DNA from: Aureimonas mangrovi
GTDB taxonomy: Bacteria > Pseudomonadota > Alphaproteobacteria > Rhizobiales > Rhizobiaceae
Length of the DNA stretch: 64,000 nucleotides
Direction: 5' to 3'
Assembly (NCBI RefSeq): GCF_014058705.1
Contig: NZ_CP059692.1
Location: 439,001-503,000 of the forward strand
The position numbers were made by a program, and so were the translations under genes. Positions 1 through 64,000 of this stretch are shown piece by piece. Positions within the stretch are counted from its first letter, which is position 1, and every line of letters begins with the position of its first letter. Below the pieces are notes generated by a model. The model was not told the DNA's origin. It worked only from the letters and a program-made list of their open reading frames with translations, and searched no databases.

Positions 1-1
1 G

Positions 2-1273
2 AACGACTTCGTCTTCGCCTATCGCCGCATCCAGGACCCGGCGACCGCGGCGCCCTACGCCAACATCCAGTACCCGATCGTCAACGCCGAGGCCGTCAAT
101 TCGGGCGACATGGAGCCCGATCAGCTCGGCGTGCGCGCCGTCGACGATCGCACGCTCGAGATCACGCTGCACCAGCCGACCCCCTATTTCCTCGAACTCC
201 TGACGCACCAGACGGGCCTGCCGCTGCATCAGGCCTCGGTGGAGGAGTTCGGCGACCAGTTCACCCGCGCCGGCAACATGGTGACGAATGGCGCCTACAT
301 GCTGGAGCGCTTCACGCCGAATGACCAGATCGTGCTGCGCAAGAACCCGGAGTTCCACGACGCGCAGAACGTTGCGATCGATGTCGTCAACTTCATTCCG
401 TTCGAGGATCGCGCGACGTGCCTGCGCCGTTTCGAGGCGGGCGAAGTGCAGTCCTGCTCCGACCTTCCGCTGGAGCAGATGGCCTACATGGAGGCCAATC
501 TCGGCGATCAGGTGCGCATCGCACCCTATCTCGGCACCTACTATCTGCCGGTGAAGACGACGAAGGACGAGTTGTCCGATCCGCGCGTGCGCCAGGCCAT
601 GTCGATGGCGATCGACCGCGACTTCCTCGCCCAGGAGATCTGGCAGGGCGCCATGGTGCCGAGCTATTCCTTCGTGCCGGCGGGTATCGGCAATTACGGC
701 GAGCCGGCCGAACTGCCCTACGCGGGCGACGATCTCCTCGACCGCGAGGATGCCGCGATCGCGCTTCTGGAGGAGGCCGGCTACGGGCCGGGCGAGCTCT
801 CGATCCGCCTCCTCTACAACACCTCCGAGAACAACCGGAACACGATGACCGCCATCGCGGACATGCTGAACAATATCGGCATCAGTGCCCAGCCGGAGGA
901 GATGGAGGGCACGACCTACTTCAACTTCCTGCGTTCGGACGGCGACTTCGACGTCGCCCGCGCCGGCTGGATCGGCGACTATTCGGATCCGCAGAACTTC
1001 CTCTTTCTCAACGAGAGCGAGAACCCGGGATTCAATTATTCCCGCTGGTCGAATGCCGACTACGATGCGCTGATGGAGGAGGCCGCGGCCGAGACGGACC
1101 TCGACGCGCGCGCTGAAATCCTGTTCCGCGCCGAGACGCTGCTTCTGGACGAGGTGCCGGTGATCCCGATCCTCACCTACACGTCCAACTCGCTCGTCTC
1201 GGATCGTCTCGATGGCTGGGAGGACAACATCATGAACGTCCACGGATCGCGCTGGATGTCGGTCAGCCAGTAA
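2..1273 (+). CDS. ABC transporter substrate-binding protein, peptide/OppA family (5' partial)
   Basis: C-terminal part of a family-5 solute-binding protein (SBP_bac_5), the periplasmic lipobinder of a peptide, opine or nickel importer. The reading frame is open from base 2, so the N-terminus with signal peptide lies outside the window. Typical OppA features are visible: an AYRRIQDP-like segment at the very start, then the NGAYML segment, the DPRVRQAMSMAIDR helix and a C-terminal TSNSLVSDRLDGW region before the stop. It is followed after about 70 bases by two permease genes and a double ATPase on the same strand, so it is the binding component of that importer. The ligand cannot be read from sequence; peptide is the default for the family. 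Confidence 0.9.
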   Translation, partial: NDFVFAYRRIQDPATAAPYANIQYPIVNAEAVNSGDMEPDQLGVRAVDDRTLEITLHQPTPYFLELLTHQTGLPLHQASVEEFGDQFTRAGNMVTNGAYMLERFTPNDQIVLRKNPEFHDAQNVAIDVVNFIPFEDRATCLRRFEAGEVQSCSDLPLEQMAYMEANLGDQVRIAPYLGTYYLPVKTTKDELSDPRVRQAMSMAIDRDFLAQEIWQGAMVPSYSFVPAGIGNYGEPAELPYAGDDLLDREDAAIALLEEAGYGPGELSIRLLYNTSENNRNTMTAIADMLNNIGISAQPEEMEGTTYFNFLRSDGDFDVARAGWIGDYSDPQNFLFLNESENPGFNYSRWSNADYDALMEEAAAETDLDARAEILFRAETLLLDEVPVIPILTYTSNSLVSDRLDGWEDNIMNVHGSRWMSVSQ

Positions 1274-1345
1274 CGCCGCACGGCCAGTTCACCTCTTCGC
1301 GTCCGCATGGCATCAGTCGTGCGGACGCTGTCGTTCGGAGCGCCC

Positions 1346-2263
1346 ATGTTCCTCTATGTCCTTAGGCGTCTGGCAAGCGCGATCCCGACGCTGTTCGTGA
1401 TCGTCACGCTCGCCTTCTTCATGATCCGGCTCGCGCCCGGCGGCCCGTTCGACCTCGAGCGCCCGCTCGACCCGCTGATCATGCAGAACCTCGAGCGCGC
1501 CTACAATTTCGACCGGCCGCTCTACGAGCAGTACTTCCTCTATCTCGGCAGTCTTTTGCAGGGCGATCTCGGTCCGTCCTTCACGCGGCGCGACTTCTCG
1601 GTGGTGGACCTCTTCCGCGTCGGCCTGCCGGTCTCCATCCAGATCGGCGGCTTCGCGCTTCTGATCGCGCTCGTCCTCGGCGTCCTTCTCGGCGCCTTCG
1701 CGGCGCTGCGCCAGAACACGTGGGCCGACTATATGGTCGTCGGCACCGCGACGCTCGGCATCACCATTCCGACCTTCGTGATCGCGCCCGTCCTGTCGCT
1801 CGTCTTCGGGGTGATGATGGGCTGGCTGCCCGCCGGCGGCTGGGGCTCGTGGCAGCACATGGTGCTCCCGATCGCGACGCTCGCCCTGCCGCAGATCGCC
1901 ATCATCGCGAGGCTGACGCGCGGCGCCACCATCGAGGCGCTGCGCTCCAACCACGTTCGCACCGCCCGCGCCTACGGCCTGCCGACGCGCACCGTCGTCG
2001 TCGTCCACGCGCTGCGCGCCGCGATCCTGCCGGTCGTCTCCTATCTGGGGCCGACGGCCGCCGCTCTGCTCACGGGTTCGGTGGTGGTGGAGACGATCTT
2101 CGGCATTCCGGGCATCGGCCGCTACTTCGTGCAGGGCGCTCTGGGGCGTGACTACACGCTCGTGATGGGCACGGTCGTCGTGATCGCCTGCTTCGTCATC
2201 GTCTTCAACCTGATCGTCGACGTCCTCTACGCCTGGCTCGACCCGAGGGTGCGCTATGACTGA
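1346..2263 (+). CDS. ABC transporter permease, OppB/DppB family
   Basis: Inner-membrane permease of the peptide-type importer, 305 residues from the chosen start. The N-terminus has the usual membrane segment beginning FLYVLRRL, followed by the conserved RLAPGGPFD stretch, and the EAA cytoplasmic loop is seen around RTARAYGLPTRTV. About six hydrophobic segments are present, as expected for OppB. An in-frame ATG exists 13 codons upstream (1307), but homologues begin at the FLYVLRR segment and the extra residues look non-coding, so 1346 is preferred. The stop codon overlaps the start of the next permease by eight bases, showing translational coupling. Confidence 0.92.
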   Translation: MFLYVLRRLASAIPTLFVIVTLAFFMIRLAPGGPFDLERPLDPLIMQNLERAYNFDRPLYEQYFLYLGSLLQGDLGPSFTRRDFSVVDLFRVGLPVSIQIGGFALLIALVLGVLLGAFAALRQNTWADYMVVGTATLGITIPTFVIAPVLSLVFGVMMGWLPAGGWGSWQHMVLPIATLALPQIAIIARLTRGATIEALRSNHVRTARAYGLPTRTVVVVHALRAAILPVVSYLGPTAAALLTGSVVVETIFGIPGIGRYFVQGALGRDYTLVMGTVVVIACFVIVFNLIVDVLYAWLDPRVRYD

Positions 2264-3407
2264 CATCGCCACCGCCGATACGCCGTCCGGCGAGGTGCCG
2301 GCGCCGGGCCGTTCGCTCGGCCAGGACGCCTGGGCACGCCTTCGCCGCAACCGCGCGGCCGTCGCCAGCGCCTTCGTACTGATCGCGCTGGCGCTCGCCG
2401 GCATCTTCGGGCCGATGATCCACCAGCACCCCTACGACCGGATCTATCCGCAATATGTGCGCGCGCCGGCGAGCCTCGAGGCCTATCCGCGCGCCGACGA
2501 TATCCTGCCGGCCTTCGAGCGCGCCGCGGCTCGCTCGCGGGTCGATCTCGGACAGACCGAGCTCGATGGATCGACCGTGCGCGTGCCGGTCACGTCGGAC
2601 GAGGCGCTCGATCCGCGCATCACCCGCTATGTCGACCGGTCCGACATCTTCTTCGGCGCACGGCTGGAGGACGCTGACGGCCAGGTCCTACCGGATGGAG
2701 CGACGAGCGGCTTCCTCGCCGCGGAAGTCCAGCGCCTGCATTTCTACTTTGGCACCGACGCGAACGGGCGCGATCTCCTCTCGCGCATCCTCATCGGCAT
2801 CCGCATCTCTCTCGCCATCGGCGTCCTCGCCTCGGTCATGGCCCTTCTCCTCGGCGTCACATACGGGGCGATCGCGGGCTATGTCGGGGGACGGCTCGAC
2901 AATCTCATGATGCGCGTCGTCGACATCCTCTACTCGCTGCCCTTCATCTTCTTCGTCATCCTGCTGGTGGTGTTCTTCGGACGAAGTTTCGTCCTGATCT
3001 TCATCGCAATCGGCTGCACGGAATGGCTCGACATGGCGCGCATCGTTCGCGGCCAGACCCTGTCGATCAAACGGCAGGAATACGTGCAGGCGGCCGAGGC
3101 GCTGGGCGTCTCGGATGCGGGCATCGTGCGCCGCCACATCATCCCGAACGCGCTGGGGCCGGTGGTGGTCTTCGTAACGCTCCTCGTGCCGAAGGCGATC
3201 CTCCTCGAGAGCCTGCTCTCCTTCCTCGGCCTCGGCGTGCAGGAGCCGCTGACGAGCCTCGGCCTCCTGATCTCGGAGGGTGCGGCCAACATGCGCGGCG
3301 CGCCGTGGCTCCTGTTCTTCCCGGCCGCCACACTGACGGCGATCCTCTTCGCGCTGAACTTCCTAGGCGATGGCCTGCGTGACGCCCTCGATCCCAAGGA
3401 CCGCTGA
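2256..3407 (+). CDS. ABC transporter permease, OppC/DppC family
   Basis: Second permease of the importer, 383 residues. The first membrane segment (about residues 33-52) is followed by a long extracytoplasmic insertion to about residue 160, then the OppC hallmark FYFGTDANGRDLLSRIL, which leads into the remaining membrane helices. The EAA loop is at QAAEALGVSDAGIVRRH. The insertion makes it longer than the usual 290-310 residues; similar long OppC proteins are known in alphaproteobacteria. It overlaps the upstream permease and ends one base before the ATPase start, so it is in the same operon. Confidence 0.92.
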   Translation: MTDIATADTPSGEVPAPGRSLGQDAWARLRRNRAAVASAFVLIALALAGIFGPMIHQHPYDRIYPQYVRAPASLEAYPRADDILPAFERAAARSRVDLGQTELDGSTVRVPVTSDEALDPRITRYVDRSDIFFGARLEDADGQVLPDGATSGFLAAEVQRLHFYFGTDANGRDLLSRILIGIRISLAIGVLASVMALLLGVTYGAIAGYVGGRLDNLMMRVVDILYSLPFIFFVILLVVFFGRSFVLIFIAIGCTEWLDMARIVRGQTLSIKRQEYVQAAEALGVSDAGIVRRHIIPNALGPVVVFVTLLVPKAILLESLLSFLGLGVQEPLTSLGLLISEGAANMRGAPWLLFFPAATLTAILFALNFLGDGLRDALDPKDR

Positions 3408-3408
3408 G

Positions 3409-5067
<1,659 letters not shown>

Positions 5068-5142
5068 AACGGGTCTATGGGGCCGACTGGCCGATGGGGG
5101 TGCGAGGGGCATCGTTCATCGGGCTTTTCCGGAGAGTTTCCC

Positions 5143-8100
5143 ATGTTTCGCCTGCCGTCCCCGTCGCGCAGCCTCACGCTGGCCGCGACCGTCTCGATCC
5201 TTGCCCTGGCCCCTGCGATGGCGGCGGACTTCACGGTGCCCGCGGGAACGACCGACACGTCGTCCAAGACGGTGGCCGGCGCCGATCGCGGCTCGATCGC
5301 GAACGGCGCGGAACTGAACACCAGCGGCACCGCGATCACGCAGAGCGGCGCCGCGCAGGACGTGCGGATCGAGAACGCCGGCACCCTGCGTTCGGGCAAT
5401 CGCGGCCTCGACGCGACCGGCGGCTCGGGCACGCGCACGATCACCTTCGTCAATTCCGGGCTCGCGGAAACCGACGACGACACGTTCCGCGTCAACACGG
5501 ACGTGACGCAGGGCACCGTCACGATCGACAACTCGGGCGTGATGCGCTCGGACGGCGGGCAGGTGCTCGATTTCGCCTCGATGCGCTCGGGCGCCTCGCG
5601 CGTGGAACTGACCAACAGCGGCATCATGGAAGCGGCCGACAACGACGCGATCCGCTTCGGTGCGGGCTCGACCACCCTGCGCAACACCGGCGACATCCTC
5701 TCGACGCAGTCTGCGAACCGCGCGATCAACCTGAACTACGCCGGCAACCTGCCGGTGTTCGAGCTCTACAATGACGGCCGCATCCTCTCGATCGACGACG
5801 CGGTGCGCATCAGCGAGGTGCCGACGCTCGGCAACGTGCTCGTGGAGAACCGCGGCACGATCGCCTCGCGGGGCACCGGCGACGATGCCGGTCAGGCCAT
5901 CGACTTCAACGGCGCACGCGCCGAAAGCATCGTCATCCGCAACTACGGGCTGATCGAGACGGCCGATGCCGACGCCGTGCGTCCCGGCCAGGGCGGCATG
6001 GTGGAGAACTTCGGCACCATCATCGGCCGCGCGGTCGATCCAAACGATTCCTCCGACGGCATCGACTTCCAGGACACGAATGTCGGCATGGTCGTCAACC
6101 GCACCGGCGGCGTCGTCGACGGCAACCGCCACGGTATCACCGGCAAGCTGCCGATGCCGATCCTCAACGAGGCCGGCGCGCTGATCATCGGGCGCAACGG
6201 TTCGGGCATCAACTACGACACGCTCGCCGACCAGGGCCCGATGGTGGTCACGAATTACGGCGAGATCGTCGGCGCCTTCAATCCGGATGCCGAGTACGGC
6301 GACGGAGACGGCGTCGACATCGACGCGATCGGCGAAATCTATAATTACGGCACGATCCGGGGCCTCGGCTCCAACGGCACCAAGGAGGGCGACCTCCTGC
6401 CCGCCACGAGCGAGGCGATCGCCATCGGTGGCGGCCTCGTCGTCAACGGCTCGGCCGAATACCGCGACGCGCTGATCAGCGGTGTCGACAACGGCATTCT
6501 GGTGGACGACAGCGACACCGGCAACGCCTTCGCGGCGATCTCGATCCTCAACCACGGCCGCATCGAGGGCCTCGACGGCTTCGGCATCCGCATCGTGAGC
6601 GCGGACGCCAACACGATCGAGAACCACGGCACGATTGCGGGCTCGAACGGCATCGCGGTCGAGTTCGGCGAGGGCGACGACCTCTTCGTCCATCACGACG
6701 GCGCCTCGGTCGAGGGTACGGTGAACGGCGCGGCCGGCACGGACACCTTCCGTCTCGGCGGCGCGGCCGGCCGCTTCGACGTCTCGCTCCTCGGCGAAGA
6801 GGCGACCTATCGCGGCTTCGAGACCGTCGATGTCGCGGCCGGCAGCGCCTGGACGCTTTCCGGTGAGAGCGCCTATGCCGGAGAGATACGCGTCGCGAAC
6901 GCCTCGCTGATCCTCGCCGACGCTGGGCTGTCGCAGTCGGCCGTCTCGCTCGTCGATGCTTCGCTCATCGGGACGGGCCGCCTTGGCTCGCTCGACGTAG
7001 CCCGATCGCAGGTCGCCATCGCTTCGGGGGAGAGCCTGGCGGTCGCCGGCGACGTCGCCTTCGACGCGGGCTCCAGCCTCCTTCTCGACGTTCAGGGCCG
7101 CAGCGGCGTGCTCTCGGCCGGCGGCGCGGTCTCGATCGCGGAGGGGGCGAGCCTCGTTCTCACCGGCACCAGCGGCTGCGCGACGGCGAGCCCCTGCACG
7201 ATCGTCACCTCGGGCGCCGGCATCGACGGTGCCTTCACGCTCGACAACCGCCTCGCCTTCCTCGGCGCCGACGTTTCCTATGTCGGCAATGACGCACTCC
7301 TCGCCCTGTCGCGCAACGGCGTCGGCTTCGCGGACGTCTCCGAGACGCGCAACCAGCGCGCCGTCGGCACGGCGCTCGACGTGCTCGGCTCCGGCGCCCC
7401 GCTCTACGACGCAGTGGTCGGGCTCGGCGCCGACGATGCGCGCGGCGCCTTCGACGCCCTCTCCGGCGAGGCGCACGCCTCGGTGAAGACGGGCCTCGTC
7501 GAGGTTTCCAACCAGGTCGCCTCGGTCGTCGGCGCGCGCCTGCACGCTTCGATGAGCGGGCCGGACAGCGCCTTCTCGACCTCGGGTCCCGGAGAGAGCG
7601 TCATGCCCGCCTACGGCGGCGGCATCGAGACGTGGATCAGCGCCTTCGGCGCGAGCGGCGAGACCGACGCGACGGGCGGCACCGCTAGCCTCGACCGCGA
7701 CACGCTCGGCGTTCTCGTCGGTGCGGATGCGCTGGTCGGCGGCAACACGCGCCTCGGCATCTTCGGCGGCTACTCGCGCTCCTCCTTCGATGTCGATGCA
7801 CGCGGCTTCTCGGCCGACAGCGACGACATCCATGTCGGCGTCTATGCCGGCACGCAGCTCGGCGGCCTGTCGCTGCGCGGCGGCGCCGCCTTCGGCTTCC
7901 ACGACATCGAGACCGAGCGCGGCGTCGCCTTCGCCGGTTTCGCGGATACGCTGGAAGCGGGCACTGACGCGCGCACCACGCAGGTCTTCGGAGAGGTCGG
8001 CTACGCCCTCGCTTTCGGCGCCGTCGAGTTCGAGCCCTTCGCGGGCCTCGCCTATGTCGATGTCGACATGGACGGCTTCTCGGAGACCGGCGGCCTTGCC

Positions 8101-8442
8101 GCGCTCTCGGGCGGGGGCGACGGTTTCGACGCGACCTTCTCCACGCTCGGCCTGCGCGCGGCGACGGCCCTCGACCTGGGCGGCATGGACGCGCGCCTGA
8201 CCGGCACGCTCGGCTGGCGCCACGCCTTCGACGACGAGGCGCCGGTCTCGACCTTCGCCTTCGACGGCGGGCAGGCCTTCACGGTCGCGGGTGCGCCGAT
8301 CGCACAGGATGCCGCTCTCGTCGAGGTGGGCTTCGAGGTCGACCTGTCGCCGGCCGCAACGCTCGGCCTCTCCTATGCCGGTCAGTTCGGCGATGACGCC
8401 AGCCAGCATGGCGGGCGCGCGACCTTGCGCTTCGCCTTCTGA
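5143..8442 (+). CDS. autotransporter outer-membrane beta-barrel protein
   Basis: Type V secreted surface protein of 1099 residues. A Sec signal peptide is clear: basic start MFRLPSPSR, hydrophobic core, then APAMAAD as probable cleavage site near residue 28. Residues about 30-530 form a passenger of short repeated units of the form N-x-G-x-I with about 20-25 residue spacing (NSGIMEA, NTGDILS, NYGLIET, NFGTIIG, NYGEIVG, NYGTIRG, NHGRIEG, NHGTIAG), the pattern of a right-handed beta-helix. The last about 280 residues form the autotransporter barrel, ending in the aromatic TLRFAF. ATG 5143 has a GGAGAG ribosome site; an upstream in-frame ATG (5077) would bury the signal peptide. Adhesion or surface function is inferred only from the family. 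Confidence 0.9.
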   Translation: MFRLPSPSRSLTLAATVSILALAPAMAADFTVPAGTTDTSSKTVAGADRGSIANGAELNTSGTAITQSGAAQDVRIENAGTLRSGNRGLDATGGSGTRTITFVNSGLAETDDDTFRVNTDVTQGTVTIDNSGVMRSDGGQVLDFASMRSGASRVELTNSGIMEAADNDAIRFGAGSTTLRNTGDILSTQSANRAINLNYAGNLPVFELYNDGRILSIDDAVRISEVPTLGNVLVENRGTIASRGTGDDAGQAIDFNGARAESIVIRNYGLIETADADAVRPGQGGMVENFGTIIGRAVDPNDSSDGIDFQDTNVGMVVNRTGGVVDGNRHGITGKLPMPILNEAGALIIGRNGSGINYDTLADQGPMVVTNYGEIVGAFNPDAEYGDGDGVDIDAIGEIYNYGTIRGLGSNGTKEGDLLPATSEAIAIGGGLVVNGSAEYRDALISGVDNGILVDDSDTGNAFAAISILNHGRIEGLDGFGIRIVSADANTIENHGTIAGSNGIAVEFGEGDDLFVHHDGASVEGTVNGAAGTDTFRLGGAAGRFDVSLLGEEATYRGFETVDVAAGSAWTLSGESAYAGEIRVANASLILADAGLSQSAVSLVDASLIGTGRLGSLDVARSQVAIASGESLAVAGDVAFDAGSSLLLDVQGRSGVLSAGGAVSIAEGASLVLTGTSGCATASPCTIVTSGAGIDGAFTLDNRLAFLGADVSYVGNDALLALSRNGVGFADVSETRNQRAVGTALDVLGSGAPLYDAVVGLGADDARGAFDALSGEAHASVKTGLVEVSNQVASVVGARLHASMSGPDSAFSTSGPGESVMPAYGGGIETWISAFGASGETDATGGTASLDRDTLGVLVGADALVGGNTRLGIFGGYSRSSFDVDARGFSADSDDIHVGVYAGTQLGGLSLRGGAAFGFHDIETERGVAFAGFADTLEAGTDARTTQVFGEVGYALAFGAVEFEPFAGLAYVDVDMDGFSETGGLAALSGGGDGFDATFSTLGLRAATALDLGGMDARLTGTLGWRHAFDDEAPVSTFAFDGGQAFTVAGAPIAQDAALVEVGFEVDLSPAATLGLSYAGQFGDDASQHGGRATLRFAF

Positions 8443-8452
8443 GGCAGGGCTC

Positions 8453-8481
8453 CGGTCCGGCGGGCGTGGCCCGCCGGACCG
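8453..8481. terminator. hairpin between convergent autotransporter and xth genes
   Basis: A perfect 13-base-pair GC-rich inverted repeat (arms 8453-8465 and 8469-8481, three-base loop) lies in the 44-base gap between two genes that end towards each other. It has no U-tract on either strand, so its role as a bidirectional terminator is inferred from stability and position. Confidence 0.6.
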
Positions 8482-8486
8482 TCACG

Positions 8487-9332
8487 TCAGATGTCGATCG
8501 TGGCCATCACCGGCACATGGTCGGAGGGGCGCTCCCAGGAGCGCGCCTCGCGCAGGACCCTCGCCGAGACCAGCTTTTCGCCGAGATCGGGTGAGGCCCA
8601 GATATGGTCGAGCCGGCGGCCGCGATCGCCCACCGTCCAGTCCTTCGAGCGGTAGCTCCACCAGGTGTAGAGCTTTTCCGGGCGCGGAATGTGACGGCGA
8701 ACGAGGTCGTCCCAGTCGCCTTCTGAAATGACGCGCAGAAGCCCGTCGGTCTCGACGGGCGTGTGCGAGACGACCTTCAGGAGCTGCCTGTGGCTCCAGA
8801 CGTCCTCCTCGAAGGGCGCGATGTTGAGATCGCCGACGAGGATCGCCGAGACGTTCGGCTCGCCGCCCGAGCGCATGGCCCGCAATTCCTCGATGAAGTC
8901 GAGCTTGTGGCGGAATTTCGGGTTGATCTCCGGGTCCGGCTCGTCGCCGCCCGCCGGGACGTAGAGGTTGTGGATGCGCACCTGCCTCTCGCCGACGCGC
9001 ACGCGCGCAGAAAGATGCCGGGCATCGCCGATGGCGCAGAAATCCTGCCGCACGATGTCCTCGAAGGGCGTCTTCGAGATCGTCGCGACGCCATGGTAGC
9101 CCTTCTGGCCGTGGATCGCGACGTGCTCGTAGCCGAGCGCGGCGAAGGCCGCCTCGGGAAACAGCTCGTTCGGACATTTCGTCTCCTGCAGGCACAGGAC
9201 GTCCGGCGCGTGCGTCTTCAGGAAATGCTCGACCAGCGAGAGGCGCAGGCGCACGGAATTGATGTTCCAAGTGGCGATGGTGAAGGGCAAGGAGGTCTCG
9301 CGGGCAGATCGTGTGGGGAGGGCTTTGCGCAT
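8487..9332 (-). CDS. xth: exodeoxyribonuclease III
   Basis: AP endonuclease/3'-5' exonuclease of base-excision repair, 281 residues from the chosen start. Family motifs are in order: IATWNINSVRLRL, the metal-binding glutamate in LCLQETK (residue 50), GYHGVATISK, the VGDLNIAPFEEDVW loop with catalytic Asp/Asn, RLDHIWAS, and C-terminal SDHVPVMATI. Homologues usually start just before FTIATWNIN; the nearest ATG upstream is at 9332, giving about 15 extra residues. A TTG at the LPFTIA position is the alternative. It is convergent with the autotransporter and divergent from the hydrolase gene. Confidence 0.93.
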   Translation of the reverse strand: MRKALPTRSARETSLPFTIATWNINSVRLRLSLVEHFLKTHAPDVLCLQETKCPNELFPEAAFAALGYEHVAIHGQKGYHGVATISKTPFEDIVRQDFCAIGDARHLSARVRVGERQVRIHNLYVPAGGDEPDPEINPKFRHKLDFIEELRAMRSGGEPNVSAILVGDLNIAPFEEDVWSHRQLLKVVSHTPVETDGLLRVISEGDWDDLVRRHIPRPEKLYTWWSYRSKDWTVGDRGRRLDHIWASPDLGEKLVSARVLREARSWERPSDHVPVMATIDI

Positions 9333-9424
9333 CCTGTAGCCGAGTGTTGCGCGCCGAGGCAACGATGCCGGGGCCGGTGCGTTTGAACCGATCCCGCGCA
9401 TCGGCGCATTCGAAGGAGGGCGCC

Positions 9425-10303
9425 ATGTTCGAGGGTTTCGAGACGCGCACGATCGCCGGCGAGGGTGCCGAGATCTTCTGCCGCCTCGGTGGCGACGGAC
9501 CGCCGCTTCTCCTCCTCCACGGCTACCCGCAGACCGGCGCCATGTGGGCGCCGGTCGCGGCGCGGCTCGCGGAGCGTTTCACGCTCGTCGTGCCGGACCT
9601 TCGCGGCTACGGGCAGTCCTCGCGGCCCGAATCCAAGAACGGCGAGGGCTATTCGAAGCGCATCATGGCGCGCGACATGGTGGCGGTGATGGCAGCGCTC
9701 GGCCATGAACGCTTCCGCCTCGCGGGACACGATCGTGGTGCGCGCGTCGCCTATCGCCTTGCGCTGGATTCAGGGCCGGGCGTCGAGCGGCTCGCGCTCC
9801 TCGACATCGTTCCGACTGCGGAGATGTGGTGTGCGATGGACGCGGCGTCTGCGCTGAAGTCCTATCACTGGCCGTTCCTCGCCCAGCCGAACCCGGTGCC
9901 GGAGCGCCTGATCGCGGCCGACCCGGTCTTCTATCTCGACCACACGATCACGAGCTGGACCAAGGGGCGCTCTCTCGCGCCATTCGCGCCGGAGGCGATG
10001 GTGGAATATCGTAAGGCCTTCGCGCAGCCGGGCGCGGTCCACGCCATGTGCGAGGACTATCGCGCCGGGGCCACGATCGACTGTGAAAACGACGAGATCG
10101 ACCGCAAGGCGGGGCGACGGATCGCGGCGCCGACGCTCGTCCTGTGGGGCGAGCACGGCACGCCCGCCGCCGGCGGCGACGTCCTGGCGACATGGCGCAA
10201 CTGGTGCGAGAGCGTCGAGGGTAAAAGCTTCGATGCCGGCCATTTCCTCGTCGAGGAAGCGCCGGATGAGACCGGCGCCGCGCTGGAACGCTTCTTCGCC
10301 TGA
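9425..10303 (+). CDS. alpha/beta hydrolase, haloacetate (fluoroacetate) dehalogenase-like
   Basis: Soluble alpha/beta-hydrolase of 292 residues. HGYPQ (32-36) forms the oxyanion region and the nucleophile sits in HDRGAR (Asp103). The His-Trp pair at 148-149, Tyr212 and Arg104/Arg107 match the halide and carboxylate pocket described for fluoroacetate dehalogenases; His273 in AGHFLVEEAP and Asp128 complete the triad. These enzymes hydrolyse haloacetates to glycolate and halide. ATG 9425 has a strong GGAGG ribosome site eight bases upstream; a longer reading from 9311 lacks one. No haloacetate transporter or regulator lies beside it, so the physiological substrate may be different. It ends seven bases from convergent lolA. 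Confidence 0.85.
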   Translation: MFEGFETRTIAGEGAEIFCRLGGDGPPLLLLHGYPQTGAMWAPVAARLAERFTLVVPDLRGYGQSSRPESKNGEGYSKRIMARDMVAVMAALGHERFRLAGHDRGARVAYRLALDSGPGVERLALLDIVPTAEMWCAMDAASALKSYHWPFLAQPNPVPERLIAADPVFYLDHTITSWTKGRSLAPFAPEAMVEYRKAFAQPGAVHAMCEDYRAGATIDCENDEIDRKAGRRIAAPTLVLWGEHGTPAAGGDVLATWRNWCESVEGKSFDAGHFLVEEAPDETGAALERFFA

Positions 10304-10310
10304 ATGCCGA

Positions 10311-10958
10311 TCAGCGACCGCCGCCGATGCGCCCGCGCGACTGCTGGGAAATCTGGTTGTAGGGGATGGCGAACTGCGCCTGATCGACGGACACGCCTTC
10401 CTGGACGTTGTCGATGATGACGGTCGTGTCCTTGCCCTGCTGGTCGCGGATCGTCCACTGGCGCAGATCGTAGGTGTTCGGATCGAACATCATGGTAATG
10501 CGGGACGAGCCGAAGACCGAGCGATCGCCCATCACGATGGTGATGAGCTCCGGCGTCTGCTGCACGTCCTGGATGTTGGCGGCCGAGAGGTCGATGCGCC
10601 TATCGAGCAGGAGCTTCATCGGGGTCTGGGACAGCGGGTAGAGGTCCCAGGTGTTGAGGCGCGCATTGTTGATCGCCACCTGGCTGCCGTCGGCGATCAC
10701 ACGCAGCGGCTGGCCGGAATAGTCGAAGCGGATCTTGCCCGGTCGCTCGATCGAGAAGGTGCCCTCGGACTGGTTGCCGGCCGCGTCGAACTGCAGGAAG
10801 TTGCCGGTCATTGATCGCACGGACGAGAAATGGTCGGCCACGGCCTGCGCCGTCGCAGCAGCGGGCTGTTGGGCCGCCGCCGGCAGCGGAGCGAGCGCCG
10901 CGCTCGCGAGCGGCGCTGCCAGTGCGAGAGCGAAAAGGGCGTGGAACGGTCGTTTCAT
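10311..10958 (-). CDS. lolA: outer-membrane lipoprotein carrier protein LolA
   Basis: Periplasmic chaperone that carries lipoproteins from the inner-membrane LolCDE complex to the outer membrane, 215 residues. The N-terminus is a typical Sec signal (MKRPFHALFALALAAPLAS, cleavage probably at the AAAQQ segment near residue 30). The mature part has the LolA pattern: FSSVRSMTGNFLQ, ERPGKIRFDYSG, a VAINNARLNTWDLYPLSQTP strand region and a C-terminal FAIPYNQ. The length fits the family. It lies downstream of ftsK on the same strand with a 167-base gap, a neighbourhood often seen in Hyphomicrobiales. Confidence 0.92.
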   Translation of the reverse strand: MKRPFHALFALALAAPLASAALAPLPAAAQQPAAATAQAVADHFSSVRSMTGNFLQFDAAGNQSEGTFSIERPGKIRFDYSGQPLRVIADGSQVAINNARLNTWDLYPLSQTPMKLLLDRRIDLSAANIQDVQQTPELITIVMGDRSVFGSSRITMMFDPNTYDLRQWTIRDQQGKDTTVIIDNVQEGVSVDQAQFAIPYNQISQQSRGRIGGGR

Positions 10959-11011
10959 GTCGGTCTGTCTCGTCCTCGAATGTCCGGCGCGGGGCCGAGC
11001 CTCGTCCCGAT

Positions 11012-11029
11012 CGCGAAGCTAGCTTCGCG
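11012..11029. repeat. 18-base perfect palindrome between lolA and ftsK
   Basis: CGCGAAGCTAGCTTCGCG is a perfect 9+9 palindrome 54 bases upstream of the lolA start and about 97 bases past the ftsK stop. It could be an operator for lolA or a short hairpin ending the ftsK transcript (7-base stem, 4-base loop, no U-tract). Function is unknown. Confidence 0.4.
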
Positions 11030-11125
11030 CTGCGGCCCGATTGCGGCGCGGCCCGTCCGTGACAGATGGGACGCCATCACGCTTTCGCCAGCGCACGGGG
11101 CCTTACCGTTTGGTCAGGCGCGCTT

Positions 11126-14266
<3,141 letters not shown>

Positions 14267-14507
14267 GGTCGCTTCGTCCTGCCTTAATGCGTCCTCGCCG
14301 GCGACGAGCCGGCGTAACCTTGAGCGCCGCGCGGCCTTTCCGGCCGCAGTTCGCCACTGTTGCGCCGAGGATAGGCCGACAGGGTTAAGGCCCGTTTAAC
14401 CTTGACGAATCCTTCGCAGGCGGTGCCGGCGCCGCGCCGCGATTGCTTCGCGTCGCCGGCACCCCAGATAGCGGAGCATGGAAGCATCATCGGGCGGAGG
14501 AAACGCC

Positions 14508-14819
14508 ATGGAATTCAAGCACGACGACCGCGGTCGGGCCGGGCTCTTCACGGCCGGCGAGGGCGAGGACAAGGCCGAACTCAGCTATTCGCCGGCCGGC
14601 CTGCAGGACGCACTGGTCTTTGACCACACCTATGTGCCCGAGCACATGCGCGGGCAGGGAGTTGCCGAGAAGCTCGTCGACTTCGCCGTCGACTACGCGC
14701 GCTCGAAGAACATGAAGGTCGTGCCGGCCTGCTCCTACGTGCGCACGCTCTTCCAGCGGCATCCCGACAAGTACGCCGATGTGGCGACCGAGGAGGAAAA
14801 GCCCTTCGGCCGCGTCTGA
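14508..14819 (+). CDS. GNAT-fold N-acetyltransferase domain protein (Gcn5L/YjdJ-like)
   Basis: Small 103-residue protein of the minimal GNAT family (GCN5-related, ATSE-like). It reads through an ELSYSP strand, DHTYVPEHMRGQGVAEKLV (acetyl-CoA pyrophosphate loop RGQGVA) and ends in VPACSYVRTLFQRHPDKYADV, the family's usual C-terminal motif. ATG 14508 has a GGAGG ribosome site; an upstream ATG at 14478 lacks one. Substrate unknown; members are often described as general metabolite or protein acetyltransferases without proven targets. It is divergent from ftsK across 240 bases that should carry both promoters. Confidence 0.85.
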   Translation: MEFKHDDRGRAGLFTAGEGEDKAELSYSPAGLQDALVFDHTYVPEHMRGQGVAEKLVDFAVDYARSKNMKVVPACSYVRTLFQRHPDKYADVATEEEKPFGRV

Positions 14820-14839
14820 GCCTTTGGCGCTAAATCAAG

Positions 14840-14869
14840 AAGGGCCGGCGGAGCGATCCGCCGGCCCTT
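14840..14869. terminator. rho-independent terminator between GNAT gene and amtB
   Basis: Perfect 13-base-pair stem (14840-14852 with 14857-14869) closed by a GCGA tetraloop, followed on the plus strand by a T-rich run (ttgttctt). It sits between convergent genes and can serve both; the plus-strand U-tract is better. Confidence 0.85.
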
Positions 14870-14896
14870 TGTTCTTCGCTCTTGTTCCGGTGCGGA

Positions 14897-16234
14897 TCAG
14901 ATCCGCGAGGCCGAGAACTCCGGATAGGCTTCGACGCCCACTTCCGCACGATCGAGGCCGAGGGCTTCCTCTTCCTCGGTCGGGCGCAGGCCGATCACCG
15001 CCTTGATGACGAACCAAACGACGGCGGAAGCCACGACCGTGAACGCGCCGACGGCGACGATGCCGAGGATCTGCGAGCCGAAGTTCGTGTCCGCGTTGGT
15101 GAACGGAACGGCGAGCGTGCCCCAGATGCCGGCCACGAGGTGGACCGGGATGGCGCCGACGACGTCGTCGATCTTCAGCTTGTCGAGGAGCGGCACGGTG
15201 AAGACGACGAGCGCCGCGCCGACGCCGCCGATCACGGCCGCCGACAGGAAGGTCGGCGTCAGAGGCTCGGCGGTGATGGCGACCAGGCCGCCGAGGGCAC
15301 CGTTCAGCGCCATCGTCACGTCCACCTTCTTGTAGACAACCTGCATGATGATCATCGACACGATGACGCCGGCCGCGGCCGCCGTGTTGGTGTTGACGAC
15401 CACGCGGCCGACCGATGCCGCGTCTTCCAGCGTGCCGAGGGCAAGCTGCGAGGCGCCGTTGAAGCCGAACCAGCCGAACCACAGGATGAAGGCGCCGAGC
15501 GTGGCGAGCGGGATCGAGGAACCCGGCATCGCGATAGAGCGACCGTCCGCACCGAAGCGGCCCTTGCGCGCGCCGATGATGATGGCGCCCGTGAGCGCGG
15601 CCCAGCCGCCGACCGAGTGGACGAGCGTCGAGCCGGCGAAGTCGGAGAAGCCGGCCTCGGAGAGCCAGCCGCCGCCCCACTGCCAGGAGCCGGTGATCGG
15701 GTAGAGGACGCCGCAAAGGATGACGACGAAGAGCAGGAACGGCCACAGGCGCGTGCGCTCCGCGACGGTGCCCGAGACGATCGAGGCGGCCGTGGCGCAG
15801 AACATCGACTGGTAGAAGAAGTCGGTGGCCAGCGAATAGTCGCCCGTGTCGGACGCCGGATCCGGGAACACCATCCAGGAGGGGGTGCCGAACCAGCCGC
15901 CGTCGACGCCGGTGTACATGAGGTTGTAGCCGACGATCCAGTAGACGAGGACGCCGACCGAATAGAGCGAGATGTTCTTCAGGCACTGCATCGAGACGTT
16001 TTTGGAACGCACGAGGCCGGCCTCGAGCATGCAGAAGCCCGCCGCCATCCACATGACGAGGATGCCGCCGAGGAAGAAGAGCAGGGTGTTGAAGACGTAG
16101 AGGTTCACGTCGACGGCCGCTTCCGCGGCTTCAGGGGCCGCCTCGACGGCGGGAGCGGCATCCTGCGCGAAGGCCGCGGTCGCGGCGAGCGCCGAGACGA
16201 TGCCGGCGGTGAGAAGTGTTTGTTTCAGGCGCAT
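14897..16234 (-). CDS. amtB: ammonium transporter AmtB
   Basis: Trimeric inner-membrane ammonium channel, 445 residues. A cleavable signal (MRLKQTLLTAGIVSALAA, cut near FAQDA) precedes an Ala/Glu-rich segment and then eleven membrane helices. Pore features are present: the twin histidines in STLVHSVGG and IPVHLVAG, the Phe-gate region FCMLEAGLVRSKN, and the cytoplasmic C-terminal tail, where GlnK docks, with DRAEVGVEAYPEF. The start ATG at 16234 follows a GAGGGG ribosome site and begins eight bases after the glnK stop, so the pair is co-transcribed from the upstream sigma-54 promoter under nitrogen limitation. Confidence 0.96.
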   Translation of the reverse strand: MRLKQTLLTAGIVSALAATAAFAQDAAPAVEAAPEAAEAAVDVNLYVFNTLLFFLGGILVMWMAAGFCMLEAGLVRSKNVSMQCLKNISLYSVGVLVYWIVGYNLMYTGVDGGWFGTPSWMVFPDPASDTGDYSLATDFFYQSMFCATAASIVSGTVAERTRLWPFLLFVVILCGVLYPITGSWQWGGGWLSEAGFSDFAGSTLVHSVGGWAALTGAIIIGARKGRFGADGRSIAMPGSSIPLATLGAFILWFGWFGFNGASQLALGTLEDAASVGRVVVNTNTAAAAGVIVSMIIMQVVYKKVDVTMALNGALGGLVAITAEPLTPTFLSAAVIGGVGAALVVFTVPLLDKLKIDDVVGAIPVHLVAGIWGTLAVPFTNADTNFGSQILGIVAVGAFTVVASAVVWFVIKAVIGLRPTEEEEALGLDRAEVGVEAYPEFSASRI

Positions 16235-16242
16235 GGATCCCC

Positions 16243-16581
16243 TCACAGCGCGTTGACGTCGGTTTCGCCGGTGCGGATGCGCACGGCGCTGTCGATGGAG
16301 AAGACGAAGATCTTGCCGTCGCCGATCTGGCCGGTCTTGGCCGCGCCTGCGATGGCCTCGACGGCCGCGTCCACCATGTCGGCCGGCACGCCGACCTCGA
16401 TCTTCAGCTTCGGCAGGAAGCTGACGGCGTATTCGGTGCCGCGGTAGATCTCGGTGTGGCCCTTCTGCCGGCCGTAGCCCTTCACTTCCGTCACGGTCAG
16501 GCCCTGAATGCCGACGGCAGTGAGCGCCTCGCGCACCTCGTCGAGCTTGAACGGCTTGATCACCGCCATCACGATTTTCAT
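16243..16581 (-). CDS. glnK: P-II nitrogen regulatory protein GlnK
   Basis: Signal protein of 112 residues, the exact family length, that blocks AmtB when nitrogen is plentiful. Visible features are the KIVMAVIKPFKLDEVREAL start, the T-loop with uridylylation target Tyr51 in EIYRGTEYAVSF, the ATP-site segment KTGQIGDGKIFV and the C-terminal IRTGETD. The ATG at 16581 fits homologues; a GTG two codons earlier is also in frame. It is the first gene of the glnK-amtB operon. Confidence 0.96.
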   Translation of the reverse strand: MKIVMAVIKPFKLDEVREALTAVGIQGLTVTEVKGYGRQKGHTEIYRGTEYAVSFLPKLKIEVGVPADMVDAAVEAIAGAAKTGQIGDGKIFVFSIDSAVRIRTGETDVNAL

Positions 16582-16670
16582 GGTCACCTCGAGCTTCCTG
16601 TCTCCGGGTCGCGGCCGCTTGATCGCCCGCTGGAAAGAGCCCCAGCGCGGCGGTGCCCCGACACCCTACA

Positions 16671-16686
16671 AGCAAGAAGCGTGCCA
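16671..16686 (-). promoter_or_regulatory. sigma-54 (-24/-12) promoter of glnK-amtB
   Basis: Read on the minus strand, the site is TGGCACGCTTCTTGCT, a complete match to the sigma-54 consensus TGGCAC-N5-TTGC(A/T) with the invariant GG and GC ten bases apart. It lies about 90 bases upstream of the glnK start and points into it. NtrC would be the expected activator; no convincing NtrC box could be picked out by eye in the short upstream region. Confidence 0.9.
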
Positions 16687-16703
16687 CTCAGCGTGCTGAC
16701 ACG

Positions 16704-16733
16704 AAAAAGCCGCGATCTTGCCTGACCGCGGCT
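16704..16733 (-). terminator. rho-independent terminator of tesB
   Basis: On the minus strand a 7-base-pair stem (AGCCGCG with CGCGGCT, 12-base loop) is followed directly by five T residues (16704-16708). It lies downstream of tesB and just upstream of the glnK promoter, so it insulates the two transcription units. Confidence 0.8.
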
Positions 16734-16801
16734 GTCGTCTGCCCAGATTGGCTTCATCGCCTACGCCCAATCGGGCAGCATGATGCGCGATTTTTGAGCG
16801 C

Positions 16802-17677
16802 TCAGGTGGCCGGTGTGACCCGTCGGGGGCGGATCAGTCCCTCCTGCGCGACCGAAGCGACGAGCACGCCGTCCTCGCGGAACAGCGCGCCGCGCGTCAG
16901 CCCGCGCGCGCCGGAGGAGGAAGGGCTGTCCTGCGTGTAGAGATGCCAGTCACTCGCTCGCACGGGGCGGTGAAACCACATGGCATGGTCGAGGCTCGCC
17001 GCCTGGATCCGGGCGTCGAAGACCGAGAGCCCGTGTGCGAACAGAGAGGTGTCGAGGAGCGTCATGTCCGACAGATAGGCGAGGATTGCCGCGTTCAGCG
17101 CGGGATCGTCGCCGACGTCTCCGACCGCCCGCACCCAGACGTCCTGGCGCGGCGGCAGCTTTTCCTCGCTGACATAGTGGTCGAGCGAGACCGGGCGGAA
17201 CTCGATCGGACGCGGACGTTTCCAGTACCGCAACACCGGCTCCGGCGCGCCTTCGAGAACCCTAGCCGCCAGTTCCTCGCCGTGCAGCAGCTCGTCGGGC
17301 CCCGGCACATCCGGCATGGCGGCCTGATGATCGAGCCCCTCCTCATGCTTCTGGAAGGAGGCCGAAAGCGTGAAGATCGCCTCGCCGTGCTGGATGCCGA
17401 TGACGATGCGCGTGGTGAACGATCCGCCGTCCCGGATGCGCTTCACTTCGTAGATGACCGGCGCCTTGGGGTCGCCCGGCCGCACGAAGTAGCCGTGGAG
17501 GGAGTGGACGTGTCGCTCGGCCGGTACCGTGCGCTGCGCGGCGACGAGGGCCTGCGCGATGACCTGTCCGCCGAAGATGCGCTGCCAGCCGCTCTGAGGG
17601 CTGGTGCCGCGATAGAGGTTTTCCTCGAGCCGCTCGAGGTCGAGCGTCTGGATGAGGCCCTGCATCAGCTCGTTCAT
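16802..17677 (-). CDS. tesB: acyl-CoA thioesterase II
   Basis: Double-hotdog thioesterase that hydrolyses medium and long acyl-CoA to free fatty acid and CoA, 291 residues. Family motifs are present: LEENLYRGTSPQ, RIFGGQVIAQAL, HSLHGYFVRPGDP in the first hotdog, and LAYLSDMTLLDTSL followed by SLDHAMWFHRP in the second; the Asp of SDMTLLDT is the catalytic one. ATG 17677 aligns with the usual TesB start (NELMQGLIQTLDLERLEENL); an in-frame ATG at 17707 is the alternative. It is divergent from the hydroxylase gene. Confidence 0.93.
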   Translation of the reverse strand: MNELMQGLIQTLDLERLEENLYRGTSPQSGWQRIFGGQVIAQALVAAQRTVPAERHVHSLHGYFVRPGDPKAPVIYEVKRIRDGGSFTTRIVIGIQHGEAIFTLSASFQKHEEGLDHQAAMPDVPGPDELLHGEELAARVLEGAPEPVLRYWKRPRPIEFRPVSLDHYVSEEKLPPRQDVWVRAVGDVGDDPALNAAILAYLSDMTLLDTSLFAHGLSVFDARIQAASLDHAMWFHRPVRASDWHLYTQDSPSSSGARGLTRGALFREDGVLVASVAQEGLIRPRRVTPAT

Positions 17678-17829
17678 GGCGTGCGCTGCTCTCTCGTCGT
17701 CCTGCATTTCATTCCGGCGGCCTTCATCCGGCATTCGCCATGCGCGGGCAAGGGTGGTGTCCGTGTTTGCCACGCGCGTTCGCTCAGCCTAAATGCCCCG
17801 CATCGGCGGCAGGCAAGCGGAGCGGACGC

Positions 17830-19089
17830 ATGGTCGAGGAACGGGCAGGCGCGATGATGGCGGCATTGCCGCGCGGGCGCTTCGACGTCGTGATCGCGGG
17901 CGCCGGCTATGTCGGGCTGACGGCGGCGGTCGCGATCAAGGACGCGGCGCCCGAGCTTTCCGTGCTTCTGGTGGACGCGGCGCCCGAGGGTGTGTGGCGC
18001 AAGGATGCTCGCGCCTCGGCTCTCGCCGCCGCGGCCGTTCGGATGCTGAAGACGCTCGGTGTCTGGGACGCGATCGGCGCGGAGGCGCAGCCGATCAACG
18101 AGATGATCGTCACGGACTCGCGCACGTCGGATCCGGTGCGCCCCGTGTTCCTGACCTTCGGCGGCGAGGCGCGGCAGGGCGAGCCGTTCGCTCACATGAT
18201 GCCGAACGTCGCGTTGAACGGAGCCTTGCGCGAGCGCGCCCAGGCGCTCGGCGTCGAGATGCGGGCGGGCGCGGCCGTCACGGCGCTTACGGAGGGGCCG
18301 GGCGCGATGTCCGTCTCGCTCGCGGACGGCTCGTTGATTGAAGCGCGCCTGCTGGTCGCGTGCGACGGTGTCAAGTCCAAGATCCGCGACATGGCGGGGA
18401 TTCGCACCGTCCACACCGACTACGGCCAGTCCGGCATCGTCGTCACGGTAGCGCATGAACGACCGCACGGCGGGCGGGCGGAGGAGCATTTCCTTCCGGG
18501 CGGCCCCTTCGCCATCCTGCCGCTGAAGGGTAACCGCTCCTCGCTGGTCTGGACAGAGCCGACGCGCGAAGCCGAACGGCTCGTCGCCTCCGACGAGATG
18601 GTGTTCGAAATGGAACTGGAGCAGCGCTTCGGCCTGAAGCTCGGCCCGCTCACCGTCGAGGGAGAGCGTCGGGCCTTCCCGCTCGGGCTGACGCTTGCGC
18701 GTGACTTCGTCAAGCCGCGCGTGGCGCTGGCCGGCGATGCGGCACACGGCATCCACCCGATCGCAGGGCAGGGGCTCAATCTCGGCTTCAAGGACGTCGC
18801 GGCCCTCGCCGAGACGGTAGTGGAGGCCGCTCGGCTCGGGCTCGACATCGGCACGCTCGACACGCTGCGCCGCTACGAGCGCTGGCGCCGTTTCGACACG
18901 GTGCAGATGGGCGTGACGACCGATGTCCTGAACCGGCTCTTCTCCAACGACAGCCTCGCCTTGCGCCAGCTGCGCACCTTCGGGCTCTCGGTGGTCGACC
19001 GGCTCCCCTTCGCCAAGCGCTGGTTCATCGAGGAGGCGGCGGGACTTTCGGGCCCCGCGCCGCGGCTTCTGGCGGGCGAGCGCATCTAG
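17830..19089 (+). CDS. UbiH/UbiF-family FAD-dependent hydroxylase
   Basis: Flavoprotein monooxygenase of 419 residues, probably one of the aromatic-ring hydroxylases of ubiquinone synthesis. It carries the dinucleotide fold VIAGAGYVGLTAAV, the mid-protein DG motif (LLVACDGVKSKIR) and the GD motif VALAGDAAHGIHPIAGQGLNLGFKD that is characteristic of the UbiH group. Alphaproteobacteria use UbiL, UbiM or UbiH/F members at different ring positions, and the position cannot be told from sequence here. The start at 17830 follows a purine-rich site and trims a non-homologous lead. Confidence 0.88.
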   Translation: MVEERAGAMMAALPRGRFDVVIAGAGYVGLTAAVAIKDAAPELSVLLVDAAPEGVWRKDARASALAAAAVRMLKTLGVWDAIGAEAQPINEMIVTDSRTSDPVRPVFLTFGGEARQGEPFAHMMPNVALNGALRERAQALGVEMRAGAAVTALTEGPGAMSVSLADGSLIEARLLVACDGVKSKIRDMAGIRTVHTDYGQSGIVVTVAHERPHGGRAEEHFLPGGPFAILPLKGNRSSLVWTEPTREAERLVASDEMVFEMELEQRFGLKLGPLTVEGERRAFPLGLTLARDFVKPRVALAGDAAHGIHPIAGQGLNLGFKDVAALAETVVEAARLGLDIGTLDTLRRYERWRRFDTVQMGVTTDVLNRLFSNDSLALRQLRTFGLSVVDRLPFAKRWFIEEAAGLSGPAPRLLAGERI

Positions 19090-19252
19090 CGCGTCCCAAT
19101 CCTTCTCGGGTTTCGCGCAAAAATCGTTCGCACTGGAGCGGGCCTTTGGAACGCCCGCCAGGTGCGCGCCCGTGCGCGATGGCCTATTTAGAACCTTCAC
19201 AAGATGGCGTGGCTCATCCATGCCGCCTCGAGACGAAGGACGACGCCCGGAC

Positions 19253-19585
19253 ATGGCGGAATCGAAGGTTGCAGCGCGCGGCAAGGGGCCCAAGCTGCCG
19301 GTGATCATGACCGCGAACGACCTTCTCGACGGCGAGGTGGTGTTCCTGGGCGCCGAAGGCTGGACCTTTGATCCGCACGGCGCGCTTGTCGCGGAGGACG
19401 AGGAGACTGCCGAGCGCTACGAGGCGCAAGGCAGGCAGGATCTTGCCGCCAACCGGATCGTCGACCCCTATCTCGTCGAGGTGACGGTGGAGAACGGCGA
19501 AGTGACCGCGCGGCACTTCCGCGAGGCCATTCGCCTCAAGGGGCCGACGATCCATCCCGAGATGGGCAAGCAGGCCGAATACTGA
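19253..19585 (+). CDS. DUF2849 domain-containing protein
   Basis: Small protein of 110 residues with the DUF2849 pattern: TANDLLDGEVVFLG, W-x-FDPHGA, and IVDPYLVEVTV before a VTARHFREAIRLKGPTIHPEMG end. The family is almost confined to the sulfite-reductase region of proteobacteria, usually between a siroheme synthase gene and cysI. Here it directly precedes cysI with 62 bases between. Function is unproven; a helper role in sulfite reduction is inferred from synteny. In-frame ATGs at 19220 and 19172 are alternatives. Confidence 0.85.
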   Translation: MAESKVAARGKGPKLPVIMTANDLLDGEVVFLGAEGWTFDPHGALVAEDEETAERYEAQGRQDLAANRIVDPYLVEVTVENGEVTARHFREAIRLKGPTIHPEMGKQAEY

Positions 19586-19647
19586 GAACGCACGGGCGCG
19601 CGCAAAGGCCGCCGCGGCCGTGACGCGATACGAAGGACGAGAGTGCG

Positions 19648-21333
19648 ATGTACCGCTACGACGAGTTCGACGAGCGCTTCGTGCGCGAGCGTGTGGCGCA
19701 GTTCCGCACCCAGGTGCAGCGCCGTCTCGACGGCTCGATCACCGAGGACGAGTTCAAGCCGCTGCGCCTGAAGAACGGCCTCTACCTCCAGCTCCACGCC
19801 TACATGCTGCGCATCGCCGTGCCCTACGGCACGCTGAATTCGGCGCAGCTGCGCCAGCTCGCCGCGATCGCCGACACCTACGACAAGGGCTACGGCCACT
19901 TCACGACGCGCCAGAACCTCCAGTTCAACTGGCCGAAGCTGAAGGATGTGCCGGACATCCTGGACAGGCTCGCCGACGTCGAGATGCACTGCATCCAGAC
20001 GAGCGGCAACTGCATCCGCAACGTCACGGCCGACCAGTTCGCGGGCGTTGCCGCCGACGAGGTGGAGGATCCGCGACCGACCGCCGAGCTGATCCGCCAG
20101 TGGTCGAGCCTGCACCCGGAGTTCTCCTGGCTGCCGAGGAAGTTCAAGATCGCCGTCACCGGCGCCGAGCACGACCGCGCGGCCGTGAAGGTCCACGACA
20201 TCGGACTGCGCATCCTGCGCCACAAGGAAACGGGTGAGGTCGGCTACGAGGTGATCGTGGGCGGCGGGCTCGGGCGCACGCCCTTCGTCGGGAAGGTGAT
20301 CCGCGACTTCCTGCCCAAGGACGAACTGCTCGGCTATCTGGAAGCCGTCATGCGCGTCTACAATGCGGAAGGGCGGCGCGACAACAAGTACAAGGCGCGC
20401 GTAAAGATCCTCGTCCACGAGATCGGCACCGAAGAGTTCCGCGCTCGCGTCGAGGCCGAATATGCCGAGCTCGACGGCCCGACGGTGAATGCGCCGGAAG
20501 AGGAAGTCGAGCGCATCGCGGCCTATTTCGCGCCGCCGGCCTACGAGACCCTGCCGGAGAGCTCGCCCGTGCTGGCCGCCGCGCGCGCGGCCGATCCGGA
20601 GCTGGACGCCTTCGTTTCGCAGAACGGCTTTTCGCATCGCGTCCCCGGCTACATCGCGCTGACGGTCTCGCTGAAGCCGATCGGTGGGGTGCCGGGCGAC
20701 ATGACCTCAGACCAGATGCGCGCCTTCGCCGACATCGCCGCGCGCTATTCCTTCGACGAACTGCGCGTCACGCATGTGCAGAACCTCGTCCTGCCGCATG
20801 TGAAGCAGGACGATATTCCCGCCGTCTACGCGGCGTTGAAGGCGGCCGGGCTCGCAACGCCCAACGCCGGGCTCGTCACCGACATCATCGCCTGCCCCGG
20901 CCTCGACTACTGCGCGCTGGCCACCGCCCGCTCGATCGGCGTCGCGCAGGACATCGCCAACACCTTCGCCGCCCCCGAGCGCCAGCGCGAGGTCGGTCCG
21001 CTGCAGATCAAGATTTCCGGCTGCATCAATGCCTGCGGCCACCACCATGTCGGCCATATCGGCATTCTGGGGCTCGAGAAGTCGGGCAAGGAGAACTACC
21101 AGATCACGCTCGGCGGCGACGCCTCGGAGAATGCCAGCCTCGGCGAGCGTCTCGGTCCTGGCATCGACGGCGACCAGGTGGCGGGCGCCGTGGAGGCGAT
21201 CGTCGCGACCTACATGCGCGAACGGCGCGATGGCGAAATCTTCATCGACACGGTGCGGCGCGCCGGGCTCGAGCCCTTCAAACAGGATTTCCAGTCTTTC
21301 GTTTCGGGCGAGCGCGTCGGAGACGTGGCATGA
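19648..21333 (+). CDS. cysI: sulfite/nitrite reductase hemoprotein (CysI-type)
   Basis: Siroheme and [4Fe-4S] enzyme that reduces sulfite to sulfide with six electrons, 561 residues. It has the two ferredoxin-like halves of the family: TTRQNLQFNWPKL and CIQTSGNCIRNV in the first, THVQNLVLPHV in the second. The cluster/siroheme cysteines appear as C-x5-C (CPGLDYC, near 416-422) and C-x3-C (GCINACGHHH, near 459-463). The flanking sulfur genes favour sulfite rather than nitrite as substrate. No cysJ is present, so reduced ferredoxin is the probable donor. The stop overlaps the DUF934 start (ATGA). Confidence 0.94.
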   Translation: MYRYDEFDERFVRERVAQFRTQVQRRLDGSITEDEFKPLRLKNGLYLQLHAYMLRIAVPYGTLNSAQLRQLAAIADTYDKGYGHFTTRQNLQFNWPKLKDVPDILDRLADVEMHCIQTSGNCIRNVTADQFAGVAADEVEDPRPTAELIRQWSSLHPEFSWLPRKFKIAVTGAEHDRAAVKVHDIGLRILRHKETGEVGYEVIVGGGLGRTPFVGKVIRDFLPKDELLGYLEAVMRVYNAEGRRDNKYKARVKILVHEIGTEEFRARVEAEYAELDGPTVNAPEEEVERIAAYFAPPAYETLPESSPVLAAARAADPELDAFVSQNGFSHRVPGYIALTVSLKPIGGVPGDMTSDQMRAFADIAARYSFDELRVTHVQNLVLPHVKQDDIPAVYAALKAAGLATPNAGLVTDIIACPGLDYCALATARSIGVAQDIANTFAAPERQREVGPLQIKISGCINACGHHHVGHIGILGLEKSGKENYQITLGGDASENASLGERLGPGIDGDQVAGAVEAIVATYMRERRDGEIFIDTVRRAGLEPFKQDFQSFVSGERVGDVA

Positions 21334-21839
21334 GCGCGCTGATCGGAGCCGAGGGCGCGCTGGAGGACGAGTACACGCCCGTCGAGGCGGTGGAGGATCT
21401 GTCGCTGGCCGAGGGAGCCGTTCTCGTGCCGCTCGCCGTCATCGATCAGGCGATTGCCGATCGGCGCAACGCGCGCCTCGGCCTTCTCCTGCCCAACGAC
21501 GTGCCGGTGAGCGCGGCCGAGCCCTATCTCGGCGCGGTCGATCTCATTGCCGTCGCCTTTCCGAGCTTTTCGGACGGGCGAGGCCTTTCGATCGCCATGC
21601 GGCTGCGCCGGGCCGGCTTCACAGGGCGTCTTCGGGCGCGCGGGCCGCTGATCGCGGACCAGTTCGCCGAGGCGCTGGCCTGCGGTTTCGATGAGGTCGA
21701 GCTTCCCGACGCGCTCGCCGGGCGGCAGCCGGTCGCGCAATGGCTCGCCGCTAAGGATTCCGTCACTGCCCACTATCAGACGGGCTACGGCGAGACGCGC
21801 TCCATCCTGCAGCAGCGCCTCGATGCCCGCCGGGGATGA
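21330..21839 (+). CDS. DUF934 domain-containing protein (sulfite-reduction associated)
   Basis: 169-residue protein of family DUF934, which nearly always follows cysI in alpha- and betaproteobacteria. Visible segments are VLVPLAVIDQA, GLLLPNDVPV, AVDLIAVAFPSFSDGRGLSIAMRLRR and ALACGFDEVELPD. The domain resembles an oxidoreductase-associated fold but no catalytic motif is evident. Translational coupling to cysI (four-base overlap) and cysH 16 bases downstream support a role in the sulfite step, perhaps electron delivery; that is inference. Confidence 0.88.
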   Translation: MSALIGAEGALEDEYTPVEAVEDLSLAEGAVLVPLAVIDQAIADRRNARLGLLLPNDVPVSAAEPYLGAVDLIAVAFPSFSDGRGLSIAMRLRRAGFTGRLRARGPLIADQFAEALACGFDEVELPDALAGRQPVAQWLAAKDSVTAHYQTGYGETRSILQQRLDARRG

Positions 21840-21855
21840 GAAGAGGACGAAGAGC

Positions 21856-22641
21856 ATGTCCGAGAACCAAGAGGCCCTCGCCCGCGAACTGAACGAGGCC
21901 TTCGCCGGCTTGAAGCCCGAGCAGCGCCTGAGGCTTCTGACCGAGCGTGTCGACGGCCCGGTGGTCTTCACGACCAGCCTCGGCATCGAGGATCAGATGC
22001 TCACGCATCTGATCTTCCGCGCCGACCTGCCGATCCGCGTCGTCACCCTCGACACAGGACGCCTGTTTCCGGAGGCCTACGCGCTCTGGCGCACGACCGA
22101 GGAGACCTACGGACGGCGCATCAAGGCGAAATACCCGCAAGGCGACGCGCTGGAGGCCCTGGTCGACGATCAGGGCATCGACGGGTTCTACTTCGCGCCG
22201 GAGATGCGCAAGGCCTGCTGCGGCGTGCGCAAGGTCGAGCCGCTCGGCCGCGCGCTCGCCGGTGTCGGCGGCTGGGTGACGGGGCTCCGGCGCGACCAGT
22301 CCGCCAACCGCGAGACGCTGGATTTCGTCTCCTTCGACAAGGGCAGGGGGCTGATCAAGGCCAACCCGCTCTTCGACTGGACGCGCGAGGAAATCCGTCT
22401 CTTCACCGTGGACCATTCGGTGCCCGTCAACCCGCTGCACGAGCGCGGTTTCCTCTCCATCGGCTGCGCACCCTGCACCCGCGCGCTCAAGCCCGGCGAG
22501 CCCGAACGGGCCGGTCGCTGGTGGTGGGAGGAGGAGACCCGCAAGGAATGCGGCCTGCATGTAGACGACAGCGGGGTTCCCACCCGCGCCCGTCCCGTGC
22601 CGGGCGTCGGCGACGCCGCCTTCGAGGCGACGCGCTCCTGA
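21856..22641 (+). CDS. cysH: adenylylsulfate (APS) reductase, CysH family
   Basis: Thioredoxin-dependent reductase that turns activated sulfate into sulfite, 261 residues. It has the nucleotide-binding segment [14 protein letters not shown], the [10 protein letters not shown] loop and the redox-active Cys232 in the ECGLH motif. Cys121-Cys122 and Cys204-x2-Cys207 are the four ligands of the [4Fe-4S] cluster that marks enzymes using APS directly rather than PAPS. This agrees with the absence of an APS kinase domain in the neighbouring cysN. ATG 21856 has a purine-rich ribosome site and starts 16 bases after DUF934. Confidence 0.94.
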
Positions 22642-22684
22642 TCTTTCGAATGCGCGGCCATCCCGGTCGCTGAAGGCGTTTCAC

Positions 22685-23587
22685 ATGAAACCGATGACCC
22701 ATCTGCAGCGGCTCGAGGCCGAGTCGATCTTCATCATCCGCGAGGTGGCGGCCACCGCCGAGAATCCGGTGATGCTGTACTCGATCGGCAAGGATTCGGC
22801 CGTGATGCTGCATCTGGCCATGAAGGCCTTCGCGCCCGGCAAGCCGCCCTTCCCGCTGCTCCATGTCGACACGACCTGGAAGTTCCGGGAGATGATCGAG
22901 TTCCGCGACCGCCGCGCGAAGGAACTCGGCCTCGACCTCATCGTCCACATCAACGAGGAGGGCGTCGCAGCCGGCGTCAATCCCTTCTCGTCCGGCTCGC
23001 GGGTCCACACCGACGTCATGAAGACGCAGGCCCTGCGCCAAGCGCTGGAGAAGCACCGTTTTGACGCGGCCTTCGGCGGCGCGCGACGCGACGAGGAGAA
23101 GAGCCGCGCCAAGGAGCGCGTCTTCTCGTTGCGTTCGGCCGAACACCGGTGGGAGCCGAAATCGCAGCGGCCCGAGCCCTGGCGGCTCTACAACACGCGC
23201 AAGCGGCAGGGCGAGAGCTTCCGAGTCTTCCCGCTCTCCAACTGGACGGAAGCCGACGTGTGGGACTACATCGCGATCGAGAACATCCCCGTCGTTCCGC
23301 TGTACTTCGCCAGGAAGCGCCCGATCGTGAAGCGTGACGGCATGCTGATCATGCGCGACGACGATCGCATGGAGCTCAAGCCCGGCGAAGCCGTGGAGGA
23401 GATGGAGGTCCGCTTCCGCACCCTCGGCTGCTACCCGCTGACGGGCGCCGTGCGCTCCGAGGCGCGCGATCTGCCCGGCATCATCTCGGAAATGCGTTCC
23501 TCGCGCTCCTCCGAACGCGAGGGCCGGATGATCGACAAGGACGGCGGCGCGTCCATGGAAGAGAAGAAGCAGGAAGGTTATTTCTGA
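22685..23587 (+). CDS. cysD: sulfate adenylyltransferase small subunit
   Basis: ATP-sulfurylase catalytic subunit, 300 residues, forming APS from sulfate and ATP together with CysN. It belongs to the PP-loop superfamily: the loop is [15 protein letters not shown] near residue 37, followed by [40 protein letters not shown], and C-terminal [11 protein letters not shown] and [11 protein letters not shown]. Length and motifs match the family. Its stop shares one base with the cysN start. Confidence 0.96.
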
Positions 23588-25278
23588 TGTCCACTGCCCT
23601 GCGCGTTCTTCCCGACGGCGAGATCGAGGCCGCGAGCGCCGTCGCGCTGGCCGAGGACGAGACCTTCGCCGGCCCTGCGCCGGACGAGGTCGTCCAGCCG
23701 GCGGCCTCGCTCCTGCGCTTCATCACCTGCGGTTCGGTGGACGACGGCAAGTCGACCCTGATCGGCCGGCTCCTGCACGACACCAACTCCGTCTTCGACG
23801 ACCAGATGGAGGCGCTGGAGCGCGACTCGAGGAAGTTCGGCACGACCGGCGGCGACCTTGACTTCGCGCTTCTCGTGGACGGGCTCTCGGCCGAGCGCGA
23901 GCAGGGCATCACGATCGACGTCGCCTATCGCTACTTCTCGACGGCAGGCCGCGCCTTCATCATCGCCGACACGCCCGGCCACGAGCAGTACACCCGCAAC
24001 ATGGCGACCGGCGCCAGCCAGGCCGAGCTCGCGATCATCCTCGTGGACGCCCGAAAGGGCATCCTGCCGCAGACGCGCCGCCATTCGTTCATCACCTCGA
24101 TGGTCGGCATCCGATCGGTCATCGTGGCGGTGAACAAGATGGACCTCGTCGACTACGACGAGGCCGTCTTCAGGAGGATCGAGACCGAGTATCGCGCACT
24201 GCTGCCGCGCCTCGGCTTCACCGACGTCGCCTTCGTGCCGATTTCGGCCAAGAGCGGTGACAATGTCGCGAACCGCTCGGCTTCCATGCCCTGGTATGAC
24301 GGGCCGACGCTTCTGGAGCGGCTGGAGACGGTGCGGCCCGAGACGCTGGAAGACACGAGCGCGCCCTTCCGCATGCCGGTGCAGTGGGTCAACCGGCCCA
24401 ATCTCGACTTCCGGGGGTTCTGCGGCACCGTGGCGAGCGGCAGGGTCGCGCCCGGCGATGCCGTCGTCTCGTTGCCGAGCGGGCGCCGGAGCCGCGTGAA
24501 GGCGGTCTTCGGCGCGGACGGCGAGGCGCCGGGCGCCGGCACGGGCGAAGCAGTCACCCTGACGCTCAACGACGAGATCGACGCCTCGCGCGGCGACGTG
24601 ATCGTGGCGGTCGGCGACGCGCTGAAGCCTTCGCGGCAGGTTGCGGCAGACATCCTCTGGATGTCGGAGCGGCCGTTGATCGAAGGGCGCAGGCTCGTCG
24701 CCAAGCTCTCGTCCTCGCAGGGGCCGGCCACAGTGCGCCGTCTTTCGGAGGCGGTGGACATCCACTCCTACGAGCCGCGCGCGACGAGCGCGCTCTCGAT
24801 GAACGAGATCGGGCGCGTCACGCTCGCCTTCGAGCGGCCGACGGTCGCCGCCCCCTATGACAGCGCGCGCGAACTCGGCGCCTTCATCCTGATCGACCCA
24901 ACGACCAACGAGACCGCCGCGCTCGGCGTCGTCACCTCGGTGGAGATCTCTTCGGGAGAGGACAGCGTCGAGGCCTCGGCCGGTACGACCTATGCGGCGG
25001 TCCCGCGTGGCAATGTCGGCGAACGCCTGCGGGCGCGCTGGCTGGGGTCCGCCGCTCGCAGACCGGAGGTCGCGCGCGCGCTCGTGCGCTTCCGTGCGGT
25101 CTCGGCCGTTATCCTCGGCATCCTCGCGATCCTGTTCGGGATGCCGATCCTCGGGGCGGTGGTGCTGGCCGCGATCGACTTCGCGCTGCGCCCCTTCCTC
25201 TGGCAGGTGCTCTCACCGATGCCGCCACGTCGGGACGCGACCGCGGGCGACGCTTTCGGGGACGGCGCCGGGATATAA
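23587..25278 (+). CDS. cysN: sulfate adenylyltransferase large (GTPase) subunit with hydrophobic C-terminal tail
   Basis: EF-Tu-like GTPase that powers APS synthesis, 563 residues. G1 is GSVDDGKSTLIGRL, the switch region EREQGITIDVAYRYF, G3 ADTPGHEQYTRNM and G4 VNKMDLVDY. The usual CysN ends near residue 475, and bifunctional CysNC adds an APS kinase of about 170 residues. Here the extension is only about 90 residues, contains no kinase P-loop, and carries a strongly hydrophobic stretch at about 503-545 (AVSAVILGILAILFG then VVLAAIDFALRPFLW) before a hydrophilic end. The tail could be a membrane anchor or hairpin; a DUF2061-like tail is one possibility I could not verify. Confidence 0.93.
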   Translation: MSTALRVLPDGEIEAASAVALAEDETFAGPAPDEVVQPAASLLRFITCGSVDDGKSTLIGRLLHDTNSVFDDQMEALERDSRKFGTTGGDLDFALLVDGLSAEREQGITIDVAYRYFSTAGRAFIIADTPGHEQYTRNMATGASQAELAIILVDARKGILPQTRRHSFITSMVGIRSVIVAVNKMDLVDYDEAVFRRIETEYRALLPRLGFTDVAFVPISAKSGDNVANRSASMPWYDGPTLLERLETVRPETLEDTSAPFRMPVQWVNRPNLDFRGFCGTVASGRVAPGDAVVSLPSGRRSRVKAVFGADGEAPGAGTGEAVTLTLNDEIDASRGDVIVAVGDALKPSRQVAADILWMSERPLIEGRRLVAKLSSSQGPATVRRLSEAVDIHSYEPRATSALSMNEIGRVTLAFERPTVAAPYDSARELGAFILIDPTTNETAALGVVTSVEISSGEDSVEASAGTTYAAVPRGNVGERLRARWLGSAARRPEVARALVRFRAVSAVILGILAILFGMPILGAVVLAAIDFALRPFLWQVLSPMPPRRDATAGDAFGDGAGI

Positions 25279-25301
25279 TTCCTCGCCGTCCATCCGGCGT
25301 C

Positions 25302-25493
25302 TCAGTCGAGCTCGCGAGCCTCGGAAGCCAGCATGATCGGGATGCCGTCGCGGATCGGAAAGGCGAGCCTGGCCGCCTTCGAGACGAGCTCGTTGTGCTC
25401 GCGATCGTAGGTCAGCGGGGTCTTCGTCAGCGGGCAGACGAGAAGCTCCAGAAGCTTCGGGTCGGGCCGCGCGCGGTCGATCGGGTCGGTCAT
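25302..25493 (-). CDS. Trm112-family protein (UPF0434/YcaR type)
   Basis: 63-residue protein with the Trm112 pattern: [17 protein letters not shown], a central [20 protein letters not shown] and an acidic end. Typical bacterial members keep one or two Cys of a zinc-ribbon; only one Cys is visible here. Role in bacteria unclear. ATG 25493 gives the standard length; a reading from 25538 would add 15 residues and overlap the upstream gene. It follows the LON-domain gene by 19 bases, suggesting co-transcription, a pairing seen in many Hyphomicrobiales. Confidence 0.88.
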
Positions 25494-25512
25494 TGCGTCT
25501 TGTCCGTGGCGT

Positions 25513-26190
25513 TCATTGAAGCGTGCGCGCGCCGCCATCCTCGCCCTCGCGGGCCAGCGAGATCTCGGTGATGGCGATCAAGGTCTCGGCGCGGGTCTTG
25601 AGGTCCGGCGCTTCCAGAAGCGCCTGCTTTTCGGCCGCGCCGTAGGGCGACATCATGCACAGCGCGTTCACGAGGGTCTCGTTGGAGGCCTTGACCACGC
25701 TGTCCCAGTCCGCCTCGAGCTGGTTGGCTTCCAGATACTGCCGGAAGGCCCGCAGAAGCCCCTCGCGATCGACGTCGTCGGCTCCCGCGCCGAGGTCGAG
25801 ATCGGCGAGAAAGGCCTTCACGCGGCAGACCCGATACGGTGCTCCCGCGTCCACCTCTTCCACCACGCGGAAGCGCACAATGCCGTGCAGCGTGATGAGA
25901 TAGCGGCCGTCTCCTGTTTCCGTCACCGACGTCACGCGCCCGAGGCAGCCTACGGCGCAGAGTTCGGGATCGCCAGAGGCGTTCTGCGCACCGTCGAGCC
26001 GCGGCTGGATCATGCCGATGACGCGTTCGCCCGCGAGCGCGGCGTCGATCATCTCGATATAGCGCGGCTCGAAGATGTTGAGCGGCATCTGGCCGCCCGG
26101 CAGCAGCAAGGCGCCCTCCAGCGGGAACACGGGCACCGTTTCGGGGAGTTCGCGTTCGCTCGTATAGCTTCGATTTCCGGCCTGTCCCAC
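25513..26190 (-). CDS. LON peptidase substrate-binding domain protein
   Basis: 225-residue stand-alone LON N-terminal (PUA-like) domain protein without ATPase or protease parts. Motifs are [34 protein letters not shown] (two adjacent blocks), [10 protein letters not shown] and [13 protein letters not shown], ending in an all-helical region. The start is taken as GTG 26190, where AGGAGA lies about ten bases upstream and homologues begin (VGQAGNRSY); no ATG fits. Function is unproven, presumably protein binding. Confidence 0.88.
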
Positions 26191-26304
26191 GCTTGCGCGT
26201 CTCCTGTCTCGTCGCCGCGCGGCATCACCCGCACGGCCTGTCCCACGAACTGGCGCGCCCGCGCCATCCCGCAAGGGCGGCGTGGCGATCGCCCGCAGGC
26301 CGGC

Positions 26305-27327
26305 TCAGGAGAAGAGGAGCGAGGAGAGCCGGCGGCGGGCATCCTTGGTGGCCGGGTCCATCGGGCCCCAGACCTCGAAGAACTCGAGAAGCTTGCGGCG
26401 CGCGCCATCCTCGTCGAAGGTGCGGTCGCGGCGGATGATCTCGAGAAGATGGCCCGCCGCCTCGCTTCGCTCGCCGCGCGCCTGGGCGATCAGGGCCAGA
26501 TCGTAGCGGGCCTGATGGTCGTCAGGATCGCCTTCGAGACGGGCGGCGAGGGCCACCGGATCGCCGAGCCCGGCGATCTCCTCGGAGAGCTTCAGCTTCG
26601 TCAGCACCGTCGCGAAGGCGGGGTCGGCGAGCATCTCGGGGCCGACCTTCTCGGTCACCGACTTCGCGGCCTCCATGTCGCCCTGGGCGATCAGGCATTC
26701 GGCGAGGCCGGCTGCCGCCTTTGCGTTCGCCGGATCGTGTTGGAGGACGGCGCCGTAGATCTGCACGGCGCCGGCCGGATCACCGGCGGCGAGGCGCTCC
26801 TCGGCCTGCGCCAGTGCGTCAGCGATCGGGTCGTGCGGCTCGGCTCCGCCGGGCAGGCGGTCGATGAAGGCCTTAACCTCGCTTTCGGGCAGGGCGCCCA
26901 TGAAACCGTCCACGGGTTGGCCGCCCACGAAAGCGAATACGGCAGGGATCGATTGGACGCCGAGCTGTCCCGCGATCGAGGGATGCTCGTCGATGTTCAT
27001 CTTGACGAGCTTCACCTTGCCGCCCGCCGCGTTGACGACGCGCTCTAGGATCGGGGTCAGCTGCTTGCAGGGGCCGCACCACGGCGCCCAGAAATCCACC
27101 AGCACCGGCTGGTTGCGCGACTCGCGGACGACGTCTTCCGCAAAATTCGCCGTCGTGGTGTCCTTGATCAGCGGTCCTGGCGCGCCGTTCGTCGCGCCGC
27201 CGGCTCCCATCGCGCCAGAAAAGCCCGTCGCGCTCGGACCTGCGTTCGGCGATCCGGCCGCCGAGGCCGCGCGGGTGGTCTGCTGGCCGTAGCCGCCTTG
27301 CGCCGGAGCGTAGGGATTGTCGCTCAT
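26305..27327 (-). CDS. thioredoxin-TPR co-chaperone (YbbN/CnoX-like)
   Basis: 340-residue cytoplasmic protein. A Gly/Ala-rich N-terminal lead (residues 1-55) precedes a thioredoxin domain with active site WAPWCGPCKQL, cis-proline IPAVFAF, and a tetratricopeptide C-terminal half (AEERLAAGDPAGAVQIYG, ANAKAAAGLAECLI). E. coli CnoX holds client proteins under oxidative stress; the intact CGPC here suggests redox activity is retained, unlike in E. coli. ATG 27327 (MSDNPYAP) is preferred over one 11 codons upstream. It starts 113 bases upstream of the divergent LON-gene start. Confidence 0.9.
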   Translation of the reverse strand: MSDNPYAPAQGGYGQQTTRAASAAGSPNAGPSATGFSGAMGAGGATNGAPGPLIKDTTTANFAEDVVRESRNQPVLVDFWAPWCGPCKQLTPILERVVNAAGGKVKLVKMNIDEHPSIAGQLGVQSIPAVFAFVGGQPVDGFMGALPESEVKAFIDRLPGGAEPHDPIADALAQAEERLAAGDPAGAVQIYGAVLQHDPANAKAAAGLAECLIAQGDMEAAKSVTEKVGPEMLADPAFATVLTKLKLSEEIAGLGDPVALAARLEGDPDDHQARYDLALIAQARGERSEAAGHLLEIIRRDRTFDEDGARRKLLEFFEVWGPMDPATKDARRRLSSLLFS

Positions 27328-27559
27328 GGATCCGTTCCCGATCGTCTCGTTTACGCCCACAACTGCGGGCTCTCGTGTCGTAGATCGGTGTCCGTGCCCG
27401 CCAAGTCAAAGTCAAGTCATCCATGTGGGTGCAGCGGGACGGCTGGCAGAGCTGTTTTGTGAAACCGATGTGAAGATCGGCGTCGATTTTGAGTTGCAAT
27501 CGCCTCGGCCTTGGGTCATATAGCGGCCGTTCGCGGCGCCGAGGCGCTGCGAGGAGCGG

Positions 27560-27634
27560 GCGGGTGTAGCTCAGGGGTAGAGCACAACCTTGCCAAGGTT
27601 GGGGTCGAGGGTTCGAATCCCTTCGCCCGCTCCA
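27560..27634 (+). tRNA. tRNA-Gly (anticodon GCC)
   Basis: 75-base tRNA including encoded CCA. The acceptor stem GCGGGTG pairs with CGCCCGC, the D arm is GCTC/GAGC, the anticodon stem CAACC/GGTTG encloses loop TTGCCAA with anticodon GCC, and the T arm contains GGGTTCGAATCCC. It is the last core-like feature before the accessory-looking region; tRNA 3' ends are frequent island attachment points, but no repeat of the 3' end was found downstream in the window. Confidence 0.97.
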
Positions 27635-27912
27635 ATTCTCTCCAGTATATCGATGCTCTAAGATTTCTACTTCTCCGATTTTTCGCAGTCGGGAGTCGCC
27701 CGTTTTCGACGATCTGTGGAAGCGCAGAGGAAGTTGGGGTTACTTCCGGATCGCGCTTACAATCGCGACGGGCGTTGCGGGAGTGGTGGCGGTCGCGGGC
27801 GATCGGCAGAAAAGAAGATCACGTTCGCAGCTCGGCTCGCAGCAGCGCTTATAGGCGCGCAGGTTCCTGAGGGTCTTGCTCGGCGACAGGACAGCCCCGC
27901 GGCGCGCAGATT

Positions 27913-28386
27913 TCATATGAAGGCGATCCAGCGTCCTGCGACAACGGCGCCGGACCAGAGGGAGAGAGATACAAGAGCAGCGGTGCGCCCTCCCAAACCG
28001 CCGACCATGCCAACGACGTCGCTCGTGTGCGAAGCGACCCTCAACGCAATCGCATTGGTTCCAGCTGCCAGCAAGATCACGAGTTTGGCTAGAAACGCCG
28101 GGTTCTGCGCGTAGCTTCCGATCCGTACCGACGCAAGCACGATGCCCGTCGTCGCAGTGAGAGCGAAGCCGCAGAGCGCCAGACGGATTAGTGCCGGGAC
28201 GACGGCATCGAAATCCGCGCCCAGAACGCCCAGCAGCCGGAGGTCGACGGGCAGGATAGAGCCGAAGAGGACGCCGATGCCGAGGATGTGCAAGGCCGAG
28301 ATCATGGGATAGATCCCCGGCACCGTCACGATGAGACGAACGGCCTGCAGCCCCTCTATCCATTCGAAGAAGGACGTCAGCGGCAT
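27913..28386 (-). CDS. membrane protein, DUF6644-like
   Basis: 157-residue protein with four hydrophobic helices. The N-terminal FFEWIEGLQAVRLIVTVPGIYPMISALHILGIGVLFG and VDLRLLGVLGADF pattern matches small membrane proteins annotated as DUF6644, which resemble b-type cytochrome helices; a conserved His sits in SALHILG in helix one. It is the last gene of the molybdenum hydroxylase operon and overlaps the DUF6152 gene by ten bases. A role in electron transfer or anchoring is inferred only from context. Confidence 0.7.
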   Translation of the reverse strand: MPLTSFFEWIEGLQAVRLIVTVPGIYPMISALHILGIGVLFGSILPVDLRLLGVLGADFDAVVPALIRLALCGFALTATTGIVLASVRIGSYAQNPAFLAKLVILLAAGTNAIALRVASHTSDVVGMVGGLGGRTAALVSLSLWSGAVVAGRWIAFI

Positions 28387-28844
28387 CCGTCCACCCCGGG
28401 TGCCCAGTCTCCCGTGTAGGAAACGACGGTGCCGTCCGACAGACGCAGCCAGGTGCTGCGCAACTGGTGCGGCGCGAGACAGTTCCGCAAGGCAACCACG
28501 ACGACGCGGTCACCGACGCTGAGTTGGTCGGCAAGATCGTAAAACATGCGCACGGGAGAAAGCTCGACCTCACGCACCGGACCCACATCCTCAGGTCGCA
28601 CGACAGCCGGGCCAAAATATTCGTCGGGTCGGCCGACGACGAAGGCGGGCGGCTCGTTCGTATCCACCTGGATCGAGAGCATGGGATGGGGAGGAGAGAA
28701 CGCTGCCGCTGTCAACGTTCCGGAGAGGACGATCGGCGTCGCGGCATCGTATTGCCCGGTCACGCCGTGGTGTGCGCGGGCGGCTCCGGCAACGCCGAGC
28801 GCAAGGGCTGCAACGACGCAGAGTCGGTTGATCATGGAGAGCAT
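28377..28844 (-). CDS. periplasmic protein, DUF6152-like
   Basis: 155-residue secreted protein. A Sec signal (INRLCVVAALALGVAGAARA) is followed at once by the family hallmark HHGVTGQYD, then a beta-rich domain with PHPMLSIQVD, RVVVVALRNC and GTVVSYTGDW. Proteins of this type are usually encoded beside DUF6644 and molybdenum or aldehyde oxidoreductases. The chosen ATG 28844 has a GGAAGG site nine bases upstream. Two cysteines in the mature part could form a disulfide. The molecular role is unknown. Confidence 0.72.
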   Translation of the reverse strand: MLSMINRLCVVAALALGVAGAARAHHGVTGQYDAATPIVLSGTLTAAAFSPPHPMLSIQVDTNEPPAFVVGRPDEYFGPAVVRPEDVGPVREVELSPVRMFYDLADQLSVGDRVVVVALRNCLAPHQLRSTWLRLSDGTVVSYTGDWAPGVDGCR

Positions 28845-28875
28845 GAATGTGACCCTTCCGATTTGGGTGCTGGTC

Positions 28876-31026
28876 TCACAACAGATCCTCGACGCGGATC
28901 GGCAGATGGCGAACCCGTGTCCCGGTCGCGTGGAACACCGCATTGGCGATCGCCGCGGAAGCGCCGACCATCACGACCTCGCCGAGCCCTTTAAGGCCGG
29001 TCTCGTTGGCCAGCGGGTCCGGCTCGTCGATCATGCCGACCTCAATCGCGCCGATGTCGGCATTGACGGCAACGACGTAGTCGGCGAGGTCGCAGTTGAG
29101 GTAGCCGCCGAAGCGCGGATCGATCTCGGTCTCCTCACGCAAGGCCGCACTCAGCGCCCAGACCACGCCGCCGTAGATTTGCGATCGAGCGGTGCGCGGG
29201 CTGATCACACGGCCGCAATCGGCGATGGAGACCACGCGTGGCACGCGGATGCGACGCGTGCTCGGCTCGATGCGCACCTCCACGAAATGAGCGATGTAGC
29301 TCATCGTCGTGAACGCCGGATAGGCCGGTCCTGCAACCGCAAAGCCGCCTTGACGCAGCTCGTCCACGGCGCTCGGGTCCTGTCCGGGTGCAAGATGTGT
29401 GATCTCGACCTCCAGGAACGGCCTGCGAACCGCCGCGAGTTGCTGGTGCGCGTTGCCGACGATCCGGCGCCCGTCGAGAAGTTCGGCAAGGCGCTCGGCC
29501 ATGCGGCGCGCCGCCTGCTCGGCTGCGGGGATCGCACCTGCCGAGCCCCAGGATCCAGCGGTCATGTGCTGAGGCGCGGCGCCGGTGTCGCCGATCGCCA
29601 CCTCCAGCCGCCCGGCGTCGATCACTATATGCTTGAGGACAGCCTGGACCACCGAGGTCCGCAATCCTTGCCCCATTTCGTGACCGGAGAGCGCGATACG
29701 CGCGGTGCCGTCTGCGTTCACGCGGAAGGTCACGACCGATGCCGTCATGCTCGAAGGGTAGGCACCGCATGCCATACCCCAGCCTACCCGCATGCCGTCC
29801 TGGCCGGTCATTGAACCCGGCTCCGGCGATCGCGTCGACCAGCCGAAGCGGCGGGCACCCTCGCGGATGCATTCGTTGAGGAACCGGGAGGACAAGGGAT
29901 TGCCGGAAAGCGGATCGGTGACGGTGTCGTGCGACAGGCGCAACTCGACCGGATCGCCCCCAAGAGCGTAGGCCATCTCGTCCACGGCACTCTCGAACGC
30001 GAAGCAGGAGGCCTGCGGATGCGGTGCACGCATGTAGCCGGGGTCCTGCCGGTCGATCCTCAGGTTGGCGGCGGAGCCGTGGTAGTTCGGAATATCGTAA
30101 AGGCGGCTCGGTGCTTCGTGGTACTCGTTTGGCGGAAAGAAGCCGGAGCGAGACTGTTCGTGCTCGGCCTCATAGCGCACGGCGACCAGGCGCCCGTCAC
30201 CGTTCGCTGCAAGCTGGACATGGTGGTTCGAGCGCGGTCGGTAGGTCGCCGTATGGAAGATCTGGGAGCGCGGCGTCACCAGCTTTACGGGGCGGCCCAG
30301 CAGGATCGATGCATGCGCGACGATCGCCGACTGGCGCAGCGGGATGCCTTTCTGACCGAAGCCACCGCCGACATGCGGGCTTTTCACGTCCACGAAGGCC
30401 GGATCGATCCCCAGCGCGCCGGCGACCGCGTTGCGGGTACCGGTGGTGAACTGAGAGCCCTCGTAAATCGTCAACCGCCCCGCCTCCCACACGGCCGTCG
30501 TCGACAGAAGCTCGATCGGGTTGTGGTGTTGGGTGGGCGAACGGTAGCGCTGGTCGATCAAAGTCGCGGCGTTGGCGAGGAGCGGCAAGGCGTCGCCAGC
30601 AACGGTGTCGTCTACCGCTTCGCGCTCGGCACCCGCGCTGTCCATCAGCGCGGCGAAGGGTGATTCGCGATATTGTGGTCGGATCGCCTCAGCGCCCTCC
30701 ACCGCCGCCTCCAGCGTTTCGGCCACCACGAGCGCGACGGGCTGACCGCAGTAAGCGATTTCCCATGTCAGTGTCGGCGGCGGTGGCCAATCACTCGCAG
30801 CGTCGGCGGCTGGGAAGTCGTCCGGCGTCAGGACACGGACGACGCCAGGGATTGCCAAGGCGTCCGCCGTGTCGATCGTCGTGACCACGCCGAGGGCGAT
30901 GCGCGCGGGCACCGTCATGGCGTGGATAAGACCGGGCAGCGGTATGTCGGCGGCGTAGATCGGGCGGCCGCGGACCTTCTCGGCCGCGTCGACCCGGGCT
31001 CGGTCACCGAAGGGCGTGGTTGGCAT
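28876..31026 (-). CDS. molybdopterin-binding subunit of xanthine/aldehyde dehydrogenase family (PaoC-like, copy 1)
   Basis: Catalytic molybdenum-cofactor subunit, 716 residues. The 'hammerhead' N-terminal domain (KVRGRPIYAADIPLPG) is followed by the cofactor domain with GGGFGQKG at 220-227, RIDRQDPGYMRAPHPQ, SGHEMGQGLRTSV, and the C-terminal KGLGEVVMVGASAAIANAV whose Glu is the catalytic base of the family. No signal peptide is present, so export would depend on the Tat-tagged iron-sulfur partner. It is closely similar along its length to the adjacent upstream gene, with near identity from YIAHFVEVR onward. It lies in the six-gene minus-strand operon. Substrate class (aldehyde versus N-heterocycle) cannot be fixed; PaoC-like partners favour aldehydes. 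Confidence 0.9.
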   Translation of the reverse strand: MPTTPFGDRARVDAAEKVRGRPIYAADIPLPGLIHAMTVPARIALGVVTTIDTADALAIPGVVRVLTPDDFPAADAASDWPPPPTLTWEIAYCGQPVALVVAETLEAAVEGAEAIRPQYRESPFAALMDSAGAEREAVDDTVAGDALPLLANAATLIDQRYRSPTQHHNPIELLSTTAVWEAGRLTIYEGSQFTTGTRNAVAGALGIDPAFVDVKSPHVGGGFGQKGIPLRQSAIVAHASILLGRPVKLVTPRSQIFHTATYRPRSNHHVQLAANGDGRLVAVRYEAEHEQSRSGFFPPNEYHEAPSRLYDIPNYHGSAANLRIDRQDPGYMRAPHPQASCFAFESAVDEMAYALGGDPVELRLSHDTVTDPLSGNPLSSRFLNECIREGARRFGWSTRSPEPGSMTGQDGMRVGWGMACGAYPSSMTASVVTFRVNADGTARIALSGHEMGQGLRTSVVQAVLKHIVIDAGRLEVAIGDTGAAPQHMTAGSWGSAGAIPAAEQAARRMAERLAELLDGRRIVGNAHQQLAAVRRPFLEVEITHLAPGQDPSAVDELRQGGFAVAGPAYPAFTTMSYIAHFVEVRIEPSTRRIRVPRVVSIADCGRVISPRTARSQIYGGVVWALSAALREETEIDPRFGGYLNCDLADYVVAVNADIGAIEVGMIDEPDPLANETGLKGLGEVVMVGASAAIANAVFHATGTRVRHLPIRVEDLL

Positions 31027-31045
31027 CGATGCCTCTTCCGAGCAG

Positions 31046-33205
31046 CTAGAGAAGGTGTTCGATACGGATTGGCAGGCGCCGGAGGCGAACGCCCGTCGCG
31101 TGATGGACTGCATTGGCGATCGCCGCCGAACCGCCGGCCATCGCCACTTCGCCAAGACCCTTCAGCCCCGTTGCGTTGGCGATCGGGTCCGGCTCGTCGA
31201 TCATGTCGACCTCGATAGTGCCGATATCGGCGTTCACCGCGACGACATAGTCGGCGAGGTCGCAGTTGAGGTAGCCGCCGAAGCGTGGGTCGGTCTCGGT
31301 CTCCTCGCGAAGGCTCGCGCTGATCGCCCAGACGACGCCGCCGTAGATCTGCGAACGTGCCGTGCGCGGGCTGACCACACGGCCGCAGTCGGCGATTGTC
31401 ACGACGCGGGGTACCCGAATCCGCCGCGTGCGCGGTTCGACGCGCACCTCCACAAAATGGGCAATGTAGCTCATGGACGTGAAGCCGGGATATTCAGGCC
31501 CGCCGACGGCGTAGCCGCCACCTTGCAGCGCGGCCAGCGCTTCGGCCTGATCCTGCCCTGGCGCCGTCTGCGATACTTCGACCTGGAGATAGGGTCGGCG
31601 CGTGGTGGCGAGCTGGCGATGCGCATTGCCCGGGACCGCACGCCCGTCGAGAAGCTCGTCGATCCGAGCGCGCATCTGCCGGGCCGCAGCCTCGGCGGCG
31701 GGCACCGCACCGGCGGTGCCCCATGAACCGACAGTGATGTGTTGCGGCGCGCTGGCGGTGTCGCCGATCACGATCTCCAGGCGAGCCGGGTCGACATCGA
31801 TATGCTGGAGCACGGCCTGGGCAATCGCCGAGCGGATGCCCTGACCCATCTCGTGGCCGGAAAGGGCGATCCGGGCGCTGCCATCGGCTCGCACCCGGAA
31901 CGTCGTGATCGAAGGCACCATCATCGCGGGATAGGCGCCGGCGGCGACACCCCAACCGATAAGCGTCCCGTCTCCTGCGGTCATGGAGCCGGGGCGCGGA
32001 TCGCGCGCCTGCCAGCCGAACCGCTGTGCTCCTTCTCGCAGGCACTCGTCTAGGAAACGCGAGGAAAGCGCGTTTCCGGTCAACGCATCAGTCTCGGTCG
32101 CGTTGGCCAGACGGAACTCCACCGGATCGCGGTCGAGTGCGATCGCCAGTTCATCGATCGCGCTTTCAAAGCCAAACAGCGCCGGCTGCGGATGCGGGCA
32201 GCGCATGAATCCGGGGTTTTGCCGATCGGAGCGCAGATAAGTCGACGTGCCGAGATAGTGCGGGATACCATACATGCGCGGCGGCGCGTCGTGGTAACGG
32301 TCCGGCGGCGGATCCATCCCGAGGCGGGACTGCTGCTGCTCGGCATCGTGCCGCACGGCCACCATGCGTCCGTTGACATCGGCGCCGAGGCGGATCCGGT
32401 GCTGGCTCATCGGGCGATAGGTGGCAACGTGAAAGATCTGCGAGCGCGGCATCACGAGCTTCACCGGTTGGCCAAGGATCATCGCAGCACGCGCCACGAT
32501 CGCAGTCTGGCGCTGTGTCGGCCCGCGTTGCCCGAACCCTCCGCCGATATGGGGGCTTTTCACCTCGACCAACGCCGGGTCCAGGCTGAGAAGGCGCGCG
32601 AGGTCCTGCTGGACGCCGGAGGAGCGCTGCGTGCCCTCGTAGATCGTCAAACGGCCCTCCGCCCAGACTGCCGTGGTCGCGAGGAGCTCCATCGTGTTGT
32701 GATGCTGCGTCGGCGAAATGTAGGCTTGATCGATCACCGTCACCGCGTTTGCGAGCCCGGCTGCAGTGTCGCCAGCAATGACGTCCTCGATCGCATCGCG
32801 CGTGGCATCGTCACCGCCGACCGTGAACGCCTCCTCCTCGAACACGGGTCGGATGGTCTCGGCACCCTCGATGGCCGCCTCCAGCGTTTTGGCCACCACC
32901 AGCGCGACGGGCTGGCCACGATAGGCGATCTGCCAGGTCAGCGTTGGCGGAGGCGGTGCGTAGTCACCGCCGGACTGCACCGGGGTGGCCGGGAAGTCGT
33001 CCGGCGTGAACACGCGCACCACGCCCGGAACGCGCATCGCTGCCGCAATCGACATCTCGACCACGACGCCACGCACGATGCTGGCGGGCACCGTAATCGC
33101 GTGCAGCAGGCTCGGCAGGGGCATGTCGGCGGCGTAGATCGGCCTACCGAGCACCTTCTCGCGGGCATCGAACCGCGGCCGTTCCGCGAAGACAGCACTG
33201 GGCAT
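31046..33205 (-). CDS. molybdopterin-binding subunit of xanthine/aldehyde dehydrogenase family (PaoC-like, copy 2)
   Basis: 719-residue paralogue of the neighbouring catalytic subunit, with the same domain order: hammerhead KVLGRPIYAADMPLPS, cofactor loop GGGFGQRG at 221-228 (Arg in place of Lys in the other copy), SGHEMGQGIRSAI, and catalytic Glu in KGLGEVAMAGGSAAIANAV. It lacks a signal peptide. The gene ends 19 bases before copy 1 starts and itself starts three bases past the FAD gene stop. Both copies look intact, so the complex could have two alternative catalytic subunits with different substrates, or one mixed complex. Confidence 0.9.
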   Translation of the reverse strand: MPSAVFAERPRFDAREKVLGRPIYAADMPLPSLLHAITVPASIVRGVVVEMSIAAAMRVPGVVRVFTPDDFPATPVQSGGDYAPPPPTLTWQIAYRGQPVALVVAKTLEAAIEGAETIRPVFEEEAFTVGGDDATRDAIEDVIAGDTAAGLANAVTVIDQAYISPTQHHNTMELLATTAVWAEGRLTIYEGTQRSSGVQQDLARLLSLDPALVEVKSPHIGGGFGQRGPTQRQTAIVARAAMILGQPVKLVMPRSQIFHVATYRPMSQHRIRLGADVNGRMVAVRHDAEQQQSRLGMDPPPDRYHDAPPRMYGIPHYLGTSTYLRSDRQNPGFMRCPHPQPALFGFESAIDELAIALDRDPVEFRLANATETDALTGNALSSRFLDECLREGAQRFGWQARDPRPGSMTAGDGTLIGWGVAAGAYPAMMVPSITTFRVRADGSARIALSGHEMGQGIRSAIAQAVLQHIDVDPARLEIVIGDTASAPQHITVGSWGTAGAVPAAEAAARQMRARIDELLDGRAVPGNAHRQLATTRRPYLQVEVSQTAPGQDQAEALAALQGGGYAVGGPEYPGFTSMSYIAHFVEVRVEPRTRRIRVPRVVTIADCGRVVSPRTARSQIYGGVVWAISASLREETETDPRFGGYLNCDLADYVVAVNADIGTIEVDMIDEPDPIANATGLKGLGEVAMAGGSAAIANAVHHATGVRLRRLPIRIEHLL

Positions 33206-33207
33206 CC

Positions 33208-34227
33208 TCAGGTCCCCCGACCGGCGGCGATCAGAAGCGCGTCCGCCACGGTCCGGGCGCCGAGCTCCACCTTGAAGATGTTCGCCCGTCCCGGCACGGC
33301 CTCGGCGAAGGCGGCTCTTCCGGCCTCGAGCGCGACCGTGTCCGAAAGCTCGCGCCCGGCGAGTACGCCTTCCGCGGCCTCCGATCGCCACGGGCGCGTC
33401 GCGACGCCGCCGAGCGCGACCCGCGCGCGCTCGACCCGCGCGCCCGTCATCTCCAGCGCGACCGCCGCGGATGCGATCGCAAACGCGTATGATTCGCGGT
33501 CGCGGATCTTGTGATAGGTGGATCGTGCGCCGGCTGCGCTCTTCTCCACCACGATGCCGACCACCAATTCGCCGGGCTCGAGCGTGAACTCCAGATGCGG
33601 CGTCTCGCCCGGCAGCCGATAGAGGTCCGCGACCGGGAGCTCGCGCTCACCCGCGGGACCTACGAGTTGAATTCGTGCGTCCATGGCGACCAAAGCGACC
33701 GGCCAGTCTCCCGGCGAGACCGCGGTGCACGCGTTGCTGGTACCGAGCACCGCTTGGCCACGATCGAGCCCGCCGATTGCCGCGCAGCCACTGCCGGGCA
33801 CGCGCTTGTTGCACGGATAATCCGCCGCGCCGCCGCTCGCTCCGCCGTAGCCATTTCGGAAATAGAGGCAACGCGTGCGCTGGAGGAGGTTCGCCCCAAC
33901 GGTCGCCATGTTGCGCAGCTGCTGTGAAGCCGCCTTCGACAGTGCTTCGGCGAGGACCGGATACTCGTCGCGTATGACAGGGTCCGCGGCAACCTGCGCC
34001 ATACGGGCGTTCGCGCCGAAGCGCAGCGTCTCGCCTGCGGTCTCGACTGCGTCCAGCCCTTCGATGAAAGTGACGTCGACGAGCGCCGTAGGCCGCTCGA
34101 TGTTGAGCTTCATCAGATCGTAGAGGGTGGTGCCCCCGGCGACGTAGCGTGCGCCGTCGCTGAAACTTGCATAGGCAGCGATGGCGTCCGCTATGCTGAC
34201 CGGGCGCTCGTAGCGGATCGGTCGCAT
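33208..34227 (-). CDS. FAD-binding subunit of molybdenum hydroxylase, [4Fe-4S]-containing PaoB type
   Basis: 339-residue flavin subunit (CoxM/XdhB fold). FAD-loop motifs are YVAGGTTLYDLMK at 29-40 and NMATVGANLLQRTR at 106-119. Right after the second lies an insertion with Cys120, Cys139, Cys148 and Cys167 (TRCLYFRN, YPCNKRVPGSGC, SNAC), the arrangement that binds a [4Fe-4S] cluster in E. coli PaoB. This sets the enzyme apart from ordinary xanthine dehydrogenase. Its ATG overlaps the stop of the iron-sulfur subunit gene (ATGA). Confidence 0.9.
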   Translation of the reverse strand: MRPIRYERPVSIADAIAAYASFSDGARYVAGGTTLYDLMKLNIERPTALVDVTFIEGLDAVETAGETLRFGANARMAQVAADPVIRDEYPVLAEALSKAASQQLRNMATVGANLLQRTRCLYFRNGYGGASGGAADYPCNKRVPGSGCAAIGGLDRGQAVLGTSNACTAVSPGDWPVALVAMDARIQLVGPAGERELPVADLYRLPGETPHLEFTLEPGELVVGIVVEKSAAGARSTYHKIRDRESYAFAIASAAVALEMTGARVERARVALGGVATRPWRSEAAEGVLAGRELSDTVALEAGRAAFAEAVPGRANIFKVELGARTVADALLIAAGRGT

Positions 34228-34868
34228 CAGCTTCGCCTCATCTCGACGGCCGCTTGCTGGATGGCGGCGACGATGCCGACATAGGCGCCGCATCGGCAGA
34301 TGTTGCCGCTCATGTACTCGCGGATGCGCTCGACTGAATCCGCATTGCCTTCTCGAACGCAGGCGACTGCCGCCATGATCTGCCCTGGCGTGCAGTAGCC
34401 GCACTGGAGCGCGTCGTGATCGATGAAGGCCTGCTGCATGGGATGCAACTCATCGCGGTCCGAAAGACCTTCGATGGTCACCACCTCGCGACCTTCCACC
34501 TTGGCGGCGAAGGTCAGGCAGGAGACGATCCGCTGTCCGTCAATGTGGACGGTGCAGGCCCCACATTGCCCATGATCACAACCTTTCTTCGTGCCCATGA
34601 GCCCGAGTTGCTCGCGCAGCAGGTCGAGCAGCGAAGTGCGCGCATCCACGTCGATTTCGATCGCTTCGCCGTTGACCGTTGTACGCACGGTGAGTGCGTG
34701 CTCGGCAGCGACAGGAAGCTTGGGCAGGAGGTTTGCGTGCTCCTGCGCATGAACGCGGCCAATGAACGGCGCGGTGGAGGCCGCCGCCCCTGCAAGCAGT
34801 GCAGAGCGACGGGAAAGGACGAGCGCCCCTTCGGCTCGCGGATGTCGGTGGTCTGGTTCGTCCGTCAT
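34227..34868 (-). CDS. [2Fe-2S] subunit of molybdenum hydroxylase with Tat signal (PaoA-like)
   Basis: 213-residue iron-sulfur subunit carrying two [2Fe-2S] clusters. Ligands are Cys97/102/105/117 (plant-ferredoxin type, GCDHGQCGAC) and Cys156/159/191/193 (QCGYC and ICRC, helical type). The N-terminus has a twin-arginine signal (SRRSALLAGAAAS, Arg20-Arg21) with likely cleavage at VHAQE, so the assembled complex should be exported folded to the periplasm as in PaoABC. ATG 34868 is chosen; ATG 34877 three codons upstream is possible. First gene of the operon, divergent from tetR. Confidence 0.9.
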   Translation of the reverse strand: MTDEPDHRHPRAEGALVLSRRSALLAGAAASTAPFIGRVHAQEHANLLPKLPVAAEHALTVRTTVNGEAIEIDVDARTSLLDLLREQLGLMGTKKGCDHGQCGACTVHIDGQRIVSCLTFAAKVEGREVVTIEGLSDRDELHPMQQAFIDHDALQCGYCTPGQIMAAVACVREGNADSVERIREYMSGNICRCGAYVGIVAAIQQAAVEMRRS

Positions 34869-34938
34869 CGATCTCATCCCCAACTGACACGGGCCCGGCA
34901 TGCTCGGCGTTGCCGAAAACACGGCATCCGCCTATAAG

Positions 34939-34972
34939 TACGATTGGTATCGCTACATATGTACCAATCGTA
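34939..34972. promoter_or_regulatory. inverted-repeat operator between PaoABC-like operon and tetR
   Basis: Perfect inverted repeat with 11-base arms TACGATTGGTA (34939-34949) and TACCAATCGTA (34962-34972) around a 12-base spacer that itself contains the palindrome TACATATGTA. It lies in the 139-base AT-rich gap between divergent promoters, 70 bases before the first operon gene and 35 bases before tetR. Size and symmetry fit a TetR-dimer site that controls both directions. Confidence 0.8.
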
Positions 34973-35007
34973 TCTATACGTCAATTCTAAAGCGACGAAA
35001 TCTGCTG

Positions 35008-35598
35008 ATGAACACTCCGAAACGACGCCGCTCCATTGGCGCGCGGCCCAATCCGGAGGCGGCGAACGCGATCCTCGACGCCGCAGCCTCGCTTCTCGAG
35101 CGCAAGGGTCTGCGCGGTCTGACGACGGACGCGATCGCGCGCGAAGCGCGGGCCAGCAAAACGACACTTTACCGATGGTGGCCGAACCGCGGTGCGTTGC
35201 TTCTCGCGCTTTACGTGCGAGCGAAAGGTGACAGCGCGACGATCGACACCGGGTCGCTCGTCGAGGATGTTGCGCGGACCTATGCCCGGGTCTTCGAAGC
35301 CTGGCGGGAGCGCGGCCGTCTCTTCTCGCTTATCATTGCCGAAGCCCAGCATGATGACGGCGTGGCGCAGGCTCTGACCGTTTTTCGCGAGGAGCGCGTT
35401 CGCGAGTGGTTACCGACGTTGCGCCGATCCCGCGAACGCGGCGAACTCGCGGAGAATGCCGACCTTGATGCTATCGCCGAATCAATCGTCGCGCACGCCT
35501 GGTTCTACCTGTTGTCTAAACGTCTCGATGTTGATGCGAATATACTAGCCAAAAAGGTGGTTGGTGCTTGGATGCGCAATAAAGATATCGAAACGTAG
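35008..35598 (+). CDS. TetR/AcrR-family transcriptional regulator
   Basis: 196-residue repressor-type protein. The N-terminal helix-turn-helix reads AILDAAASLLERKGLRGLTTDAIAREARASKTTLYRWWPNRGALL in consecutive blocks, the standard TetR_N pattern. The C-terminal ligand domain (about residues 75-196) is specific to the subgroup and uninformative on ligand. The start MNTPKRRRS is selected because the upstream in-frame extension runs through the operator. It is divergent from the molybdenum hydroxylase operon and is most simply its regulator, perhaps sensing the substrate. Confidence 0.92.
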   Translation: MNTPKRRRSIGARPNPEAANAILDAAASLLERKGLRGLTTDAIAREARASKTTLYRWWPNRGALLLALYVRAKGDSATIDTGSLVEDVARTYARVFEAWRERGRLFSLIIAEAQHDDGVAQALTVFREERVREWLPTLRRSRERGELAENADLDAIAESIVAHAWFYLLSKRLDVDANILAKKVVGAWMRNKDIET

Positions 35599-35762
35599 AT
35601 TTTATCGTAGAAATACATCTGACACACTGGGTCGTTCTAAGCTTGGATTCTGTGAGCGTTTGATGACGCTAAGTTAGCCTGTTTCGCTTTTCCAATGAGC
35701 TTTCAATCCAAAGTAATTATCGGGATCTTGCTGGGCCATTTCTGTCAAGATCAGGAACCATT
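35599..35762. other. AT-rich intergenic segment
   Basis: The 164 bases after tetR are visibly richer in A and T than their surroundings and contain no convincing gene. A 7-base inverted repeat (TTGGATT at 35643 and AATCCAA at 35705) was seen but cannot be tied to an insertion-sequence end. It separates tetR from the transposase remnant. Confidence 0.5.
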
Positions 35763-36305
35763 CTAGAAGCCTACACTCGCTCGACCTGACCGTTCGTCCA
35801 AAGGTGACAGGGCTTGGTCAAGCGATGTTCGATATCGAGGTCTGCGCAGTCCCTCGAAGGCATGGCAGCGGAAGAGAACCGTATCGGCTCGCATCCGCCT
35901 GATCTCAGCCGGTGTCCACGTCGTGCCGGAAGGTTCGGTGAAGTGCGTTCCATTGTCGGTCAGCACCGCGTGGATCTTGTAGGGAACGGCGGTAGCGAGA
36001 GCCCGAAGGAAGTCTTTGGCGATGCGGCGGGTCGCCCTCTCGTGCAGTTCGACGAAGGCGAACTTGGTCGTGCGGTCGATGGCCACGAGGAGACAGAGCT
36101 TGCCCTCAGCGGTCCCACCTCGGCGATGTCAAAGTGGAAGTACCGATCGGGTAACGCTTGAACTTCGAGCGCCTGGGCTTGTCACCTTCGACATCAGGCA
36201 GCCGGGAGATGCCGGGGCGCTGAAGACATCGGTGCAGCGATGACTTCTTCAGATGGGGGATCGTTGACTTAGCCTGCGACAACGCGTGGTGGGCCGCCGT
36301 TTAAG
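35763..36305 (-). pseudogene. IS481-family transposase remnant
   Basis: Decayed DDE transposase. In order on the minus strand one can read AAHHALSQAKSTIPHLKKS, SSLHRCLQRPGISRLPDVEG, then after a frameshift YFHFDIAE, after another GKLCLLVAIDRTTKFAFVELHE, then RIAKDFLRALATAVPYKIHAVLTDNGTHF, and after a last shift IEHRLTKPCHLWTNGQVERV followed by a stop. These blocks match the IS481 integrase core. At least three frameshifts, a missing N-terminal third and a missing C-terminus show it is dead. No terminal inverted repeats could be located. Confidence 0.85.
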
Positions 36306-36523
36306 AACTCGCTTCAACTGTAGCCACGGAGGCAGTTCCGTAAGAACAGCTTATCCAATTCTGTAACGGCGAGGCGCGGCTAATTGCCCCCAACACACGC
36401 AGGCAGTACTTTCGGTATGCCTCAAACGGACCAATAGTCGAAAACGAGCTATCCCACGGCCTTGATCCCGACGCGTCGCGGATGCCTGAGTCGTCTGCCG
36501 TGTGGTAGGAAGCCGTCATACGC
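36306..36523. other. intergenic region, no gene recognised
   Basis: Between the transposase remnant and the PLD gene. A 72-codon open frame on the minus strand (36301-36519) has no recognisable family features, no good ribosome site and an unusual composition, so it is not called. Probably rearranged flank of the old insertion sequence. Confidence 0.5.
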
Positions 36524-38053
36524 TCAGCGAGTGCGACGCTTTGAACCTTGCGAAAACTTGTCCGGCAGTCTTCTGAGAAGCCCTCTCTTTGCCAGCGGCT
36601 CGAACATCTGTTCGGGACCTTCAGGATCGAGAATCTGGTTCTCAGCGAGCCATTCCTCGATGTCCTTTAGTTCCGGCGGTTCATAGGGTCGAAGCGACCG
36701 ATCACGGCCGCGCAGGTTCTCGATCGTCGCGACCAGCGAGCCGGTGTCGTGAATCCCTTGCTTCACGGTCTCTGCGCTGGCCCCCAGATGTTCGCCGAGC
36801 AGATCGTTGCGGATAGCCGCTATGCGCCCTCCGGTGCCTGGCGGGCTTCCGGCCGCGTCAATCGTGATGTCGCATTCGGTGTCGAGCCGCATCGAGCGGT
36901 TGTTCATGTTGGCCGAACCGATGCGCAGGAACCGGTCGTCGACGATGAGAACCTTGGCGTGAACGTAAATGGCTTCGCCGCCGTCATTGAACGGATGGTA
37001 GATGCGCAAGCGCCCTTCGTGATCCAGTCGCCGCAGAGCCTCGAAAAGGCGGGCGCGGGCCGTATCCATCGCCAGCGGTTCGAGCCAGCCCTGCGCGGTT
37101 ACCGGATTGACGATCACAATTTCCGGACCGCCGGATTCCTGCAGTCGCCGCGCGATCGCCGCCGCGATCTTGCTGGACGCGAAGTACTGGCTTTCCGCAT
37201 ATATGAAACGCTTTGCCGACAGGATCTGATCGACGAACAACTCCTCGACCTCGCGGACGGATGGCCGCTCATCCAGTTCTGGAGCAGACCGCGAGATCGC
37301 GACATCAACGTTTTCGAAATCAGGTTCAAGGCCGGATGGCCAGCACGCAGAGGCGCTCTCGATCGGCACAAGCGCCGGGGAGCCACCAGCCGTCGCCCAA
37401 CGCTCCCGGCAGACCTCGGCGATGACGCCCGTCACCGGTCCCGTGATCGCGGTCGTGACGTCGTGCCAGGGCTTGTAACGCCGGCGGGTGAACGGACGCC
37501 GTCGACGCTCGTCCTCGAACGCGTGCTCGCGCGTGTCCCAGCGATCGCCGGTCATGTCGATGCCGCCGCAGAAGGCGAGACAGTCGTCGATCATCACGAT
37601 CTTCTGGTGGTGAGATGAGCCGAACGGGTGAGCGCTGTCCAGCTTGGTATGGATGCGCGGATGCCGCATCCACTTCACGACCGTGACGATCGTCGAGCCT
37701 CGCTGCAACGTTGCAAGAGCCCCTATGTCCCAGCGGAGGAGGAAGATTTCGAGATCGGGATTGCGCTCCACGAGCCACAGAACAAAGTCGCCGAGCTTTG
37801 CCGGACCGTCGTCATCCCGATCACGGCCGAGTTCGATGCGACCGTCGAAATCCCAGCCGATCATGGTGATGCGCCGCTTGGCGGAGACCATTGAACGCCG
37901 CGCGAAGCGGAAATAATCGTCGGCGTCGATGATCACGGACAGGCGGTCCGCCCGATCGATCGCCATGCAGTTGCGTCCGGGTTCGAGAATGTCCGAAGTG
38001 GCGGCATCGGACACACCTACGATGTCGTTCTCACCAAGGATACCTGCCGACAA
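36524..38053 (-). CDS. phospholipase D-family protein (cardiolipin-synthase-like)
   Basis: About 509-residue enzyme with two HKD motifs: HHQKIVMIDD in the N-terminal half and HAKVLIVDDRFLRIGSANMNNRS in the C-terminal half, the layout of bacterial phospholipases D and ClsB/C-type cardiolipin synthases. The N-terminus DILEPGRNC followed by DADDYFRFARRSM is typical of a rhizobial subgroup often fused to a DedA/VTT domain; here that domain is absent. The start is taken at TTG 38053, with GGAGC six bases upstream, because homology reaches in front of the first ATG. It is third in an operon with a PgpA-like phosphatase, suggesting phospholipid synthesis or turnover. Confidence 0.85.
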   Translation of the reverse strand: MSAGILGENDIVGVSDAATSDILEPGRNCMAIDRADRLSVIIDADDYFRFARRSMVSAKRRITMIGWDFDGRIELGRDRDDDGPAKLGDFVLWLVERNPDLEIFLLRWDIGALATLQRGSTIVTVVKWMRHPRIHTKLDSAHPFGSSHHQKIVMIDDCLAFCGGIDMTGDRWDTREHAFEDERRRRPFTRRRYKPWHDVTTAITGPVTGVIAEVCRERWATAGGSPALVPIESASACWPSGLEPDFENVDVAISRSAPELDERPSVREVEELFVDQILSAKRFIYAESQYFASSKIAAAIARRLQESGGPEIVIVNPVTAQGWLEPLAMDTARARLFEALRRLDHEGRLRIYHPFNDGGEAIYVHAKVLIVDDRFLRIGSANMNNRSMRLDTECDITIDAAGSPPGTGGRIAAIRNDLLGEHLGASAETVKQGIHDTGSLVATIENLRGRDRSLRPYEPPELKDIEEWLAENQILDPEGPEQMFEPLAKRGLLRRLPDKFSQGSKRRTR

Positions 38054-38091
38054 AATACAGCTCCGTTCTCGCCAAGGGGGGCGCGATCTAT

Positions 38092-38415
38092 CTAAACCAG
38101 CGAGATGCCGATGGCCCACAGGGTCGCGAGCGGCCCGGCAAACTCCGAGAGGCCCGAACGCCGACGCGCCGCGGTCCGCCAGACGCAAAAGCACATGAAG
38201 GCGTTCATGGGCCATGGCAGTACCCAGACGCCGACCGCAAGCCAGGCTGGGGCGTCGCTCGCGAACAGGACGAGCGCCGTGGCACTCGTCGTCAGATTGA
38301 CGATCGTGCCCCATATCAGCATGTCGATGAAGAACAGCCGTGCGAGCGGAACTTCGCCGCTCCATGCGGAGCGCAGATAGGCGCGCCAACGCCACCATTG
38401 CAGCGCGCTGGACAT
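38092..38415 (-). CDS. small membrane protein of unknown family
   Basis: 107 residues with two to three hydrophobic helices (LFFIDMLIWGTIVNLTTSATALVLF, read as one or two blocks; AWLAVGVWVLPWPMNAFMCFCVW; and a weaker C-terminal one). The start overlaps the stop of the pgpA-like gene (ATGA), and the stop is 38 bases before the PLD gene, so it is clearly part of that operon. A reading from 38637 would overlap the upstream gene heavily and is rejected. No family was recognised; a partner or scaffold for the lipid enzymes is possible. Confidence 0.7.
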   Translation of the reverse strand: MSSALQWWRWRAYLRSAWSGEVPLARLFFIDMLIWGTIVNLTTSATALVLFASDAPAWLAVGVWVLPWPMNAFMCFCVWRTAARRRSGLSEFAGPLATLWAIGISLV

Positions 38416-39002
38416 CACGGTTTCGGTCCGTTCTTTGTAGAGCGCGACGTATCCGCCATCAGGGCACTGCCATTTTTCATTGTCCGCCCGCACGTCGCTC
38501 CGCGATAAGCAAGTGTCGCTTTGGGCCAAGCCAGCCATATAAGGAGGGCGGCCGATCCGACGATCGCGCCGGCGGCCATGTCGTCCGCCAGGACACCGAA
38601 GGGCGACGGGATCGTCTCGATCACATTCAGCGGCCACGGCTTCCAGCGGTCAACGAAGAGGAACAACGCAGCGACAGCGGTGATGGCGATGCGTCTCCAA
38701 GTGGCAATCAGCGCGACAAGCACGAGCACACCCAGAACCTCGTCCACGACGATCCGACGATCGTCGCCGATTCCTGATCGTACCTCCAGCGAGGCAATCG
38801 CGAGCGCGGCCGCGATGGAAAGGAGCATTGCCCAAGAAGCCGATGCGGTTCGACCTGGTCTTGCGACCAAGATCACGGTGAGAACGCTCGCAACGGCGAG
38901 GCCGGCGCGCAACGGTTCAACGAGCCCGGCGCCGAACCAGGTCGCTAGGAGAACGTCGGGACTGAACCAGGCGAGTGCGCCGGGAGGCGGGAGGAGCTCC
39001 AT
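38415..39002 (-). CDS. PgpA-like phosphatidylglycerophosphatase
   Basis: 195-residue integral membrane protein. The second half carries the PgpA signature: VVDEVLGVLVLVAL, then FLFVDRWKPWPLNVIETIPSPFGVLADDMAAG read across two blocks; the acidic residues of DEVLG and ADDMAAG are those conserved in PgpA, a Mg-dependent phosphatase making phosphatidylglycerol. The N-terminal half has extra hydrophobic segments and the C-terminus a polar tail, so it is somewhat longer than E. coli PgpA. It leads an operon with a small membrane protein and a PLD-family enzyme. It may be a second copy beside a housekeeping pgpA elsewhere. Confidence 0.82.
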   Translation of the reverse strand: MELLPPPGALAWFSPDVLLATWFGAGLVEPLRAGLAVASVLTVILVARPGRTASASWAMLLSIAAALAIASLEVRSGIGDDRRIVVDEVLGVLVLVALIATWRRIAITAVAALFLFVDRWKPWPLNVIETIPSPFGVLADDMAAGAIVGSAALLIWLAWPKATLAYRGATCGRTMKNGSALMADTSRSTKNGPKP

Positions 39003-39174
39003 CAGTTCAGTTCGAGACCGCGCGTCCTACCCGGCGACAAGCGTGCACAGTGTCGCCGTGTCATCATCATGCAACTCGCGCGCTTGGGCGACGGCGCGAC
39101 CGTCGACGTCTCCGCGAGGTGACCGACATCGGAAGGGGCGGCGTATTCCACAGCCGCGGATCTTCTGAACAACA

Positions 39175-40242
39175 TCAGCCCGTCTCGGATAGCCGACCTG
39201 CTGACGGCATCGTGGCGGGAAGCTTCGATGCCGCCGACCCGGCTGGGAGAACGCGCTTAAGGATATCGGCAAGCGTCACGATCCCTATCACCTCGCTATT
39301 CTCCATCACGACGGCAAGTTGCACGCTCGCTTCGCGCATTCGAGCCAGCGCTTCGTAGACGGGTGTCTTTGCCGGAAGCGTGAACGCGGGCCGGGCGCTA
39401 CCCACTGCGAGCTGCGCATCGGGGAGCATGAGCGTATCGCGGACATGCACCACCAAGGGTGCCGCACTGTCCCCGCCAAGCATCAGGATGCGCATATGCC
39501 CCGATTGCAGCGCGGCTGCGCGAACTTCGGCAACGGTTGCATCGCGCGTAACATGCGTCGGCATCACGCCGCGAGCCACAAGGGTTTCGACCGGCAGGGT
39601 CCCCAGATCGATAAGCCCGGAGATCTGCTGCTGCATCTCCGGCTCGAGAGTGCCGACCTTGGCGGAATGTTCGACGAGCTGCCGGATGGTCGCGATATCC
39701 TGTCCGCCGACGGCTGCGCTCTCGACCGGCTCGACCCCGCTCGCGCGTACGAGGCGGTTGGCGAGATGGTTGACCCATCTCAAGAGCGGTCGAAGCGGCC
39801 ACATGTAAGCCTGGGAGATGAGCCCGATCGCCAGAGCGGAACGTTCGGGGTGGGCGATCGCCCATGATTTCGGCGCCATCTCGCCGACGACGAGGTGCAG
39901 GAAGGTGACGATGAAGAGCGACAGGGCAAAAGCCGCTCCGCCGGCGGCCCAGTCCGGCATACCCATTGCGACGAACAACGGACCAAGCCACGCGTCGACG
40001 GCGGGTTTCGTAACGGCGCCGAGAGCGAACGTGCAGACTGTGATACCGAGTTGGGCGCCAGCCAGCATCAGCGTCAGATCGTTCATCCCGCGCAGGGCTG
40101 CCCGCGCCGAGCTGCTTGCGACGGCAAGTTCCTCCAGCCGATGTCGCCGCGCTCCCAGAAGCGCAAATTCGATGATGACGAAGAACGCGCTCAATGCGAT
40201 CAGAGCGATCGTCGCGAGCGTGACGGTCAGCGGGTCGCTCAT
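39175..40242 (-). CDS. CNNM/CorC-family (DUF21-CBS) membrane protein, short form
   Basis: 355-residue protein with an N-terminal DUF21 (CNNM) membrane domain: AFFVIIEFALLGARRHRLEEL, LMLAGAQLGITVCTFALGAV, and VVGEMAPKSWAIAHPE. Two CBS units follow, ending with NSEVIGIVTLADILKRVL. The C-terminal CorC_HlyC domain found in most family members is missing; the protein stops about 20 residues after the CBS pair. The family is linked to Mg/Co efflux or resistance. Its ATG overlaps the stop of the longer paralogue upstream (ATGA), so the two are made together and may form a heteromer. Confidence 0.9.
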   Translation of the reverse strand: MSDPLTVTLATIALIALSAFFVIIEFALLGARRHRLEELAVASSSARAALRGMNDLTLMLAGAQLGITVCTFALGAVTKPAVDAWLGPLFVAMGMPDWAAGGAAFALSLFIVTFLHLVVGEMAPKSWAIAHPERSALAIGLISQAYMWPLRPLLRWVNHLANRLVRASGVEPVESAAVGGQDIATIRQLVEHSAKVGTLEPEMQQQISGLIDLGTLPVETLVARGVMPTHVTRDATVAEVRAAALQSGHMRILMLGGDSAAPLVVHVRDTLMLPDAQLAVGSARPAFTLPAKTPVYEALARMREASVQLAVVMENSEVIGIVTLADILKRVLPAGSAASKLPATMPSAGRLSETG

Positions 40243-41615
40243 CGGTCTTCCACCGTCATTGCCAGTTCCGTGAGTTTGACCCGCACCTCGGTCGGCACGT
40301 GCCTCTCGACACGCAGGACGTCCACTTCCAGACGACGGCGCACGGGTCGATCGGCGACGAGCTCGGCCGGATCGACCGGCAGGTCGACGGTGACGGTGGC
40401 GCCCTCTGTCGGCAGGGCGCCGAGTTCGGCAATGAGCATTCCCGCGACGGTCTCGACATCGCCGCGAGGCAGATCGTATCCGATGGCGCGCTCGACTTCG
40501 TCGAGGTGCACGTCGCCTTGCATGAGCCAGATATTCTCACCTTCCGGAACGACTGCGTCGCCGATCTCGGCATCATGCTCGTCGGTGATCTCGCCGACCA
40601 CTTCCATGGCCAGATCCTCAAGGGTCAGCACCCCGGCAAAGCCGCCATACTCGTCGATCACGCAGGCGAGCTGGTTGTTGGAGCTCGACAGTTGGGCGAG
40701 CGCGTCGGGCAGTAGCATCAGGGTCGGCAGCACCGTTGCAGGTCGCATCACCGCGGCGACGGTTTCGTTCGCACGACCCGAAGCACTGTGGGCGAGAACG
40801 TCGGCAAGGTGAACAACGCCGATCGGCGTATCGTCTTCGTCGATGACCGGGTATCGGGTGTGCGCGCGGGACATCAGTTCGCGCAGTTCATCGAGCGTCG
40901 CGCTCGGGCTCACCCAGTCGACCTGCGAGCGCGGGATCATCGCATGTTCGACATCGCGTTGGGGGAAGTCGAGGATGCGATCCAGCATGAGAGAGAGCTC
41001 GTGCGGAAGATGTCCGCTTTCGCGCGAATCTTCGATGATGCGGGGCAGGTCGCCTGCGGATGCGCTGACATCGAGGTCATGCACCGGTTCGATGCGAAGA
41101 GCCTTCAGCAACAGATTGGCTGACTTGTCGAACAGGCCGATCAGCCAGCCGAAAACGGTGAGGTAGACGAGGGTCGAGCCGGCAAGACCGCGCGCGAGCG
41201 GTTCAGGGTTCGAGATCGCAAGGTTCTTCGGGTAGAGTTCGCCGAAGATCATCTGGATGATCGTCGCTGCGGCCAGCGCCAATACGGTCCCTGTTGCTAC
41301 CCCGACCTCAGTCGGAACGCCTGCCGCGCCGAGCAGAACGCCAAGCGATTCTCCCACGAGCGGTTCTGCGACGAAGCCGACGAGAAGACCGGTGACAGTG
41401 ATGCCGAGCTGTGCGCCCGACAGCATGAAACTGGTGCGCCTCGTCACCGCCAAGGCTCTTTTTGCCGCCACGTCGCCCTCGGCGACGCGGGCCGCCAGGC
41501 GCGTGCGATCGACAGACATGTATGCGAACTCCTGGGCGACGAAATACCCGTTCGCGGCAATGATCGCGAGGATCAGGAGAATACCGAGCAGCAGGAAGAG
41601 AAGCGGCTCGATCAC
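40239..41615 (-). CDS. CNNM/CorC-family (DUF21-CBS-CorC_HlyC) membrane protein, long form
   Basis: 458-residue full-length family member: DUF21 with NGYFVAQEFAYMSVDRTRLAAR, LSGAQLGITVTGLLVGF and FGELYPKNLAISNPEP; CBS pair including HTRYPVIDEDDTPIGVVHLADVL and NNQLACVIDEYGGFAGVLTLEDL; and a C-terminal CorC_HlyC domain (MQGDVHLDEVERAIGYDLP, VAGMLIAELGALP). Probable divalent-cation (Mg/Co) exporter or regulator. The start is GTG 41615; no ATG precedes the first helix. It is coupled to the short paralogue downstream. Confidence 0.92.
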   Translation of the reverse strand: MIEPLLFLLLGILLILAIIAANGYFVAQEFAYMSVDRTRLAARVAEGDVAAKRALAVTRRTSFMLSGAQLGITVTGLLVGFVAEPLVGESLGVLLGAAGVPTEVGVATGTVLALAAATIIQMIFGELYPKNLAISNPEPLARGLAGSTLVYLTVFGWLIGLFDKSANLLLKALRIEPVHDLDVSASAGDLPRIIEDSRESGHLPHELSLMLDRILDFPQRDVEHAMIPRSQVDWVSPSATLDELRELMSRAHTRYPVIDEDDTPIGVVHLADVLAHSASGRANETVAAVMRPATVLPTLMLLPDALAQLSSSNNQLACVIDEYGGFAGVLTLEDLAMEVVGEITDEHDAEIGDAVVPEGENIWLMQGDVHLDEVERAIGYDLPRGDVETVAGMLIAELGALPTEGATVTVDLPVDPAELVADRPVRRRLEVDVLRVERHVPTEVRVKLTELAMTVEDR

Positions 41616-41867
41616 GGTGTCACCGCCAGCGCGTTCGTTTCAGCAGTCAGAATTGTTCCGATGTTCACGGGGATCCGTCATCCTTTATGGAAGTGTCTTG
41701 CGAGCGCGCTGGTGCGACGCCCGTTCATGCGGCCATACGCAGGCATGTGCTGCGGAAGAGATTTGCCGTCTCCGGCGGAATGTCGGAAATGCAATTCGAG
41801 AACCTCAAACTGGGAGCTCATCACGGGCGACGAGGTATAGGGTTCGACGGCAGAGACGTGGTGCGGC

Positions 41868-42521
41868 TTACGATCGAGCGGCGGCCCGCACCCGTTCGGG
41901 GCGCCGCGTGGCGAAAAAGCGCTTGCCGCCGATGATCGTGGCGACAACCGTCACCGCAAGGACGAGCGCGATGATGCCGAGCCCGCCGCCGCCCGCCACC
42001 GCATCAACTTCGCCCGCGCCGCGAGCGCCAAGATAGCCCGGCGCGAGCATCACCGGCGCCCAAAGGACGGCCGACAGAACGTTGGCGATCTGGAAGCGCC
42101 ACTGGCTCATCGCCATCATGCCGGCGACGAGCGGAACCGTGGAACGGATCGGGCCGAGGAAGCGTCCGATGAAGACAGCCGCGAAACCGTATCGCCGGAA
42201 GAACAGGCGGGTTTTGGCAATCGGGTGACGGTAGCGGCGAAGCGGCTTGCGATAGACGATGCCCGGCCCGAGCCATCGGCCGATCGCGTAGGAGACGATG
42301 TCTCCCAGGATCGCACCGAGGATCGCGCCGGCGAGGATCGGCAGCGGATCGACGATCCCGGCACCGGCGAGCCCGCCGATCAGAAGCATGATGGCGGTGG
42401 CCGGGATCAGCAGCCCGACAAGAACAAGCGACTCCCCGAGGCAGATCAGGGTGACGATCGGCAGCGCCCAGGCCTGGTGCGTCCGTATGAACTCGCCGAG
42501 ATCGGCGATGAAGGATTCCAT
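41868..42521 (-). CDS. DedA-family membrane protein
   Basis: 217 residues with the VTT/DedA fold: LICLGESLVLVGLLIPATAIML, GAILGAILGDIVSYAIGRWLG, then the signature FFRRYGFAAVFIGRFLGPIRSTVPLVAGMM, and three further helices. The acidic Glu in GES and the Arg in GRFLGPIR are those needed for function in the family, which flips undecaprenyl phosphate or phospholipids. A 252-base gap without a gene separates it from the CNNM pair; a possible hairpin lies just upstream. Confidence 0.92.
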   Translation of the reverse strand: MESFIADLGEFIRTHQAWALPIVTLICLGESLVLVGLLIPATAIMLLIGGLAGAGIVDPLPILAGAILGAILGDIVSYAIGRWLGPGIVYRKPLRRYRHPIAKTRLFFRRYGFAAVFIGRFLGPIRSTVPLVAGMMAMSQWRFQIANVLSAVLWAPVMLAPGYLGARGAGEVDAVAGGGGLGIIALVLAVTVVATIIGGKRFFATRRPERVRAAARS

Positions 42522-42545
42522 CGATTCAGGTTCCGGTTCAATGAG

Positions 42546-42577
42546 GAGGCCAGGGTCGCGGAAACGACCCTGGCCTC
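42546..42577 (-). terminator. hairpin downstream of the DUF2076 gene
   Basis: Perfect 13-base-pair stem (42546-42558 with 42565-42577) and six-base loop, placed in the 107-base gap after the DUF2076 stop and before the dedA start. No U-tract follows on the minus strand, so termination may be incomplete. Confidence 0.6.
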
Positions 42578-42628
42578 GAAGTCGGTTTCCGGCAGACGGG
42601 CGGACCCGTTCTCGCCGAGGATCAGACC

Positions 42629-43261
42629 CTAGAGCTCTTCGTCGCCGCCGAAATCGTCGAAGCCCATGGCTTCGCCGGCGTCGGCAAATTCGGTCTCGAC
42701 CGCGTCGCCGGCGTCGGCCAGCGCATCACCTGCTCCGTCGATCGGGTTCTCGCCGTCGAACAGACCGCCGAGCATGGATCCGAGCATCATGCCGCCGGCG
42801 ACACCCACCGCAGTCTGCGCCGCGCCGGCGAGGAAGCCGCCACCGCCACCGCCCGCCTGTCGTGCGGTGCCCTGAGCTCCGCTGCCACCCCACGCGCCGG
42901 ACGCCCCTGCCGAGCCCGCATGGGGGCGGGCTGCCTGAGCGTAGCCGCCGGAACGCGGCTGAGATGCGCGCGCCGGCTGCTGCGAGCCGCCCCCGCCGAA
43001 CAGCGAACCGAACAGCCCGCCGCCCGAACCCTGCGACCGGCTTGCCTGTGCTTCCAGTTCCTGTATCCGCGCCTGCGCGGCTTCCAGCGCCTGCTCCTGC
43101 ACGATGATCGTCTGTGCCATGTAGTAGGGCGCGCCAGGCTGGCTGGAGACCCGCTCCTGGATGAAGCGGTCGGCCTCCGGGTCACGCGGTGGCGCGGTGC
43201 GCTCGGCGTCGGAGAGCTTGCCGAAAAGGTTCTGGATCAGGCCCTGTTCGTCACGGTTCAT
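42629..43261 (-). CDS. DUF2076 domain-containing protein
   Basis: 210 residues. The N-terminal coiled part MNRDEQGLIQNLFGKLSDAE and FIQERVSSQPGAPYYMAQTIIVQEQALEAAQARIQELE (read in blocks) is the DUF2076 hallmark (COG3416, periplasmic ligand-binding sensor in old annotation). A long Gly/Ser/Gln-rich linker, a Gly/Ala segment with MLGSMLGGLFDG, and an acidic C-terminus follow. No signal peptide. Function unknown; family members are envelope- or stress-associated by context. Confidence 0.88.
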   Translation of the reverse strand: MNRDEQGLIQNLFGKLSDAERTAPPRDPEADRFIQERVSSQPGAPYYMAQTIIVQEQALEAAQARIQELEAQASRSQGSGGGLFGSLFGGGGSQQPARASQPRSGGYAQAARPHAGSAGASGAWGGSGAQGTARQAGGGGGGFLAGAAQTAVGVAGGMMLGSMLGGLFDGENPIDGAGDALADAGDAVETEFADAGEAMGFDDFGGDEEL

Positions 43262-43306
43262 GATGGTCGTTCCCTGCTGATGTTCGACGAAGCGGTGCCA
43301 AGCCCG

Positions 43307-44029
43307 CTACTCCTCTCGCTGCCCGGTGAAGTTCAGGAGGAGCTGAAAGAGGTTGATGAAGTTGAGGTAGAGCGAGAGGGCGCTCATCACCGCGATCTTG
43401 CCGGCGGCCTCGTGGCCGTGGTGCTCGGAATACTCTTCCTTGATGCGCTGGGTGTCCCAGGCGGTCAGCCCGGTGAAGACCAGAACGCCGATCACCGAAA
43501 CGGCGAACTGCAGCGCGCTCGACTGGAGGAAGAGGTTCACGAGGCTGGCGATCACGACGCCGATCAGCCCCATGAACAGGAAGGTGCCGAAGCCGGAAAG
43601 GTCACGCTTCGTGGTGTAGCCGTAGAGGCTCATCACGCCGAAGACGCTGGACGCGATGAAGAAGGTCTGCGCGATGCTGGCCCCGGTGAAGACGAGGAAG
43701 ATCGAGGCCATCGACAGGCCCATCACCGCGCAAAAAGCCCAGAAAAGCATTTGCGCCGTCGCGAACGAAACCCGCTCGATACGGAAGGAGAGGAACATCA
43801 CGAACGCGAGCGGCGCCAGCATCACCACCCATTTGAGCGGCGTCGAGAAGATCGGCACGTAGAGCGCCGGCGTGTTCGCCACTGCAAAGGCCACAAGCCC
43901 GGTGATGACGAGGCCGAGGCCCATGTAATTGTAGACGCGCAGCATGTGCGCGCGCAGGCCTTCGTCGAAGATCGCTCCGGAACGGGCGGGCGCGGCTGGG
44001 ACGCCAGCGCCGCGGAAAGGCGTATTCAT
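43307..44029 (-). CDS. Bax inhibitor-1/YccA-family membrane protein
   Basis: 240 residues, seven membrane helices. Motifs are AHMLRVYNYMGLGLVITGLVAF, the repeated LSMASIFLVFTGASIAQTFFI, VFGVMSLYGYTTKRDLSG, and C-terminal FTGLTAWDTQRIKE then SALSLYLNFINLFQLLL, the standard BI-1 ending; Asp residues in AWDTQ belong to the pH-sensing pair. Bacterial members act as calcium leak or protease-modulating proteins under stress. ATG 44029 is selected; upstream frame overlaps the anti-sigma gene. It lies 61 bases after the sigma/anti-sigma pair on the same strand. Confidence 0.92.
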   Translation of the reverse strand: MNTPFRGAGVPAAPARSGAIFDEGLRAHMLRVYNYMGLGLVITGLVAFAVANTPALYVPIFSTPLKWVVMLAPLAFVMFLSFRIERVSFATAQMLFWAFCAVMGLSMASIFLVFTGASIAQTFFIASSVFGVMSLYGYTTKRDLSGFGTFLFMGLIGVVIASLVNLFLQSSALQFAVSVIGVLVFTGLTAWDTQRIKEEYSEHHGHEAAGKIAVMSALSLYLNFINLFQLLLNFTGQREE

Positions 44030-44090
44030 GCGGTCGAACTCCTTGAGGGAATGGGTCGGAGGTTTGTTAGAAAAGGTCGGTTTCGGAGCT

Positions 44091-44867
44091 TCAGCGAAGG
44101 CCCTCCTCGATCGCGCCTGCTTCGGTCTCCAGCGCGTCGCGGCTGCCCCCAACCGTGACAAGCGCGTAGGCGACCTCGCCGATCTGCCAGTAGGCAGCCG
44201 TCGTGTTGGCCTCGACGAAGACACCGACGGGCACGACATCGAAGGTGCCGGGGCGGACGGCGAAGAGGGAGACGTCGCCGAGGTCCGGCGAGCGGAGCGC
44301 CATCTCGACGCTCGGACCAAAGGTTGACGGGAACACCTGGACGTCCTGCACGGCCCATTTGCGCGGCAACTCCGGAACTCGGATCGCGGTCGCGGAAAGG
44401 ATTTCCGCTGGATCGTAGTCCGCGGTTTCGATCTGCGAGACCATGCCTGCCCGGATCGCGCTGGTGCGATGGGCGCGCATGGCATCGGCGACGAAGGCAG
44501 GGGGCGGTGCCGAAGCGACACTCTCGCGCACGCCGAGCGCGTTGAACTCGGCATGGGCGATCCAGCCGGCGCCCAGCATCAGGGCGAGCGCGGCCGCCCG
44601 CGACAGGCGCCGGAGAGCGACGCGTCGCCTGAGCGAGCGTTCGAGCCGCCCCGCCACCGCGTTCGCGCGCACGCTGGCGGGAAGCGGCATGGTCGACAGC
44701 GCCAGCCGAAGTTCGTCGCGCGTGCGCAGTTCCGCCATGACCCGCGCCGCCTCGTCGGGCCGTTCGGCAAGATACGCTTCGATCTCGATCCTGCGGGGAA
44801 CCGGAAGCTGATCGTCAATGTAGGCGATGAGGTCGAAGTCGGTGATCGGGTCCGCCTCAGGATGCAT
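44091..44867 (-). CDS. anti-sigma factor (membrane-anchored, ECF partner)
   Basis: 258-residue protein that begins in a short cytosolic anti-sigma segment (FDLIAYIDDQLPVPRRIEIEAYLAERPDEAARV), typical of the zinc-less 'anti-sigma factor' family in Hyphomicrobiales. A membrane helix sits near residues 88-107 (AALALMLGAGWIAHA), followed by a periplasmic domain of about 150 residues with PELPRKWAVQDVQVFPSTFGPSVEM. Its ATG overlaps the sigma gene by 11 bases, so the two are translated together; it should hold the sigma factor at the membrane until an envelope signal arrives. Confidence 0.9.
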   Translation of the reverse strand: MHPEADPITDFDLIAYIDDQLPVPRRIEIEAYLAERPDEAARVMAELRTRDELRLALSTMPLPASVRANAVAGRLERSLRRRVALRRLSRAAALALMLGAGWIAHAEFNALGVRESVASAPPPAFVADAMRAHRTSAIRAGMVSQIETADYDPAEILSATAIRVPELPRKWAVQDVQVFPSTFGPSVEMALRSPDLGDVSLFAVRPGTFDVVPVGVFVEANTTAAYWQIGEVAYALVTVGGSRDALETEAGAIEEGLR

Positions 44868-45396
44868 CGTGCACTCCCCTCGCTCTGAACGGCACGACCT
44901 GTGCGTCGATGGGGCCGTCTTCTATTTCCCGTAAGCGGGCTCGCGCCCGCGAAAGGCGAGAGACGAGCGTGCCCACAGGGATGCCAAGCGCATCCGCTGC
45001 CTCGTTGTAGGAGAGACCTTCGACCGTCACGAGGTGGAGCGCGGCGCGCTGCTCGTCGGGCAGCATCATGAAGGACCGACGAACGTCGGCGAGGCGTGTC
45101 GCCTCGTCCTGTCCGCCACTGACGGCCGCTTCGGCATGAAGATCGATCGCGGCGTCACGCGCGCGGTCGGCGCGCTTCCGGCGCGCTTCGTCGATGAAAC
45201 GGTTGTGGAGGATCGACATCAGCCAAGAGCGGAGGTTCCCGCCCTTTCGGAACCGGTCCTGCCGCTCTATTGCCCGTACGAGCGCGTCGTGGACGAGGTC
45301 CTCCGCGTCCTGCGGGTCGCGCGTCAACGAGAGCGCATAGCGCCGCAGCGGCCCAAGCAGGCCAACGACATCGAGGTCACGCGAAGGGTCGCTCAT
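44857..45396 (-). CDS. ECF RNA polymerase sigma factor
   Basis: 179-residue extracytoplasmic-function sigma factor. Region 2 has YALSLTRDPQDAEDLVHDALVRAIERQDRF and NLRSWLMSILHNRFIDEARR in blocks; region 4 has MLPDEQRAALHLVTVEGLSYNEAADALGIPVGTLVSRLSRARARL in blocks. ATG 45396 (MSDPSRDL) trims an unrelated 55-codon lead. It sits upstream of and overlaps its anti-sigma gene. Autoregulation is usual for this group, but no clear GGAAC-type promoter could be picked out in the 145 bases before it. Confidence 0.93.
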   Translation of the reverse strand: MSDPSRDLDVVGLLGPLRRYALSLTRDPQDAEDLVHDALVRAIERQDRFRKGGNLRSWLMSILHNRFIDEARRKRADRARDAAIDLHAEAAVSGGQDEATRLADVRRSFMMLPDEQRAALHLVTVEGLSYNEAADALGIPVGTLVSRLSRARARLREIEDGPIDAQVVPFRARGVHDAS

Positions 45397-45541
45397 GTGA
45401 GGTATACGGACGACAGCCGGATTCCATCCGTGAGGCGGGCGAGAAATCTCCACATCTGGCGAAAGGAAGTCAGCGCGTCGCCGATGACCCGAGCCTCCGG
45501 GGCTGGAAGAGACCGCGTTACGCCCGAACCGAGACGCGTTG

Positions 45542-46175
45542 CTATGCCGATTTCTCGGCAAGAGAGCGTAGGCCCGTCACGGCCTTCCACAATGGTGCCA
45601 CCACCTTGCCGACGATCGGGATCGAGGCGAAGCCTGCGACCAGCCCGACGATGCCGGACCCGATCGCGGTGACGACCCATTCGGCGATCCCTCCGGCCGC
45701 GGACACAGACTGGCCGACCGCGACGGCGATGTCGTGGATCAGTCGCTCCGGCCCTTCCAGTCCATAGCCCGCGAGGCTGTGGACGATGATCCCTCCACCG
45801 ATCCAGAGCATTGCGGCGGTGCCGAGAACCGCCAGCCCTTTCAGAAAAGTCGGCATGGCGCGTACGACCCCCCTGCCGAAGGCAGCCGTTGCACCCATGT
45901 CGCTTTTGGCAAGCGCCAATCCGGCGTCGTCGGCCTTCACGATGAGGGCGACCGCACCATAGACGGCAATCGTGATGCCGATCGCGACCACCGCCATAAC
46001 GGCGGCCTGTGTCCAGACCGACGATGTCGTCAGCCCCGACAGGGTGATCGCCATGATCTCTGCGGAGAGATGAAGTCCGTCTTGATGGCTCCCGCGACGC
46101 GCTCGTCTTCGAGCGTCTTCGCATTGGGGGCGACGGTTCCGAGCGCAGCCTCGTGGGCGTGAGCCTTGTGCGGCG
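45542..46175 (-). pseudogene. DUF808 (YedI-like) membrane protein, truncated and frameshifted
   Basis: The C-terminal two thirds of a YedI/DUF808 protein can be read. AHAHEAALGTVAPNAKTLED and ERVAGAIKTDFI are in one frame; a single missing base near 46070 shifts the rest to another frame, which reads LSAEIMAITLSGLTTSS, ALIVKADDAGLAL, GLAVLGTAAMLWIGGGIIVH and a normal C-terminus to the stop. The N-terminal about 100 residues are absent: sequence upstream of about 46175 instead matches an unrelated gene on the other strand. Restoring one base repairs the frame but not the missing start. Confidence 0.8.
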
Positions 46176-46179
46176 CGAA

Positions 46180-46525
46180 GGCTTCGCCGTGCGCTGGCCC
46201 GGCTGGCTTGGCGGTCCTCTCGTTGGCATGCTCGGCACCTTCGCCTATCTGCGCGTCGCGCCCCTCGCCTTGACGGCGGAGCTTTCGGCCCGCGCCCGGG
46301 AGACGGGCTCGGCTCTGGATTTCGTTCCGCCAATACTTCTCGGCCTCGACTGCGCGGCTGCGTCTCGATCGTTGCTGACCCACTCCTTTCGAACAACGGC
46401 GTGTTCGTCGTCGCCATGGTCGCGGCCAGTTTCGCGGCCGCGCTTACTGCCGGCCAATTCCATCCGACCCGTCCTCGTCCCGCGCAGAGCGTGCGCGGGC
46501 TTCTCGGCGGACTGCTCGGGTTCGC
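46180..46525 (+). pseudogene. YeeE/YedE-family transporter fragment
   Basis: On the plus strand FAVRWPGWLGGPLVGMLGTF, AYLRVAPLALTAEL and LLGLD are read in one frame. A small deletion near 46350 shifts the frame, and it continues LRGCVSIVADPLLSNNGVFV and VAMVAASFAAALTAGQFHPT, PRPAQSVRGLLGGLL before homology ends near 46525. These blocks resemble the middle of YeeE/YedE sulfur-compound transporters. Both ends are missing. It abuts the DUF808 remnant head to head, marking a rearrangement junction. Confidence 0.68.
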
Positions 46526-46589
46526 TCCGCAGAGGAGACAGTGCGTTTTCCGCATGCCTCAAGAGGTAAAGCTTGTCATCGCTGGCAGC

Positions 46590-46689
46590 GCGCTCGCGCC
46601 ATCTCGGTCAGCTCTCACTCGACACGGGGCGGCAACTCGGGAAAGTAGTAGCGCGTCAGGAGTCTATCGCGCTCAAGGTGCAGCGTGAC
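46590..46689 (-). pseudogene. HxlR-family regulator fragment
   Basis: About 33 codons on the minus strand read VTLHLERDRLLTRYYFPELP and PPRVE, then a stop codon where a Tyr codon is expected, then ELTEMARA. This lines up almost residue for residue with the intact HxlR protein at 58354-58767 (VTLRLLERDGLVSRHYFPEV, PPRVEYELTEMGAS). One codon is lost and one stop gained, so this is a fossil, not a gene. Confidence 0.75.
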
Positions 46690-46736
46690 TTACCAGTATG
46701 CCCTGCGTGAGCGGAGGCTGCCACGCTGAGCTTCTC

Positions 46737-46766
46737 TTAAGACGTCAGAACCATCAGAATCTTCAT
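46737..46766 (-). pseudogene. possible N-terminal stub of a DJ-1/PfpI-family gene
   Basis: Nine codons, MKILMVLTS, followed directly by a stop. This is the exact opening of many type-1 glutamine-amidotransferase-like (DJ-1/PfpI) proteins, which continue with HD; here the sequence diverges at that point. Too short for certainty, but it lies among other gene fragments and next to an HxlR fragment, a usual neighbour of such genes. Confidence 0.4.
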
Positions 46767-46819
46767 GGCCGTACTCCAGTATGGTCTTCGTATGGGTTCC
46801 CGATCGCGGATCGGATCGG

Positions 46820-49800
46820 TCAAGCTGCCGTGGGAGCCTCGATCGGCTCTTCGCCGGGTTTGCTGCGCTGCTCGTAGAGGAGGAGCCAGAGCAGAAGACA
46901 GGGAAGCAGGAGGAGCGTCGCGACCGTCGCGACGGCCAGGCCGCCGATGATCGCGAAGGCCATCGGCCCCCAAAAAATCTGGAACGCGATCGGGACCATG
47001 CCGAGCATGGCGGCCAGCGCCGTCAGGACGATGGGGCGGGCGCGGTGGGTGGAGGCGTGAACGATCGCTTCCCAAGGCTTTTCCCCATTCGCGACGTTGA
47101 CATCGACCTCCTGGATCAGGATCACGGCGTTGCGGATGATCATGCCGGCGAGCGCGATGACGCCGAGCTGCGCAACGAAGCCCATGGGCGTTCCTGTCGG
47201 GAGCATGGCCAGTACCACGCCGATCAGGCCGAAGGGCGCCATGAGGATGGCGAGCCCCGTGCGTGCGAAGCTCTGAAGCTGCACCATCAGAAGGGCGAAG
47301 ATCACGAAGCCCATGGCCGGAAGAACGGCGAGGATCGAATCCGTGCCCTTGGCGGCCTCCTCCACCACGCCCGAGATCTCGATCGAATAGCCGATGGGAA
47401 GTTCGGCGCGGATGGGCTCCAAAGCGCGATCGATGTCGAGGGCGACGGTCGCCGGCTGGACGTTCGACGCGACGTCGGCCTGAACGATCACCATCGCGTT
47501 GCCAGACCGGCGCCAGATCACCGGCTCGTTCGTGCCATAGCTGACCGTCGCGATCTGGCGCAGCGGAATGCTGGCCCCGGATGCTGCGCGGAACTGAAGG
47601 TTCTCGATAACCCGGACCGAAGAGCGGTCGTCTCCTTGCCCGCGAATGACGACATCGACCATTCGATTGCCGTCACGCACGGACGTCACGGGCGCTCCCG
47701 CGATCGTCGCGGCGATCTCGCCGGCGACGGACTGCGAGCTGATGCCGAGCGCCCGGGCCTCAACTTGATTGATCTCGACACGGATGCTGCGCTGCGGCTC
47801 GCCGGCGGTCAGGTTGATGTCGGAGGTGCGGCTGTCGCGAGCGACGATCTCTGCGACCTCGGCGCTCAGGTTCTTGACGATCGCATAGTCCGGGCCGAGG
47901 ACACGGTAGCGCACCGGCCAGCCAACGGGCGGCCCGACCTCCAGCGGTGAAACGCGCGTGACGATGTCGGCGTGGCGGTCCGCGAAGAACGCTTCGATCC
48001 GACGCTGCACCTCGTCCCGCTCGGCGACGCTTTTGGCGACGATCACAGTCTGCGAAACATTGTCGTTGTCGAGGAGCACGTCCATCGGCAGGTAGAAGCG
48101 CACGGAGCCGGATCCGACATAGGTTGTGAAGTGCTCGACGGCAGGGTCGTCCACCAACAGAGCTTCCAGATCGCGGGCACGGGCTTCCGTCGCCTCGCGC
48201 GAGGCGTTCTGCGGCAAGGTCAGGTTGACCAGGAGTTCGGGGCGATCGGACGCGGGGAAGAACTGTTCCTCCAGCTTCGTCGCACCGAAGATGGATACAG
48301 CGAACGCGGCAAGGAACAGCGCGAGCGTCGCGAACCGCCAACGCATCGCGAGATCGAGCAGGCTGCGGAACGCCCGCATGATCCGCCCCTCGCCATGCCC
48401 CGCGTGAGCCATCTTGTCCGGCAGTAGCCACATGCCGAGAAGCGGCGCGAACAGGACGGCGACGATCCAGGACGCCGACAGCGAGATCAGCACGACCATG
48501 AAGAGCGAGTAGGTGTATTCGCCAGCGCTCGACGCCGCGAAACCCACGGGGATGAAGCCGGCGATCATCACGAGCGTGCCGGTCAGCATCGGGAAGGCCG
48601 TGGTGTCGTAGGCGTGGCTGGCCGAAACGTCCTTCGGCTGGCCGATCTCCAGCTGGCCGACCATGCTTTCCACCGTGATCATCGCGTCGTCGACGAGAAG
48701 ACCGAGCGAGATGATGAGCGCGCCGAGCGAGATGCGCTGCAGGCCGATTCCCGCCACCTCCATACCGATAAAGGTCATCGCGAGGACGAGCGGGATCGCC
48801 GCGGTGATAACGAGACCCGCTTTCATGCCCAGCGACAGGAAGGAGACCGCGAGTACAATCGCGATGGCTTCGAGAAGGACCTTCACGAAACCGCCGATCG
48901 CGTACTGAACCACGGTGGACTGGTCGGCGACCTGGACGACGTCGATGCCGGGCGGAAGGTCGTTTTGGATCTCCGCCATTCGCTCCTGAAGCCGCGCACC
49001 GAAATCGATGAGGTTGCCGCCTTCTCGCATCGAGATGGCGAGCGCGATCACCGTTTCGCCGTTGACGCGAACGCTGGGTGCCGGCGTGTCGACAAGCCCG
49101 CGCCTGACATCGGCAATGTCAATTAGACGCACGAAGCGATCGTTGACGCGCAGCACGAGCTCGCGCAGGTCGTCCTCCGAGGCCAGCGCGCCGCTGACCT
49201 GAAAGAGGATCTTGTCCTCCTGCGTCTTCAGCTCGCCAGCGGGCGCAACCGCATTCTGCGCTTGGATGGCCTCGACTACCGCCGCCTTGTTAAGGCCGAA
49301 GGCCGCAAGCCGGGCGGAGGAAAACTCGAGTACGATCTCCTCCTCCTGCACGCCGAGCAGGTTGACCTTCCCGATATCCGGCACCGACAAGAGCTGGTTG
49401 CGGATAATGTCGACGCGATCGCGAAGGTCGCGATGCGTGAAGCCGTCGGCGGTGAAGGCGAAGATGCTGCCGAACGTGTCGCCGAACTCGTCATCCAGAA
49501 AGGGGCCCTGGATGCCGTCGGGAAGCGCCGGAGCGAGGTCGCCGATCTTCTTGCGGACCTGATACCAGACCTCGGCGACCTCGCTTGGCGGCGCGTCGTC
49601 CTTCAAATTGACGAAGATTACCGACTGGCCGGGCTTCGTATAGCTCTGCGTGTGGTCGAGAAAGGCAGTCTCGGCCAGCCGCTTCTCCAACGGCTCGGTC
49701 AGGAGGCGGACCGTATCGGCCGTGGTCGCGCCGGGCCAGTTGGCGGCGACCACCATGGTCTTGATCGTGAACGGCGGGTCCTCGTTGCGCGACAGGCGTG

Positions 49801-49921
49801 TGTAGCTCAGCGCCCCGGCAATGAGGGTCGCGAGCATGAGGAAGACGACGAAGGAGCGGTGGCGGAGCGTCCAGGCGGACAGGTTGAAGCCACTATGGGT
49901 CGGGGGAGCACCGCCGGACAT
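46820..49921 (-). CDS. RND-family efflux pump permease
   Basis: 1033-residue inner-membrane proton-driven exporter of the AcrB/VexF type with the usual twelve helices and two large periplasmic loops. Visible are the N-terminal helix after LSAWTLRHRSFVVFLM, the RLSRNEDPPFTIKTMVV start of loop one, the proton-relay helix ISLGLLVDDAMITVESM with paired Asp, and FGLIGVVLAMLPTGTPMGF near the end. The ATG at 49921 overlaps the adaptor stop (ATGA). Helix 4 with its VDDA motif suggests the drug-type HAE family rather than heavy metals; substrates are unknown. Part of a tetR-adaptor-pump operon. Confidence 0.93.
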   Translation of the reverse strand: MSGGAPPTHSGFNLSAWTLRHRSFVVFLMLATLIAGALSYTRLSRNEDPPFTIKTMVVAANWPGATTADTVRLLTEPLEKRLAETAFLDHTQSYTKPGQSVIFVNLKDDAPPSEVAEVWYQVRKKIGDLAPALPDGIQGPFLDDEFGDTFGSIFAFTADGFTHRDLRDRVDIIRNQLLSVPDIGKVNLLGVQEEEIVLEFSSARLAAFGLNKAAVVEAIQAQNAVAPAGELKTQEDKILFQVSGALASEDDLRELVLRVNDRFVRLIDIADVRRGLVDTPAPSVRVNGETVIALAISMREGGNLIDFGARLQERMAEIQNDLPPGIDVVQVADQSTVVQYAIGGFVKVLLEAIAIVLAVSFLSLGMKAGLVITAAIPLVLAMTFIGMEVAGIGLQRISLGALIISLGLLVDDAMITVESMVGQLEIGQPKDVSASHAYDTTAFPMLTGTLVMIAGFIPVGFAASSAGEYTYSLFMVVLISLSASWIVAVLFAPLLGMWLLPDKMAHAGHGEGRIMRAFRSLLDLAMRWRFATLALFLAAFAVSIFGATKLEEQFFPASDRPELLVNLTLPQNASREATEARARDLEALLVDDPAVEHFTTYVGSGSVRFYLPMDVLLDNDNVSQTVIVAKSVAERDEVQRRIEAFFADRHADIVTRVSPLEVGPPVGWPVRYRVLGPDYAIVKNLSAEVAEIVARDSRTSDINLTAGEPQRSIRVEINQVEARALGISSQSVAGEIAATIAGAPVTSVRDGNRMVDVVIRGQGDDRSSVRVIENLQFRAASGASIPLRQIATVSYGTNEPVIWRRSGNAMVIVQADVASNVQPATVALDIDRALEPIRAELPIGYSIEISGVVEEAAKGTDSILAVLPAMGFVIFALLMVQLQSFARTGLAILMAPFGLIGVVLAMLPTGTPMGFVAQLGVIALAGMIIRNAVILIQEVDVNVANGEKPWEAIVHASTHRARPIVLTALAAMLGMVPIAFQIFWGPMAFAIIGGLAVATVATLLLLPCLLLWLLLYEQRSKPGEEPIEAPTAA

Positions 49922-50994
49922 CAACGTGCTCCCTCGCGGACGAGAACCTGTTCCCCGTCGCGCAGCTTCGCGACGCCCGTCGTGGCGACTGTGTCGCCGT
50001 CCGCCAAGCCGGCCGACACGTAGAGGAACCGCTCGTCGAAGCGGGCCACCTCGACGGATCGCCGCTGGACGGTACCGGCTTGCGGGTCGATCACGAACAC
50101 TGCCGATCCGCCTTCCGACTTGGTCAGCGCGGATGCCGGCAACCTCGCGAGTTGGTCTTGGCCGACGACGAGTGTGCCGAGGACCGGCGCGCCGAACGGC
50201 ATCGCCGCTGCGTTTGCGTTCACGGCAACCATGACCCGGTAGGCTCTCGTCGACGGGTCAGCCAGCGGCGCGACCTCATCGATCGTCCCCATCGCGGTAA
50301 TGCCAGGATCCGTCACGAGCTGCAGTGCGATCGTCGCGTCCTCGGGCGTGGTCCGGTAGAGGACTTCGGGAACGTCGAAGACCGCGTGGCGCCGTTCTTC
50401 CGTCACCAGGCGAAGAACGACCTGCCCCGAAGCCACCACCTCGCCCTGGTTGGCCTGGACGGCCGAGATCGTGCCTTCGTGAGGGGCGCGGAGTTCCGTG
50501 TAGGAGAGGGCGTCCTCGGCCTGCTCCAGCGCGACGGTCGCGGCGTCGACACGCGCCTGCGTCGTCGCGAGGTTGGCATTCGCTTCGTCGACGCTCGCAC
50601 GGGCGGTGGCGTTTCGCTCCAGCAACGTGCGCTGGCGTTCGGCGGCGAGCCGCGCCAGTGACATCGCCGCGTTCGCCGCCGCAAGTTCCGCCCGGGCGGT
50701 GCGCAGAGCGGTCTCTGCCGGACGCTTGTCCAGAACCGCGAGCACATCGCCTTCCCGCACCGTCTGGCCAAGTGGAAGGCGCGACGCGAGCATTCCGTTC
50801 AGGCGAAAGGCGAGCGCGGTGTCGTGGTATGGCTGGATCTCTCCAACCTGACTGAACGTCTCCTCAACCGTCTCGGCTCGGACCTGGATCGCATCGACAG
50901 TGCGCGGTTCCGTCGGCCTTGCATCATCGTCGGAAGAACAGCCGACCGCGATCACGGCCGCGACTGCGACCGCGCTGGCTTTCCAAATTGTCAT
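49921..50994 (-). CDS. RND efflux periplasmic adaptor (membrane fusion) lipoprotein
   Basis: 357 residues. A lipoprotein signal (VAVAAVIAVGC, lipidated Cys at 19) precedes the MFP parts: beta-barrel/lipoyl segments with GEIQPYHDTALAFRLNGMLA and VREGDVLAVLDKRPAETAL, a helical hairpin AELAAANAAMSLARLAAERQ, then the returning lipoyl half ELRAPHEGTISAVQANQGEV. Length is normal. It links the pump to an outer-membrane TolC-like protein, which is not encoded nearby. The start is 11 bases after tetR. Confidence 0.92.
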   Translation of the reverse strand: MTIWKASAVAVAAVIAVGCSSDDDARPTEPRTVDAIQVRAETVEETFSQVGEIQPYHDTALAFRLNGMLASRLPLGQTVREGDVLAVLDKRPAETALRTARAELAAANAAMSLARLAAERQRTLLERNATARASVDEANANLATTQARVDAATVALEQAEDALSYTELRAPHEGTISAVQANQGEVVASGQVVLRLVTEERRHAVFDVPEVLYRTTPEDATIALQLVTDPGITAMGTIDEVAPLADPSTRAYRVMVAVNANAAAMPFGAPVLGTLVVGQDQLARLPASALTKSEGGSAVFVIDPQAGTVQRRSVEVARFDERFLYVSAGLADGDTVATTGVAKLRDGEQVLVREGAR

Positions 50995-51005
50995 CGTGAC
51001 GTCCC

Positions 51006-51602
51006 TTAAGGTGATAGGCCGTTCAAGATCGTGTCTATGGTCCGCTCAACGAACTCTTGCGGATCTCCGAGGTCCATCTCCGGCGCAGTGATGGCCAAGG
51101 TGATCGACCCATGTAGAGCTGCCCAGATGATGTCGGTCTTCTGCTTCGCCTCGCCAGGGGCCAACACGCCGGCCTCTATGGCGGCAGCGGTTCGGCGAAT
51201 GAATTCGCCATAGGCGTCGGTGACTGTCTGGATGAGGCCTGCATTTCGCGTTGCATGGCTGTCTTCGAGAAACATCAACCGGTAGCGAACAGGATCAGAC
51301 AGCGCGAAGTCTGCGTAAGACATTGTGAGATCACGAAGTGCCTTCAGAGGATCCGCTGAGACCTCGCGCGCTTGTACTTGCTCGTAGAGCTCGCTCATGC
51401 CCACGCTGAAATATGCAAGGATCATGTCTTGCCGGCTTGTGAAGTACCGGTAGAGGTTCCCAACCGTCATTCCCAAGTTCGACGCAAGATACCGCATGGA
51501 CAGCGCACCGATCCCCTCCTCCTCGACGATCGAAGCCGCTTCCCGAAGGATGCGCCTTCGTACCTCGTGGACCTCCTCAGGCGTCATAGCCAGTCGTGGC
51601 AT
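51006..51602 (-). CDS. TetR/AcrR-family regulator of the RND operon
   Basis: 198 residues. The helix-turn-helix reads RRRILREAASIVEEEGIGAL, SMRYLASNLGMTVGNLYRYF and TSRQDMILAYF. The C-terminal half (MFLEDSHATRN, WAALHGSITLAI) is the typical ligand and dimer domain. It is the first gene of the tetR-adaptor-pump unit, so it probably represses its own operon; a candidate operator lies 14 bases upstream of its start. Confidence 0.92.
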   Translation of the reverse strand: MPRLAMTPEEVHEVRRRILREAASIVEEEGIGALSMRYLASNLGMTVGNLYRYFTSRQDMILAYFSVGMSELYEQVQAREVSADPLKALRDLTMSYADFALSDPVRYRLMFLEDSHATRNAGLIQTVTDAYGEFIRRTAAAIEAGVLAPGEAKQKTDIIWAALHGSITLAITAPEMDLGDPQEFVERTIDTILNGLSP

Positions 51603-51615
51603 TCCGTCCTCATAT

Positions 51616-51635
51616 GTTGACAGTGTTCAGTAAAC
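51616..51635. promoter_or_regulatory. candidate TetR operator upstream of the RND operon
   Basis: The 20-base stretch GTTGACAGTGTTCAGTAAAC is an imperfect palindrome of pattern GTT-x-AC-x-G-x4-C-x-GT-x-AAC, centred about 24 bases before the tetR start. Position fits autorepression; symmetry is only partial, so confidence is limited. Confidence 0.4.
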
Positions 51636-51716
51636 GCGTTCATTATTGAGCGCAAGTGGGATAGTGTTCTTTGCGCGGGCAGCGTTGATCGCCGAGCCTT
51701 TGAGAGCGGTCGCCCA

Positions 51717-52337
51717 ATGATCATCTCAACGTCAGCCGAGCGAGTGGAGGCTCCGTCCGGAGTGAAACCCTTTTCTGGAGAGCCTGTGTCCGCACTCACG
51801 ATCGAGGATCGTCGCCTGGGGTACGAAGCCAAGAGGTTCGCGCTGGAGACGTTGGTCAAGATATATATCGAGCATACGAACGGTTCCCGCGCGCTCTTGA
51901 TGTCGCATGCGCGCATCATGCTCACGCTCGCGATTGCCGCCATGGCCGGCTTCATAACGGTCTACGCCGCGATGCTTCGCAGCAATCCGGCCGGGCTCGA
52001 TTGGATCGAGCCCATTCCCGCGTTTCTGGCACTGTCCGGTCTTGCCCTGATCGTCACATCCGCGCTGCTGTCGAGCAGGGCCCTGTCATTGGCCGCAAAG
52101 GTCGCGACGGATCTGCTGCGAGACCCGTTTCCAACGGCGCAGCGCGAATTGCGGGAGATGTTCGACGCCAAGAACGAGGACATCGTTCTCAGCAGTCTCG
52201 TGGCGACGATCCAGCTGCATATCGCTGACACGGCCCCGAAGAACAATCATAGCGTCTACGCGACGATGTCGCTCATCGCTGGCACCATTCTAGCCGCCGC
52301 CTCGCTTGTCGTTTCGTTTGTCATGCCTGTCTCGTGA
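51717..52337 (+). CDS. hypothetical membrane protein (three predicted helices)
   Basis: 206 residues. A hydrophilic N-terminus and an amphipathic helix (DRRLGYEAKRFALETLVKIY) precede two close membrane helices (ARIMLTLAIAAMAGFITVYA and FLALSGLALIVTSALLSS), a charged cytoplasmic-type stretch of about 65 residues (TDLLRDPFPTAQRELREMFD), and a C-terminal helix (LIAGTILAAASLVVSFVM). The pattern is coherent and the frame has normal codon bias, so it is a real gene. No family recognised; the two-helix-plus-tail layout is loosely like SLATT-type proteins. GTG 51786 is a possible later start. It is divergent from the RND tetR. Confidence 0.65.
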   Translation: MIISTSAERVEAPSGVKPFSGEPVSALTIEDRRLGYEAKRFALETLVKIYIEHTNGSRALLMSHARIMLTLAIAAMAGFITVYAAMLRSNPAGLDWIEPIPAFLALSGLALIVTSALLSSRALSLAAKVATDLLRDPFPTAQRELREMFDAKNEDIVLSSLVATIQLHIADTAPKNNHSVYATMSLIAGTILAAASLVVSFVMPVS

Positions 52338-52706
52338 CCGCGGGGAACGACGGAATATCTAGGCGTAAGAAGCGAGCCGCGAGACGGCCGGGCAAGCTAT
52401 CTGGAATCGCGGCGGAACAGCAGTGCCCCGACGACGAGCGACCTGAGTCGGCCCCGCGAAAATGTCGCTGTCGTGACGCGGCAGTTCGGAGGCAAGGATC
52501 AGAAGATAGCGGTCCCGGTCCCGGTCGCGCAGCGCAGTGCGCTGTAGCCGTTTCGCCGCGCTTATGCAGGTCATCGAGCCGATTGGCGGTCCGCCGGGTG
52601 AAAGCGTGCCGCTGGGGGTGGACCACCAGCGGATCGGCCGCGCGGTGCGGCTGTTCTCGCCGGGCTGGAGGCGGAACTGGCGGCTGGAGCCGGTTGAGGC
52701 GGTCGG
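52338..52706. other. 369-base stretch without a recognised gene
   Basis: Several overlapping open frames cross this interval on both strands, none with a convincing start or family. A minus-strand reading (52359-52574) contains RDRDRYLLILASELPRHDSD and IFAGPTQVARRRG, which look protein-like; it may be the remains of a decayed gene. It lies at the presumed right edge of the accessory region. Confidence 0.4.
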
Positions 52707-53162
52707 TCAGTCCTCGAAGCGGCCTTCGAGCGCGACGACGCTCTGCGTCATGTCGGCGAGGTCGGCGGCGATGCGCGCGCGCACGCCCTCGGCGATCTCG
52801 GGAAACTCCTGGAGCATCCGGCGAAAGAGCGGGCGGGCGATCCGGATGACGTCGCAGGGCGATGCCGTCACCGCATTCGCCCCGCGCCGGGTCTCGGTGA
52901 TGAGCGCGAGTTCGCCGAGAAGCGTGCCAGGGCCCGCCTCGGCCAGGACGCGACGGCCGCGCTTGCCCTCGACGACGAGCTCGACCCGGCCGGAGACGAT
53001 CACGAAGCCCGCGTCGGCGCGCGCCTCGGCGCGGTACAGGAACTCCCCCTCGCGCAGCGAGCGGTGCTCCGCGCCGAAGGCGAGCAGCCGCAGCTGATCG
53101 CGCGTCAGGTCCGAGAACAGGGCGACCCCGCTCAGGATGTCGATGTCGCTTTCAAGGCTCAT
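52707..53162 (-). CDS. stand-alone cyclic-nucleotide-binding domain protein
   Basis: 151 residues forming a single CRP-type cNMP-binding domain: FSDLTRDQLRLLAFGAEHRS, EGEFLYRAEARADAGFVIVSG, the phosphate-binding cassette LLGELALITETRRGANAV (GE then R) and a helical end. No DNA-binding or kinase domain is attached. It lies downstream of the response-regulator gene on the same strand; homologues in Hyphomicrobiales occupy the same place near exonuclease III and a regulator. Role unknown. Confidence 0.88.
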   Translation of the reverse strand: MSLESDIDILSGVALFSDLTRDQLRLLAFGAEHRSLREGEFLYRAEARADAGFVIVSGRVELVVEGKRGRRVLAEAGPGTLLGELALITETRRGANAVTASPCDVIRIARPLFRRMLQEFPEIAEGVRARIAADLADMTQSVVALEGRFED

Positions 53163-53305
53163 CGCCTGCGTCGCACTCCGTCACGCCGCGCCCGCCGACC
53201 GGAGGTCACACGGGCGCATCGCCGTCCATTGTGCGGGCGATGTCCTTCCAAAAGGTCAAATTTCTCTCAAAGTCGAGAGATCGAGGCTCGAATCGACCGA
53301 AGCCG

Positions 53306-53989
53306 TCACGGCATCAGCTTGTAGCCGCCGGATTCCGTGACGATGAGCCGCGCATTGGAGGGATCGGGCTCGATCTTCTGCCGCAGCCGGTAGACATGGG
53401 TTTCAAGCGTGTGCGTCGTCACGCCCGAATTATAGCCCCACACCTCCTCCAGCAGCACGTCGCGCGTCACCACGCGTCTATCCGCCCGGTAGAGATAGCG
53501 GATGATCGCCGTCTCCTTCTCGGTCAATCGGATCTTGCCGCCCTTCTCGTCCGTCAACGCTTTCTGGCTGGGACGGAAGACGTAGGGGCCGACTTGAAAA
53601 GTGGCGTCTTCGCTCTGTTCGTGCTGGCGCAGCTGGGCGCGAATGCGCGCAAGAAGGACGGCGAAGCGGAAGGGCTTCGTCACGTAGTCGTTGGCACCGG
53701 CCTCCAGGCCGAGAATGGTGTCGGCATCCGCGTCATGGCCGGTGAGGATGATGACAGGCGCCTTGAAACCCGACTTACGCAGAACCTTCACCGCCTCGCG
53801 GCCGTCCATGTCCGGCAGGCCGACATCCATCACCACAAGATCGACATGGTCCGAACGCGCGGTATTGATGCCCTTCGTAGCGTTCGCCTCCTCCAGCACC
53901 GTGAACTCCTCGTGCAGGCCGAGTTGCTCGGCCAGCGCAGAGCGCAGGTCGTCGTCGTCGTCGATGATGAGAATGCTTCGCGCGCTCAT
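53306..53989 (-). CDS. OmpR-family response regulator
   Basis: 227 residues. The receiver domain has the acidic pocket DDDDD near residues 10-14, phospho-acceptor Asp in VVMDVGLPDMDG (about residue 54), Thr in IILTGHD and Lys in YVTKPFRF. The C-terminal winged helix (IRLTEKETAIIRYLYRADRR, LEEVWGYNSGVTTHTLETHV, YRLRQKIEPD) is OmpR/PhoB type. No histidine kinase gene is adjacent, so its partner is elsewhere. It resembles the conserved alphaproteobacterial envelope regulator group that includes CenR, but that assignment is uncertain. Divergent from the L,D-transpeptidase gene. Confidence 0.92.
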   Translation of the reverse strand: MSARSILIIDDDDDLRSALAEQLGLHEEFTVLEEANATKGINTARSDHVDLVVMDVGLPDMDGREAVKVLRKSGFKAPVIILTGHDADADTILGLEAGANDYVTKPFRFAVLLARIRAQLRQHEQSEDATFQVGPYVFRPSQKALTDEKGGKIRLTEKETAIIRYLYRADRRVVTRDVLLEEVWGYNSGVTTHTLETHVYRLRQKIEPDPSNARLIVTESGGYKLMP

Positions 53990-54060
53990 GAAATCCCGTT
54001 ATCAGTTCGGTGGCTGCGGGCCCCGCAGCGCCCCTCCCACGACTCTTCGAGAAACAATCT

Positions 54061-54630
54061 GTGAAGCGATCGGCCTCATTTCCACCTCTGCGCCACGCGG
54101 AGCGCGCAAAAAGTACGAAGTTCGTGGTGCGCCGGTCGCCGCTCGGCGCGCGCCGCGGCATCCTGCAAGCTGGAACGATGCGCCTTCCATGCGTGCTGGG
54201 GCGAGGGGGAACCAGCATCTTCAAGCGCGAGGGGGACGGCGCGACGCCGGTGGCGTCGATGGCTCTCCTCTTCGCTTATCGCAGGGCCGCGGGCACGGTT
54301 CGCGTCGTGCCGCCGATGCCCTGGCGCTTCTCGCGAAAGGATGACGGCTGGTGCGACGCGCCGCTTCATGCCGCCTATAACCGCCCGGTCCGCCTGCCTT
54401 TTTCGCAAAGCGCGGAGACGATGCAACGTGCCGACCGGCTCTACGATCTCGTTGTTGTACTCGACTGGAACATTGTTTCGCGGCGGCGCGGGGCGGGCAG
54501 CGCCATCTTCCTCCACGTCGCCAAGAAAGGTTATCCGCCGACGGCCGGTTGCGTGGCCGTCAACCCCCATGACATGCGCCGCCTCGTGCCCTTCCTGCGG
54601 ACCGGAACGCGCCTTGTGGTTCACCGCTGA
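54061..54630 (+). CDS. L,D-transpeptidase (YkuD-family) protein
   Basis: Peptidoglycan cross-linking domain protein, about 189 residues. Motifs are FVVRRSPLGARRGILQAGTM, RAAGTVRVVPPMPWRFSRKD, DGWCDAPLHAAYNRPVRLPF and the catalytic region SAIFLHVAKKGYPPTAGCVA with His and the active-site Cys in TAGCV. No Sec or Tat signal is apparent, which is unusual for an enzyme acting in the periplasm. The start is uncertain: GTG 54061 is used because no ATG precedes the first domain motif; GTG codons at 54010 and about 54124 are alternatives. It faces away from the response regulator gene. Confidence 0.75.
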   Translation: MKRSASFPPLRHAERAKSTKFVVRRSPLGARRGILQAGTMRLPCVLGRGGTSIFKREGDGATPVASMALLFAYRRAAGTVRVVPPMPWRFSRKDDGWCDAPLHAAYNRPVRLPFSQSAETMQRADRLYDLVVVLDWNIVSRRRGAGSAIFLHVAKKGYPPTAGCVAVNPHDMRRLVPFLRTGTRLVVHR

Positions 54631-54785
54631 CGCGACAACGCGGACGCGATCAAATTGCGAACACGCACGCGTGATCGGCCTCTGGGGACCGCGCGATCCT
54701 GCCGCAGAGATCGGATTGAACGCGGACGCCTCTGCGACGTTATGTTCGAGAGCGAGCAGCGGCAGACATTGCGACGGAGAGTGAC

Positions 54786-57134
54786 ATGAGGCGCAGCGAG
54801 ATCACCGATCGACCGAAGGTGCGCGCCTACGACCAGCCGACGGGCGGTTGGGGGTCGATGAAGTCGCTTCTCGAAAAATCCTTCGCGGAAAACGTTTCCA
54901 AGACAGCGCTCTGGGGCGTCCTGTCGAAGCAGAACAAGACCGGCGGTGTCATGTGCGTCTCCTGCTCATGGGCCAAGCCCGCGGGCAAGGACGCCCACCT
55001 CTACGAATTCTGCGAGAACGGCGCCAAGGCGACCATCTGGGAGATGACCGAGGCGCGCACCGGCCGCGATTTCTTCGCGCGGCACCGCGTGAGCGAGCTT
55101 CTGGACTGGACGGACTACGACCTGGAGAAGAGCGGTCGTCTGACGAGCCCGATGCGCTACGACGCCTCGCTCGACCAGTATGTGCCCGTCACCTGGGAAA
55201 GCGCCTTCGCGGAGATCGGCAAGGAGCTGAAGGCGCTCGATCCGAAATCGGTGATCTTCTACGCGTCCGGCCGTGCGTCGCTGGAAACGAGTTTCATGTA
55301 CCAGCTTCTGGCGCGTATCTACGGCAACCAGAACCTGCCGGACTCCTCCAACATGTGCCACGAGTCCACCTCGGTCGGCCTCAAGGCCTCGATCGGCTCG
55401 CCGGTGGGAACGGTGACACTGGAGGATTTCGACCACACCGACATGATGTTCTTCTTTGGGCACAACACCGGCACCAATGCGCCGCGCCTTCTTCACCAGT
55501 TGCAGGAGGTGCGAAAGCGCGGCGCCCCGGTCGTGACGTTCAACCCGATCGAGGAGCGCGGACTGATGCGCTTCAAGAGCCCGCAGAACCCCGCGGAGAT
55601 GCTCTCGCCCGGCCCCGGCACCAAGATGTCGAGCGACTATCTGCAGCTTAAGTGCGGCGGCGACATCGCCGCGATGACCGGCATCGCCAAGACGGTATTG
55701 GCGCTCGACGACGAAGCGAAGGCCAGCGGCGGCCCCCGTGTCCTCGACGTCGACTTCATCGAGGCGCACTGCGACGGCTTCGCGGAATTCGAGGCGTTCG
55801 TGCGCGGTTCCGAATGGGCCGAGATCGAGCACTATTCCGGACTCTCGCGCGAAGACCTCGAGGATGTCGGCCGCACCTATTCTCGGGCCAACGCCGTCAT
55901 CGCCCACTACGGCATGGGCCTGACGCAGCATCGCCACGGCGTGAAGAACGTGCAGATGCTCGTCAATCTGATGCTGATGCGCGGCAATGTGGGCAAGAAG
56001 GGCGCCGGCCTGTCGCCGATCCGCGGCCATTCCAACGTCCAGGGGCAACGTACGGTGGGCATCACCGAGAAGACGGAACTCGTCCCCGTGGAGAAGTTCG
56101 AACAGTTCTACGGCTTCCAGGCCCCGCGTGAGAAGGGGCTCGCGACGGTCGAAGCCTGCGAGGGCGTGCTCGACGGCTCGGTAAAGGCCTTTATCGGGCT
56201 CGGCGGCAATTTCGTGCGCGCCATTCCCGAAACCGAGCTGATGGAAGGGGCGTGGGGCGGGCTGCGGCTGCATGTCGAGATCGCCACCAAGCTCAACCGC
56301 TCGCATCTCGTGCCGGGCGAGGTGACGTATCTCCTGCCGTGCCTCGGGCGCACCGAGCTCGACCATCAGGCGACGGGCGACCAGTGGGTGTCGATCGAGG
56401 ATTCCACCGCCACCATCCATGGCTCCTTCGGCTTCCGCCCGCCGGCCTCGCCGGAACTTCTGTCGGAGCCGAAGATCGTCGCCGAGATCGCCAAGGCGAC
56501 GATCGCCGGCAAGAGCACTATCCCGTGGGACGAGTGGGTGGGCGACTACAGCCGGGTTCGCGACGAGATCGAGCGCTGCTACCCGGAGCATTTTAAGGAT
56601 TTCAACGCCCGCTTTCGCCAGCCCGGCGGTTTTCACCGCGACATCAAGGCCTGCTACCGCGAGTGGGAGACCGAAAGCGGCAAGGCGAATTTCGTCCTGC
56701 CCGACGGTTTCGATGCCAATCCGGACGTCGACATGAGCGGCGAGAACGTCTTCAGGCTGATGACGCTGCGCTCGAACGACCAGTTCAACACGACGGTCTA
56801 CGGTTATGACGACCGGCTGCGCGGGGTCTGGGGCTCGCGCATGGTGCTCCTGATGAACGGCGAGGACATGCAGCGTCTCGGCCTGCGGGACCAGGACCTC
56901 GTGGACGTGCGCACCCATGTCGACGACGGTGTGGAGCGGCGCGTCGAGGCACTGCGCGTTCACTCCTTCAAGTTGCCGAAGGGCGATGTCGGCGGCTATT
57001 TCCCGGAGCTGAACAAGCTCATTCCCCTGTGGCACCACGCGGAGGAGAGCCTGTGCCCGGCAGCCAAATGCGTGCCCGTGGAGGTGACGCGCTCGGCTGT
57101 GCAACATGTGGAGGCGCCGGTGCGGGCGGCATGA
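54786..57134 (+). CDS. FdhF/YdeP-family molybdopterin oxidoreductase
   Basis: 782-residue cytoplasmic molybdoprotein related to formate dehydrogenase alpha chains. Cys57, Cys60 and Cys76 (VMCVSCSW and FCENG) lie where this branch keeps its reduced iron-sulfur ligands. Cofactor-domain motifs are YASGRASLETSFMYQLLAR, NMCHESTSVGLKASIGSP (Cys-His at the metal site position), and the C-terminal LRSNDQFNTTVYGYDDRLRG with GGYFPELNKLIPL. E. coli YdeP is linked to acid resistance, but the reaction is unknown. ATG 54786 is supported by GGAGAG upstream. Stand-alone gene. Confidence 0.9.
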   Translation: MRRSEITDRPKVRAYDQPTGGWGSMKSLLEKSFAENVSKTALWGVLSKQNKTGGVMCVSCSWAKPAGKDAHLYEFCENGAKATIWEMTEARTGRDFFARHRVSELLDWTDYDLEKSGRLTSPMRYDASLDQYVPVTWESAFAEIGKELKALDPKSVIFYASGRASLETSFMYQLLARIYGNQNLPDSSNMCHESTSVGLKASIGSPVGTVTLEDFDHTDMMFFFGHNTGTNAPRLLHQLQEVRKRGAPVVTFNPIEERGLMRFKSPQNPAEMLSPGPGTKMSSDYLQLKCGGDIAAMTGIAKTVLALDDEAKASGGPRVLDVDFIEAHCDGFAEFEAFVRGSEWAEIEHYSGLSREDLEDVGRTYSRANAVIAHYGMGLTQHRHGVKNVQMLVNLMLMRGNVGKKGAGLSPIRGHSNVQGQRTVGITEKTELVPVEKFEQFYGFQAPREKGLATVEACEGVLDGSVKAFIGLGGNFVRAIPETELMEGAWGGLRLHVEIATKLNRSHLVPGEVTYLLPCLGRTELDHQATGDQWVSIEDSTATIHGSFGFRPPASPELLSEPKIVAEIAKATIAGKSTIPWDEWVGDYSRVRDEIERCYPEHFKDFNARFRQPGGFHRDIKACYREWETESGKANFVLPDGFDANPDVDMSGENVFRLMTLRSNDQFNTTVYGYDDRLRGVWGSRMVLLMNGEDMQRLGLRDQDLVDVRTHVDDGVERRVEALRVHSFKLPKGDVGGYFPELNKLIPLWHHAEESLCPAAKCVPVEVTRSAVQHVEAPVRAA

Positions 57135-57338
57135 TCTCGAGATTAGCATCGCGCGGAGCCGCGCGGCTCAGATCGTTTCCTCATGAGATGTCGTGCCTTC
57201 AGAAGCCGGCTGGGCAACTTCCCTTATCAACGCCGGCCACTCGCATGCTTGGAAATCGCCGACGGACACAGGCAGAAAGCGGCAGCCTGCTTCCGGGCTC
57301 AGTTGCCCTGAAGCAGGCCTAAGCATTCCGCCGGCCTC

Positions 57339-58253
57339 TCAGGCGCTGTTATAGGCCCAGGCGCCTTTGGCACCGAGCGCTCGGGCAAAGGGCTCTCGTC
57401 CGCTCCCTGCAAGCCATGTCGAGAAGCGCGTAAGGCCCGGTTCGATCGCGCGCAGAGCGTCGAGGTCGGCGTGTCCAGCGACCGGACCCTCGTCCAAGAG
57501 CCTTGTCAGCTTGGCGAGAAAGGGATTGGCCGCCAGAACGTCGTCGGAGAAACGTGCGTAGGCGATGGGACGGCCTGCCTCGCGGCTAAACAGCGTCTCC
57601 AACTCGCGTCCCGTCAACTGATCGCCTGCAATCTCGAACGTCTGCCCACCGAACCGCTTCGGCGCGGCGAAGACGGTCGCGACGATCCGACCGATATCCT
57701 CGACGGCGATGAACTGCATGGACTGGTCCGGCCGGGCGAAGAAAGTAAAGCGGTCCTCGTCCAGACCGAAGCCCGGCATCACGAGCATTTCCATGAAGAT
57801 CGCGGGACGCACAATCGTCCAGGTGATCGGCAGGGCGCGGACATGCGCCTCAATGCGCATTTTCGTGTCGAAATGGGCAACCCCCGTCGGCTTGTCGCCG
57901 ACCGCAGCGCCCGAGCTGTAGACGAGGTGCTGGACGCCCGCCTCGGCTGCCAGGTCTGCGACTACAATACCGTAGCGCACTTCCTCCTCGTCTGTCACCG
58001 TGCCGCCTGGCGAACTCGGCTGGACGCTGAATACGCCTTGGACATCCTGCATGGCCTGCTCCATCGACGCTTTGTCGTCGAAGCTACCCTCTACCAGCTC
58101 TGCGCCGGCGTCCCGCAGTGCCAAGGCGCCCGGTGACGACAGGTCGCGCACGATGGCGCGAACGGAGTGCCCTGCTTTCAAGAGCGCGGCCGCGACCGAT
58201 CCGCCCTGCTGACCGGTAGCCCCGAACACAAGGATCGGCTGATGAAGTGACAT
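57339..58253 (-). CDS. NmrA-family NAD(P)-binding protein
   Basis: 304-residue atypical short-chain dehydrogenase of the NmrA/HSCARG type. The Rossmann loop is ILVFGATGQQGGSVAAALL (GATGxxG at 11-17), followed by RDAGAELVEGSFDDKASM, QHLVYSSGAAVGDKPTG (Ser in place of the Tyr-Lys pair) and VEDIGRIVATVFAAP. Such proteins sense NADP(H) balance or act as quinone or isoflavone reductases. ATG 58253 has a strong GGAGGG site. It is divergent from an HxlR regulator, a common redox-sensing pair. Confidence 0.9.
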   Translation of the reverse strand: MSLHQPILVFGATGQQGGSVAAALLKAGHSVRAIVRDLSSPGALALRDAGAELVEGSFDDKASMEQAMQDVQGVFSVQPSSPGGTVTDEEEVRYGIVVADLAAEAGVQHLVYSSGAAVGDKPTGVAHFDTKMRIEAHVRALPITWTIVRPAIFMEMLVMPGFGLDEDRFTFFARPDQSMQFIAVEDIGRIVATVFAAPKRFGGQTFEIAGDQLTGRELETLFSREAGRPIAYARFSDDVLAANPFLAKLTRLLDEGPVAGHADLDALRAIEPGLTRFSTWLAGSGREPFARALGAKGAWAYNSA

Positions 58254-58274
58254 GAAGAACCCTCCTGTCGTCTC

Positions 58275-58303
58275 GAGGGTTACCCATCTATACTCATACC
58301 CTC
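58275..58303. promoter_or_regulatory. candidate HxlR operator between nmrA-like and hxlR genes
   Basis: Inverted repeat GAGGGT (58275-58280) and ACCCTC (58298-58303), with a TACCC direct repeat at 58281 and 58297 in between. It lies in the 100-base gap between divergent starts, where HxlR proteins normally bind. Arms are short, so this is tentative. Confidence 0.45.
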
Positions 58304-58353
58304 CGGGTCGGAAGGCGGCACACGGGGCACCCTCGGGCACAGGAATGATACGA

Positions 58354-58767
58354 ATGGAGCGGCTGATACACGGAAGGCCCTACCAGGAGACCGACAAAGG
58401 TCCCGTGTTCCGGCCCTGCGCTCCGAATAGCGTATTGGCGCGGCTCGGCGACAAATGGACGATCCTCGTCATGAGTCATTTGGCGGTGGCCCCTGGGCAC
58501 CGCCTCCGCTTTTCGGAGCTGAAGTCGGGAATCGAGGGCATCACGCAGCGCATGTTGACGGTTACGCTTCGTCTCCTCGAGCGCGACGGGCTCGTCTCGC
58601 GCCACTATTTTCCCGAGGTGCCGCCTCGCGTCGAGTACGAGCTGACCGAGATGGGCGCGAGCATGCTGCCGGCGTTGGAAGGTTTTACGTCCTGGATCCG
58701 AGACAACTGGCCTCGTATAGCGGCTTGCCGTCGCCAGTACGATGGCAAGCAGGACAATGCGGGTTAA
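58354..58767 (+). CDS. HxlR-family transcriptional regulator
   Basis: 137-residue winged-helix regulator. The conserved Cys22 (FRPCAPNS), which reacts with aldehydes or oxidants in several family members, is followed by VLARLGDKWTILVMSHLA, RFSELKSGIEGITQRMLTVT, LRLLERDGLVSRHYFPEVPP and RVEYELTEMGASMLPAL. ATG 58354 is preferred to 58345 by distance from a purine-rich site, but either is possible. Probably controls the divergent NmrA-like gene. A fossil of a close relative exists at 46590-46689. Confidence 0.92.
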   Translation: MERLIHGRPYQETDKGPVFRPCAPNSVLARLGDKWTILVMSHLAVAPGHRLRFSELKSGIEGITQRMLTVTLRLLERDGLVSRHYFPEVPPRVEYELTEMGASMLPALEGFTSWIRDNWPRIAACRRQYDGKQDNAG

Positions 58768-58925
58768 TGACCGTTGACCGGACCGCCGATGGACTAGACT
58801 AGACGGTGACGGCAGCTCCTGGGACGAAGACGATCACGCTATAGCGACCGAGAGGGGCGCGAAAGCGAGCGCGCGATTCGGGTGCAGGCCGGCGTTGTCT
58901 CCTGTTCATGCGTTGCAGCGGACGA

Positions 58926-59645
58926 TCAACCGCGCCAGCGCCAGACGGTGGTGCGCTTGACCTCGGCGTCCTCAAGCGCGCGGGACACCGGCACCTCGTA
59001 GACAGCGAGCTGTTCGATCCGGTTCTTCGGCAGATAAGCGCGGCCGGGATCGCCGACGACGATCTTGGTCCCGGCGGCAGCCAGCTCGTCGAACCACGGT
59101 ACGAGCCGCGCGGCGAACTCCCGGTCGTAGAAGACGTCGCCCGCCAAAAGCACGTCGGCTTCGATCTGCTGGCCGATGACGTCGCGCTGCGTGAAGCGGA
59201 TCGCGGCCCCATTCGCTGCCGCATTGAGCGCGGTGGCGGCTTCGCAGAACGGGTCGACGTCGACGGCGGTGACGTCCCGCGCGCCGGCCTTCGCCGCCGC
59301 GATCGCGACGAGGCCGGAGCCTGAGGCGAAGTCGAGGACGGCGCGGCCTGCGACGAGTTCCGGATGATCGAGGACATGGCGCGCGAGCCCCTGGCCGCCG
59401 GCCCAGGCGAAGGCCCAGAAGGGCGGCGGGAGGCCGATCTCGGCCAGTTCCTCCTCCGTCTTCAGCCAGAGATCGTGCGCCTCGCTCGCAAGGTTCAGCA
59501 CGATCTCCGGCACATGCGGCGGGGCAAGGCGTGCCGTGTTGGCGAGGATGAAATTCCGGCGTTCCGAAAGCTCGGAAACGGCGGAACCGCAGGGCTCTCC
59601 AGAGCCTTTCTCTTCCAGAGAATGCGAGGAGAATTCGATGTTCAA
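58926..59645 (-). CDS. class I SAM-dependent methyltransferase (ETFB-lysine methyltransferase-like)
   Basis: About 239 residues. Motif order is FILANTARLAPPHVPEIVLN, WLKTEEELAEIGLPPPFWAF, AWAGGQGLARHVLDHPE, SAM site AVLDFASGSGLVAIAAAKAG, acidic loop VTAVDVDPFC, and ADVLLAGDVFYDREFA. It matches the bacterial family related to METTL20/ETFB lysine methyltransferase. No ATG or GTG lies between the homologous region and the divergent small gene; TTG 59645 is proposed as start with a GCAGG site, leaving an eight-base overlap with that gene. The start is the weak point. Confidence 0.85.
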   Translation of the reverse strand: MNIEFSSHSLEEKGSGEPCGSAVSELSERRNFILANTARLAPPHVPEIVLNLASEAHDLWLKTEEELAEIGLPPPFWAFAWAGGQGLARHVLDHPELVAGRAVLDFASGSGLVAIAAAKAGARDVTAVDVDPFCEAATALNAAANGAAIRFTQRDVIGQQIEADVLLAGDVFYDREFAARLVPWFDELAAAGTKIVVGDPGRAYLPKNRIEQLAVYEVPVSRALEDAEVKRTTVWRWRG

Positions 59646-59721
59646 AGGTGGCCTGCTCTGGCTGATCGGGATTCCGATCCCGATCATTATCATACTCTGG
59701 CTGACAGGATTTCTGTCCTGA
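59638..59721 (+). CDS. 27-residue single-helix membrane protein
   Basis: A tiny gene with a textbook ribosome site (GAGGAG seven bases upstream of ATG 59638). The product MFKGGLLWLIGIPIPIIIIL then WLTGFLS is one membrane helix with a proline pair. Similar mini-proteins with an LLWLxGIPIP core are, as far as I recall, widespread in alphaproteobacteria and mostly unannotated. Followed by a very stable hairpin. Function unknown. Confidence 0.75.
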   Translation: MFKGGLLWLIGIPIPIIIILWLTGFLS

Positions 59722-59731
59722 CAGCCATCGT

Positions 59732-59768
59732 CGAAAGTGGCGGCGCCCGAAAGGCGCTGCCACTTTCG
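59732..59768. terminator. strong hairpin between convergent small gene and DUF3072 gene
   Basis: Sixteen-base arms (59732-59747 and 59753-59768) pair with a single G-T wobble around a five-base loop. Placed between two genes that converge; no U-tract. Probably a bidirectional terminator. Confidence 0.65.
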
Positions 59769-59778
59769 TGTCCTGTCG

Positions 59779-60000
59779 TCAGCCGTTCTTCTTCAGCCGC
59801 GAACTCCTGCCCTGCAACTCGTCGATGAGCTTGGAGGCGTCCGCCTTCGTCAGCGTCTCGTCGAAGGGCGTTTCCGTCTCCTCGCACAGCGTCTTGAGAT
59901 AAGACGCCTGTGCGCCGGTCATCGGCTCCTCGCCGGTCGTCCAGTCTTCCGGGTCCTTCTCCGTGTTGGAGAGGCCGGCATGTTTCGGGTCGCTCGCCAT
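59779..60000 (-). CDS. DUF3072 domain-containing protein
   Basis: 73-residue soluble protein with the family core EEPMTGAQASYLKTLCEETE followed by PFDETLTKADASKLIDELQ and a basic end. The fold is a small helical module; function is unknown. The lead ASDPKHAGLSNTEKDPEDW is also usual. It follows the EVE-domain gene on the same strand with about 50 bases between. Confidence 0.88.
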   Translation of the reverse strand: MASDPKHAGLSNTEKDPEDWTTGEEPMTGAQASYLKTLCEETETPFDETLTKADASKLIDELQGRSSRLKKNG

Positions 60001-60052
60001 GGCTCGAATGCTTTCCGTATCGGGTTTGATTGTTCCCGAAACGTTCGCGCCG

Positions 60053-60493
60053 TCAGCGTGTTCCCGCCGCCTCCTTCGGGTCGAGCCCTGCCATGCGGCA
60101 GATGTGGTCGAACTCGGCCTTGGTCACCGGCTGCACCGAGAGGCGCGAATTGTTGACGAGCACCATGTCCTTCAGCGCAGGATCGGCCTTGATGGCCTCC
60201 AGCGTCACCTCCTCCTTCACGGGCATGACGGCCTTCAGGTCCACGCATTCCCAGCGCGGGTCCTCGCTCGTCGTGTCGTGGTGAGCCTCCGCGATCACCT
60301 CGACGATGCCGACGACGGCCTTGCCCTCGTTGGAATGGTAGAAGAAGCCGCGCTCGCCGACCTTCATCTCGCGCATGAAGTTGCGGGCCTGGTAGTTGCG
60401 CACGCCGTCCCATTGCGTGCCCTTCTCACCGGCCTTCACCTGCGCCTCGAAGGACCATTTGTGCGGCTCGGACTTGAACAGCCAGTGTGCCAA
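60053..60493 (-). CDS. EVE domain-containing protein
   Basis: 146-residue PUA-like EVE protein (thymocyte nuclear protein 1 group), thought to bind modified bases. Motifs are HWLFKSEPHKWSFEAQ, GTQWDGVRNYQARNFMREMK, GERGFFYHSNEGKAVVGIVE and RLSVQPVTKAEFDHICRMAG. The start is TTG 60493 (LAHWLFKSEP), with GGGAG upstream and the YciI stop five bases away; no ATG exists close by, and longer readings overlap yciI. It is co-transcribed with yciI. Confidence 0.9.
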   Translation of the reverse strand: MAHWLFKSEPHKWSFEAQVKAGEKGTQWDGVRNYQARNFMREMKVGERGFFYHSNEGKAVVGIVEVIAEAHHDTTSEDPRWECVDLKAVMPVKEEVTLEAIKADPALKDMVLVNNSRLSVQPVTKAEFDHICRMAGLDPKEAAGTR

Positions 60494-60497
60494 GGTC

Positions 60498-60788
60498 TCA
60501 GGCTCCCGGCTTGTTGAAGACCCAGTTCCAGGCACGGATCTCGACATTCGAGAACAGCCCCGCCTTCGCATAGGGGTCCTGCGCCGCGATGGCTCGCGCC
60601 GCCGCCTCGTCCGTCGCCTCGATGACCACGAGGCTGCCGTTCGGCTTGCCGGCATCGTCGAGGAAGGGACCAGCGAAGCCGAGCGCGGCGCCGAGACCGT
60701 TCAGGAACTCGACATGGGCCGGGCGCGTGTCGGCGCGCAGCGTGCCCGCATCCGGGCGGTCGTTGCAGATGAGGGCGAAGTGCGGCAT
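60498..60788 (-). CDS. YciI-family protein
   Basis: 96-residue dimeric alpha-beta barrel protein with FALICNDRPDAGTLRADTRP, HVEFLNGLGAALGFAGPFLD (the His of RPAHVEFL and Asp are the putative active pair), GSLVVIEATDEAAARAIAAQ and DPYAKAGLFSNVEIRAWNWV. The family is related to muconolactone isomerase-type folds; the reaction is usually unknown. It is immediately upstream of the EVE gene. Confidence 0.9.
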   Translation of the reverse strand: MPHFALICNDRPDAGTLRADTRPAHVEFLNGLGAALGFAGPFLDDAGKPNGSLVVIEATDEAAARAIAAQDPYAKAGLFSNVEIRAWNWVFNKPGA

Positions 60789-60851
60789 CGGGCGTCTCCG
60801 GGCAATGGACCTGCCCGCGTTCTAAAGGCGGGGCACGTTGCCCTCAACCAC

Positions 60852-61991
60852 CTAGAGCCTGCCACCGTTCGCCGCGACCATGCGAAGGTGGTGGTCGGCG
60901 TCGCCGAACATCGTCTCGATCATCGTGAGACGTTTGAAATAGTGGCCGATGGCCGTCTCCATCGTCATGCCGATGCCGCCGTGAAGCTGGATCGCCTCCT
61001 GGCCGATCAGCCGGGCGGAGCGGCCGATCTGGACTTTCGCCGCGCTCACGGCCTGCGCGCGCTCGGCCGCGTCCTCGCTGCCCGCCATCATCGTCGCGAA
61101 GAGCGCCATGGAGCGCGCCTGCTCCAGCGCGACATACATGTCGGCCGCGCGGTGCTGGAGCGCCTGGAAGGAGCCGATGGTCGTGCCGAACTGCTTGCGG
61201 GTCTTCAGGTATTCCACCGTCATCGTGCAGGCCGCGGCCATCGCGCCGACGGCCTCGGCGCAGAGAGCGGCGATCGCCTCATCGACGATGGCGGCCAGCA
61301 CGTCCGCGCCCTTGTCCGGCCCGGCGACGATGTCGCCCGGGGTCACGCGCACATTCGAGAACTGGATCTCGGCGGCGCGTCGCCCGTCCTGCGTCGGGAA
61401 GGGCCGCAGCGTCACGCCCTCAGTGCGCGGATCGACGAGAAACAGCGCGATGCCGCCACGCTCGCGCCGCTCGCCGAAGACGCGCGCTGAAACGACGAGC
61501 TGATCAGCGCTGTCGCCCCCGAGCACCAGCGACTTCTCGCCGTCGAGGATGAAGCCGTCGCCGTTTTGCCGGGCTGTCGCAGCGACGTCGAAGATTTCGT
61601 AACGCGCCTGCCGCTCGTGATGGGCGAAGGCGAGCACGGCCTCGCCGCTCGCGATCTTCGGCACCCATTCCGCCCGCAGGGCATCGGGCGCGCGGCGCAG
61701 TGCGCCGCCGGCGAGCACGACCGAGGCGAGATAGGGCTCCAGCGTCAGCTTGCCCCCCAGCGCCTCCATCACGATCATCGTCTCGACGGGCCCGCCGCCG
61801 ATGCCGCCGTCTTCCTCGGCGAAGGGCAGCGCCAGAAGGCCGAGCTCCGCGAAGCGGGACCAGATGTCTTCGCTCCAGCCCCTGTCGCCCTCGCCATGCC
61901 GGCGCCGCGCCTCGAAATCATAGCGGTCGGCGAGCAGGCGCTCGGCCGAATCCTTCAGCATTCGCTGCTCTTCGGACAGATCAAAATCCAT
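60852..61991 (-). CDS. acyl-CoA dehydrogenase family protein (second subunit-like)
   Basis: 379-residue flavoprotein. The N-terminal helices begin MDFDLSEEQRMLKDSAERLL; the middle has DGFILDGEKSLVLGGDSADQ; the C-terminal domain has TRKQFGTTIGSFQALQHRAAD and LHGGIGMTMETAIGHYFKRL. The GMTMETAIGHYFKR end belongs to the CaiA-like branch that often pairs with a second acyl-CoA dehydrogenase. It starts 17 bases after the other dehydrogenase gene, so the two are co-transcribed and may form a heterotetramer. Substrate length unknown. Confidence 0.9.
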   Translation of the reverse strand: MDFDLSEEQRMLKDSAERLLADRYDFEARRRHGEGDRGWSEDIWSRFAELGLLALPFAEEDGGIGGGPVETMIVMEALGGKLTLEPYLASVVLAGGALRRAPDALRAEWVPKIASGEAVLAFAHHERQARYEIFDVAATARQNGDGFILDGEKSLVLGGDSADQLVVSARVFGERRERGGIALFLVDPRTEGVTLRPFPTQDGRRAAEIQFSNVRVTPGDIVAGPDKGADVLAAIVDEAIAALCAEAVGAMAAACTMTVEYLKTRKQFGTTIGSFQALQHRAADMYVALEQARSMALFATMMAGSEDAAERAQAVSAAKVQIGRSARLIGQEAIQLHGGIGMTMETAIGHYFKRLTMIETMFGDADHHLRMVAANGGRL

Positions 61992-62008
61992 GTTCTCGTT
62001 TCCTGACC

Positions 62009-63211
62009 CTAAAGCCCGAGGATCGCCTTGGCGACGATGTTACGCTGGATCTCGTTCGATCCGCCGTAGATCGAGACCTTGCGGGCGTTGAAATAGGTCG
62101 GCGCGACGACGCTGGCCCAGTCCGGCCCGACGGGCGGCTCGTTGGAGCCGTCCCCGTGCTCGGGTGCGAAGGGCATGGCGTAGGGGCCGGCGATCTCCAG
62201 AAGCAGCTCGGTCGTCTTCTGCTGGATCTGGGAGCCGCGCAGCTTGAGGACGGAGGAGAGCGGGTTCGGCTTGCCGCGTCCGCCGTCGCGTTCGGCGGCG
62301 AGCACCCGCATCTGCGTGATCTCCAGCGCCTTCAGCTCGATCTCGACCTCGGCCACCTTCTCGGCGAAGCGCGGGTCGTCCATCAGCGGGGCGCCGTCGC
62401 TCGCGCGCTCGGCGGCCGCGAGCTCGCGCACCTTGCGCAGCCGCTCCTTCGAGATGCCGATCCGCGCGATGCCGACGCGCTCGTTGGAGAGAAGGAACTT
62501 GGCATAGTCCCAGCCCTTGTTCTCCTCGCCGACGAGGTTCTCCGCCGGCACGCGCACATCGTCGAAGAAGACCTCGTTGACCTCACGCCCGCCGTCGATC
62601 GTCACGATCGGGCGCACGGTGACGCCCGGCGTCTTCATGTCGATCAGGAGGAACGAGATGCCGGCCTGCTTCTTCGCGTCCCTGTCGGTGCGCACGAGGC
62701 AGAAGATCCAGTCGGCATACTGGCCGAGCGTCGTCCAGGTCTTCTGGCCGTTGACGACGTACTGGTCGCCCTCGCGCACGGCGGTGGTCTTGACCGAGGC
62801 GAGGTCCGAGCCCGCGTCGGGCTCCGAGAAGCCCTGGCACCACCAGTCGTCGATATTGGCGATGCGCGGCAGGAAGCGCTTCTTCTGTTCCTCGTTGCCG
62901 AATTCGGCGATCACCGGTCCCACCATGTAGACACCGAAGGCCAGCGGCTCCGGCGCCGGCGCGCTCTGCAACTCCTCGCGGAAGATGTACTGCTTCACCG
63001 GGCCCCAGCCCGTCCCGCCCCATTCGACCGGCCAGTGCGGCACGGCCCAGCCCTTGGCGTTGAGGATCTTCTGCCAGCCGGCGATGTCGTCCCGCGTCGG
63101 GTGGTGGCCCGCCAGCATGCGCTCTCGCGTCTGCGCCGGCAGGCTTTCCCGAACGAAGGCGCGAACCTCCTCGCGGAACGCGCGCTCGTCCTCTGTGAAG
63201 CGAAGGTCCAC
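62009..63211 (-). CDS. acyl-CoA dehydrogenase family protein (FadE-type)
   Basis: 400-residue FAD enzyme of beta-oxidation. Features are MDLRFTEDERAFREEVRAFV, WCQGFSEPDAGSDLASVKTT (FAD-contacting segment), YVVNGQKTWTTLGQYADWIF, and C-terminal KVSIYGGSNEIQRNIVAKAI. Start is GTG 63211 with GGGAGAG upstream. It is first in a two-gene unit with the second dehydrogenase, divergent from the FadB-type gene. Confidence 0.92.
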   Translation of the reverse strand: MDLRFTEDERAFREEVRAFVRESLPAQTRERMLAGHHPTRDDIAGWQKILNAKGWAVPHWPVEWGGTGWGPVKQYIFREELQSAPAPEPLAFGVYMVGPVIAEFGNEEQKKRFLPRIANIDDWWCQGFSEPDAGSDLASVKTTAVREGDQYVVNGQKTWTTLGQYADWIFCLVRTDRDAKKQAGISFLLIDMKTPGVTVRPIVTIDGGREVNEVFFDDVRVPAENLVGEENKGWDYAKFLLSNERVGIARIGISKERLRKVRELAAAERASDGAPLMDDPRFAEKVAEVEIELKALEITQMRVLAAERDGGRGKPNPLSSVLKLRGSQIQQKTTELLLEIAGPYAMPFAPEHGDGSNEPPVGPDWASVVAPTYFNARKVSIYGGSNEIQRNIVAKAILGL

Positions 63212-63372
63212 GGCGTCTCTCCCATCCCGCCCGATCCTTTACGAAATAAGAGTACGGCCCGTCATGCGGAGTTGTAAAGCGCAAGGTGATTGATTGTGGA
63301 GGCATGATAGGCCACCCTCGCAAAAGATCGAAAGAGCGGTACGGAACCGCCGGTGTTCGAAGGAGGCAACGC

Positions 63373-64000
63373 ATGCCCGATATCGTCAGGCTGGAACGCG
63401 AGGGCGACATCGGCCTCATCGTGGTCGACAACCCGCCGGTCAACGCGCTGGGGCAGGCCGTGCGGCAGGGGCTGCTCGCGCGGTTGGCCGAGGCGCAGGC
63501 GGACGAGGGCCTTCGCGCCGTCGCGGTGATCGGGGCGGGGCGAACCTTCATGGCGGGCGCCGACATCCGCGAGTTCGGCAAGCCGCCGATGCCGCCCGGG
63601 CTCGGCGAGGTCGTCGACGCCTTCGAGGCCTCCACCAAGTCGACGATCGCGGCGATCCACGGCACTGCGCTCGGCGGCGGGCTGGAGGTCGCACTCGGCT
63701 GCCACCACCGCGTGGCGCTTGCCGGCGCGAAGGTCGGGCTCCCCGAGGTGACGCTCGGCCTCCTGCCGGGCGCGGGCGGCACGCAGCGCCTGCCGCGCCT
63801 CGTCGGCTTGGACGCCGCCATCGAGATCATGACCGGCGGCAAGCCGATCTCCGCGCGCGAGGCCGAAAGCCTCGGCATTCTTGACGCGGTGGACGAGGGT
63901 ACGGATGTGCGCGCCGCAGCGCTCGCCTTCGCACGCAAGGTTGTGGACGAGGGGCGCCCCGTGCGGCGCACCGGTGCACTGGACGATAAACTGGCAGCCG
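63373..64000 (+). CDS. FadB-type enoyl-CoA hydratase/3-hydroxyacyl-CoA dehydrogenase (3' partial)
   Basis: Opens at ATG 63373 after a strong AAGGAGG ribosome site and stays open to the end of the window (209 codons visible). The crotonase domain has LIVVDNPPVNALGQAV, GRTFMAGADIREFGKPP (oxyanion hole), AAIHGTALGGGLEVALGCHH and VGLPEVTLGLLPGAGGTQRL; both catalytic glutamates (GLEV and LPEV) are present. The RRTGALDD-like linker that follows is typical of the fused FadB/FadJ group, so a dehydrogenase half is expected beyond the window. Confidence 0.88.
   Translation, partial: MPDIVRLEREGDIGLIVVDNPPVNALGQAVRQGLLARLAEAQADEGLRAVAVIGAGRTFMAGADIREFGKPPMPPGLGEVVDAFEASTKSTIAAIHGTALGGGLEVALGCHHRVALAGAKVGLPEVTLGLLPGAGGTQRLPRLVGLDAAIEIMTGGKPISAREAESLGILDAVDEGTDVRAAALAFARKVVDEGRPVRRTGALDDKLAA

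Follow-up and report, generated by a model that had tools for sequence, protein, structure and literature searches.

The locus analysed here raises the question of how one set of electron-transfer subunits relates to two catalytic subunits encoded in the same operon; in molybdenum hydroxylases, such subunits are commonly regarded as dedicated to one catalytic partner. The stretch of DNA under study (64,000 nucleotides, genome positions 439001–503000, hereafter the window) contains on its minus strand the genes for a [2Fe-2S] subunit (A), an FAD subunit (B), and two molybdenum catalytic subunits (C1 and C2), followed by two small genes (D and E).

Organization and genomic context of the operon

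The first-pass annotation of a tight operon with one Tat-tagged [2Fe-2S] gene, one FAD gene, and two intact molybdenum genes is borne out by the gene coordinates (Table 1) and the Pfam domains, which are Fer2 and Fer2_2 in A, FAD_binding_5 and CO_deh_flav_C in B, and Ald_Xan_dh_C, MoCoBD_1, and MoCoBD_2, in one chain and above the Pfam cut-offs, in C1 and C2 each. The stop codon of A and the start codon of B share one base, B and C1 are separated by 2 nt, C1 and C2 by 19 nt, and C2 and D by 31 nt, and the reading frames of D and E have 10 nt in common. The twin-arginine motif of A was read directly; by eye, an export signal is present in A only among A, B, C1, and C2, and in both C1 and C2 the hammerhead domain begins at residue 20 and leaves no space for a signal peptide. 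The four cysteines of B, which we take to be [4Fe-4S] ligands as in PaoB and HcrB, are kept in all 35 loci compared, the window included. Homologues of D and E occur at 10 and 7 of these 35 loci, respectively, again counting the window, and a search of open-licence papers for DUF6152 found none. D has the sequence AHHG where its signal peptide ends.

Table 1 Features of the operon and its surroundings (window coordinates)
Feature	Position	Strand	Details
tRNA-Gly(gcc)	27560..27634	+	borders the variable segment
E, membrane protein, DUF6644, 157 aa	27913..28386	-	Pfam 32.3 bits (cut-off 27)
D, small secreted protein, DUF6152	28377..28844	-	Pfam 29.1 bits (cut-off 27)
C2, second molybdenum catalytic subunit, 716 aa	28876..31026	-	GGGFGQKG, MRA, catalytic Glu retained
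C1, first molybdenum catalytic subunit, 719 aa	31046..33205	-	GGGFGQRG, MRC at 334–336, catalytic Glu686
B, FAD subunit, 339 aa	33208..34227	-	Cys120, 139, 148, 167, probable [4Fe-4S] insert
A, [2Fe-2S] subunit, 216 aa	34227..34877 (or start at 34868)	-	twin-arginine motif SRRSALL
Inverted repeat TATAAGTACGATTGGTA / TACCAATCGTATCTATA	34933..34978	.	between A and TetR; 17-nt arms, 88% complementary, 12 nt apart; putative operator
TetR-type regulator, divergent	35008..35598 (ORF from 34900; 35008 likely start)	+	upstream of A
IS481-type transposase remnant	35763..36086	-	far side of the segment; 49.1 bits (cut-off 224)

The TetR-type regulator shares 146 of 187 residues (78%) with the divergent TetR beside a related operon in Geminicoccus (see below), and the inverted repeat between it and A is probably an operator. 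At about 7221–7264 of the Geminicoccus locus (L002), a similar, less symmetric sequence with 12 of 17 pairs was recognized by eye; the repeat search did not report it. The operon was probably gained by acquisition, as it follows a conserved tRNA-Gly gene and is absent from 20 of the 20 congeners searched. Synteny with all six congeners compared extends to 27635–27640 and then breaks, and this break is the only indication of integration at the tRNA-Gly gene. Within the window, no second copy of the last 14–30 nt of the tRNA and no tyrosine-type integrase (PF00589) were found, the nearest such integrase being located at 310552. In relatives, three kinds of gene recur beside the operon, namely those for AraC_N regulators (one cluster, found at 16 of the 35 loci), SDR (8 loci), and aldo/keto reductases (5 loci), as assigned by Pfam on one representative of each cluster, and the window is in none of these clusters.

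Comparison of the two catalytic subunits

By their domains, active-site residues, and predicted folds, C1 and C2 are molybdenum subunits of the xanthine oxidase family. C1 has Gln193, Arg335, and Glu686 (C1 numbering), C2 has the corresponding residues, and we assume for them the active-site roles of Glu, Gln, and Arg in this family. The AlphaFold models (pLDDT 85.8 for C1 and 88.3 for C2) have the same top PDB fold matches, the aldehyde oxidase MoALDH (5y6q_C, TM 0.91) and PaoC (5g5h/5g5g, TM 0.88–0.89). A copy without cofactor residues, the finding that had been named as speaking against two functional subunits, is thus not observed.

C1 and C2 are 67.2% identical (480/714), with identities of 0.61–0.67 for residues 1–600, 0.92 for residues 601–660, and 0.78 for residues 661–719, so that the earlier description of the C-terminal third as nearly identical was wrong. 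In the block of residues 601–660, both copies show 0.80–0.90 identity to single-copy relatives (L005, L006), and the C1/C2 codon identity of 0.65 is inside the range of other comparisons; the conservation is therefore a property of the family without a sign of recent duplication or conversion, and gene conversion of the C-terminal part is ruled out. The difference noticed before in the cofactor loop, Arg in C1 and Lys in C2 (Table 1), is real. Of 39 aligned rows, those with the Arg are C1, the Geminicoccus orthologue of C1, and three distant ones (L020, L021, L023), and the exchange is therefore considered a small difference.

A copper site as in CO dehydrogenase was considered for C1 on account of Cys336 and rejected as a weak lead: the same cysteine occurs in 7 of 113 proteins, four of them single-copy relatives, without the CoxL motif. 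The AYRCSF loop, which carries the copper-binding cysteine of CoxL, is not present in C1, which has MRCPHP with a cysteine at the corresponding place and reaches 113 bits with TIGR02416 (cut-off 991).

Origin and maintenance of the pair

Geminicoccus flavidas has a tandem pair consisting of an orthologue of C1 and one of C2 (80% identity in both cases), the latter stopping at residue 548 at a contig end. The pair of the window remains united in quick trees built from the N part (SH-aLRT 94), the middle (99), and the C part (90, calculated without the truncated Geminicoccus C2), and phylogeny assigns it to one duplication specific to the window/Geminicoccus lineage. With the Geminicoccus orthologues, NG86 dN/dS is 0.133/1.214 for C1 and 0.137/1.431 for C2, values that are rough because synonymous sites are saturated (dS > 1), and both copies appear to be under purifying selection.

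The C1 orthologue pair and the C2 orthologue pair show fixed differences in 72 of 544 columns, and such columns are enriched near active-site landmarks, around which the intervals were of our own choice (20 of 78 columns versus 52 of the other 466; odds ratio 2.75, p = 0.0017). In 55 control comparisons of single-copy clades, 18 were likewise enriched (p < 0.05), five had a larger odds ratio, and one was depleted (p < 0.05). As controls are so often enriched too, C1 and C2 differ in the way many separate enzymes of the family do, and the enrichment is nothing special to the tandem pair.

Tandem catalytic subunits in other bacteria

A-B-C-C operons are also present in Rhizobium etli 8C-3 (plasmid pRsp8C3a), R. 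laguerreae, Ensifer aridi, Neorhizobium tomejilense, and Aurantimonas endophytica. Like the window, these five possess one A, one B, and a pair of catalytic genes from the same family, and in four of them (not in L008) homologues of D and E are located nearby. Unlike the window pair, their copies derive from another split than C1/C2, and the first copy has Gln in place of the catalytic Glu in 5/5 cases. dN/dS of this Gln copy is low (0.013/0.142, L007 versus L106), and Gln at this position is also seen in one single-copy operon (L015).

The first copies of the rhizobial and Aurantimonas tandems group together (99/96) and the second copies weakly, that of L014 standing apart in the 47-row tree (support 17). 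A single ancient tandem duplication for all tandem operons, with all first copies as one clade, was rejected in the AU test (p = 3.7e-7), as was a clade uniting C1 of the window and the second copies from the rhizobial and Aurantimonas tandems (p = 3.4e-9); the groups were defined by gene position and named after the tree had been viewed. Judged from these trees, tandem catalytic copies arose at least twice in the family, and a further tandem is found in a Sphingomonas, in a distant PaoC-like group. Among the matches listed in a search of open-licence papers, the titles and abstract beginnings hold no description of tandem or duplicated large subunits, and for the Glu-to-Gln change a search of such papers found none. 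The independent recurrence of the doubling and the loss of the catalytic Glu from one copy in the other lineage go beyond the first-pass annotation.

Two proposed enzymes on one electron-transfer module

We consider it probable that the operon encodes two alternative periplasmic molybdenum hydroxylases, A-B-C1 and A-B-C2, with a common export and electron module and different aldehyde-type substrate pockets. From the earlier interpretation, two intact catalytic subunits on one A/B module (two enzymes or a mixed complex) are kept and the C-terminal near-identity is given up. In the proposed sequence of events, A with its Tat signal and B would pair in the cytoplasm with either C1 or C2, and the assembled trimer would be exported piggyback on A, as PaoA is described to carry PaoB and PaoC along in E. 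coli (PMC4273604). In the periplasm, the substrate particular to each catalytic subunit, most likely an aldehyde, would be oxidized at the molybdenum centre, and electrons would pass to the two [2Fe-2S] clusters of A and on to the FAD and the [4Fe-4S] cluster of B, the whole unit probably being controlled by the TetR repressor at the 17-nt inverted repeat. Genes linked to aldehydes recur beside relatives of the operon, though not at the window, which is in line with a substrate of this type, and PceSML, another enzyme of the xanthine oxidase family, is described as oxidizing many aldehydes (PMC5131310).

An assembly containing both C1 and C2, such as an (A-B-C1)(A-B-C2) pair of trimers in which one copy regulates or supports the other, appears unlikely, though it is the strongest of the alternatives. 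The repeated origin of tandem copies, including that in the distant PaoC-like group, is in its favour, and a non-catalytic partner would fit the rhizobial and Aurantimonas first copies, which have Gln in all five and yet, between L007 and L106, a low dN/dS. For PaoABC, a dimer was suspected behind a band of about 270 kDa (PMC4273604). However, both window copies retain the Glu, the Gln of the single-copy operon L015 needs no Glu partner in the same operon, and by SAXS PaoABC was a single heterotrimer without a dimer via the Moco domain (PMC3958847). Mere dosage, both copies doing the same job and raising the amount of enzyme, is still less probable: the copies are intact, in the same operon, and equal in domains, but they have diverged by 33% of their amino acids, are maintained as separate orthologous lines in two genera, and show fixed differences enriched near the pocket. 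That one copy is heading for loss, by lack of expression or of assembly, is very improbable, as both are full length with low dN/dS versus their orthologues, although the Geminicoccus locus has, beyond TetR, the C-terminal remainder of one more C gene (L002, 6194–6517), which indicates that copies can decay in this family.

The evolution of the same doubling more than once in related bacteria suggests that one electron module serves two substrate-binding parts, and one A/B set with two maintained, repeatedly evolved catalytic chains suggests that substrate range can be broadened when different catalytic chains take turns on a shared module for export and redox transfer. A more far-reaching view, which we hold to be doubtful, is that selection has repeatedly favoured tandem catalytic subunits as an architecture of PaoABC-type enzymes, with two catalytic chains sharing one Tat-exported A/B electron module, the rhizobial Gln chain having exchanged its catalytic Glu to become a non-catalytic or otherwise specialized partner in a mixed dimer, and the window representing the state with both chains still catalytic. 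The rhizobial Gln copies are natural variants, apparently maintained by selection, at a residue thought to be essential for catalysis, and they put the hypothesis of a mixed complex within reach of testing.

Comparison with known molybdenum hydroxylases

The designation PaoABC-like holds in kind, whereas C1, C2, and A stay below the equivalog cut-offs: C1 and C2 reach 406 and 409 bits with the PaoC model (cut-off 1180), and the best NCBIfam match of A is PaoA with 221 bits (cut-off 322). Because these cut-offs for known enzymes are not reached, specific substrates cannot be named. A PaoD/XdhC-type gene is absent from the window, and the whole genome has just two matches to XdhC_C (PF13478), at 2071280 and 3360368. 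With PaoABC of E. coli (5g5g, 5g5h), a periplasmic aldehyde oxidoreductase with an MCD cofactor, the operon has in common the A-B-C order, the Tat signal on A, the PaoC fold, the catalytic Glu (E692 of PaoC, counted in the alignment), and presumably the four-cysteine insert of PaoB; it differs in its two catalytic genes and an identity of about 29%. C1 and C2 have Tyr at the place of Arg440 of PaoC, a residue to which we ascribe a role in that enzyme, and MoALDH also has Tyr there. The title of PDB entry 5g5h names an R440H mutant.

MoALDH from Methylobacillus sp. KY4400 (5y6q) is the best PDB match of both C1 and C2 by sequence and fold, although the identity is low (31–32%). A urolithin enzyme has one catalytic subunit according to PMC12771579. 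In nicotinate dehydrogenase (3hrd), also of the xanthine oxidase family, the molybdenum part is likewise derived from two genes, but its chains, the large and medium molybdopterin subunits (425 and 330 aa), match different parts of one catalytic subunit, whereas C1 and C2 are both full length.

Gene organization and control region

The genes for a [2Fe-2S] subunit (A), an FAD subunit (B), two molybdenum catalytic subunits (C1 and C2), and two proteins with the domains DUF6152 (D) and DUF6644 (E) form one closely packed six-gene unit. Judged from its sequence, this operon with two catalytic subunits is real, intact, and conserved.

Coordinates of the operon genes (positions in the window), of tandem loci with the gene order A-B-C-C (those of the Gln copy where one is named), and of further features
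Feature	Coordinates	Strand	Content
A	34877..34227	minus	twin-arginine motif, [2Fe-2S] domains
B	34227..33208	minus	FAD domain
C1	33205..31046	minus	three molybdenum-subunit domains
C2	31026..28876	minus	three molybdenum-subunit domains
D	28844..28377	minus	DUF6152
E	28386..27913	minus	DUF6644
tRNA-Gly(gcc), window	27560-27634		
IS481 remnant, window	35763-36086		
L002, Geminicoccus flavidas			A-B-C-C, second copy cut by contig end
L002, C fragment	6194-6517		C-terminal part of additional C gene
L007, Neorhizobium tomejilense	4564-6714		A-B-C-C; Gln (KGLGQ) copy
L008, Ensifer aridi	9001-11154		A-B-C-C; Gln (KGLGQ) copy
L010, Rhizobium laguerreae	9001-11154		A-B-C-C; Gln (KGLGQ) copy
L014, Aurantimonas endophytica	9001-11127		A-B-C-C; Gln (KGLGQ) copy
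L106, R. etli 8C-3, conjugative plasmid pRsp8C3a	12001-14154		A-B-C-C; Gln (KGLGQ) copy
L015, Aurantimonadaceae MAG	9001-11157		lone C; Gln (KGLGQ) copy
L143, Sphingomonas sp. BK580	4787-9397		A-B-C-C
L137, congener	5396-6444		A-B pair

Upstream of A lies a divergent TetR gene, and the intervening gap contains an inverted repeat of two 17-nt arms (88 % complementary), whose 10-nt core, ACGATTGGTA, occurs in the window at these two sites only (chance expectation 0.03). The Geminicoccus operon is preceded by a similar, less symmetric sequence, recognized by eye and not reported by the repeat search, and its divergent TetR is 78 % identical to that of the window. Beyond the Geminicoccus TetR, the C fragment adjoins what by eye is a transposase-like sequence.

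The signal peptide of D ends in an invariant AHHG motif (10/10 homologues aligned), and it may be speculated that the mature N-terminal His-His binds metal. D is paired with E, a membrane protein, and both recur beside this enzyme family; equally speculatively, the pair might be an electron outlet or a metal-handling partner.

Genomic setting and distribution

Synteny with all six congeners compared runs through a thioredoxin-like gene and the tRNA-Gly(gcc) and ends at 27635-27640. The 3' end of this tRNA is a variable spot in the genus; in the congener of locus L137, the same tRNA is followed by a different A-B pair, which is more distant and belongs to this enzyme family as well. The operon was found in none of the 20 congeners searched, one of which has a 49 % relative. 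An IS481 remnant is present, and neither a tyrosine integrase nor an att-like repeat was found within the window. The sequence context makes acquisition of the operon likely. Further, more distant PaoC-like genes occur elsewhere in the genome.

A scan of genome contigs retained 80 of 129 loci and is not exhaustive, because it matched exact short peptides. Gene order was inspected where a C gene had about 47 % identity or more, and A-B-C-C was present at seven of 39 such loci, the window counted and a few sharing a genome; a second copy could go unseen at some (e.g., L009), because the contig stops shortly past C. Sphingomonas sp. BK580 has a further, distant tandem whose copies, both with Glu, share 51 % identity; compared with C1/C2, the value is about 33 %. 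Among 32 matching plasmid records, two places are listed in one, that of R. etli 8C-3. In even draws, with two candidates per genome scored and the own genome counted, strong matches occurred in 5/397 genomes of the order, 2/385 of the class, and, with another query, 9/394 of the family. The neighbourhoods of 35 related loci contain clusters (identities from one representative each) of AraC_N type (16), SDR (8), aldo/keto reductase (5), and intradiol dioxygenase (5); the window lacks all four and has TetR instead.

Comparison of the two catalytic subunits

C1 and C2 are 67.2 % identical (480/714). The first-pass annotation had described two intact catalytic subunits in one tight operon, which is borne out by retention of the conserved Gln, Arg, and Glu in both, and a nearly identical C-terminal third, which is not: identity runs at 0.61-0.67 in residues 1-600, rises to 0.92 in 601-660, and drops to 0.78 in 661-719. 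Since the single-copy relatives L005 and L006 also score 0.80-0.90 over 601-660, this stretch is conserved throughout the family. Residue 336 of C1 (window ~32198-32200), directly after the active-site Arg, is Cys and is Ala in C2; Cys occurs here in 7/113 proteins, at the position of the copper-binding Cys in CO dehydrogenase.

Orthologue pairs of C1 and C2 show fixed differences at 72/544 columns, 20/78 near seven active-site landmarks, with windows chosen by us, versus 52/466 elsewhere (odds ratio 2.75, p 0.0017). When single-copy clades were compared with each other in the same way (55 comparisons), 18 also showed enrichment at p<0.05, five gave a higher odds ratio, and one showed depletion at p<0.05; the differences between C1 and C2 are therefore like those between many separate enzymes of the family. 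The enrichment supports different substrates for C1 and C2 and is not peculiar to tandem copies.

History of the duplication

In a 39-row tree (IQ-TREE, LG+C20), C1 groups with Geminicoccus C1 (100/100) and C2 with Geminicoccus C2 (100/99), all four forming one clade (100/100). The window clade is also recovered in N-part, middle-part, and C-part trees, the last without the truncated Geminicoccus C2. The tandem copies found in Rhizobium, Ensifer, Neorhizobium, and Aurantimonas are placed apart from it: the first copies group together (99/96), and the second copies sit in a different region of the tree, where support is weaker. A single clade of all tandem first copies (AU p 3.7e-7) and a grouping of C1 with the second copies of the other group (AU p 3.4e-9) were rejected. 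In a quick tree of 47 rows, with SH-aLRT as its only support measure, the sister of the window clade consists of genes that are single-copy in Sphingomonas, Novosphingobium, Pannonibacter, and one further genome. By this placement and sister group, the doubling in the window is an event of its own, older than the divergence of the window and Geminicoccus operons. A tree of A+B likewise unites these two (100) and leaves most other relationships poorly resolved.

The catalytic Glu is regarded as essential in this enzyme family. Among 113 distinct proteins it is Glu in 106 and Gln in six, and one ends before this column. Five of the Gln carriers are first copies, one from each of the 5/5 tandem pairs seen in the rhizobial/Aurantimonas group; the sixth is the lone C of the L015 operon, on whose contig another C-like gene (48 % to C2) lies about 10 kb away. 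With low NG86 dN/dS in the pairs tested (0.013/0.142 for L007 vs L106, 0.076/1.04 for L007 vs L008), the Gln copies do not resemble genes in decay.

Assembly and relation to PaoABC

For E. coli, PaoB and PaoC are described as exported solely in complex with PaoA, every subunit being required (PMC4273604). As the operon encodes a single A and a single B, two alternative trimers, in which these are available to C1 or C2, would be the simplest interpretation. We moderately favour two enzymes on one shared module as the most likely reading. A mixed complex containing both C1 and C2 is possible and less likely: dimerization of PaoABC was suspected from a 270-kDa band (PMC4273604), but PaoABC in solution is reported as a single heterotrimer (PMC3958847). 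XdhC-type genes are present elsewhere in the genome, and their products could serve both C1 and C2; one source raises the idea that such chaperones are shared and terms it speculative (PMC2997495).

AlphaFold models of the two C copies (pLDDT 85.8 and 88.3) match MoALDH, the aldehyde oxidase of Methylobacillus sp. KY4400 (PDB 5y6q), best and PaoC (5g5h/5g5g) next, with TM 0.88-0.91. PaoC is also the nearest NCBIfam family for both, far under the cut-off (406 and 409 vs 1180 bits). As far as sequence can tell, the operon is a PaoABC-like variant with two catalytic subunits, which by the tests made lies outside PaoABC itself.
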